Shown here: piece after piece, positions 1 through 36,611 of the stretch | Layout of the letters: each line of letters starts with the position of its first letter | Numbering within the stretch: position 1 is the first letter of the stretch | Source: a virus | IMG/VR virus record: IMGVR_UViG_3300025138_000128 | Coordinates: 1-36,611 of that record | Direction: 5' to 3' (one strand) | Length of the DNA: 36,611 bases | Notes under the pieces: generated by a model | Databases searched by the model: none | What the model saw: the letters and a program-made list of their open reading frames with translations, nothing else | Told to the model about the DNA's origin: nothing | Translations under genes and position numbers: made by a program

Positions 1-2
1 GT

Positions 3-3000
3 AGATATTGGTATGACGGTGAATTCAGATCAGAAGAAGAATTTAAATCTATTTTAGAAAATGGACTAATAGATCAATTAATACGTGATGGAGTAGTTGA
101 GTTTAAACAAGACTTTCCTTTAGACGAATCTTTAATTAAAAATTCTACTGTTGAAACTAGAAATCCTCTAGAACTAAGCATACTTAGAAAAGTTCAAAGA
201 GGTAAAAATCTAAATACTCAAACAAAAGAAGAAACGAGTATGGATGAAAACGGTAACACTGTTTATAATTCAATACCTGTTAAAAGAAATCCTCTTACAG
301 TTTTAGAAGAATCTAGAAAAAAGAAACCTGGGAAGTATAATAAAAAACTTACTTTATTAGTAGCCACTAATGAAGGGTTATGGGTAAACGGTAATTTATT
401 AGATGGTCCTGGTGTAGGTAAAAAAGATGATGCAAAAGATGGCCCTACTAAAGGAAGTGTTGGGTATAAAATTCTACAAGACTTAAAAAATAGTATGTCT
501 GCTGATCAATTTTCTGCTCTATATAACTTAGATTCCGAAGTAGTAGGATCTGTTTTTATGATAGTAGATTCTACTAGTGGGGCTTTTCCTGTTAAATTAT
601 TTACTAATAAAATACAAGACACTAAAGATTGGGAAGATGTACAAAAAGGCCTTAAACTTTTAAGTGACCCAAAAGCAGATTTAAAAGAAAAACAAGATTT
701 TGAAAAAGCTATTAACAGAATTACTTACATGTATGATGTTAAATTTAAAGATGGTAAATATATTCTACAAAGAATTGTCAAAAATAATCAAAATATACCT
801 GCTATTAATTTTGAAAAAAATAGCGAAGGTAAATATGTAGCACAAATAACAGATGCTACAGGAGAGAGTACTACAAAAACTATTGAGGAGTATATTGGAA
901 ATAGTATCTATAGAGTAGACTATACTCGTATTAATAGAGGAGATTACAACAAAAACATTGCAGATAAAAATGTAATTAAAACAGATTTATATCAAGAAGA
1001 CGGTAATTTCTTTCATTCATCTAACTTAATTCTTTCTTATAGTGTAGTAAATCCTAAAGCAGACTTAGTAATTAAAAAACAATTATCAAGCTCATTAGGA
1101 CCTTCTGGTTCTGGTAATGCTAATAGCACTGAGAATTCATCTAAAAATGATACTCCAAATCCTAAAGCAGATTCTAATAATAAACCTGATGAAGCTAAAG
1201 GAATATTTGATATGTCTGCAGATAAAGCTATTAATGCAGAAACAATGACTGCTGTTAGATATATTACATTAAAAGAACAAAGAGATAAAGAAGGAAATGT
1301 AGTTCGTAAAAAGAAAACTTATAGAGTTTATGCAGAAGTAGGATTTGACGGACAATTACAAATTGCAAAAAGAGAATTAGTTAAAGTAAATTCTAATGGA
1401 ACTTATCAAGTTGTTGGTAAGTTTGATTTAACAGAAGGCCAAACAAAGATAGTAGATCAGTTATTTTTTAAAGACAAATTAGTTAAACAAAAAAATGCTG
1501 AGATTTCTAAATTAGCAGTAGAAACAGAACTAGATGCTATAGGAGGTATAGATCCTGGTAGCGTTACTGATTTAGATCAATTAGTCGATAGTAAACAAAA
1601 AGTAGAACCAGCAAATGAATCTAGTGATCTTTTTGATGATATGGATGACATTGAGGCTGAAACTGGAAATCAATTAGGAGAAAATGATGTTAGAGAAAAA
1701 AGAGTAGTAAAAGAAGAATTAGAAGAACAAAAAACTTGGGATAAGAAAAAAGAATTAGAACATCTTAAAAAAATATTAGGTAAAGCTTTTGTAAGAAAAA
1801 GTGGCAAAGATGGTACTGTAAGAGTTTTTAAAAACTTTGAAACATTAAAAGAATATTTACCTGCTAAGACTTACCAAATGCTTTTAGAAGCAAATAAAAA
1901 TGGTAGTGAGCTTTTTGGTTTGTTTAGCACTGCGGCTATTTTAATTAAACACAATGCTCCTGCAGGAGTAGCTTTTCACGAAGCATTTCATGTTGTATTT
2001 AATTTAGCATTGCCTATACAAGATCGAATTAAAATACTTAATGAAGCTTATTTAAAATATCCTCAATTAAAAACAAAAGTTTTAGAGTCAGGAAAAGAAT
2101 TGACATGGTTAGAGCTAGAAGAATTTTTAGCAGATGAGTTTATGGACTATGCTAATAACAATGAAAAATTTACTGGTTCGCAACTAAAAACTGATAAAAA
2201 ATCTTCATTAACAGGAATACCTACATACGATGCTTTTAGCGCTGCTTCTGCTAATTTAAAAGAAATTCCTAAATTTTTTAAAGGATTAAACAGAATGCTT
2301 AATGTGTTCTATAAACAAAACAGTGCTATAGATATTGATACTTTATTTGAAGATATTAATACTGGTTACTATGCAGATAAAATAGAATTTAAAAATACCG
2401 CATTAGATACTTCTGTAAGACAAATGAGTAGAGTATCTGAAAGAGTCACAAGTCCTCAAAGAAAATTTAATAGTGCACTAGAATTAGAAGCTTCTTTGCA
2501 AACTTTAACTAGCTTAATGTTTCAAAATTTAGAAGTTTATAGAAAAGAAAATGGATTAGAAGATACTAGTATTTCTGATTCACAAATTATAAATAAAATA
2601 GGAGTATCTAATTTAATGGCTTCTATATTAACTCGTGTTGTGTCTTTACGTAAAGGAGCTAAGAGTATTAATAATAAAGAATTGACTGAAGCTTATTCTA
2701 GTTTGTTAAGTGTTTTAACTAATGACAATAAAGCATTAGCTACAACACCAGAAGGTAATCCTTTAGTAGTAAATAGTAAATTACAATTTAAAGAATCTAC
2801 TCCTTTATTAGAATCTTTTTTAGCAGATCTAAAAGCTAGGTATAATCTTAATATAACTTTTAATGGAAATAGTTCTATTAATGATAAAGTTGATTTAAAT
2901 GAAGATCCTGCAGTTAATTCAGAAAATGAATTAGATGCTTTCTTAAAAGAAGAAACTACTGGTGACGCAGTAGCAATGACTAATTCTATAGAAGTAAATC

Positions 3001-6000
3001 CTAAAGAAAATGTAAGTCAGATCTTAAAAAGATTCTTAAATAGAATTCCAAAAAGAAATGAAAAAGGTGGTCGAGTTTATAACATGCATAATCAGCTTAT
3101 TTATGAAGACGGTAATAAAGTTTTTGGGCATCTAATTGGTCAAATTTCTAATAGCTATAGCTACGAAACTATGATAGCAAGGCTAGAAAAAGTTAATAGA
3201 CCCTGGGCAAAAGATATTTTAGAAGAGATAAGTAAATATGATAAAAGTGATACTAGAAATATTGGCCGTAGCTTATGGCTTTCTATAGGAAATAAAAATT
3301 TCTTATACTATTCTACTATTATAAAAGAGAATGGGGTATTCAAAAGAATGGGTACTAACAGAAATACTTTAGACAATATTATAAAAGATAAAATTCTTGC
3401 AGAGTTTTTAAACACAGATAATATTTTATTTAAAACAGAAGCAGGTAAAAATTGGAAAGAAAATATTGTAGAAGAAGCTGCTCAAGATTTTTTTAAAGAT
3501 ATGATCAGAATTAGTGAATCATTAAAAGAACTAAATAGTCAATTTAAAAGTACTGATCCTGCAGTAGTAAAACAAGTACCATTAATACTCGAAGCTATAC
3601 AAAAAAATCCAGAAAGTCTTTTATCAGAGAAACATAAACAAAAAGGAAAAGAGGACCAATTACAACGTGTTGTAGATTATAAATTATTAAATTTTAAAAA
3701 TTTATCTAAAAGTCTTAATAAATATAATATAGAATTAAGCCCTACTCAACTTGAAAATATTTATAATCCTAATTTAAAAAATCCTCAAAATAGTGTAGAA
3801 AATTTACAAAAATTAATTAGTGTTTTAGTAGAACTTTCTGCAGGATTATCTGGAGGAAGATATAAAAGAACAAGAAGTACTGAAACTAGAGCTTTTGAAT
3901 ATAATGAAGTTTTTGATAGAATTCCTAGAAATCCATTTTTAAGTAAAGAAAAACAAGAGTTAACAGAAGAAGAAATTGAAAAAGGTGCTCAAGAAGTAAG
4001 TAATAAAGCAGATAATGATCTTTTAAATTCTTTAGCAGCAGCTATGGAGCCTGGTTTAGCTAGTGAAGGGTTATTTGCTTTTAGAAACATGGATGGCAAA
4101 ACTATTTATGCTTTAATTTATTCTGGCCAAATAAACAAAATGCTAGAACAAATAAAAGATCCTGAAGAATTTCAAAAGATTTTAGATAAAACAGGTACAC
4201 TAGATAATTTTGTAAAGCAATTGCCTCTTGTTCAAGAATTATTAGATCCTGATTCAGAAATGAATGAAACAGGTCGTAATTATATGAAATTAACTATTCT
4301 CGACGGAATGCGGGAAGAAAGAAAATCTCAAGGAGTTGTATACAGCAGGATGAGTGATCAAGAATTATTTGGTACTCAGATAGGTATGTATATAAATAAC
4401 CAAAGTAAAATTAAATCTGAAGGTTTTAAAGCAGGAAGGCCTTCTTATTTTAAATTAGGAATTGCTTCTGACTCTCCTAATATACATTTTATTAATGCTC
4501 CTTCATTAGAGAAAAAAGCTATTATAGATAAATTAGTTCAAACAGCTAGAGCTGAACATTCAAGAATTTTAAAAGTTCAAAATCTAGAAAAAAACTTTGC
4601 AGAAAGTAAAAAAGATGCTGTACAAAATGAATTGTTAAGAATTCCTAATTACGTTAAAAACGGTAAGAAATGGCAAACTCTTAGCTTCTTAAACAACAGT
4701 GAGGTAGGTATTGCTACTATGAAAAATGGCTTTAATGAAGCAGGTATAAGAGAGGCTATAGAAGAATTTCTTACAGAGGATGTAACAAAAGAAGGAGGAT
4801 TTTTTAACAAACAATTTACAGAGCTAAAAGAAAAAGGTATTATTAAAAGCATTGCAGATAACGGTGATGTATTATTTAATTCAGGAATTATAGACACTCG
4901 AATTACTAGCTCTAGTAAAATAAATAATACAGAATTTCTAAAAGGATATTTGCTAAATCAATTTTATTATAACACTCAATTAAATACTTTATTTGGAGGA
5001 GACATTTCTTTTTATAAAGGAACTGTAGATGCACAAAAACGTTTTAAGCAACTATTTAGTCCTGGTACATATACTCTAGGTGAAGGTAATATGGATGCAG
5101 TTATTTTAGATGATATAGAAGAATTGACAGAAGAAAAAACTTTAGAAGTTATTGATTCTATAATAGAAGATTCTAATCTAACTGATGGAGAAAAAAGATT
5201 AACTAAAGAAGTTTGGAAACAAAAACATAATATTACTGATGCTGCTACAATATTAAGTCTTAGAAGACGTAAAGAAATTTTAGAAGACTTAGATAGATGG
5301 ACCCCAGAAATGGAAGAGTCATATAAAAGAATTGAAAGAGGAGAAGATACATTAGAAGATTTCCATACTGTAAATAGCAATCCTTTTGCATCTCCAGCAA
5401 AACCATTCTTTTATACTGTAAGAAATATTAATGGAACAAGAGTTCCTTTACAAATTAAAAATGCAGAGTTTGTTCCTACTCCCGCATTTGCTTTACAAAA
5501 AGAAGGAGATGCTTACAAGTACCCAAAACTAGCAGCTTTATATCTAGATCTTAATGGAGGTAAAAATTTAAAAGGACAAGAAGTACAGCCTAAGTTTGAT
5601 GTAGCTATGTTTGCAACAGCTGTTAAGGTAGGCGCAGTAGCCAACAATGTTACAATTGATAATAAAGGAGACTATAAATATACTTTTAATTCTTATCAAG
5701 AAGTTGATGGTGAGTTTAAAATAAACGAAGGATTTAATGTTATACAAATAGATAAAGCAGATTATAGATCACAGCAAGAAACTCCGCCTCACTTTATAGA
5801 CGACAGATCTAACTTTAGTACACAAACAAGAAATATTATAATTCAAGATTTAGATCCTAATCCAGATAATAAATATGATTTAAGTAACGGAGATTTAAGA
5901 TCTGGAGAAGAAACTGCAATGTTGTTTCAAGAAATAGTTTCTAATGATTTAGAAAGAGATTATAATAAAATAAGAGACGAGTTTTTGTTAGCTAATGGAG

Positions 6001-9000
6001 ATTTAAATTATGAAACTTTGCTTCCTATTTTAGCTACTGCTGCAAAAGATAGAGGATACGGTCCTTCTTATTTAGAAGCTATAAAGCCTGTAAAAAATTC
6101 TAAAGGAGAGATAAGATCTTTCTTGCCACTATACCATCCTAAAATAAATTATCAAACTCAAGCATTAGTAAATTCTATAATTAGGAATAGAGTTACTAAG
6201 CAAAAAATTAATGGTGGACAAGTAGCCAACTTTACTAGTTACGGTGTTTCTGATAAATTAAACATGACTATAGAAAACGGAGGAATTACTTTAAAAGCAA
6301 TTATGCCGTGGACATCTGCCAAGTTTTTTCCTACTGATGAAAATGGAAATGTAGATATAAAAAAGCTACAAGAAACTGAAGCAGGTCGAGAGCTTTTAGA
6401 AATTGTTGCTAATAGGATTCCGACGGAAGATAAGTACTCAATATTTAATATTAAAATTGTAGGCTTTAGTCCTGAATCTATGGGTGGCCAAATCATACTT
6501 CCAAGAGAAATTACTACTATTGCTGGGCTTGACTTCGATATTGATAAATTATTCTTTATGATGAAGAATTTTTATTATAAAAATGGAGAAATTAAAATAG
6601 ATAGATTTGTAGATAAAATAGAAACTGAAGAAGAGCAAGAAAACTTAGCTCGTAATATATATAGCAGTTTAGCTTCTTATACAAGATATTTAGATACTAT
6701 AGGAATAAGAGGTAGCCAAAAAGAACTTAAAATACAGAAGTATAAAAAAGAGTCTAAAGAATCTGCACAAAGACAAAAAGATTCAGAAAAATTTTCTCAG
6801 CAAATTGAAGCTGTTGATAATTTTTTAAAAGCTTTAACTGAACAAGAAGAAGATTTTGAATTTACTGTAGACGAGCAATTTTATTCTGAGGAACAAATTA
6901 AAGAATTAAATAATATTAAATCTTTCTTAGCAACACAGCCTAGTCAAAATATTATAAGACTAAACAGTAAAAAAGCTAGCGATAATAAAAAGATAGATAT
7001 TATGAAAGGTATACTTAAAAACAAGTATACTACTCCTATGATTCTTCAAACTGGTAACTTTGAAACACTTCATGCATATGCTTCTAGAATAAGATTATTG
7101 CGAGCAGGAAAAACAGAAGAAGCTAAACTTAAAGGAAAAGCTTTGATAGAAGCAGCTAATAAATTAGATGAAGACAATGACTTTAACATTAACTACCCAT
7201 CTACTCAGTTAGAATTGTTTAGACGTAATATGGATGGTAGAGATCTAACAGGTATATTTGCTAACCACACAAGTCACCATGCAAAAGCACAACATACTAA
7301 TTTAAAGTTAAAAGAAGCTATAACTATAAATAAAAAGAAATACATTAATTTAAATAAATCTATTGTTAATGGAACTAGAGTATCAAGAACTTTAGCTGTA
7401 AAAGATGCAGCTGTTGTTGATAATGCAAAAGAACCTTTAGCAGGATTTTTAAATATTAATTATTTTACTGCAGATACTGTAGCGCTTTCAGACAGACTAG
7501 GAGTATCTGAAGGTTTTACTTACGCTTTAATTAATCAACCTATTATATTAAGATTAACTAGAGAATTCTTTAATGACCCAGGAACTTTTAATCCTGGAGG
7601 AATGATTTATGATTTAAAAGGAGATTTAGTAGAAAAAATTCAAAAAGCTTCAGGAAGAAAATTTGAAGAAATATATGAAGCTGTAAAAAAGAGATTAAAT
7701 ACTTTAGATACAAAACAATTAGAAGAAACTTTAAAAGCTCCTAGTATACAAAATACTGATTATTTAATGAATCAATTAGTCGCTTTAACTCTATTTGAAA
7801 ATTTATATAATATTGGATCAGAACTAGGAACAGGAGTACAAGCAGCAAGAGTAGATACCCAAGCACTAAATCCTACTAATGCAGAAAATTTTACTGTTAT
7901 TCAAAAACAAAAGAAGACTGTTCAAAAAGAACAAGATCCTGAAAAAGGTAATTATATAGAAGGACTCTCAGAAATATTTGTTCCAGGAAGGTCTAGTACA
8001 CAGATAATGATTCCAAGTTTTAATGAGTTTGGAATATTAAAACCTACTTCAGATATTACAGAAAAAATATTTCCTAGTGTAGGAACATACAATGAGAATG
8101 AAGCAAGATTTGATTATTCTTTTTTAGGTACTATGAAACAAGAACTAGCTGACGAATTAAAAAGCAGTGGGCTTATCAATGAAAAACATGCTAGACTTAT
8201 AGACACTCAATTTATTAATTACATTGCCACAGGCTATTCTTTTTTCGATGCTTCTCAGAGTAAAGATATACTAACAAAAACTCCAGATAAGTTAAGAAAA
8301 ATAAGACAAGCACTTCAAAACCTTAATTCTCAACTAAGTAAAGCAGTAAATGATAATCTAGAAGGTATCGATAATAGAAAAGCTTTTTTGAGGTTTGTAA
8401 ATGATTTAGAAATAAAAGATAAAGAAAAAGGAATACCATTAGAAAAAAGAATCGTATATTACAACAGTGGGAAAGGAAAAGAAGATTTTCAAACTATGGA
8501 AGTAATTTGGGAACAAATGCTTCATTCTTCTAATCCTGTAATTAAAGACTTTGCTTTAGACCTAGTTAAATATAGTTTCTTTAGTAATGGTTATGGTTAC
8601 GGTCCTTACAGTATAGCTGACTTAATTCCTCCTTCTTTTTGGGGAGATGAGTATCAAGCAAAATTAAATGCTGATGGGTCTACTTTTAATGAATATATGG
8701 AGACTATATTTAGAGATTTAAAAAATAATAGTTTAGATGAATCTAAAACTTCTGTTAATTCAGAAAGATTTAAAAAACAACTTGTTCAAGCATTTGGTAG
8801 ATCCCCTGGATTAGTAAAAACAACTCAAGTAAAACTTTTAACTGCTACTCAAAAAGCTAAAAATAAATTAAGTAAAGACAGTGATGTAAGAGAATTTGTA
8901 AGATTAGCAGATTCAGGAAGAGTAGGAGACATGTCAGGAAATGTTCTTATTAATACTGCAAAAAATAAAGACTTTTTAAATGAAGATACTAAAAAGCCTT

Positions 9001-9518
9001 TAAAATATGTAAGAAGATACATAAAACCGTTAGTAGATCCTATAACTCAAAAAAGAGGAGCTTACCAATTATATGAGTTAACTGCTACAGAATATGTAAA
9101 TCCTTCAACATCTGTTTTAACTTATAGTCCAATTCCTATGACTTCTATATCTAATGTTGTTCTTAATTTAGATATGAATAATGATATAACTAAACCTTGG
9201 TTAGACAAAAGCAAATCTAAAAGTTCTTTAGAAACAACTTTAGATAATAATTCTACTGATACTAGATCTCAAAAAGATGTTAAAGGAACAAAAACTGAAC
9301 CTGAATCAACTACAGTACCATCTGTTACTAATAAAAAAGAAGAAGGTCCTAAAAAAGAAACTAAAAAAGATAATAGCGGTTTATTTGAAGAAGGTCCAGT
9401 AGATCCTTATAACTATACTTATAGAGAAGAGGTAGAAGAAAATGGTATGACAGAAAAAGATTGGAATACTTTAAGTAAAAAAGAAAAACAAAACTTTTTA
9501 GATTGTAAAGGATTATAA
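3..9518 (+). CDS. giant crAss-like virion RNA polymerase polypeptide with zincin-like domain (5' partial)
   Basis: The frame is open from the left edge: codons from position 3 run without a stop into the ATG at 240, so the true start lies outside the window and at least 3171 residues are seen. The codons at 6531-6545 give DFDID, preceded by ILPREI and AGL. This matches the catalytic metal-binding motif of the single-chain RNA polymerase of crAss-like phages (phi14:2 gp66 family), which resembles both cellular RNAP and RNA-silencing polymerases. An HExxH motif (HEAFH, 1977-1991) followed by EEFLADE (2118-2138) suggests a zinc metallopeptidase-like domain upstream in the same chain. Ser/Asn/Lys-rich linkers lie at about 1086-1200 and 9205-9400. 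It is followed after one base by another giant gene. By family knowledge it is packaged and ejected to transcribe early genes. The RNAP call is strong; the peptidase activity is inferred. Confidence 0.88.
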   Translation, partial: RYWYDGEFRSEEEFKSILENGLIDQLIRDGVVEFKQDFPLDESLIKNSTVETRNPLELSILRKVQRGKNLNTQTKEETSMDENGNTVYNSIPVKRNPLTVLEESRKKKPGKYNKKLTLLVATNEGLWVNGNLLDGPGVGKKDDAKDGPTKGSVGYKILQDLKNSMSADQFSALYNLDSEVVGSVFMIVDSTSGAFPVKLFTNKIQDTKDWEDVQKGLKLLSDPKADLKEKQDFEKAINRITYMYDVKFKDGKYILQRIVKNNQNIPAINFEKNSEGKYVAQITDATGESTTKTIEEYIGNSIYRVDYTRINRGDYNKNIADKNVIKTDLYQEDGNFFHSSNLILSYSVVNPKADLVIKKQLSSSLGPSGSGNANSTENSSKNDTPNPKADSNNKPDEAKGIFDMSADKAINAETMTAVRYITLKEQRDKEGNVVRKKKTYRVYAEVGFDGQLQIAKRELVKVNSNGTYQVVGKFDLTEGQTKIVDQLFFKDKLVKQKNAEISKLAVETELDAIGGIDPGSVTDLDQLVDSKQKVEPANESSDLFDDMDDIEAETGNQLGENDVREKRVVKEELEEQKTWDKKKELEHLKKILGKAFVRKSGKDGTVRVFKNFETLKEYLPAKTYQMLLEANKNGSELFGLFSTAAILIKHNAPAGVAFHEAFHVVFNLALPIQDRIKILNEAYLKYPQLKTKVLESGKELTWLELEEFLADEFMDYANNNEKFTGSQLKTDKKSSLTGIPTYDAFSAASANLKEIPKFFKGLNRMLNVFYKQNSAIDIDTLFEDINTGYYADKIEFKNTALDTSVRQMSRVSERVTSPQRKFNSALELEASLQTLTSLMFQNLEVYRKENGLEDTSISDSQIINKIGVSNLMASILTRVVSLRKGAKSINNKELTEAYSSLLSVLTNDNKALATTPEGNPLVVNSKLQFKESTPLLESFLADLKARYNLNITFNGNSSINDKVDLNEDPAVNSENELDAFLKEETTGDAVAMTNSIEVNPKENVSQILKRFLNRIPKRNEKGGRVYNMHNQLIYEDGNKVFGHLIGQISNSYSYETMIARLEKVNRPWAKDILEEISKYDKSDTRNIGRSLWLSIGNKNFLYYSTIIKENGVFKRMGTNRNTLDNIIKDKILAEFLNTDNILFKTEAGKNWKENIVEEAAQDFFKDMIRISESLKELNSQFKSTDPAVVKQVPLILEAIQKNPESLLSEKHKQKGKEDQLQRVVDYKLLNFKNLSKSLNKYNIELSPTQLENIYNPNLKNPQNSVENLQKLISVLVELSAGLSGGRYKRTRSTETRAFEYNEVFDRIPRNPFLSKEKQELTEEEIEKGAQEVSNKADNDLLNSLAAAMEPGLASEGLFAFRNMDGKTIYALIYSGQINKMLEQIKDPEEFQKILDKTGTLDNFVKQLPLVQELLDPDSEMNETGRNYMKLTILDGMREERKSQGVVYSRMSDQELFGTQIGMYINNQSKIKSEGFKAGRPSYFKLGIASDSPNIHFINAPSLEKKAIIDKLVQTARAEHSRILKVQNLEKNFAESKKDAVQNELLRIPNYVKNGKKWQTLSFLNNSEVGIATMKNGFNEAGIREAIEEFLTEDVTKEGGFFNKQFTELKEKGIIKSIADNGDVLFNSGIIDTRITSSSKINNTEFLKGYLLNQFYYNTQLNTLFGGDISFYKGTVDAQKRFKQLFSPGTYTLGEGNMDAVILDDIEELTEEKTLEVIDSIIEDSNLTDGEKRLTKEVWKQKHNITDAATILSLRRRKEILEDLDRWTPEMEESYKRIERGEDTLEDFHTVNSNPFASPAKPFFYTVRNINGTRVPLQIKNAEFVPTPAFALQKEGDAYKYPKLAALYLDLNGGKNLKGQEVQPKFDVAMFATAVKVGAVANNVTIDNKGDYKYTFNSYQEVDGEFKINEGFNVIQIDKADYRSQQETPPHFIDDRSNFSTQTRNIIIQDLDPNPDNKYDLSNGDLRSGEETAMLFQEIVSNDLERDYNKIRDEFLLANGDLNYETLLPILATAAKDRGYGPSYLEAIKPVKNSKGEIRSFLPLYHPKINYQTQALVNSIIRNRVTKQKINGGQVANFTSYGVSDKLNMTIENGGITLKAIMPWTSAKFFPTDENGNVDIKKLQETEAGRELLEIVANRIPTEDKYSIFNIKIVGFSPESMGGQIILPREITTIAGLDFDIDKLFFMMKNFYYKNGEIKIDRFVDKIETEEEQENLARNIYSSLASYTRYLDTIGIRGSQKELKIQKYKKESKESAQRQKDSEKFSQQIEAVDNFLKALTEQEEDFEFTVDEQFYSEEQIKELNNIKSFLATQPSQNIIRLNSKKASDNKKIDIMKGILKNKYTTPMILQTGNFETLHAYASRIRLLRAGKTEEAKLKGKALIEAANKLDEDNDFNINYPSTQLELFRRNMDGRDLTGIFANHTSHHAKAQHTNLKLKEAITINKKKYINLNKSIVNGTRVSRTLAVKDAAVVDNAKEPLAGFLNINYFTADTVALSDRLGVSEGFTYALINQPIILRLTREFFNDPGTFNPGGMIYDLKGDLVEKIQKASGRKFEEIYEAVKKRLNTLDTKQLEETLKAPSIQNTDYLMNQLVALTLFENLYNIGSELGTGVQAARVDTQALNPTNAENFTVIQKQKKTVQKEQDPEKGNYIEGLSEIFVPGRSSTQIMIPSFNEFGILKPTSDITEKIFPSVGTYNENEARFDYSFLGTMKQELADELKSSGLINEKHARLIDTQFINYIATGYSFFDASQSKDILTKTPDKLRKIRQALQNLNSQLSKAVNDNLEGIDNRKAFLRFVNDLEIKDKEKGIPLEKRIVYYNSGKGKEDFQTMEVIWEQMLHSSNPVIKDFALDLVKYSFFSNGYGYGPYSIADLIPPSFWGDEYQAKLNADGSTFNEYMETIFRDLKNNSLDESKTSVNSERFKKQLVQAFGRSPGLVKTTQVKLLTATQKAKNKLSKDSDVREFVRLADSGRVGDMSGNVLINTAKNKDFLNEDTKKPLKYVRRYIKPLVDPITQKRGAYQLYELTATEYVNPSTSVLTYSPIPMTSISNVVLNLDMNNDITKPWLDKSKSKSSLETTLDNNSTDTRSQKDVKGTKTEPESTTVPSVTNKKEEGPKKETKKDNSGLFEEGPVDPYNYTYREEVEENGMTEKDWNTLSKKEKQNFLDCKGL

Positions 9519-9519
9519 T

Positions 9520-12500
9520 ATGGCAACTTGTGTAAATATAAAACATCCAGAATTTATAAACTTGTTAGAAGAATCGGGTTTATCAGAAGGAGTTCTTGCT
9601 GCTAAAGCAGGAGTATGGATGGAAGAAAATAGTACTGGAATTTTTCCTACATTAAAAGATCTTGGTATTAAAAATCGAGAAATTTTTTATCAAACTTCCC
9701 AAGCTAAAAGTGTTAAGGCAGATCTTAAAAAAATATTTTTTGATGAGGTTAGAGGTAAAGATTTATCTGAATCAGAAATACAAAATATAAATTCAAGACT
9801 TTTAGAAATATCTAAAAGAGTAGGAGACGAAGATTACAGATTACGTTTAAGCCAAAATGGTAACTATTATATAGCAGGCTACAAAAATGGAGCCGTTACT
9901 ATGGATGATTACTATTCTCCATATGCTAATGGTATATTTAGACAAATAAATTCTAAACTAGAAGAAAAAGCAAACAGAAAATTAGATCAGCTTTTAACTA
10001 ACTGGGCAAAAAAACATGGTATTTCTGTAGAAACTTTAACAGATCTTAGAAAAAAGTTTCCAAATAGATTTGAAAACGAAGCTTTAGGAGTTTCTGATTT
10101 TATGAACGGTTTAATAGGTTTAGCAGACAATAGAAGGTTAGACACTATGGCTGAAGAAATTTCTCATTTTGCTATTGAACTATTGTATAATACTACTAAT
10201 GCTACACAGACTTTTAATTTTATGCCATTAGGAGCTCCTATGAATATAAGAGAAGCTGTAGCTAATGTGCATCATACTCAAACATATTTAGAAGTAAAAG
10301 AAGACTATAAAAATGTTTATGATAAAGAAATAGATTTTAGAAAAGAAGCTCTTGCTAAAATATTAGCAGCAGAAATAGTTACTGAATTTCAAACTACTGA
10401 AGAATTAGCTAAAATAAATAATGAAGCAAAAACTTTTTGGCAAAAATTCTTAGCATCAGTAAATGATTTTTTTACTTGGTTAGACGGAGTGTTAGGATTA
10501 GATACTTTTGGTAGAAATGATATAGAAATGTCTGTTATTCCTTTAGCTAAAAAAATCTTAGATGGAAACTTTTTAACTAAAGATTTAAAAAATTATGGTT
10601 TAGACGCAATTGAAGCAGGTCTTGGTGAAAAAGGTTGGACAGAAACTGATGTTATGTATCAGATAAATAAAAAACCTTTAAAGTATAAAAAGAAAATAAA
10701 CACTACTCCTGAAGCTGCTATAAAAACAAAAAAAGAATTTTTAGAAAAAGCTAGATTACAACTACGTACACGGTTAGAAGAATTTGAAAAATCAGGTAGA
10801 GACGTTGAACCATTAAGTAGACAAATTACAGAATTATCTAATACAATAGAAAAAGAAGAATTTAATCTAGGAGTAGCAACTTTTGTACAAGACGCAGTAA
10901 AAGAATTAACTGTAGTTACTAATAGGTTAGATGAAGCACTTGATCCAAATTCTGATTTTGAATTTACTAATGAAGGAATTGCTAAAGCAAATGGTTATGT
11001 TGAAATGTATGAAGATTTATTTAAAAACATACAAAATATTACTATTAATGATTCTAGTTTTTCAGAAAAAGACAAAACTGAAGTTAAAGATTTAATTGCT
11101 AATGCATTAGATTTAATTGGTGCAGGAAAAACAAAAGGAGAAACTTTATCCGTATTATCTTCTCAAGTAAATTTAGATAGAGCTAATACTGGTCCTAATG
11201 GAGAAAAAATAGATCCTAATTTTGATTCAAAAGAAATTATGGAAACATCACATACAGATACTAGTACATTTAGATTATCTGTAGGTAACTTTAAAAATGC
11301 TGCAAGTTCTATAATAAGATTAGCCCATAAAATTATTTTTGAAAGCGTTTCTTCTACTAAAAGATTTGCTGCAGAAACAGCAAGGTCTTTATTCCAAACT
11401 CAAGAAATATTTCTTACTAAATATAAACAAACTGATTTAGTAGAAAAAAACGCTAATGGTAAAGAAACAGCTTATTTTATTCGAGAATATAAATACAATG
11501 ACTATTATAAAGAAATGGCAAGAACTCGACAAAAAATTGCCGAAGCTTTAGATATTAGAAATGAAGAAGGGGATATTGATGTAAATTTATTAGATAAAAA
11601 TTTATTGTCGGATAGTCAATTAGAAATTTATAATAAAATTTGGAAAGAATTTTTTGAAAATAATACTGTTAAAGAAAAACAACCTGTAACCCAGCAAAAA
11701 GTAAATAAAGAAACTGGTAAACTAGAAACTTTTTATAAAGTTAAAAAAGGATCTACTACTAAATTTATAAAAGAATCGGCTATAGAATCCGAAAAAAAAT
11801 TAGGTTGGAATGTTTTTAAAACTCAAAAAACAGTTCCTAGTAGCAGATATCGTAATTCTGATTTTATTACAAAAATGAAAGATCCTATTTTTGCAGCACA
11901 TTATACTAATGTAATAGAAAAAAAGAAAGAAGCAGTTGCTAAATTGTCTCCAAAATACAGAACTGATAGAGTAGTTTATATGTTACCTGCTATTTTAAAA
12001 AGTACTTTAGACAAATTTTTTAGTATGGAAAATGATGGAACTAGTTTTCTTACTAGATTAAAAAATATGGGAGATGAGGCTTTGTTTGTAGATGCAGATG
12101 ATACTGAATTTGGACAATTAGATGCTTTTAATTCTCAAGTAGTTCCTATACATTTTACTAGACCTATACCTGTAGATAAACTATCTTTTGATGTAGGAAG
12201 ATCAGTAGTTATGTTTGCAGAAATGTCTGAAAATTTTAGGAACATGAATAAAATTTCTCCTGAAATACAAAATTTACAAAGAGCAGTAGGAGCTAGAAAA
12301 TATGTTAAAAGTAAAAAAGAAGGCCCTATATCAGGAACTCAATCTGTAGATTATGCTACAATTAAAAATTTATTAGAACATTTTGTATATGGTCAAGAAG
12401 CTAAAGAAGATTTAAATAAACAGACTTTAACAAAAGATAGTTTTATTACTAAAGGTATGAAGTTTGTAACAGGAGGAAAAGTTGATTTAACTGGAAAAAC

Positions 12501-14046
12501 TTTTTCTTTTAATAAGTTTTTTAGACAAATACAAACTTATATACGTAATAATAATTTAGCTTTTAATATTCCTACAATGCTTACAGGATATTTAACAGCT
12601 ACAGGAGATAAATTTATTACAGAACAATTAGGAACTTATACTACTAATGAATCTGCTATGTGGGCTAGAGCAGAAATGGCTAAAAATTTACCTCAAATAT
12701 TAATGCAAACGGGTAAATTAAAACAAACTAATAAAGTTCATTTACTTTTACAAGATAATCAAATAGTACAATTAGAAAAAACAATAGGTGAATCAGGAAG
12801 GAATCCTCTTACAAGAGCTTTAGTAAATAACAATCCTATGTATGCAGGATATGCTACGGGAGATTATCATCTTAAAGGAAATAGTACATTATCTATTTAT
12901 GATAATTATAGGTTATATAAAGGAGGGTTTTTAACTAGAGAACAATTTTATCGAGCTAAAGCTGCGGAAAAAGGAGTTCTTTATGGAGAATCAAGAAGAA
13001 AAGATAAAGCTCTTCAAAAAGAAGTAACTGAAGAATGGAAAGATTTAAAATCAAAAAGTTTATATGAAGCTTATACTCAAGAAGATGGGCAATTAATAAT
13101 TAAAGATGAATTTAAAGAATACGTAACCGAAGATTTACTTAATAGTGTTAGAGGTAAAGTTGAATACATGAGTACTCTTATAGATGGTACTATGAGTGAA
13201 ACAGATAAAGGATCTTTATCTAGAACTGCTTATGGAGGATTTCTTACTATGCACAGAGGATTCTTTTTTAATTTAATTGATAAAAAATTTAAAGGATTTA
13301 GAAAAGGTGATGGAGTAGCAGTTAACTTTTTAACAGAAGAAGAAGAAATAGGAGATTATATAGCTACGTTTGGAAGAAATGGGTTTTTAGCAGATATAGG
13401 AGCTCAAGTATTTAAGAAAGGAAATCTTATGGGAGCTTTTGAGGCTTGGGACAAATTAAGTCCTGCTAAAAGAAGAGGTGTAGCAAGAACTCTTATGGAT
13501 TTTGCTTACATGGCAATTGTTGGTTTATTATCAAGTATGGCAATAAAATGGGCAGACGAAGATGATGACGATGAAACAGCAAATTTTATAGCATTAATAG
13601 CTACTAGGTGGGCACTGGAAACAGGAGTTGTTGCAAATATTGGAGAGGTTCAAAATATGATAAAAGAACCTGTAGTAGGAGTAAGAATAACTAAAGAAAT
13701 ATTAGGTGTATATGAAGCAATATTTAATAACGACCCTTACGAAAAAGGAATGTATGAAGGAAAAACTAGATTAACACGTTTAGGAATTAAATTACTTCCT
13801 TTTGGTTCAAGAAATATATATGAATTACAATATCCTAAAGAAAAGCTAGATGCTATGAAACAAATCAGAGGATCAGGTATACTTTACAACGAAGACGATG
13901 AAAAGTTTGATTTAGGAAAATATTTTTATAACTTCCTTATAAATAATGTAGATATAACAGAAGATAATGAAGTATCTAGACAAAATTATAACGATGCTGT
14001 AGACGCTCTCTCCGAAGAAAGAAATAAAGAAAACAGTTTTAATTAA
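9520..14046 (+). CDS. giant virion-associated (cargo/ejection) protein, 1508 aa, with degenerate zincin-like site
   Basis: This gene starts one base after the RNAP stop and is probably co-translated with it. I recognise no enzyme fold with certainty. Residues 212-216 read EEISH and are followed by acidic residues E276 and E285 in a helical-looking stretch. This resembles the HExxH...E layout of the preceding protein, but with the first His replaced by Glu, so it may be an inactive copy. ExxH also occurs in di-iron proteins, an alternative reading. Much of the chain is charged and helical. Near the C-terminus, about residues 1328-1345 form a hydrophobic, Gly/Ser-containing segment followed by an acidic run (DEDDDDE), which could insert in a membrane. 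In crAss-like phages, very large proteins next to the RNAP are virion cargo. Here that role is inferred from size and position. Confidence 0.7.
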   Translation: MATCVNIKHPEFINLLEESGLSEGVLAAKAGVWMEENSTGIFPTLKDLGIKNREIFYQTSQAKSVKADLKKIFFDEVRGKDLSESEIQNINSRLLEISKRVGDEDYRLRLSQNGNYYIAGYKNGAVTMDDYYSPYANGIFRQINSKLEEKANRKLDQLLTNWAKKHGISVETLTDLRKKFPNRFENEALGVSDFMNGLIGLADNRRLDTMAEEISHFAIELLYNTTNATQTFNFMPLGAPMNIREAVANVHHTQTYLEVKEDYKNVYDKEIDFRKEALAKILAAEIVTEFQTTEELAKINNEAKTFWQKFLASVNDFFTWLDGVLGLDTFGRNDIEMSVIPLAKKILDGNFLTKDLKNYGLDAIEAGLGEKGWTETDVMYQINKKPLKYKKKINTTPEAAIKTKKEFLEKARLQLRTRLEEFEKSGRDVEPLSRQITELSNTIEKEEFNLGVATFVQDAVKELTVVTNRLDEALDPNSDFEFTNEGIAKANGYVEMYEDLFKNIQNITINDSSFSEKDKTEVKDLIANALDLIGAGKTKGETLSVLSSQVNLDRANTGPNGEKIDPNFDSKEIMETSHTDTSTFRLSVGNFKNAASSIIRLAHKIIFESVSSTKRFAAETARSLFQTQEIFLTKYKQTDLVEKNANGKETAYFIREYKYNDYYKEMARTRQKIAEALDIRNEEGDIDVNLLDKNLLSDSQLEIYNKIWKEFFENNTVKEKQPVTQQKVNKETGKLETFYKVKKGSTTKFIKESAIESEKKLGWNVFKTQKTVPSSRYRNSDFITKMKDPIFAAHYTNVIEKKKEAVAKLSPKYRTDRVVYMLPAILKSTLDKFFSMENDGTSFLTRLKNMGDEALFVDADDTEFGQLDAFNSQVVPIHFTRPIPVDKLSFDVGRSVVMFAEMSENFRNMNKISPEIQNLQRAVGARKYVKSKKEGPISGTQSVDYATIKNLLEHFVYGQEAKEDLNKQTLTKDSFITKGMKFVTGGKVDLTGKTFSFNKFFRQIQTYIRNNNLAFNIPTMLTGYLTATGDKFITEQLGTYTTNESAMWARAEMAKNLPQILMQTGKLKQTNKVHLLLQDNQIVQLEKTIGESGRNPLTRALVNNNPMYAGYATGDYHLKGNSTLSIYDNYRLYKGGFLTREQFYRAKAAEKGVLYGESRRKDKALQKEVTEEWKDLKSKSLYEAYTQEDGQLIIKDEFKEYVTEDLLNSVRGKVEYMSTLIDGTMSETDKGSLSRTAYGGFLTMHRGFFFNLIDKKFKGFRKGDGVAVNFLTEEEEIGDYIATFGRNGFLADIGAQVFKKGNLMGAFEAWDKLSPAKRRGVARTLMDFAYMAIVGLLSSMAIKWADEDDDDETANFIALIATRWALETGVVANIGEVQNMIKEPVVGVRITKEILGVYEAIFNNDPYEKGMYEGKTRLTRLGIKLLPFGSRNIYELQYPKEKLDAMKQIRGSGILYNEDDEKFDLGKYFYNFLINNVDITEDNEVSRQNYNDAVDALSEERNKENSFN

Positions 14047-14051
14047 AATTT

Positions 14052-14939
14052 ATGAAACTTATAAAACATGCAGGCAATATTCACGAGTTAAAACTTGGGG
14101 GTACACACGCTAAAATTGCAATGATGTCAGATTTACATTGGGACAACCCAAAATGTGACTGGAAAATATTAAAGAAAGATTTAGATTACTGTTTAAAAGA
14201 ATCTATTCCTATTATGATTAATGGAGATATGTTTTGCTTGATGCAAGGACGTGGCGATAATAGAAAGAACAAATCTGATATTAGACCAGAACATAACAAT
14301 GCAATGTATTTAGATAGTATTGTAGAAACAGCAGTAGAATGGTTTAGTCCATATGCACATTTACTAACTGTTATTGGATACGGTAATCATGAGACTGCTA
14401 TTATTAAGTTTCAAGAAACAGATATACTAGCAAGATTTGTAAAATTACTTAATATCAAGAACGGTACAAATGTACAAGTTGGTGGTTATGGTGGGTGGAT
14501 GATAGTAAACCAAGCTCTTAAAAAAACTAGTACAAGTTCTGGTACAGCAACAATGAAAATAAGATACTTTCATGGATCAGGTGGGGGCGGTGTTGTAACT
14601 AAAGGAGCACTTAATCTTACTAGAGCATTAGAAATGTATGAAGACTTTGATGTATTTACTATGGGTCATATCCATGAAAATGCTTCTAGGAATGATGTAA
14701 GAGATACAATTGTTAGAGGTAGGTCTACTTATAGACAAGATCAAAAACAACTTCATCTTATGCTAACAGGAACATATAAAGAAGAATATGGAGATGGTTC
14801 TAAAGGGTGGCACGTAGAACGTGGCGCACCCATTAAACCTACTGGAGGCAGAATCTTAACTATTGATTATAAAAGAACTAGACAAGATGGTCAAGATCAT
14901 TTTTTAAGAGGTATAGATTCTATGAAATTTCCTTTATAA
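14052..14939 (+). CDS. calcineurin-like metallophosphoesterase
   Basis: The 295-aa protein shows the full set of calcineurin-like phosphoesterase motifs: SDLH (D27, H29), NGDM (D59), GYGNHET (N112, H113), FHG (H174) and GHIH (H206, H208). These residues bind two metal ions in this superfamily, which includes nucleases such as SbcD/Mre11 and phosphodiesterases. The chain is short and lacks an obvious SbcD capping region, so the substrate is unknown; DNA, cyclic nucleotide or nucleotide substrates are all possible. It is the last gene of the + strand arm, six bases after the giant protein gene, and its stop overlaps the stop of the opposing gene by a few bases. Expression with the late/virion arm is inferred. 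Confidence 0.85.
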   Translation: MKLIKHAGNIHELKLGGTHAKIAMMSDLHWDNPKCDWKILKKDLDYCLKESIPIMINGDMFCLMQGRGDNRKNKSDIRPEHNNAMYLDSIVETAVEWFSPYAHLLTVIGYGNHETAIIKFQETDILARFVKLLNIKNGTNVQVGGYGGWMIVNQALKKTSTSSGTATMKIRYFHGSGGGGVVTKGALNLTRALEMYEDFDVFTMGHIHENASRNDVRDTIVRGRSTYRQDQKQLHLMLTGTYKEEYGDGSKGWHVERGAPIKPTGGRILTIDYKRTRQDGQDHFLRGIDSMKFPL

Positions 14940-15197
14940 AGAATTTTTATATTTCAATCCATTTTGTAATACCCGCAATGCGCGTATTTCTTCTACAATT
15001 TTTAAATAATCTTTATTAAGTTTAATATTATTATCAACTAAATTAGATTTTAAACGAATTATTTCTGCTTCTATATCTTTAAGACCTTCTTTACTTTTTC
15101 TATTAATTAATTGTTCTAAAGAAAAATCATTAGCATGATTTTCTCCTTTTATTACTAAGTCAATGTTTGTGTCTTCAACGTTTTTGTCTTCTTGCAT
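14934..15197 (-). CDS. hypothetical protein, 87 aa
   Basis: Last gene of the - strand replication arm. It is a small, charged, probably helical protein; the second half (IEAEIIRLKSNL onward) looks coiled-coil-like. I recognise no family. Its start lies 15 bases past the stop of the radical SAM gene, and an A-rich TTTAAAAAC leader precedes the ATG, as for many genes in this arm, which supports the start. Its stop overlaps the stop of the convergent phosphoesterase gene. Confidence 0.6.
   Translation of the reverse strand: MQEDKNVEDTNIDLVIKGENHANDFSLEQLINRKSKEGLKDIEAEIIRLKSNLVDNNIKLNKDYLKIVEEIRALRVLQNGLKYKNSL
14968..14988 (+). terminator. possible terminator hairpin at the convergent junction
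   Basis: AATAC and GTATT (5 bp), then CGC and GCG (3 bp) across one mismatched C-C pair, form a hairpin with a 3-base loop. It is a G/C-rich knot in a very AT-rich stretch. It lies about 30 bases past the stop of the phosphoesterase gene and inside the 3' end of the opposing gene. The following bases on the + strand are T/C-rich but not a clean U tract, so termination is only a suggestion. Confidence 0.3.
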
Positions 15198-15212
15198 GAT
15201 TTTAATTTGTTT

Positions 15213-16076
15213 TTAAAAAATGTATCTAATTTTGTTCCACGGTATTATCTCATCGTGGAGTGCAATAAATTGCTGAATGAATTTCTTTTTTAAAGATAGT
15301 TTATATCTTACATTTTCACCACCATATTGCGATATTTTATTTTCTTGAATTTCAGGCATCCATAATACTTTTTCTGCTTCTGAATGATCTTTAAGATTAG
15401 CTATATGTTTTTTATAGTTATGGGTCAAAAAGATAACTTCTGCGAGTACTTCGTCTTTGTAGTCGACATAATCATTAACCATTTGAAATAACTCTCTGTA
15501 ATCAGCTCGCCATCCTTTATATACTATAACAGGACTAAAGTTTATATGTACATCATAGCCTGCGTCAATAAAAGCATCTATAGCTTTAATTCTGTCAATA
15601 ATTTTAGAAGTACTTGGCTCATGTATATCAGATAATTTTTGAGGCATTAGACTAAATCTAATTCTAATTTTCTTGTTAGCATCATAATCTACAAGATTAG
15701 GATTTACATACTTTGTAGCAAACGAACCCATTGCTAGCGGATGATTTTTAAAGAAATCAAATATTGTACGCCAATCATAGAATCTAGCATGTAATGCAAA
15801 ATCCTCATTGCAACTAATGTCATAAGTAGTCAATACGGGATGTGTTTGGTTAGGCTTGTCAACAGGAGTAAAGTAAACGTGATTATTTATAGCTGTGAGA
15901 ATGTCTCCTATATTCTCTGCTATGTCCAGGCCTTTAGGCTTGTGTCGTTTCATATAACAGTAGCTACAGTTATATAAACAGCCGTAGCCAAAGCTAGGGC
16001 TAATAAAATCTGTAGACCTGCCTGATGGGCGGATCAACATAGACTTTCTGTTAATTTTTTTAAGAACTTTTGCCAT
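15213..16076 (-). CDS. radical SAM protein of the spore photoproduct lyase family
   Basis: The 287-aa protein carries the radical SAM cluster motif C33-x3-C37-x2-C40 in GCLYNCSYCYMKR. Downstream features match spore photoproduct lyase (SPL): an IRFSL strand (about 138-142), HEPSTSKIIDRI (152-163), AGYDVHINFSPV (172-183) followed by GW, and a C-terminal VRY. C89 (in ISCNED) sits where SPL enzymes carry the Cys that donates a hydrogen atom during repair. SPL reverses the spore-type thymine dimer using S-adenosylmethionine and a 4Fe-4S cluster. The chain is shorter than Bacillus SPL (about 340 aa), mainly at the N-terminus. It sits next to nuclease and resolvase genes, consistent with DNA repair, but the substrate is not proven. 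A terminator-like hairpin lies just upstream of the start. Confidence 0.82.
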   Translation of the reverse strand: MAKVLKKINRKSMLIRPSGRSTDFISPSFGYGCLYNCSYCYMKRHKPKGLDIAENIGDILTAINNHVYFTPVDKPNQTHPVLTTYDISCNEDFALHARFYDWRTIFDFFKNHPLAMGSFATKYVNPNLVDYDANKKIRIRFSLMPQKLSDIHEPSTSKIIDRIKAIDAFIDAGYDVHINFSPVIVYKGWRADYRELFQMVNDYVDYKDEVLAEVIFLTHNYKKHIANLKDHSEAEKVLWMPEIQENKISQYGGENVRYKLSLKKKFIQQFIALHDEIIPWNKIRYIF

Positions 16077-16084
16077 TTTTTGTA

Positions 16085-16113
16085 AATAAAAAGGGCCCGC
16101 GTTAACGAGCCCT
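16085..16113 (-). terminator. intrinsic terminator/attenuator hairpin before the SPL-like gene
   Basis: On the - strand, AGGGC and GCCCT pair (with an additional CG/CG step after one mismatch), and the hairpin is followed directly by a run of T (TTTTTATTT). This is a classical rho-independent shape. It lies between the 203-aa gene and the SPL-like gene and ends about 10 bases before the SPL-like ATG, which leaves no room for a separate promoter after it. Read-through or attenuation is therefore likely. A small inverted repeat (AGATT/AATCT, 16115-16129) lies just upstream. Confidence 0.65.
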
Positions 16114-16145
16114 CAGATTAATATAATCTAAACTGCACCCAATCA

Positions 16146-16170
16146 AGGGGACTATCCGAAGAAGTCCCCT
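16146..16170 (-). repeat. 8-bp GC-rich hairpin over the 3' end of the 203-aa gene
   Basis: AGGGGACT (16146-16153) and AGTCCCCT (16163-16170) are perfect inverted repeats with a 9-base loop, overlapping the last codons and stop of the 203-aa gene. No T-run follows on the - strand, so it may act as an RNA stability or processing element paired with the terminator about 35 bases further on. Confidence 0.5.
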
Positions 16171-16763
16171 GTTGGAGTTAATTTATTTTTTGTTGTATAA
16201 TTAGAAATTACTTCATTTGTTAATATTTCTGTTGTATTGTTTATAATAGGCCATACTTCCTGATCATATAAATATGCAGGTGACCCAGGATTACTAAGAC
16301 GGTCTTCCCAACTTTCTTTAAGAACAATTGCTTTGTTTAATATAAGAGGCAATGTATAAGCTTTACCTGAAAAATAATGATTAGCAAGAATAAGTTTCTT
16401 AGCATTAGCCGTTATTTCAGAGTATTTACCGTTTATAATTAAATCAAAGTCATTGTGATAATCTGTAGGAACACTAAATATAAACACAGTACATTCCTTA
16501 ATATCATAATCATCTATGAAATTAGGAAATGCTTGTACAGTAGTATAAAATTTATCAAAATCTGTATCTCTATATCCGCGCGCTAGTATGTAAATATAAT
16601 TTTCTTCTTTGTATTTATTAATTGTAGTATTAGCTAAATAGGCATTAAGGAATCTAGACTTATATTTAAGTCGACCCCAGCTATCTTGTATATGACAATC
16701 AAACAAAGACTTTGGTACGTTTAGTAGCGGGAACAAAAATGTTGCAGTTTTTGTAAATTTCAT
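16152..16763 (-). CDS. hypothetical protein, 203 aa
   Basis: I do not recognise the family. The protein looks globular, with hydrophobic strands (YIYILARGY at about 56-64, CTVFIFSVP at about 91-99), consistent with an alpha/beta fold, and no membrane segment or signal peptide. The start immediately follows the stop of the PD-(D/E)XK nuclease gene, so the two are probably translationally coupled and the product may work in the same DNA processing step. The gene ends in TAG, which shows TAG is used as a stop in this phage. The 3' end lies under a strong hairpin. Confidence 0.6.
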   Translation of the reverse strand: MKFTKTATFLFPLLNVPKSLFDCHIQDSWGRLKYKSRFLNAYLANTTINKYKEENYIYILARGYRDTDFDKFYTTVQAFPNFIDDYDIKECTVFIFSVPTDYHNDFDLIINGKYSEITANAKKLILANHYFSGKAYTLPLILNKAIVLKESWEDRLSNPGSPAYLYDQEVWPIINNTTEILTNEVISNYTTKNKLTPTGDFFG

Positions 16764-17828
16764 TTATAATCGTATTGTAGTTTTACCTTTAGTATCGTAT
16801 TCCATTGGATAATCCCAAGCATCATATTCAGTAGCATATTTAAAACGCTTAATTGCTTGGTAAAAACCTTCTAGATTTTCTTTAATTTTAGGAACTTTAT
16901 CTACGTTACCGTATAAACCTGTATTAATAGCTTCTTTACTTATCTCGAACACCATAGGTGGATTTTTTAAGAAAGTTTCTACTACAATATATAACATAGG
17001 TTTAAAACTATATCCATCTTCATAATAACTTTTAAGTCTATCTGATTTATCTTTAGTTAAACCTAAAGTATATACAGCTGCTTGGAAGTCATATCTAAAA
17101 TGCCAGAAACTATTTTCAAAGTTAAGCACCGACTTACTAGTAGTTTTAAAGTCAATAGGAGTTATAGTTTTTTCTTGATGATTAACTATAATTCTGTCTA
17201 ACTCGCCTTTAAATTCTAAGCCATCATGTTCAAACACAACTACGTGTTTGTCTATGATTTCTATATTAGGGTCGTCAGATTTCTTTTGGCAGTATTTACT
17301 AGTATGCTTATCAGATCTTAGGGCCATAACACAGTTAACTGCTTTAGCATATTCAGATTCTGTAATTATAGTTTTAGTTCCGCATTTTTTAAGAATATCA
17401 AAATACTTAGAACCTTGTTCTACAATTTTATTAATTCTTGTTTCGTCTTTCCATCTAGATTGATAAAGCTCATAATTACAATGCTTCAATATTTGTTCAG
17501 GATAATCTTCTAAACTTGTAGGAGTATACTTAATATCTGCATCATATAGTTTATCTTCATCAACAGCAGAGTCATATATTGCTTTAACTATTTTAGCAAT
17601 AGTCTCAGACACTCCTGTATCATCAGGTATAACTGCATACTTTTTATCAAAGTCTTCTTTAGATTCAGTCAGCATCATATCTACTAGTGAGCCAAACACA
17701 AAATGCTGCTCACTAGACTCTACTCTTGTTTCTTGTCTTTCTTTTGCATCAACATATGCTTTAGGACTAATCAATATTTGTTTTAAAGTGCTTTGATTAA
17801 GAGCACTAATTGTTTTATAATCCACCAT
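16764..17828 (-). CDS. PD-(D/E)XK nuclease, RecE/RecB-like exonuclease
   Basis: The 354-aa protein begins with a YKTISALNQSTLKQ segment and an HFVFGSLVD stretch (42-50), typical of the phage PD-(D/E)XK exonuclease group related to RecE and the RecB nuclease domain. The catalytic core is visible as GELD (D211), PIDFKT (D226, K228) and a following Q249 in YDFQAAVY. The likely role is resection of DNA ends to give single strands for annealing, together with the Sak4-like ATPase and candidate SSB of this arm. The ATG overlaps the stop of the RusA-like gene by one base, indicating an operon. The substrate and polarity are inferred from the family. Confidence 0.8.
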   Translation of the reverse strand: MVDYKTISALNQSTLKQILISPKAYVDAKERQETRVESSEQHFVFGSLVDMMLTESKEDFDKKYAVIPDDTGVSETIAKIVKAIYDSAVDEDKLYDADIKYTPTSLEDYPEQILKHCNYELYQSRWKDETRINKIVEQGSKYFDILKKCGTKTIITESEYAKAVNCVMALRSDKHTSKYCQKKSDDPNIEIIDKHVVVFEHDGLEFKGELDRIIVNHQEKTITPIDFKTTSKSVLNFENSFWHFRYDFQAAVYTLGLTKDKSDRLKSYYEDGYSFKPMLYIVVETFLKNPPMVFEISKEAINTGLYGNVDKVPKIKENLEGFYQAIKRFKYATEYDAWDYPMEYDTKGKTTIRL

Positions 17829-18319
17829 TATTTAATTGTTTTTATTTGATACGCTAGTTTCCTATCTTTAAAGTTTGCTACAGGTACAAATTCGTATGTA
17901 GTTCTTTGTAAGAATTCTATTGTGTCGTCGGGAAGGATCCCTTTCTTTATTAATACATCATCTAAGCATTTTAACCATATAAGAGCCAAATTGCCTATAT
18001 CCCAATTAGGTTTATAATCATCAGCAGCTGGTTTCCAACTCGTCTTTCTTTTTCCTGTTACTTTATCTTTTATCATTTTCATAACTCCATAATTTACGGG
18101 TGCATATACTGTTAGTTTTGTTTCTACTGGGGCATTAATTGTCAGATTATTCGGTATATGTTTTTCAATGTATCCGTGCATGGCAGCTACAAGAGCTGCC
18201 CTAGTTGTGTAGTGCACAGACGCGTGAATTTTATTATAACCAATCTTGACCCATTTGTTTTTACTAACAGGAATATGCGTTATGAATTCAGGAAATTCTA
18301 ATTTAATCTCACTTACCAT
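17828..18319 (-). CDS. RusA-like Holliday junction resolvase
   Basis: The 163-aa protein has the acidic pattern of RusA resolvases: D107 and N110 (WDIGNL), D120-D121 (LKCLDDVLIKKGILP) and D131-D132 (DDTIEF). In RusA, Asp residues in these places hold metal at the junction. A basic N-terminal half is also in keeping. It would cut branched DNA made during recombination-dependent replication. It sits directly upstream of the PD-(D/E)XK nuclease with a one-base overlap. The overall similarity is modest, so this rests on motif spacing and context. Confidence 0.62.
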   Translation of the reverse strand: MVSEIKLEFPEFITHIPVSKNKWVKIGYNKIHASVHYTTRAALVAAMHGYIEKHIPNNLTINAPVETKLTVYAPVNYGVMKMIKDKVTGKRKTSWKPAADDYKPNWDIGNLALIWLKCLDDVLIKKGILPDDTIEFLQRTTYEFVPVANFKDRKLAYQIKTIK

Positions 18320-18334
18320 ATCGCTTGTTTTTAA

Positions 18335-19519
18335 TTATTCGACCCAATTAAATTCTTCGGGCTTTACTTCTTTTTCTTCTTCTACTTCTACTTGTTCTTC
18401 TATTACTTCTGGAACATAATCTTCTTTAACAGTCTTAATATAACTGACATTTAGTAGTTTTGCTAGTTTGTCGCTAAGAGTAACTTGTTTAACTTCAAAA
18501 TAGTCACTAGAATGGTAAAAATCATCTGTATACCTATTAAGAACATACTTTAAAGAATCTAGAGTAACAACATTTTTGTCTATTAAAGAGTCAATTATAC
18601 TTTGAGAACTGTTGCCGCCTAAGTAATTAAGATTTTTACCTAAGAAGTCTATTAATGACTTAAAATTAACATGTCTTTTAGTACTACAATCATTTATTTT
18701 AATCCCGTGATCAACAAATAGTATTTCTAAATACATAAGAGAGTCAATGTAATTACTATTAGCCATAATTTCCATAGCTAATATATGATTGTCAGTGTCT
18801 TCACTCTCAAACATACTAGATAATTGTTGAAATACTTCCTCAGTAATACTTATAGAATCTTCAGCGTTTATATGGCTAATTAAAGATTTATAATCATATA
18901 CTTTATCAAGATTATTCATTATGTGTTGCCACTTATCTTCATGCTCTGGATCCACATAATTCATATAACTATTGCGGTTTTTAGGATTTGCTATTATTGG
19001 ACGAACACCGTTGTAAAGACTGCAATCTCTATTTTGAATTTGCATTTTAGTACTATTGCAGACATTTATTTGTTCGTCGTCAGATAAATCTTTTATAACA
19101 TCTTTTATATCTTCAACTTCATTTGGATCTAAATAATCTTCTGCTAATAATTCAACAAATTGAACTAACTGTTTTTTATTAACAGTATGAACCCAATCGT
19201 TTTTTACCATTTTTTGAAAAGTAGTATCTACAAATATGTGAGTTGCTTTAGTAACATCATTAGTAGTTTTTGCATAATTATTTAATAGCAAATCTCTTAA
19301 TTTTATTCTAGGAATATTGCATCCAGGCCCTATATATAAAACATCTCCTGGACTAGGAGAATATTCTTTTTTAATAGGTAAATCAGGAAGATCAGAAGCT
19401 TCATATTCAAGCCTTTTTGTTACACTGCTTCTATGAAAGTATACACTATCTATTTCTTGGGTTCTAGTACTTGAGGAATACGATCTATGTATTTCAAGTG
19501 CCTTATATAAATCTAACAT
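18335..19519 (-). CDS. hypothetical protein, 394 aa, acidic C-terminus
   Basis: I do not recognise the family. Residues about 55-100 (GDVLYIGPG, then IPRIKLRDLL, KATHIFVD) have the strand-helix rhythm of a BRCT-like domain, but this is weak. The rest is helical and rich in Asp, Asn and Ser. The C-terminus is a Glu/Val-rich acidic tail (VEVEEEKEVKPEE) ending in NWVE. It starts 6 bases after the stop of the MoxR-like ATPase gene and may be the third member of that gene set, for example a client or adaptor. That role is inference from position only. Confidence 0.6.
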   Translation of the reverse strand: MLDLYKALEIHRSYSSSTRTQEIDSVYFHRSSVTKRLEYEASDLPDLPIKKEYSPSPGDVLYIGPGCNIPRIKLRDLLLNNYAKTTNDVTKATHIFVDTTFQKMVKNDWVHTVNKKQLVQFVELLAEDYLDPNEVEDIKDVIKDLSDDEQINVCNSTKMQIQNRDCSLYNGVRPIIANPKNRNSYMNYVDPEHEDKWQHIMNNLDKVYDYKSLISHINAEDSISITEEVFQQLSSMFESEDTDNHILAMEIMANSNYIDSLMYLEILFVDHGIKINDCSTKRHVNFKSLIDFLGKNLNYLGGNSSQSIIDSLIDKNVVTLDSLKYVLNRYTDDFYHSSDYFEVKQVTLSDKLAKLLNVSYIKTVKEDYVPEVIEEQVEVEEEKEVKPEEFNWVE

Positions 19520-19525
19520 ATTTTA

Positions 19526-20695
19526 TTATTTAGTACTCATTTGTAAAACATTTTGATTCAACATCATCTTAGCAAACTTAGGTTTGTTACCGCCTAATAA
19601 TTCTTTAACGATGTAATATTTAAGATCGTCAGTGAATGCGTCATACTTAGTTGTTAAATCAATTAACCTTTTGTTCATTGCGTCATTGATAGGATTTGTT
19701 TGAGCAAATACTAAGCAATGATTTATTAATCTAGTAGCTAATACACTAGCGATGTCTGCACGATATGTATCATTAACTCCTATACATTCTCTTGATTCTT
19801 TTAATAATTCTGCATCATCTAAAGTCAACATTTGTTGAGGTGTTAAGATTTTATCTAAGTTATTATTAATAAACATGACAAACATAGCACCCGCATCAGG
19901 TCCAATAGAACCGTCGCCAATCATTTGAATAAGAGGAAGTTCCTTCTCAAAATCTTTTATAGAGCTTATAGAATTAAAAAATGTAGTAACAGACCTAGGA
20001 TTTACATCTGTGGTAATTACTTCAGGATGCATTAATAAGAAATTAATACAACGACCATCTATACCAACGTTCTCTGCCCAACGGGCCCATACAGGACCAT
20101 CAAACTTAGTTTCTATAGATATAAATCTAGTCTTCTGCGCATTATCTAGACTAGTAACATTATAGTCACCGTTGTCAGGATTAGTAGTTAAAACTACATG
20201 CCAGTTTCTGGGAAGTCGCCAGCTAACATATTCTTGTTTGTCTATTAATTCCATACATGCTTGCATAAATCTATGATCAGCACGAGTATAGTCATCTAGA
20301 ACTAAGAAACCGCCTTCGCCACGACCCTGAATCCATTCAGGAGCAGCATGAGACATTCTTTTGTCTACAACTTTGAAACCTTTCTTATTAGCAGTATCGA
20401 TTTCTTGTTCAGTAACCCATAAAGTTTTACCTTCGTTATTTTTAACTTGGAATTCTTTAACAGGAAAACCTACAAGATCACCTAATTCTTCTAGCTGCGC
20501 TAGATTTAGTTTTACTACTTGCATTTCTAGCTCACTACCTAATTGCATAATAGCGGATGTTTTACCAAGGCCCGCTTCACCTTCAACATTTACAGCTACA
20601 GGAACTTTACCTGTTTCTTGTATATACTTGTTATTATTAACCATGTGTTTGATGAAAGTTTTCATCTCATCAACATTTAATTTTACTTGACTCAT
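19526..20695 (-). CDS. MoxR-like AAA+ ATPase
   Basis: The 389-aa protein is an AAA+ ATPase: Walker A GEAGLGKT (39-46), Walker B FLVLDD (130-135), sensor 1 TTNPDNG (170-176) and an arginine near R190 (QKTRFISIE). This arrangement is typical of the MoxR branch. MoxR ATPases work with a von Willebrand factor A (VWA) partner, and the gene directly upstream encodes exactly such a protein. They usually remodel or load cofactors and metals into other proteins. The target in this phage is unknown. Being in the replication arm suggests it acts early, on a phage or host protein. Confidence 0.85.
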   Translation of the reverse strand: MSQVKLNVDEMKTFIKHMVNNNKYIQETGKVPVAVNVEGEAGLGKTSAIMQLGSELEMQVVKLNLAQLEELGDLVGFPVKEFQVKNNEGKTLWVTEQEIDTANKKGFKVVDKRMSHAAPEWIQGRGEGGFLVLDDYTRADHRFMQACMELIDKQEYVSWRLPRNWHVVLTTNPDNGDYNVTSLDNAQKTRFISIETKFDGPVWARWAENVGIDGRCINFLLMHPEVITTDVNPRSVTTFFNSISSIKDFEKELPLIQMIGDGSIGPDAGAMFVMFINNNLDKILTPQQMLTLDDAELLKESRECIGVNDTYRADIASVLATRLINHCLVFAQTNPINDAMNKRLIDLTTKYDAFTDDLKYYIVKELLGGNKPKFAKMMLNQNVLQMSTK

Positions 20696-20707
20696 TGATT
20701 GTAATTT

Positions 20708-21928
20708 TTATAATTCTAATTTGATTTTTAGACCAGGAAGATCTTCATTAATTTCTGATTGTTCAGAATGAACCCATAATACTTTAGCTCTAGGACTAAC
20801 ACTAGTACTTGCTTCACCGTCAGTAAAATATACAAGACTAGTATAACTAGTATTCTCGTTAAAATATTCTATAACAGGTGTAAAGCTAGTACCTCCACGT
20901 CCATGAAGTTTAAGATCATATGTACCTTTATACTCACTAATATCTCGTATGTAAGTATCACATTGTACAAGAGTTATATCAACACCAGTTTTATATATAT
21001 GGTGCATCTCATTCATAAATTCTCTTACTTCATTATCACTAACGGATCCAGATGTGTCTATAGCTAACATAAGCTTTTGTTTCATCTTAACTTTCATACC
21101 AGGCATATCAGGAAACTTAGTATTTTCTTTTCTACGAATCTTTTTCGTAAAAATCTTAGTACTAATACCTGTAAAGCGTCGGAGATAATTCTTCCAATTA
21201 AATTTAGGAGGAACTATTTCTTCAATTTTAATTATACCTTTCATCTCACCAGGAATATTACCCTGTTTCTTTTCGGCTTGACTTTTTACTTCGCTCAACA
21301 CTCTTTGCAGTTGCTTTTCTATAAGTTGCTTTTCTGCGTCAGGTAGATTTTGAAAATCTTTCCAAGGATGATTAGGCATATTAACATTTTTATCTCCCTC
21401 TCCAGGTACTCCTATTGTAATTTGGCAATTGCCTTTTTTTGCTGCATCAAGAAGTTTATCCATATTCCCACAGCCACAAGTACCGTTTTGTTTTTTCTTC
21501 TTCTGAAGCTGTTGGAGCTTATCATAGTAATATCTACTACCTGCTCTTCTATCTAAATGAAGATCAGAATAATCGTCTATATCTATACCTCCTTTAGGCA
21601 GCCAATCTTTACTTATGTATTGATTGATTTCCATGTCCATAGCAATATTAGCCAACTTCTTATCTTTGAATAAATCAAATGTAGTAAGATGGTTAAATGC
21701 AATATGAAGTAATTCGTGTTTAAGAAGACCCATACGATGTAATTCAGATAAAGGTTCCCAGAATTTCTCACTAATAGTGAGCTGATAGTTAATGCCATTT
21801 TTGCTGACAGCTGCTGTACCAATAGCATCATGCCATACTTTATTTAACATTATAAGAAAGAAACCGTAGAACGGTTCTTTTAGCATTAAGTCTTTGCTGA
21901 TCTTACTCAGCGATTCTTGCTTATTCAT
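20708..21928 (-). CDS. VWA-domain protein with putative metallopeptidase motif (DUF2201-like)
   Basis: The 406-aa protein has two parts. The N-terminal part carries HELLH (71-75) followed by NIAMDMEIN (94-102), a zincin-type HExxH with an acidic third-ligand candidate, as in the DUF2201 putative metallopeptidase family. The C-terminal part is a VWA domain with an intact metal-ion-dependent adhesion site: DTSGSVS (291-297), GGTSFTP (T347) and FTDGE (D370). A Lys-rich linker with CGCG lies at about 144-154. VWA proteins of this type pair with MoxR AAA+ ATPases, and the MoxR gene follows 12 bases on. Its start overlaps the primase stop by 8 bases. Peptidase activity is inferred, not shown. Confidence 0.82.
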   Translation of the reverse strand: MNKQESLSKISKDLMLKEPFYGFFLIMLNKVWHDAIGTAAVSKNGINYQLTISEKFWEPLSELHRMGLLKHELLHIAFNHLTTFDLFKDKKLANIAMDMEINQYISKDWLPKGGIDIDDYSDLHLDRRAGSRYYYDKLQQLQKKKKQNGTCGCGNMDKLLDAAKKGNCQITIGVPGEGDKNVNMPNHPWKDFQNLPDAEKQLIEKQLQRVLSEVKSQAEKKQGNIPGEMKGIIKIEEIVPPKFNWKNYLRRFTGISTKIFTKKIRRKENTKFPDMPGMKVKMKQKLMLAIDTSGSVSDNEVREFMNEMHHIYKTGVDITLVQCDTYIRDISEYKGTYDLKLHGRGGTSFTPVIEYFNENTSYTSLVYFTDGEASTSVSPRAKVLWVHSEQSEINEDLPGLKIKLEL

Positions 21929-22928
21929 ATAATTTTTTTATTTTTTTATTGAAAAATTCTATACTAAAATTTATTGTAGTATTTTTTACAAAGTCACTAA
22001 AGTCTTTAGATTTTGCAATAGGCAATACAAAGAAATGAGGTACGTTATATCTTTTAGAAAACTCTTTAGCGAGTTTAGTACCTGCATCGTCATTGTCAAA
22101 TAGACATACGACTTTCTTGAATCTAGATTTATATTCATCCATAACGGAATCTTTCATCATAACAGATTCTGATTGTAAGCCAATAGCTGGAGCACCAATA
22201 ACATCATGGATACTCATAACATCTTTTAAAGATTTAGTAATAACTAGTAGTTCACCTGATTTAGGCAACTGTGTGTAGCCTTGGTGAACAGAATAGTTAG
22301 CATTATTAATCCATTTTTTGAGTTTATCTTCAAATGGTTGATAGATTTTGTAAGTTAGTTTGTCGTCTTTTTTCTCTACATATGCATAAGCACATTTATG
22401 AGTTTTGACAGCATTACCGTTGTAAAATACATGACTAATAGGGAACACATTAAACTTTTCTAACGTAGACTTTTTTATACCGAAAGGTCCCCAGAAGTTT
22501 TTATCTAGCTGTTGCCACGGTCTTATTTTTATTCCTAATTCTACTTTTTCTTTTTGTGTTATCTTAGTATAGTTTATAGTTTGTTTATTAGCAGATACAT
22601 TATAATTAGATAATCCTAAATCAAATGCTATTTTTTCTAGCGCTTCAGAATAGTTTAAATTAAACAGTTTCCTCACCATAGCAACAAAATCACCACAATC
22701 ACCTGTAGCAAAATCTTTAAACATAAGAACATTTCTATCTACTCTATGAAAGAATAGTGCAAATGAAGGAATATTGTCTTCGCGCAATGGGCTATGATAT
22801 ACGCCTAGCGTAGTTATTCTCTCACCCATATAGTAACTATATATTTGTTCTTGAGTTACGTGTTTTAGGATATCTTCTCTACTAATAAGATCATTAAAGA
22901 CTATCGAATTTAAATTTATATTTGCCAT
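21921..22928 (-). CDS. dnaG: DnaG-type DNA primase (TOPRIM)
   Basis: The 335-aa protein has an N-terminal DnaG-like zinc-binding fold region (YHSPLREDNIPSF at 44-56, FKDFATGDCGDF at 70-81), but nearly all zinc-binding Cys/His are lost. The C-terminal half is a TOPRIM domain: LLVITKSLKDVMSI (227-240), the GLQSESVMM stretch and the metal-binding LFDNDDAG (276-283). The usual catalytic Glu of the first TOPRIM motif is replaced by Lys (K232), a form I associate with phage primases. It is shorter than bacterial DnaG and lacks the helicase-binding domain. It would prime lagging-strand synthesis. A strong terminator hairpin ends 9 bases before the ATG. Confidence 0.82.
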   Translation of the reverse strand: MANINLNSIVFNDLISREDILKHVTQEQIYSYYMGERITTLGVYHSPLREDNIPSFALFFHRVDRNVLMFKDFATGDCGDFVAMVRKLFNLNYSEALEKIAFDLGLSNYNVSANKQTINYTKITQKEKVELGIKIRPWQQLDKNFWGPFGIKKSTLEKFNVFPISHVFYNGNAVKTHKCAYAYVEKKDDKLTYKIYQPFEDKLKKWINNANYSVHQGYTQLPKSGELLVITKSLKDVMSIHDVIGAPAIGLQSESVMMKDSVMDEYKSRFKKVVCLFDNDDAGTKLAKEFSKRYNVPHFFVLPIAKSKDFSDFVKNTTINFSIEFFNKKIKKLYE

Positions 22929-22929
22929 A

Positions 22930-22960
22930 ACAAAAAAAGAGGGCCTATTACAGCCCTCTT
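22930..22960 (-). terminator. strong intrinsic terminator hairpin before the primase gene
   Basis: AAGAGGGC (22937-22944) and GCCCTCTT (22953-22960) form an 8-bp stem with an 8-base loop, followed on the - strand by seven T. A T-rich tract also flanks the other side, so it could work in both directions. It lies between the candidate SSB gene and the primase ATG. In this colinear operon it would reduce downstream expression, or be read through by the phage polymerase. Confidence 0.75.
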
Positions 22961-22978
22961 GTTTTTAATTAAATGATT

Positions 22979-23581
22979 TTACCAATCGTCAGTTGATGAG
23001 TCCATTAGGTCATCTGCTTTTGCATCTTGCAATACAGGCTGACTTTCTTCTATTCTTTCAATAGCATCTACAGTAGGCGCTAGTTTAAGACGAGTAGAAG
23101 CTTCATCGACATTCATAGATTCTACAAAAGGAACCCAGCTACGAGGCTGAATATACTTTTTAGTAGCATTTAGAGTACCGTAAGTAGCAAAGACTCTAAA
23201 TTTACCTGCACTAGCAAGTCCGTCTTTAATATACTTCATAGCGTGATCAAGCAATTCTTTAGCATTAGAAGCTTTAAAAGCAATCTCATGATCAGCTCCA
23301 TATATTGCATGGATAATATGCTTCATAGATTTACCTTGTTTCCTTACTTGTTCGTCTATAGTACTATACTGTGTATCTTTTGTAACATACCAGTAAGAAG
23401 TAGAACATTCTCCGCCATTGTTATCTGTAAAGACAACCTTATAATCAGGAGCATTTTCCTTATCTTCTTTTGTTTTTTTGTAAACAGACATTTTTAAATC
23501 GTTTACTAATCCAGCTACACCACCATTAAAGATAGTAACGCCTTGTTTGGCATCAAAGCCATTGTCATTTAAATCGTACAT
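22979..23581 (-). CDS. candidate single-stranded DNA-binding protein, 200 aa
   Basis: The protein begins MYDLNDNGFDAKQGVTIFNG and continues with NAPDYKVVFTDNNGGE (about 43-58). I recall this pattern from a conserved protein in the replication module of crAss-like phages, where an SSB role has been suggested. The C-terminus is acidic with a final aromatic (DDLMDSSTDDW), like the partner-binding tails of SSB and T7 gp2.5. No OB-fold can be proven by eye. It lies between a 182-aa protein and the primase. The ATG is preceded by TTTAAAAAC and the gene is followed by a strong terminator, which fits a well-expressed product. Confidence 0.5.
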   Translation of the reverse strand: MYDLNDNGFDAKQGVTIFNGGVAGLVNDLKMSVYKKTKEDKENAPDYKVVFTDNNGGECSTSYWYVTKDTQYSTIDEQVRKQGKSMKHIIHAIYGADHEIAFKASNAKELLDHAMKYIKDGLASAGKFRVFATYGTLNATKKYIQPRSWVPFVESMNVDEASTRLKLAPTVDAIERIEESQPVLQDAKADDLMDSSTDDW

Positions 23582-23600
23582 AAATTGTTTTTAAAAATTA

Positions 23601-24149
23601 TTACCATTGATTATTTACGTCCTCAGAAGGAGTAACGCTTAACTCTCTATCATCTATTTCAGGTCTTTGGTTTTCATTACCTATTGTATCTGATACTTCT
23701 TCTGTTACTTCTATTGTATTAGTAGTTTCAGATTTTCCTAAAGCTTCTTCTACTTCATCATTAGAAATAGCGTCATTCATTAGATTTAAAGTATAAAATC
23801 CATTATTATTAGAAATCTTAAATTCATTTTCTACATCATTAGATAATTCTAATGTTTTAGAAATAAATTCAAAAGTTTTCTTATCACTAAGAGTACAAGT
23901 TTTAGTTAATTTAAAACCATAATCTTCCTCAGCTTTACGAATTGCTACAGTACTTCTATCAGGACTAAAACCAAAAGATATTCTATCTTCTCCTTCAATA
24001 CTCATAAGATCTTGTGCAGCTTTATTAAAGCTAAACTTTCTACCTGCACCTGGTTTTGCCAATGCTGCCATTGTCATTACAGGATAATTATACTTTTCTG
24101 TCTTACGCTGTCTTTGTGAGGGCACAGCATCCCATGTGAAATTCTCCAT
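23601..24149 (-). CDS. hypothetical protein, 182 aa
   Basis: I do not recognise the family. The N-terminal two thirds look like a small alpha/beta domain (ISFGFSPDRSTVAIRK at about 77-92). The last 50 residues are acidic, Ser/Thr-rich and low in hydrophobics, ending SEDVNNQW. A disordered acidic tail with a terminal Trp is shared with the next gene product, which suggests that both bind a common replication partner. It starts 21 bases after the Sak4-like ATPase stop and belongs to the same operon. Confidence 0.6.
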   Translation of the reverse strand: MENFTWDAVPSQRQRKTEKYNYPVMTMAALAKPGAGRKFSFNKAAQDLMSIEGEDRISFGFSPDRSTVAIRKAEEDYGFKLTKTCTLSDKKTFEFISKTLELSNDVENEFKISNNNGFYTLNLMNDAISNDEVEEALGKSETTNTIEVTEEVSDTIGNENQRPEIDDRELSVTPSEDVNNQW

Positions 24150-24170
24150 TTCGTGTTTTTTAAAAATTAA

Positions 24171-24845
24171 TTAAATTGAATAATACTCTCTGATTGTTTC
24201 GTTGACATCAATTAGATCATTATCGATCATATCTTCTTCAAACATTTCGAGAGGTGTTTTACATGTGTCGGAACCTGATGAGATAGTTCTAAATACATGG
24301 CGATTAGGTTTGCCAGGAGATTTTACAATCTCTGTATATAAAACTATTGTGCTAAAAGACTCAGGAACAAATCTTTCTAGCATTTTACCTTGAACTCCAA
24401 TACGCTCAGATGCAAATCCAGAATCATCGTAATGTGTTTCAGGATGAGCCATAAGATATACTATGATATCATCGCGCATAGAATCGTTAATAAAATTGAT
24501 GAGGTCATATTGGTTTGCTGCCATTTTTGACCATTTATCAAAGCCTTTTTCAGCTCTGAATTTTTGACTCATAACTGTATCAGTCATGATTCTTGACCAA
24601 GTATCGATAATAACAGTCTTGACATTTTCTAATTTGTTCACTTTCTGTAAAGTGTTTAGCACGATTGCTATGTCAGATGTTTTACGATAATTGCGTTTAT
24701 CCTCGTTATATTTTTTACCAAACTGTTTAAATGGTAACGCCTTTTGATCGGTGTTTATTATTACAGTTTCTTCGGGGTTAAGGTTTCTTAACGAGGTAGA
24801 TTTCCCCATACCTGATTTACCAACCAGGAACACTAATTGTGCCAT
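24171..24845 (-). CDS. Sak4-like phage ATPase (AAA_24 family, RecA-fold)
   Basis: The 224-aa protein starts with a RecA-fold P-loop, VFLVGKSGMGKSTS (Walker A 9-16), and has a Walker B-like VKTVIIDTWSRI (about 75-86) and an AHPETHYD segment after a hydrophobic strand. The size and motif order match the phage nucleotide-binding AAA_24 group, whose Sak4 members are single-strand annealing recombinases. Nearby nuclease, resolvase and candidate SSB genes support recombination. It is the first gene after a short gap with a plausible Bacteroidota-type promoter, so it may lead a transcription unit. Annealing activity is inferred from family and context. Confidence 0.72.
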   Translation of the reverse strand: MAQLVFLVGKSGMGKSTSLRNLNPEETVIINTDQKALPFKQFGKKYNEDKRNYRKTSDIAIVLNTLQKVNKLENVKTVIIDTWSRIMTDTVMSQKFRAEKGFDKWSKMAANQYDLINFINDSMRDDIIVYLMAHPETHYDDSGFASERIGVQGKMLERFVPESFSTIVLYTEIVKSPGKPNRHVFRTISSGSDTCKTPLEMFEEDMIDNDLIDVNETIREYYSI

Positions 24846-24876
24846 AAAATTAAATTTTGTGATTATTACTACTATA

Positions 24877-24907
24877 TAAATATAGTCATTTTTCCCTGTA
24901 TTTGCAA
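24877..24907 (-). promoter_or_regulatory. candidate Bacteroidota-type promoter before the Sak4-like gene
   Basis: On the - strand, TTG (24907-24905) is followed after 20 bases by TATATTTA (24884-24877). This is close to the Bacteroidota housekeeping pattern TTTG-N19-21-TAnnTTTG. It lies in the 74-bp gap upstream of the Sak4-like gene, about 30 bases before its ATG. A small inverted repeat (CCCT/AGGG) overlaps the upstream element and could bind a regulator. The match is imperfect and was found by eye. Confidence 0.4.
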
Positions 24908-24919
24908 GGGTTTCAGGTC

Positions 24920-25216
24920 TTAAATACTCTTAATTTCTTTCTTTACTTCATCTGCTTTCTTTTTACGTTTGTTATACAATTCACCTCTTAAATGCGGGTG
25001 CTCTTCTTGTACCTTTCTAGATGCTCTACCGAATGAATCTATATATGGGATAATTCTAGATTCCATATCTTTAAGAGCATCTTTGAACGGCTTATTTAAA
25101 TTATACTGAATATCTAATAAATAATGGTAATAGAGTCTTTCATTAGAATCCCGTAATTCTGGATGCTTAGTAAGCTTATCTTTTACCCATTGATATTTAT
25201 CTTTAATTATTGTCAT
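24920..25216 (-). CDS. hypothetical protein, 98 aa, basic
   Basis: Small, Lys/Arg-rich protein with aromatic residues in its first half (YQWVKDKL, RLYYHYLLDIQY) and an HPHLRGELYNKRKKK stretch near the end. This resembles small phage proteins of unknown role found near replication genes, possibly nucleic-acid binding. Its start overlaps the end of the 151-aa gene by 14 bases. It is followed by the 74-bp gap that carries a candidate promoter. Confidence 0.6.
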   Translation of the reverse strand: MTIIKDKYQWVKDKLTKHPELRDSNERLYYHYLLDIQYNLNKPFKDALKDMESRIIPYIDSFGRASRKVQEEHPHLRGELYNKRKKKADEVKKEIKSI

Positions 25217-25658
25217 ATACAGTAATTAATAACTGCTCTTGAAAATGTAATATCTGTTCTACTATTTTCCATTCAGCATCTCCTATATTCTTTTTAGAAA
25301 AAGCTGTTTCTATATACTGGCCATTACTTAAACCTTCCATAGATAATTTTTTAAGACAAGATTTTAAAGCAGAATATTCAAATTCGTTATTTGCAAGAGA
25401 TGTGTAGAAATTTAATACACTAGCAGACTGAGCTATACTAGCAACAGAATAATCTCCTAATTTATATAAAGCAGGTAGAGGAAATGATTTATGCACTTCT
25501 TCTATGCTTTCAAATTTTTCATATAACTTTTTAGATAACTCAGGTTTTTCTTTGTCATCAGGTTCTTTTGTACAATTAATATTGTTAATTAATAAAGGTA
25601 TTTTACCCTCTTCAAAAGTCTTACTCAGACTTTCTTTTACTTTTTTTACAATTGGCAT
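25203..25658 (-). CDS. hypothetical protein, 151 aa
   Basis: I do not recognise the family. The first 45 residues are Lys/Glu-rich and the remainder is predicted helical, with small hydrophobic residues (YSVASIAQSASVLNFY at about 70-85). There is no signal peptide or membrane segment. It begins one base after the DnaB-like helicase stop and overlaps the next gene by 14 bases, so it is co-translated with replication genes. A helicase partner or loader role is possible but unsupported by motifs. Confidence 0.58.
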   Translation of the reverse strand: MPIVKKVKESLSKTFEEGKIPLLINNINCTKEPDDKEKPELSKKLYEKFESIEEVHKSFPLPALYKLGDYSVASIAQSASVLNFYTSLANNEFEYSALKSCLKKLSMEGLSNGQYIETAFSKKNIGDAEWKIVEQILHFQEQLLITVYDNN

Positions 25659-25659
25659 T

Positions 25660-26739
25660 TTATTTTGATTTTAAACTTGAATAATAATCATGGATCCTTT
25701 GTAATTCTTTAGGTTTTCCCATAATTTCATTTGCTTTAGGTAACTGATAATAACCGCCTATTTCACCTACAAATAGAAAGCTTGCTAATAGATTTACTTC
25801 ACCATCACGATTCTTACATATTTTAGTTAACCTATATCTATTCTTATATTTTGTAACATCAAAACCTAAGCATTTGTCTATGCCGTAGTAAAACGGACTT
25901 GCCAAACCTATTACAGTATTAGCATCTTCTGACATATTACCACTGTTTTTGATATCACTCAACATAGGCATCCAGTTGTCTTTCTCTCTACGGTCCATAG
26001 ATTCTGAGGAACGATTTATTTGAGATATAACTGTAGGACTAAAGTTGAACATATTTCTAAAGAATACTAAAGTTCTAGATACTTTATCCATAGCTTCTTT
26101 TAGATTAGCGTAGTTGTTGTAGTTTATAAGACCTATATGATCTATCACAACAAGAGTAATTAGTTTAGGATTATCAGGAATATAATTTATAATAATATTA
26201 TCCTTATTTCTAATAACTTGGCCACGCTTTTCTGCATAACCCATTAAATCTTTATATAAAAACTCTGGACTAAGAGAAGTACGATAATGTAAATACTTAT
26301 CTTGTATCTCGTTCATCTTAGCCTCATATTGAGGAATAAGTTTTGCTACTTCAGGACGAATCTCTGAAGAACCTAGCGATCTTATCTCATTAAGGTTAGT
26401 AAGTATACCGTGTTCACGCCATATAAGACTAGCAATATGTTTTGCTATTTGATATGCTGGCGGTATTTCTAAAGAATAATATATAATCTCTAGATCATGA
26501 ATGTACCCAGGGTTTGATTGTAGAAAATCTATAGCCCCGTACACATAAGTTGAATTGACAAATGCGGTTTTACCGACACTTGTACCTGCGAAAATTAAAT
26601 CATAACGACCTGGCTGTATATTTTTTATATGATCACTTAACGTTGTAAAACCTTCAAAAGGTATACCCGTATTTAATCCTTGTTTGCCACGCTCTATGTC
26701 TTGTTTTAATTTATCCCAATGCTTGATTTTTGCTGTCAT
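25660..26739 (-). CDS. dnaB: DnaB-like replicative DNA helicase
   Basis: The 359-aa protein matches the C-terminal RecA-like domain of DnaB. It has Walker A AGTSVGKT (51-58), the YYSLEIP strand (87-93), Walker B LVVIDHIGLI (196-205), SQINRSSE (239-246) and SDIKNSGNMSEDANTV (261-276), the last being the counterpart of the DnaB arginine/ring-contact region. It lacks most of the usual N-terminal DnaB domain (typical length about 450-470 aa). It should unwind DNA at the fork as a hexamer with the primase and polymerase of this arm. The ATG is preceded by the recurrent TTTAAAAAC leader. Confidence 0.87.
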   Translation of the reverse strand: MTAKIKHWDKLKQDIERGKQGLNTGIPFEGFTTLSDHIKNIQPGRYDLIFAGTSVGKTAFVNSTYVYGAIDFLQSNPGYIHDLEIIYYSLEIPPAYQIAKHIASLIWREHGILTNLNEIRSLGSSEIRPEVAKLIPQYEAKMNEIQDKYLHYRTSLSPEFLYKDLMGYAEKRGQVIRNKDNIIINYIPDNPKLITLVVIDHIGLINYNNYANLKEAMDKVSRTLVFFRNMFNFSPTVISQINRSSESMDRREKDNWMPMLSDIKNSGNMSEDANTVIGLASPFYYGIDKCLGFDVTKYKNRYRLTKICKNRDGEVNLLASFLFVGEIGGYYQLPKANEIMGKPKELQRIHDYYSSLKSK

Positions 26740-26746
26740 ATAGTTT

Positions 26747-27307
26747 TTAAATTTGATCAGAGTTCCACTCTTGCTCTTCTACTCCCCTATCTTGTATAAA
26801 TACTGTCCATTGTTCCCACATACAATTATTAAGAACAGTTTCCATATTAGGTAAATATTGAAGTTTGTTAGATCTTTTTTGCATATTTACAAATGCTTCA
26901 GTTGCTTTAATAGCTAATTCATGTTGAGCCGTCTTTTTGACCCTAGAAAGATATTTCTTTTCATGTTTTTTAGCTACTTGTGCAATATCACCAGATGCGC
27001 GAAGAACTCTGTTGCCCACTCTTACAGGATAACATTGATAAAATTCCCAAAAATTAATTTGATCTCCGCGTATACCAAATAATTTCTCTACTTCACCGTT
27101 ACTAATAACAGTATCCATAAACAAACCTCCATTAGATAGTATATAAGGAGTGCCTTGCAAAGAGTCTCTTAAACTATTAGCAAGGTCTTTTTTGAAAATC
27201 TTTTCAATGTTATTGTAATCTTTATTATACAGAAACTGTAGGAGAACTAGTTGGTTTGGAGTCAAGGATGACTGCTGGAGTAACTCCAGAGTTAGCTGTA
27301 TTTTCAT
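26747..27307 (-). CDS. hypothetical protein, 186 aa, possible winged-helix replication accessory
   Basis: The N-terminus (SLTPNQLVLLQFLYNKDY, 15-32) resembles the first helices of a winged-helix domain as found in DnaD-like or helicase-loader proteins. The middle holds FWEFYQCYPVRVG (86-98), and the remainder is Lys-rich and helical. It lies immediately before the DnaB helicase (7-base gap) and overlaps the 3' end of the SF2 helicase gene by 83 bases, an unusually long overlap. The ATG at 27307 keeps the winged-helix-like part, so I prefer it over the next Met. Helicase loading is an inference. Confidence 0.6.
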   Translation of the reverse strand: MKIQLTLELLQQSSLTPNQLVLLQFLYNKDYNNIEKIFKKDLANSLRDSLQGTPYILSNGGLFMDTVISNGEVEKLFGIRGDQINFWEFYQCYPVRVGNRVLRASGDIAQVAKKHEKKYLSRVKKTAQHELAIKATEAFVNMQKRSNKLQYLPNMETVLNNCMWEQWTVFIQDRGVEEQEWNSDQI

Positions 27308-28475
27308 AATTAAGTTGATTTAGAAACTCCTCTAAGGTACAAAAAATTACCCTATTTTTATCAATACCGTCAAGCCTTTTCTTAGTCCAAACAGCGTCTT
27401 GAGTATCGGGAGTATATAGATTTACAATTACTGCTTGCTTGCCTTCTTGCATACGTACAACTCTACCTAATTGTTGTATAAACGTCCTTTTAGTAGAGTT
27501 TGAGCCTGCAATGATAGCTATAGAGCAATCAGGTACGTTAAAGCCCTCATTTAGTGCTTGTACACTGCTGAGGTAGCGCACTTTTGTGCGTTTGTCTTTG
27601 AACCTGGCTACTATGTCTTTTTGTTGTTTCTTTGTTATTTTGCTGTGGAAGCTCATACAAATATCACCAAGTTTTTCTTGCAATTTTTCTGCAAAATCAG
27701 TAGTACCGCTGAATATAAGGCCGTTTACTTTACCGAGTGCGTCTATAATGTCATAAGTTGCTTCGACTTTATTAGAGTTATTCAAACATATAATCTTACG
27801 CTTTCTCATAGCATTATAATACATTGCTGCTTTTCCTTTTTGCTCACTAGAACCACTCTTTAAATATTTCTGAGCGTTTCTAAATGCATCACCACCAAAT
27901 CCTAACGTTGCTGCAAAATGTTTAAAGCTATTATTTACTTTTTTATAAGCTATTTGCTCATCATCTGGTAAAGGCACAGCTACATTATACACAGTATACG
28001 GACTAATCCATCCATTATCTAAGCATTCATTTACAGTTACTTGATCAATAAGCTGTAAATAATCTAGTATAATATCGTGGAGGCCATCTTCACGTTCTAA
28101 CGTTGCTGTTAGACCCATTACATAGTCACAATCTGCTACTTCAAATATTCTTTTAAAACTATCTGCAGCATATCTATGGCATTCGTCGAGCACTAACATA
28201 TCATAATCACGAGGTTGCTTTATTGCAGTATTAATTACTAACACTTCTGCAAACTTTATTTTATGTTTAGCTAACTCAGTTTCCCACTGTGCTTTTAATG
28301 TAATAGTAGGTACAACTACCAAACAAGATTCTATACCTGCTTTTGTAACCATACCTTGTATTGCCATTATAGCAGTATAGGTTTTACCGAAGCCTGTAGC
28401 AGCTTGGAATATACCTTTAAAGTTATTCGCTCGCCATTTCTTTAGCACTTCTATTTGTCTTTCTGTTCTTGTCAT
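27225..28475 (-). CDS. SF2 DNA helicase (UvsW/RAD25-like)
   Basis: The 416-aa protein shows superfamily 2 motifs: Q-like RQIEVLKKW (6-14), motif I ATGFGKT (26-32), Ia VVVPT, motif II DECH (97-100), motif III GLTATLE (121-127), GLIFSGTTDFAEKL (252-265), ALNEGFNVP (307-315) and motif VI QQLGRVVR (334-341). The layout resembles phage UvsW and XPB/RAD25-type helicases, which remodel branched DNA and R-loops. The last residues are low-complexity and overlap the next gene. It follows the polymerase gene after a hairpin, and its ATG has a TTTAAAAAC leader. Confidence 0.85.
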   Translation of the reverse strand: MTRTERQIEVLKKWRANNFKGIFQAATGFGKTYTAIMAIQGMVTKAGIESCLVVVPTITLKAQWETELAKHKIKFAEVLVINTAIKQPRDYDMLVLDECHRYAADSFKRIFEVADCDYVMGLTATLEREDGLHDIILDYLQLIDQVTVNECLDNGWISPYTVYNVAVPLPDDEQIAYKKVNNSFKHFAATLGFGGDAFRNAQKYLKSGSSEQKGKAAMYYNAMRKRKIICLNNSNKVEATYDIIDALGKVNGLIFSGTTDFAEKLQEKLGDICMSFHSKITKKQQKDIVARFKDKRTKVRYLSSVQALNEGFNVPDCSIAIIAGSNSTKRTFIQQLGRVVRMQEGKQAVIVNLYTPDTQDAVWTKKRLDGIDKNRVIFCTLEEFLNQLNYENTANSGVTPAVILDSKPTSSPTVSV

Positions 28476-28492
28476 TTAATTGTTTTTAAATA

Positions 28493-28538
28493 AGACACCA
28501 AGGAAGCCCACTAATGAGCCCCGCAATTAATGGTGTCT
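28493..28538 (-). terminator. long hairpin between DNA polymerase and SF2 helicase genes
   Basis: AGACACCA (28493-28500) and TGGTGTCT (28531-28538) are perfect 8-bp inverted repeats enclosing 30 bases with two GGGCT copies. The stem overlaps the polymerase stop codon (TAG). On the - strand it is followed by TTATTTAAAAAC and then the helicase ATG, 18 bases away. The T run is weak, so attenuation or RNA processing is as likely as termination. Confidence 0.45.
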
Positions 28539-30546
28539 AATGTTGCCAATATTTTGTTATCTCAGGTTCGGCTTTTAATTTTACTGTTTTACAGAACACA
28601 TCACCTGCACGTTCCATACAATCTTGCAATACACTAGATATCTCATTGACCATATCTTCTTTACATTCTACAATCCATTCGTCATGAACGACATTAGCCA
28701 TCTTAACGTTAAACAATAGATTATTTTCTTGTAAATATCTAAAGAAATATATACCTGCAAGTTTAGTAATATCTGCAGAAGAACCTTGTATAGGATAATT
28801 AAGTGACATTCTTTCGATATCACCTTTCTTCATAAAATATTGTCTTACTTTAGGTTTATAAAACTCCTGAAACTTACTAGAATTCTTTGCTTTGTGTATT
28901 CTGTAGTCTGACCAGAAATCAGGATCCTCGTTAATCTCAGCTGTTAATCTCTGAAAGTCTTCAAAGAATGGTATAAAACATTTACGGCCACTTACATTAT
29001 TAAATTGTATGTAACCTAGTTTTATAGCCTTATCTTTTTCTGTCTTAAAATAATCAGCTAGCCCAGGGAATGCTTTAAAGTATGCTTTGTATACTTCTTC
29101 GCCTTTGCTCATAGATATATTAAGATTCTGAGATATAGTTATACCTGTACCGCCATAGTTAATTGCAAAACCTGCACCTTTAGCTATTTGTCTTTTTTGT
29201 TTATGATCATTTTTAATATCACCAAGACTAAGCTCTGCTAGTTCAGGAAATATCTTAGATGCTACAAATGAATGCATGTCACCAAGACCTTTCTTATAAA
29301 ATTGTAACAAATCAGCATCTTTAGATCTATTAGCTAAAACTATTTGCTCTTGGCCACTGTAGTCACTAACAATTAGCATATTACCTTCTTCTGCTTGGAA
29401 ACAATGTCTTGTTCTTGTATCAGAAGGTATATTTTGCATGTTAGGCATCTGTGGTATATTAAGCTTTCTTTTAGCTTTTTGACCAGAAGACAGTCGACCC
29501 GTATTCATAATCTGTGTAAAATTAGAATGTATTCTACTAGTTTTAGGGTTTATATAATCAAACCAATTCTCGCCATAAGTACTTACTACTTTTTGCTTCT
29601 CAGTATAGTCTATATAAGTTTTAATAATAGCATGTTTGCCTTTTTGACCCATAAGTATTTTCTTATCTACAGAGTCTTTCATCATACCTGACTTCTTATC
29701 TTTAGTCTTAGTATCTACACCAAGAGACTGCATAAAGGGTATAACTTGTTGAGACGAAGACCAGTTAATTTTACATTTAACTCCTTCAGAAAACATATCT
29801 AGTTGAGTATCTATAAAATCTCTGTAAGTCTCAGCATTTTCTAGAATAAACATATTAAGCCCTCTAGTTACAGTAGCAAGATCTTTTAAGTCTTCGTCAC
29901 ATTTCTTTTGCCAATCTAGCGGATTCATATAGAAACCACAATACTCTACGTATGCTAGCACTTTTACAAATTCGTTGTCTAGACTTGCTGTTCTTTTCAG
30001 ACCCTTTTCTTCTAGTGCTACTATTTGCTTGCGTCTTATTTCGTGAAGATATTTCACGTCATCAGCTGCATACTTTATTACTCTAGCACTCAAGCCTTCT
30101 CTATGTATATGGCCTCTTACAGTTTTATCTAGCTCTATCTTACAATATTTGTAAGTAACAGCATCAAGAGATTTTCTAACAGTATCTATACCTGTATGAA
30201 GAACTCTTTCCATAAGAAAACTATCATATACTTTGATAGGCATTATTCCCTGGTAATATAAAAATCTCAAGTCAAATTTAGCATTATGCATTATAAGCTC
30301 TTTCTTCTCAAGTATCTCTTTATACTCACTAGGATCTACCGTGGTGCAATCGATAACATATTGTTTGTCGTTATCACCAAGTTGCATAGATAATAATTGG
30401 CAGTTATATGGATCCATACCCATAGTTTCTGTGTCAAAGCCAATTATATCTAGTGTGTTTAAATATTCTAGCGACTCTTCAATAGATGCTAGAGAATACC
30501 CAACAGAGTTAAACATGCTCTGTTGGTTAGTTACTAAATAAATCAT
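28537..30546 (-). CDS. polA: family A DNA polymerase with 3'-5' exonuclease
   Basis: The 669-aa protein joins a proofreading exonuclease to a family A polymerase. Exo I is FDTET (D38, E40), Exo II MHNAKFDL (N88, D92) and Exo III YAADD (Y159, D163). In the polymerase part, MNTGRLSS lies at 347-354, motif A is VSDYSGQEQ (D395), the O-helix is R452-K456-F460-Y464 followed by Gly, and motif C is VHDEW (H621, D622, E623). There is no 5'-3' exonuclease domain, as in T7-type replicative polymerases. It leads the replication cluster and should be the replicase. crAss-like phages use either family A or family B; this one uses A. The gene ends in TAG, under a hairpin. Confidence 0.95.
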   Translation of the reverse strand: MIYLVTNQQSMFNSVGYSLASIEESLEYLNTLDIIGFDTETMGMDPYNCQLLSMQLGDNDKQYVIDCTTVDPSEYKEILEKKELIMHNAKFDLRFLYYQGIMPIKVYDSFLMERVLHTGIDTVRKSLDAVTYKYCKIELDKTVRGHIHREGLSARVIKYAADDVKYLHEIRRKQIVALEEKGLKRTASLDNEFVKVLAYVEYCGFYMNPLDWQKKCDEDLKDLATVTRGLNMFILENAETYRDFIDTQLDMFSEGVKCKINWSSSQQVIPFMQSLGVDTKTKDKKSGMMKDSVDKKILMGQKGKHAIIKTYIDYTEKQKVVSTYGENWFDYINPKTSRIHSNFTQIMNTGRLSSGQKAKRKLNIPQMPNMQNIPSDTRTRHCFQAEEGNMLIVSDYSGQEQIVLANRSKDADLLQFYKKGLGDMHSFVASKIFPELAELSLGDIKNDHKQKRQIAKGAGFAINYGGTGITISQNLNISMSKGEEVYKAYFKAFPGLADYFKTEKDKAIKLGYIQFNNVSGRKCFIPFFEDFQRLTAEINEDPDFWSDYRIHKAKNSSKFQEFYKPKVRQYFMKKGDIERMSLNYPIQGSSADITKLAGIYFFRYLQENNLLFNVKMANVVHDEWIVECKEDMVNEISSVLQDCMERAGDVFCKTVKLKAEPEITKYWQH

Positions 30547-30569
30547 AAATTTTAAGGTTAACTTAATTC

Positions 30570-30584
30570 AGACAATAATTGTCT
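30570..30584. repeat. 15-base inverted repeat upstream of the polymerase gene
   Basis: AGACAAT-A-ATTGTCT is a perfect dyad centred about 30 bases before the polymerase ATG on the - strand, overlapping the end of the previous gene. The central loop is too short for a full RNA stem, so it fits a protein-binding operator better than a terminator. No other copy was noticed. Confidence 0.35.
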
Positions 30585-30765
30585 ACTTATTATACAATAT
30601 AAATCCTACAACAAATGATAAAGGTCCAAATATTCCCATCATAGGAACAATATTTACTTCATCTGAACGCCATTTTCTATAATATTTTTTATTGCGTTTC
30701 TTTATCCAATACATGTACCCATACATACCTGCATATAACCACGTTATTATTAATATCTTTTCCAT
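30583..30765 (-). CDS. small membrane protein, 60 aa
   Basis: The product starts MEKILIITWLYAGMYGYMYW, a membrane-spanning first segment, followed by a very basic loop (KKRNKKYYRKWR) and a second hydrophobic segment (MGIFGPLSFVVGFIL). I chose the ATG at 30765: the longer frame would need a TTG start at 30786 and an overlap with the upstream gene. Two transmembrane helices with a basic loop between them suggest an inner-membrane protein. The function is unknown; lysis helper or superinfection exclusion are possibilities for such proteins. It ends in TAG. Confidence 0.55.
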   Translation of the reverse strand: MEKILIITWLYAGMYGYMYWIKKRNKKYYRKWRSDEVNIVPMMGIFGPLSFVVGFILYNK

Positions 30766-30775
30766 AATTTTAGTT

Positions 30776-31009
30776 TTATTGTTCAATTGGTAAATCCATT
30801 GCGACTCTTTGTATATGAGCTTTGGGTAACTTATATTTTTCCATAAGTTTTATCATTTCACTATTGCTCATTTTAGTCAACAAACTAGATTTATCAATTA
30901 TAAATTGTTCTATTTCATCCTCAGAGTTTATCTTATATAGTTGGAAATAATATCCTTCTTCATGATCAAACCCATACGCTATTACTAAATCTTCTACATG
31001 TCTACTCAT
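30776..31009 (-). CDS. hypothetical protein, 77 aa
   Basis: Small acidic protein with an aromatic N-terminal half (IAYGFDHEEGYYFQLYKI) that looks like a beta hairpin, and a helical second half. No family recognised. Its ATG overlaps the upstream stop by four bases (ATGA), which supports both the start and operon membership. Confidence 0.55.
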   Translation of the reverse strand: MSRHVEDLVIAYGFDHEEGYYFQLYKINSEDEIEQFIIDKSSLLTKMSNSEMIKLMEKYKLPKAHIQRVAMDLPIEQ

Positions 31010-31242
31010 TTTTTTGATAATATTAGTTGTCTAATTTCTCTACCAAAATCAGCATCATTAGAATGTTTTCTATACAAGTCAATTACATCTGCTCCTAAAT
31101 GGCAGAGGCTAAATTTATTTTCCTGTATAGTTTCTTTTATGCGATTATAATCATGTAAATTACTATCTACACCTTTTACTTGTCTGTGTTTATTCATTTC
31201 TTCTTCTTGTTTTGCAAGAATATGTCTTCCTATTTTACTCAT
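31006..31242 (-). CDS. hypothetical protein, 78 aa
   Basis: Small charged protein starting MSKIGRHILAKQEEEMNKHR, with a single Cys-His pair (LCHLGADVIDLYRKH) in the middle. No family recognised. It overlaps both neighbours by four bases in the ATGA manner, so it is part of a tightly packed operon of small genes. Confidence 0.55.
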   Translation of the reverse strand: MSKIGRHILAKQEEEMNKHRQVKGVDSNLHDYNRIKETIQENKFSLCHLGADVIDLYRKHSNDADFGREIRQLILSKK

Positions 31243-31469
31243 TTTCTTTTGATTTTTTTACCTATTTTTATTTTAATATTAGCCTTTGTATCTTTACTAG
31301 GTTTCATATACTTCCAAACCATTATGAATGCAACGATCATTAGGAAAAATCCTAAATATGTTAACCAACTTTCTTGTTTAAATAAACTCCATCCTATATG
31401 GAATATTGCCATATTTAATACACCTGTTGCAAATCCTGCTCTTTCTTCTGTTGTTTTTTCTTTACTCAT
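31239..31469 (-). CDS. small membrane protein, 76 aa
   Basis: The product has two hydrophobic stretches: a moderately hydrophobic one (FATGVLNMAIFHIGWSLF, about 13-30) and a strong one (WLTYLGFFLMIVAFIMVWKY, about 35-54). A highly basic tail follows (KIKIGKKIKRK). This fits two inner-membrane helices with the basic tail in the cytoplasm. No family recognised. Its ATG overlaps the lipoprotein gene by eight bases, so the two are co-translated and may act together at the envelope. Confidence 0.58.
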   Translation of the reverse strand: MSKEKTTEERAGFATGVLNMAIFHIGWSLFKQESWLTYLGFFLMIVAFIMVWKYMKPSKDTKANIKIKIGKKIKRK

Positions 31470-31713
31470 TTTCTTTGTTTTTTAAAGGTATTGCTTGCAT
31501 AGCACTACCATATCCATTATTAAATATTACAAACTTATATCCATCCATTTCAAATGTTTGCAAAAGCTTATCACTACTATTACTTTTATAATATTTGACA
31601 TCAATCATTTCTGCTTTATCCCACTCAATACCAATAAGTTCATTTCTTGCTTGGTTTTTTTCTATAGTATCACAACCTACTAATAAAAGTGCTACTAATA
31701 ATATTCTAATCAT
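31462..31713 (-). CDS. small lipoprotein, 83 aa
   Basis: The N-terminus MIRILLVALLLVGC is a short signal peptide with a lipobox (LVGC, Cys14) followed by Asp. The mature 70 residues are mixed strand-like and charged (YKFVIFNNGYGS at about 59-70). Phage lipoproteins in such positions often block superinfection or act at the outer layer, but no family is recognised. It overlaps the genes on both sides (four bases upstream, eight downstream). Confidence 0.62.
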   Translation of the reverse strand: MIRILLVALLLVGCDTIEKNQARNELIGIEWDKAEMIDVKYYKSNSSDKLLQTFEMDGYKFVIFNNGYGSAMQAIPLKNKENE

Positions 31714-31898
31714 AGCTCTTCCATATTATCAAAGTCTCTAACAATTTCTACAGCTACTTTGTATTTCTTCATTGTTTTCCAATCGATCCATATTTCATGT
31801 TCGCTATCGCTTCCTGGTTCGTGAAACTCTATTCTGTCTCTAAAAGCTTGTTTTTCCTGTCTTCTGTATTCCTCAAATATTTGATTATCTATACTCAT
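31710..31898 (-). CDS. hypothetical protein, 62 aa, acidic
   Basis: Very acidic small protein (FHEPGSDSEHEIWIDW in the middle, ending DFDNMEEL). No family recognised. It overlaps the lipoprotein gene start by four bases (ATGA). The 46-base gap upstream is AT-rich and holds nothing I can name. Confidence 0.5.
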   Translation of the reverse strand: MSIDNQIFEEYRRQEKQAFRDRIEFHEPGSDSEHEIWIDWKTMKKYKVAVEIVRDFDNMEEL

Positions 31899-31944
31899 TT
31901 TTTTAATTTTAAATTGTTATTAATTGCCCATTTCGTTATTTACT

Positions 31945-32160
31945 CTAAAAAGCTTCTTCTTCTTTCTTATTTTCTCGCGCATCAGTGACGATGTCAAATT
32001 TTTTATCTTTAATTTCTTTATCAAGTTTCTGTACATATTCTTTCCAATTAAATATTTGCCATTCACGCATTCTATTTGCGTCTTCTATTGTGAGTTCTAT
32101 CGGTATCTCACCGTTGTTTGCGTTACATATGTCTATATATAAATTCTTCATGTGTCCCAT
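31945..32160 (-). CDS. hypothetical protein, 71 aa
   Basis: Small protein with a strand-like start (KNLYIDICNANNGEIPIEL) and a charged helical rest ending in an acidic Lys/Glu tail. No family recognised. The first ATG (32160) lies two bases after the upstream stop; a second ATG three codons in (32151) is an alternative start. Confidence 0.52.
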   Translation of the reverse strand: MGHMKNLYIDICNANNGEIPIELTIEDANRMREWQIFNWKEYVQKLDKEIKDKKFDIVTDARENKKEEEAF

Positions 32161-32162
32161 AT

Positions 32163-32651
32163 CTATTCTCTTACTAATTTTACTGTATAATTACTTTCAT
32201 CTATTTTTAAAGAACTATCTAATAACCTTCTTATAGCTTGATTTTGTCTTAATGTGTGTTTTTCACAATAAGTAACTATTCTTCTATGTTGTCTAATAGT
32301 CATAGGTATATATAAATTCTTTTCTATACCTTCAATATATTTTTCAGGTATGTTAAAAGGAAACTTTTTAACTAATTCAGATGTATTTACAATAAAATTA
32401 GTATCCTCACTTTTAGAAAAGTTTCCTGGTTGCTTTTTAGCATGATTTATAGAAGACCTATTAATAGGATCAGAAGTTAAACTAAACATATTAGCAATCT
32501 TTTCTTCTGTATAATTAAATTTATAATGAAGTATAGATATTAAATAATTACGTTTATCTAACCAAGTTCTTTTTCTAGTCCTTTTCTTAGGCATTATAAG
32601 TTTTAATTCTTCTAGAATATCAATGTCTGTATACTCTTCTAATCTATTCAT
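32163..32651 (-). CDS. putative DNA-binding protein with DnaA-like HTH and ribbon-helix-helix-like segments
   Basis: The 162-aa protein has a basic N-terminal stretch (PKKRTRKRTW, 21-30). After this, residues 33-74 (RNYLISILHYKFNYTEEKIANMF, then SSINHAKK) resemble the helix-turn-helix of DnaA domain IV (TVLHAIKK type). Residues about 114-148 (YIPMTIRQHRRIV, then QNQAIRRLLDSSLK) have the strand-helix-helix rhythm of ribbon-helix-helix repressors. Both are weak matches by eye. Being basic and early, it could regulate transcription or act at the origin. Its ATG overlaps the upstream stop by four bases. Confidence 0.6.
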   Translation of the reverse strand: MNRLEEYTDIDILEELKLIMPKKRTRKRTWLDKRNYLISILHYKFNYTEEKIANMFSLTSDPINRSSINHAKKQPGNFSKSEDTNFIVNTSELVKKFPFNIPEKYIEGIEKNLYIPMTIRQHRRIVTYCEKHTLRQNQAIRRLLDSSLKIDESNYTVKLVRE

Positions 32652-32884
32652 AATGATATATTTTCATTTTCAAATATTGTTTTTAGTTTAATATTTAAAC
32701 TATTAACTTCTTCTAGTAAAGATGTAACCATAGCTCTGTAAGATATTTCTTTATGAGCCACTTCTTTATCTATTATAGGTAATCTTTCTGTATAAAATTC
32801 AGACAAAAAATCTAATCTTTTTTGAATCAATGTTAATTCTATTAAGTTTCTTACTTCCATGTTTTTAATTATTTTACTTGCCAT
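32648..32884 (-). CDS. hypothetical protein, 78 aa, coiled-coil-like
   Basis: Helical protein with heptad-like leucines (NLIELTLIQKRLDFLSEFY at 13-31 and LLEEVNSLNIKLKTIF at 56-71). It could form a coiled coil or bind a partner. No family recognised. It ends in an ATGA overlap with the putative DNA-binding protein gene, so the two may be co-produced. Confidence 0.52.
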   Translation of the reverse strand: MASKIIKNMEVRNLIELTLIQKRLDFLSEFYTERLPIIDKEVAHKEISYRAMVTSLLEEVNSLNIKLKTIFENENISL

Positions 32885-32900
32885 ATTATTTATTAATTTA

Positions 32901-33230
32901 TTATCTCATTCCTGCGTTAAAGCATCCTTGAGAACAGTAGTCATTCATATTATTTACTGGTGCTCCACATTCAGAGCATTCCCACCCACCTTCAGGCATT
33001 TCAGGTTCTTCATCTTTTTTTTCTAAATCAGGAATAAATTGATGACCTCCTTCTATACCAGGAATACTATGTTTTAGTTTATCATCTTCAGGCTTAAAGT
33101 CATCATGTTGAATAGATTTTAAACGAAGTTCTCCTCTGTCTTCACATTTCGTGCAATTCTTATATGTTTGGCCATGATTAAACCAATATATATGATCACA
33201 AGTCATACATTTATATTCGTATTTACTCAT
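32901..33230 (-). CDS. double zinc-ribbon protein, 109 aa
   Basis: Two Cys sets are clear. The first is C8-x2-C11 with C26-x2-C29 near the N-terminus (YKCMTCD, NCTKCE), like FmdB/rubredoxin-type zinc ribbons. The second is C85-x2-C88 with C99-x3-C103 near the C-terminus (WECSECG, YCSQGC). An acidic, disordered linker with Lys/Glu/Pro (KKDEEPEMPEGG) joins them. Such proteins bind nucleic acid or RNA polymerase in other systems. Here the role is unknown. The start overlaps the upstream gene by eight bases (ATGAGTAA). Confidence 0.68.
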   Translation of the reverse strand: MSKYEYKCMTCDHIYWFNHGQTYKNCTKCEDRGELRLKSIQHDDFKPEDDKLKHSIPGIEGGHQFIPDLEKKDEEPEMPEGGWECSECGAPVNNMNDYCSQGCFNAGMR

Positions 33231-33513
33231 TTTTACTGTCTTTTATTTCATTAATAAATTCTTTAAATGCTTCGCCCATATGTATTACTTCTTTTGAAAA
33301 ACTATTAGTATCTACTTTGGGGTTATTATCTATAAGCTTATACACGTCAGTAGTTAACTTTTCTATCTCTTGTATAAATTCATTTCCTGATTTCTTTATC
33401 TTACGTCTATATAAATCAGGATGGTCATATTTTATGTCTTCCATAAAATCCATTAGTATAGGTAGCACACCTAATATGCATGCTACCTTTTTAGTGCTTT
33501 CTATTTCGCTCAT
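33223..33513 (-). CDS. hypothetical protein, 96 aa
   Basis: I chose the ATG at 33513 (MSEIESTKKV) because it forms a four-base ATGA overlap with the upstream stop, as several genes in this operon do. The longer frame would begin with TTG at 33546 or ATG at 33540 and overlap the upstream gene. The product is mostly helical with a hydrophobic patch (VACILGVLPILMDFM) followed by charged helices. No family recognised. Confidence 0.52.
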   Translation of the reverse strand: MSEIESTKKVACILGVLPILMDFMEDIKYDHPDLYRRKIKKSGNEFIQEIEKLTTDVYKLIDNNPKVDTNSFSKEVIHMGEAFKEFINEIKDSKNE

Positions 33514-33740
33514 CTTGCTCTTGCTATATCGTTTAACCATTCCCAATCAGGTTCATATGCTTCTATTTCTACCTGATAGTATCTATTTATGTCTTCTACA
33601 TTACATTCTACGTCGAATGTATCACTAATTAACTGCGCTTTTTGCGTGATATTAGTATCTGGATTATCTAAGTTTATGGCTTTTAGATATATTCCTATTT
33701 CGTTTTGTTCTACTTTTTTTATAATCTTAGTTTTGTTCAT
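33510..33740 (-). CDS. hypothetical protein, 76 aa
   Basis: The start at 33740 (MNKTKIIKKVEQ) is the first ATG. The frame extends upstream only through a TTG at 33803 and would then run into the terminator hairpin. The product has a basic N-terminus and an acidic, aromatic C-terminus (YYQVEIEAYEPDWEWL). The central segment (TQKAQLISDTFDVECNVEDINRYY) resembles a small helix-turn-helix. No family is recognised with confidence. It is the first gene after the strong terminator and may lead the small-gene operon. Confidence 0.52.
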   Translation of the reverse strand: MNKTKIIKKVEQNEIGIYLKAINLDNPDTNITQKAQLISDTFDVECNVEDINRYYQVEIEAYEPDWEWLNDIARAR

Positions 33741-33776
33741 CTTTGTTACGAGAAATTTTTTAGGTGAATAATAAAT

Positions 33777-33811
33777 AAAAAAAACAGGGTTGAACTTAAT
33801 CAACCCTGTTT
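33777..33811 (-). terminator. strong intrinsic terminator after the 171-aa gene
   Basis: AAACAGGGTTGA (33782-33793) and TCAACCCTGTTT (33800-33811) form a perfect 12-bp stem with a 6-base loop, followed on the - strand by a run of T (33784-33777) and TATTTATT. This is the best terminator in the window. It closes the 171-aa gene and lies 41 bases before the next ATG. Confidence 0.85.
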
Positions 33812-33821
33812 AATATTAGAT

Positions 33822-33839
33822 ATGGTTAATATTAACCAT
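33822..33839. repeat. perfect 18-base palindrome over the stop codon of the 171-aa gene
   Basis: ATGGTTAATATTAACCAT reads the same on both strands and spans the stop codon of the 171-aa gene, giving two in-register stops. It lies 10 bases from the strong terminator hairpin. It may bind a dimeric regulator or simply reinforce the terminator. Confidence 0.5.
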
Positions 33840-34347
33840 TAAGTGCAGCATCAATTGCTGAAGAAGCGCTTGGCGCTTTACGAGTTGTATCACTCAAGAT
33901 AGTATGGTTAGCCTCACCTGTTACAACAGTTGAGTTAACATAAATATACATATCATCTTTCATGATAAAATCACCGTCTTTACCAGCACGCTTTGCAGCT
34001 CTGTCAAAGTTAGCAACTTGCCACTCACTACCTTCGGTAGTTTCAGTAATCTGAATGTTTAGAGTTTCTTCAGGAAATCCTGCTAATTTAGGATCTACTT
34101 GTCCAATCTCTAATACATCACCTTCTCCTAAAGAAGATACATCAATACCAAACTGCTTTTCGATACTTCCAGGAGTACCTGACAGCCAAGAATATCTTGG
34201 TTTTTGTTGGTTAAATCGATCATCATCTTCATTTAACAATCCAAGTACATTTGCACTTGATGTTGCTGTTTTGATTACTTGTGAAAATGCAAGTTGAACC
34301 TTGCCACCCTTCACACCTCTTGCGGATTCTAGAACTAATTTGTTCAT
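33832..34347 (-). CDS. conserved crAss-like protein of unknown function, 171 aa
   Basis: The sequence (KGGKVQLAFSQV at 14-25, EDDDRFNQQKPRYSWLSGTP at 40-59, FGIDVSSLGEGD) has a pattern I recall from a conserved protein of crAss-like phages. The mix of strands and loops could be an OB-like or other small beta fold, but no function is certain. The gene stands alone, with a 292-bp non-coding stretch upstream and the strongest terminator of the window directly downstream. It uses more G/C-rich codons than the small ORFs nearby. These features suggest an abundant product. A single-strand DNA-binding role is one guess. Confidence 0.62.
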   Translation of the reverse strand: MNKLVLESARGVKGGKVQLAFSQVIKTATSSANVLGLLNEDDDRFNQQKPRYSWLSGTPGSIEKQFGIDVSSLGEGDVLEIGQVDPKLAGFPEETLNIQITETTEGSEWQVANFDRAAKRAGKDGDFIMKDDMYIYVNSTVVTGEANHTILSDTTRKAPSASSAIDAALNG

Positions 34348-34544
34348 TTTTTTGATAGTTTTTAAATTGTTAATTAATATAATTGTAAGGTGCTTCTATC
34401 AGACTTATAAAGTCCATAAGAGTACAAATCAAAGCGTGTTTGTACAATTGCCTACTGTTGTTTTTTCGACGATGCGCAACAGAAATAGCTCGATAAATAG
34501 TATACTAAAGACTCAATTCAATGTATGGTCTTTCAAGTATATTA
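34348..34544 (-). other. structured non-coding stretch upstream of the 171-aa gene
   Basis: No convincing gene is seen. Three hairpins follow each other: a small GACTT/AAGTC stem (34402-34414), GTACAAA/TTTGTAC (34422-34428 with 34439-34445, 7 bp) and CTGTTG/CAACAG (34455-34460 with 34477-34482, 6 bp). An A-rich TTTAAAAAC leader (34358-34366) precedes the ATG of the 171-aa gene. The stretch probably holds its promoter and leader; a TTTG followed after 20 bases by TATAAG is a weak promoter-like pair. Confidence 0.45.
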
Positions 34545-34629
34545 GTGCTAAGACAGGATTCGAACCTGCAACTTACTATAGGAAATCATACTAACCTTAG
34601 TATGTTTTTCCATTTTAAACTACTTAGCT
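34545..34629 (-). tRNA. tRNA-like gene with enlarged anticodon loop (identity unassigned)
   Basis: On the - strand the 85-base element has a standard T arm (GCAGG-TTCGAAT-CCTGT) and U8-A9. It has a 4-bp D stem (GTTT/AAAC) with a GG-containing loop, and a 6-bp acceptor (GCTAAG/CTTAGC) with a mismatched A-A at the end pair. The best canonical layout puts the anticodon stem as TACTA/TAGTA and leaves a 4-base variable loop. The anticodon loop is then 19 bases, 12 more than normal. Other foldings give 6- or 8-base loops. CCA is not encoded. It may be a decaying tRNA, a tRNA-like regulatory RNA, or a tRNA with an insert. No anticodon can be assigned. Confidence 0.55.
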
Positions 34630-34639
34630 GGTTAAAATT

Positions 34640-34885
34640 TTAACTAGGATTTTCTAATGCATACATAATTGCTTCGCATGCTGGGGTAAAGAATGGAGTT
34701 TCAGAATCATATTTATTTATTCTTTCAAATGTTATATCATCAGGTATAACACCTTTATCTAATAATTCATACATATATTCTTCTCTTTCAAGAACATCAT
34801 CCATATTTTTTGCTGTAAACAGATTAATAATTATAGTAGAGCTATCATTTACTAATGCTGTAATTTTATATTGATATACTGTCAT
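34640..34885 (-). CDS. hypothetical protein, 81 aa
   Basis: Small protein with a strand-rich N-terminus (YQYKITALVNDSSTIIINLF) and an acidic helical middle (VLEREEYMYELLDKG). No family recognised and no membrane segment. It stands between a terminator-like hairpin (upstream) and the tRNA-like element (11 bases downstream). Confidence 0.52.
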   Translation of the reverse strand: MTVYQYKITALVNDSSTIIINLFTAKNMDDVLEREEYMYELLDKGVIPDDITFERINKYDSETPFFTPACEAIMYALENPS

Positions 34886-34899
34886 AACTATTAAGTTTT

Positions 34900-34931
34900 A
34901 AATAAGACCTAGGCTTTTACACCTAGGTCTT
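34900..34931 (-). terminator. 10-bp terminator-like hairpin after the lipoprotein gene
   Basis: AAGACCTAGG (34904-34913) and CCTAGGTCTT (34922-34931) form a perfect 10-bp stem with an 8-base loop, followed on the - strand by TTATTT. The U run is short. A second small dyad (GTACT-ATA-AGTAC, 34935-34947) precedes it. It lies 19 bases before the ATG of the 81-aa gene. Confidence 0.65.
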
Positions 34932-34959
34932 TCTGTACTATAAGTACTAAGATAAGAAA

Positions 34960-35130
34960 TTATATCTTATCATCTTCCAACACTGTAACACTCTCTCCAG
35001 AGTCTCCATAAGCATCACACATAACGTGGCCGCTACCGCATGATGTTAATACTAATGCAACTATAGATATAATTGCAAACCAAGAAGCCACTATAACTAA
35101 TCCTGGTTTTTTCATAACTAAATTTTTCAT
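34960..35130 (-). CDS. small lipoprotein, 56 aa
   Basis: I chose the ATG at 35130 (MKNLVMKKPG). From there a basic n-region, a hydrophobic segment (LVIVASWFAIISIVALVL) and a lipobox LTSC form a clear lipoprotein signal. The longer frame (ATG 35196) would hide this behind an unrelated N-terminus and overlap the 43-aa gene. The mature part is short, with HVMCDAYG and an acidic end. A CDAYG motif occurs in other small Bacteroidota lipoproteins as I recall. The role is unknown; envelope modification or exclusion of other phages is possible. Confidence 0.65.
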   Translation of the reverse strand: MKNLVMKKPGLVIVASWFAIISIVALVLTSCGSGHVMCDAYGDSGESVTVLEDDKI

Positions 35131-35140
35131 TGTTAAGAAT

Positions 35141-35272
35141 TTAAGGTAAATAAATAGAACGAGCAGTAATCGTGTCAGGCTCGTCGGTTCTGACATAGGC
35201 TAAATCTTTTGAAGAAGTAACATATTCTACATTGTTTCTGTAATAAGTATATAAATACTGTAATTGATTCAT
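35141..35272 (-). CDS. small protein, 43 aa
   Basis: The ATG at 35272 (MNQLQYLYTYYRNNVEYV...) opens a 43-codon frame ending in TAA at 35143-35141, exactly filling the gap between the DUF1287 gene and the lipoprotein gene. The product is Tyr- and Thr-rich with a balanced composition (SKDLAYVRTDEPDTITARS) and looks like a real protein. It lies 3 bases after the DUF1287 stop. A nested inverted repeat (35156-35191) lies in its 3' half, so part of this region may also act as RNA structure. No family recognised. Confidence 0.5.
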   Translation of the reverse strand: MNQLQYLYTYYRNNVEYVTSSKDLAYVRTDEPDTITARSIYLP

Positions 35273-35275
35273 AAT

Positions 35276-35869
35276 TTAAGGTTTAAATCTAAAATGTTCT
35301 AAGTTGTTTTCATCATAATATACATCAGCTATAACAGGACCTTCTCCAATATTGTGAGCACAATAATATCTATTAGTTCCTGGAACTTTTTCGTCAATAA
35401 GTATACCAATATGCCAATTATCCCAGAATATTATATCTCCTGGTTTAAAAGAGTCATTTTGTCCTAATTCTGATTCAGGATAGTGTAGTTTAAAGAATTT
35501 TTTTAATATTCTTACACGTCTGTGATCTATATTAGCATCAGGATGCAATCCATATCCTTTTAAAGGATTAGGATAATAATACTTATGATGTTTCTTTACA
35601 GATTCATGTACAAGTACTTGTAAATCTACATTAACATATCTATAAGCTCTGATAATAACATCAGTACACACACCTATATCAGCAGGAACATCACCATTGG
35701 GATAGTCAATGATACGATAACTACCGTCATAAGTCACATCTTGTGTAGTCTGCCATTTAGCATGATATATAACTTTATCAATAAAATTATAATCAGGCAT
35801 TTTTTTATTAGATTGGGAATGAGTCATAAGACCCACTCCCATCATTACTATAAGCAATAAATTTTTCAT
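35276..35869 (-). CDS. secreted DUF1287-family protein, NlpC/P60-like peptidoglycan hydrolase candidate
   Basis: The N-terminus (MKNLLLIVMMGVGLMTHSQS) is a cleavable signal peptide. The mature protein carries the DUF1287 signature: YPNGDVPADIGVCTDVIIRAY (C68), DLQVLVHES, NIDHRRVRILKKFF, FKPGDIIFWD, HIGIL (H153) and HNIGEGP (H172). DUF1287 is related to NlpC/P60-type cysteine hydrolases, with the Cys and His as likely catalytic residues. A secreted cell-wall enzyme is a good candidate for the phage endolysin or for an envelope-modifying enzyme. It sits among small membrane and lipoprotein genes on the - strand. The cell-wall role is inferred from the family. Confidence 0.8.
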   Translation of the reverse strand: MKNLLLIVMMGVGLMTHSQSNKKMPDYNFIDKVIYHAKWQTTQDVTYDGSYRIIDYPNGDVPADIGVCTDVIIRAYRYVNVDLQVLVHESVKKHHKYYYPNPLKGYGLHPDANIDHRRVRILKKFFKLHYPESELGQNDSFKPGDIIFWDNWHIGILIDEKVPGTNRYYCAHNIGEGPVIADVYYDENNLEHFRFKP

Positions 35870-35871
35870 AA

Positions 35872-36126
35872 CTATTTGTTTTTAGTTAAATCTTCAGGAT
35901 ATACAAGCTTACCGTCTATATAACGAATAGCTTCATTGTATTCAAAATCTCCTGATTCAATATATTCAAGTATTTCTTCTTGATAACAGTGTTCAAATAC
36001 AAATAATTTTTCTGTATCATGATTTACTACATAAAGATAGTATAAATCTCTGTCATCATTTTGTTCATTCATAGGTTCAACAAAGCCCATACCTATGAGA
36101 TGGGCGAAAATAATTTTAAGTAACAT
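35872..36126 (-). CDS. hypothetical protein, 84 aa
   Basis: Small acidic protein. The first 18 residues (MLLKIIFAHLIGMGFVEP) are hydrophobic and could be a signal-like segment, or the true start could be the Met at residue 19 (36072). The leader before 36126 (TTAATTAAAACCAAAAACC) resembles those of other genes, so I kept it. The rest (LYYLYVVNHDTEKLFVFEHC) is strand-like with an acidic end. No family recognised. It lies 2 bases before the DUF1287 gene. Confidence 0.55.
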   Translation of the reverse strand: MLLKIIFAHLIGMGFVEPMNEQNDDRDLYYLYVVNHDTEKLFVFEHCYQEEILEYIESGDFEYNEAIRYIDGKLVYPEDLTKNK

Positions 36127-36158
36127 GGTTTTTGGTTTTAATTAATAAATAAAATGCA

Positions 36159-36223
36159 AGCAGTGTCAAAGGTTACGGTACTGAGCTTTCCATAAGTACT
36201 AACGTTCTTGTAACCTATGTGCT
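36159..36223 (-). ncRNA. structured untranslated element A (three nested stems)
   Basis: AGCA/TGCT (36159-36162 with 36220-36223), AGGTTAC/GTAACCT (36170-36176 with 36210-36216) and GTACT/AGTAC (36178-36182 with 36195-36199) form three nested stems in a 109-bp gap without genes. It lies between the small membrane protein gene and the 84-aa gene. It shares GCACATA and an AAAG-CTC segment, in the same order, with element B further right. It may be a leader RNA, attenuator or small RNA. Confidence 0.45.
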
Positions 36224-36235
36224 AAGAAAGGACTA

Positions 36236-36466
36236 TTAAACTCTTCTTATTGAATGACGATCTGCTTGCAATGTTTTAATCTTTTTTTTGTCTATTTTTT
36301 TATCTATGGCTCTGACAGTTCTTCCTATGTCTATTAAGTCATTGGTTATATGATGTTGTCTTTTATTAAGATCTTCCCAATAGTATTCTTGATTCCATTT
36401 TATAAGGACAAGAATAATAAGATTTATTAGTGATATTCCAGTTATTATTAATATTGCTGTAATCAT
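36236..36466 (-). CDS. small membrane protein, 76 aa
   Basis: The ATG at 36466 gives a product beginning MITAILIITGISLINLIILV, one strong transmembrane helix, followed by a charged helical tail (YYWEDLNKRQHHI, then Lys-rich KKIDKKKIKTL). The longer frame from 36541 would translate the structured element B and is rejected. A TTAAAACAAAAAAA leader precedes the ATG. One N-terminal helix with a long charged coil is seen in spanin- or holin-like accessory proteins, but no family is recognised. Confidence 0.58.
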   Translation of the reverse strand: MITAILIITGISLINLIILVLIKWNQEYYWEDLNKRQHHITNDLIDIGRTVRAIDKKIDKKKIKTLQADRHSIRRV

Positions 36467-36492
36467 TTTTTTTGTTTTAAGTAAATAAAATA

Positions 36493-36578
36493 AACAAGGT
36501 GCGCTAGATGTCTTAGTAGGAGTCTTTACGTACTGCCGCATCTTATGTGCGTTGACTTACATACCACCATACCTTGTT
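36493..36578 (-). ncRNA. structured untranslated element B (nested stems)
   Basis: AACAAGGT/ACCTTGTT (36493-36500 with 36571-36578, 8 bp) encloses GCGC/GTGC (36501-36504 with 36547-36550), AGATG/CATCT (36506-36510 with 36539-36543) and AGTA/TACT (36515-36518 with 36531-36534). It lies upstream of the 76-aa membrane protein gene. Its inner part aligns with element A (GCACATA, then a stem, then AAAGACTC), with different stem sequences that still pair. The window ends soon after, with another small hairpin CACTG/CAGTG (36594-36608). Confidence 0.45.
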
Positions 36579-36611
36579 AGTCTGCTTAACATCACTGACT
36601 TTACAGTGCCC

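Follow-up and report, generated by a model that had tools for sequence, protein, structure and literature searches.

The right end of the DNA analysed here, a 36.6-kb stretch that makes up one entire record of a viral collection and is referred to below as the window, carries two elements, A and B, on either side of a small membrane-protein gene, and the question raised by this locus is what these elements are and whether they belong together. The window encodes a family A DNA polymerase, a primase, DnaB-like and SF2 helicases and a spore photoproduct lyase family protein, and its opposite strand contains two very large open reading frames (3171 and 1508 aa). One of the closest sequenced matches to its polymerase, that of crAss-like phage cr111_1, is 41% identical over the full length, and the window is taken to be a fragment of a crAss-like phage. 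A close relative of 88 kb (G001) was retrieved whole. The features at the right end are arranged as follows.

36593 to 36608, minus strand: hairpin CACTG-TAAAGT-CAGTG just before B, seen directly.
36493 to 36578, minus strand: element B, a member of the motif described below and the sole confident match to model R1 in the window (31 bits, E 3.7e-6).
36572 to 36578, minus strand: 5' strand of the P1 stem of B, AACAAGG, pairing with 36493-36499; P1 pairs covary in the family.
36519 to 36568, minus strand: P2 helix of B, GG/CC (36567-36568 with 36519-36520), with a 46-nt insert holding GCACATA and AGATG.
36500 to 36518, minus strand: invariant core of B, UACUAA-G-ACAUCUAGCG-C-A, in which N1 is the G at 36512 and N2 the C at 36501.
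36493 to 36499, minus strand: 3' strand of the P1 stem of B, CCTTGTT, likewise backed by covariation.
36236 to 36466, minus strand: small membrane-protein gene between B and A, 77 aa from the ATG at 36466.
36155 to 36270, minus strand: element A, a long hairpin with an outer stem (36262-36270 with 36155-36163) and an inner one (36210-36215 with 36171-36176).
35872 to 36126, minus strand: 84-aa gene after element A; its homologue in the relative L015 directly follows a B element.

The initial annotation of this region viewed A and B as twins of one conserved RNA shape whose stems differ by compensating changes. All the letters that it quoted, namely GCACATA, the AGGTTAC/GTAACC and AGATG/CATCT stems, AGTA and AAAG(A)CTC, do occur on the minus strand. 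The claimed kinship fails, as the best local alignment between the two elements extends over 11 columns and is at chance level, being equalled or bettered by 473 of 2,000 dinucleotide shuffles when A and B are delimited as in that annotation and by 957 of 2,000 when the full elements are used. Although the words GCACATA, AGTA and AAAG(A)CTC are common to both elements in the same order, they fall in parts not kept by relatives (most of them sit in the middle of B, which G001 does not keep although it retains the outer parts of A and B), A is without the core of B, and the model of B's family finds no match in A even with filters off and E values up to 10, so that two copies of one repeated RNA family can hardly be entertained and the notion of a related pair is, judged by sequence, wrong.

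Element A folds at -27.8 kcal/mol. The coordinates first assigned to it leave out the outer stem TGCAAGCAG/CTGCTTGCA, a 9-bp helix that is its strongest. This stem, which overlaps the end of the membrane-protein gene, is kept in G001 and in a second relative (L310), and the inner GGTTAC/GTAACC domain is missing in the latter. Pattern searches specific for A recovered, beyond chance hits, only these two relatives, and covariation cannot be scored from three sequences whose outer stem is identical. As far as the letters can tell, A is a conserved hairpin, separate from B and found only in close relatives. The proposal that structured RNA adjoins the small membrane-protein gene was borne out; a longer version of that reading frame, starting from 36541, would traverse B. 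The element immediately upstream of the 84-aa gene varies within the crAss-like group, being A in the window, B in L015 and a third leader in L039, and in G001 an additional tiny open reading frame separates A from this gene. The hairpin just before B has the counterpart CTCTG-TAAAGT-CAGGG in L015, in which pairing is kept, with two stem versions only.

The advice to build a covariance model and to search related phages proved fruitful for B, because it revealed the family to which B belongs. More viral contigs were reached through GACATCTAGCGCACCTTGTT, the conserved 3' half of B, and two crAss-like relatives found via their polymerase (L019 and L050) contain GUAUGG...CCUACUAA-N-ACAUCUAGCG-N-AC within quite different stems. 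A scan for CTAANACATYTAGCGNAC returned 102 viral stretches, and among bacterial and archaeal genome contigs 33 stretches matched, with the partner strand and P1 present only in L199, a contig binned as Gemmatimonadetes. Viral and genome contigs yielded 101 distinct hits in all; in 45 of these TATGG occurs upstream and P1 reaches 4 bp or more, with one of the 45 (L133) being a chance hit. The final set comprises 39 members, distinct in P1 and core, from public viral contigs. The motif has the layout P1 stem - GUAU - P2 hairpin - UACUAA-N1-ACAUCUAGCG-N2-AC - P1', that is, three helices, of which P1 (the closing stem) and P2 (a hairpin) are variable and P3 is a single pair (N1:N2) closing the invariant loop ACAUCUAGCG, and its invariant nucleotides are located at the junction of these helices. 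Element B conforms to this layout as AACAAGG-UAU-GG...CC-UACUAA-G-ACAUCUAGCG-C-A-CCUUGUU.

The structure is carried by covariation. An alignment (A2) and model R1 were built from 21 members with short inserts, and the core is invariant in all 21. The covariation score of 0.754 was reached by none of 500 shuffles (mean 0.201) and fell to 0.15-0.24 in a control in which one strand was slid; four of five summary measures lay above all 500 shuffles. Since the 21 members had been picked for at least four P1 pairs, the P1 count was redone on all 39 with a 5' anchor that required only GUAU and two P2 pairs and that could be placed without ambiguity in each member. Standard pairs occur at P1 positions 0 to 5 in 39, 39, 36, 37, 33 and 30 of the 39 members, respectively, with many pair types and few G-U pairs; P1 thus differs in nearly every phage and its pairing is kept. 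The N1:N2 pair, which played no part in member selection, is Watson-Crick in 39 of 39 (CG 19, GC 16, UA 4), and among raw pattern hits it is Watson-Crick in 44 of 48 with a preceding TA versus 11 of 43 without it. The identity of P2 varies as well, its GG:CC pairs being replaced in L101, L105 and L122, and its insert measures 8-50 nt and falls into two size classes; G001 and L015 have an insert of a different type from that of B, and L039 a diverged version of it. We also observed, at about position 7232 of L265, a sequence with GCAU...GGC instead of GUAU...GAC, in which the U:A pair beside P1 becomes C:G, and which is a possible variant of the motif.

These results uphold the idea of a conserved RNA shape for B and at the same time overturn the particular structure that had been drawn for it. 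The CATCT of the supposed AGATG-CATCT pairing is part of the invariant core ACAUCUAGCG, and both AGATG and GCACATA belong to an insert that relatives have in different form. Folding energies no better than those of shuffled sequences, named in the initial annotation as evidence against structure, were indeed found for both elements (z of -0.31 for B and +0.77 for A), yet B is structured by covariation, and folding energies are a poor guide for it because its conserved core is mostly unpaired. The 11-nt GAAA tetraloop receptor has the sequence UAUGG/CCUAAG. The motif resembles it in placing UAUGG opposite CCUA, and it differs in that the strand opposite is CCUACUAA and the GG:CC pairs are not fixed, and identity with this receptor was rejected.

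Model R1 gives one match per record in 34 records of up to 157 kb, of which 33 are convincing; the match in the largest of them, G034 (L132, 23 bits), was discarded as a chance hit since it has G-T at N1:N2 and lacks the GUAUGG strand. In the window, the 31 bits of B are followed by a next best score of 13 bits, which is noise. With B's model matching only B and a single copy in each record, the suggestion of a small-RNA family repeated within the phage has to be dropped, and the motif is instead common to phages. Across 80 polymerase-bearing crAss-like loci, some of them too short to include the site, R1 scores fall into two groups, 34-74 bits and noise below 15, and the motif is found in seven. 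No model of Rfam 15 (4,227 models, permissive limits) matches over the motif at the window end or in 12 further whole member loci. Consensus BLAST, by which divergent members could be missed, gave only partial matches in 50,697 sequenced phages (best E about 0.5) and no match in a plasmid collection. A distant DNA search of the window end against sequenced phages likewise gave no match, and the motif is not described in the papers that we found. Having neither an Rfam family nor a consensus match in the sequenced-phage collection, the motif is missed by standard annotation. Element B is almost certainly a member of an uncatalogued family of structured phage RNAs with the structure given above.

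How the motif sits among genes bears on what it might do. In the members examined it lies between genes, and the nearest flanking genes are on the same strand in 141 cases versus 13, a bias that points to an RNA rather than a DNA site; the few G-U pairs in P1 would by themselves not favour RNA. Many members are situated 15-60 nt upstream of the next start codon, and part of them lie more than 100 nt from it. The downstream genes are unrelated, ranging from primase (L121, L166) and primase-helicase (L102, L164) to small unknown proteins and tiny open reading frames. An upstream open reading frame, with the AUG in UAUGG and UAC UAA supplying an in-frame stop, was considered and rejected, given that the frame is not kept and L101 has no AUG. 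Complementarity of the loop to flanking mRNA was at chance level.

Intercistronic hairpins that stabilise or process the transcript occur in phage mRNAs, for example in those of T4-like phages, and the motif can be compared with them at homologous sites. Eighty loci with an L121-type primase provide 32 distinct stop-to-start gaps ahead of the primase gene, with a mean hairpin z of -4.4 over all 32. Three gaps hold the motif (L321 and L324) or a disturbed copy of it (L323), and of the remaining 29 gaps 28 hold a very stable hairpin (z < -1.5). At this boundary P1 is placed between the stop and start codons and replaces the plain hairpins. The motif is therefore like intercistronic phage hairpins in having its stem between the stop and start codons of co-transcribed genes, where it occupies such a hairpin's place, and unlike them in that its tip is not a simple loop, but an invariant core of about 20 nt with a covarying pair of its own. 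A second boundary holds the motif in L164, the motif nested in another module in L102, and other hairpins in L136 and L160; a third holds the motif in L145 and L103 and, in L099, the same module that encloses it in L102. This other module, AATAACTGGTCC...AAAGGAATATGTGAG, is present in six of the fetched loci (L099, L102, L124, L136, L160 and L185), and in three of them (L102, L124 and L136) the motif is nested inside it.

Several further observations concern these boundaries. The disturbed copy in L323, TATTAAGATAGATCTAGACAACTAGCGCACC, occupies a gap of 71 nt ahead of the primase gene, which starts at 3001, and has the flanks of an intact copy (L324); it may have decayed, or its P3 loop may be enlarged. 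A similar stem at the primase boundary carries still other folded modules, which recur in L326, L328 and L329 (e.g. TTCAAGCATTAATAAGCACGTGCGTCC), in L339 and L353, and in L342 and L350. The module that encloses the motif in L102, L124 and L136 is itself a second conserved structured module; it consists of a closing stem, CAATAACTGGTCCT...AAAGGAATATGTGAG and the other strand of the closing stem, and has no match in Rfam where scanned. The gene preceding the L121-type primase has no family match and may, judging from its acidic tail and its position, encode a single-stranded DNA-binding protein.

Starting from a family observed with its structure, strand, single copy and swapping at homologous sites, the most likely explanation is that the motif is a swappable RNA domain carried on intercistronic mRNA stems, with a putative factor-binding site that would serve mRNA processing or expression. 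The motif would be transcribed as part of the operon and would cap an intercistronic stem; this stem would mark the gene boundary, with the motif working in cis on the mRNA; the invariant core would be recognised by a putative conserved factor, probably a protein and less likely a small molecule; and binding of this factor may alter processing, stability or expression of the mRNA across the boundary. A mere hairpin would not suffice, because the core is too strict, and a core of about 20 nt kept across phage groups with stems rebuilt each time usually signifies a defined binding or chemical function. What counts against the mechanism is that the downstream genes are unrelated and some start codons distant, which leaves an effect on the next gene putative. 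We advance a cis-acting boundary element with a factor-recognised core tentatively, as something rather below an even chance, and family, structure and mechanism taken as one statement are likewise somewhat less likely than not. What is new is the RNA family; its core could turn out to be an ordinary protein-binding cap.

Among the alternatives, the one that survives best is that B belongs to a new class of small self-cleaving ribozymes and would cut the polycistronic phage mRNA at gene boundaries or beside tRNA-like genes. A ribozyme would fit a three-helix junction whose stems vary freely while about 20 nucleotides, most of them unpaired, are invariant, and it would fit the sporadic, single-copy and gene-independent placement. 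A tRNA-like sequence immediately precedes the motif in L124 and L160 (seen directly), and theta ribozymes, minimal HDV-like ribozymes of gut phages, often stand behind tRNAs in the same way (PMC10879173). The motif and theta ribozymes (PMC10879173) are alike as small structured phage RNAs of scattered placement, sometimes beside tRNAs; the motif has another core, its covarying helices form a three-helix junction, and no HDV-like Rfam model, nor that of any other known ribozyme, matches it. Moreover, ARAGORN calls neither the L124 nor the L160 sequence a tRNA, none of 43 distinct core hits is permuted (permutation being common in some ribozyme classes, not required), and plain hairpins, which cannot cleave, replace the motif at homologous sites. 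We consider self-cleavage unlikely. The broader proposition that B either stands for such a new catalytic class or is the most frequent of a set of nestable RNA modules that phages exchange at mRNA gene boundaries is somewhat less unlikely, though still well below even.

The single gene-like copy, the want of a common neighbour gene, the sporadic occurrence among relatives and the nesting in another RNA module in three of six cases would also be expected of a trans-acting RNA, such as a decoy or sponge against a host factor or defence system, that travels as mRNA cargo and is putatively processed out. The motif often lies close upstream of a start codon and inside operons, and neither a promoter nor a terminator of its own could be made out, and a trans-acting role is unlikely as well. 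A riboswitch-type aptamer acting on the next gene, for which the compact conserved core, the variable P1 and the leader position might speak, is quite improbable, disfavoured as it is by downstream genes that range from primase to unrelated tiny open reading frames, with no shared expression platform seen and no match to an Rfam riboswitch.

The swapping of folded modules at one boundary suggests that RNA parts are exchanged among phages in a manner akin to protein domains, and the 39 members and model R1 make the motif directly testable in vitro. It is comparable to the candidate RNAs of the human microbiome (PMC8040213) as an orphan conserved RNA structure, some of those candidates being near phage genes; the motif, for its part, comes from viral contigs and is absent from Rfam 15.

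The surroundings of the locus offer a few more observations. Just past the right end of the window, relatives have long non-coding stretches among tiny open reading frames (L003, 11250-12450, minus strand; L310; and L039, about 3100-3640), which contain several stem-closed elements including hairpins like the T-arm of tRNA, and in which no Rfam family other than tRNA was found. Within the window, a DUF1287 protein (Pfam PF06940, E 1.2e-42) is encoded at 35276-35869 on the minus strand, in an early small-gene operon of the crAss-like phage. A tRNA of unassigned type with an odd anticodon call ('gg') is located at 34545-34629 on the minus strand; it is also present in G001 and L039 and could be a non-standard or decoding-altered tRNA.
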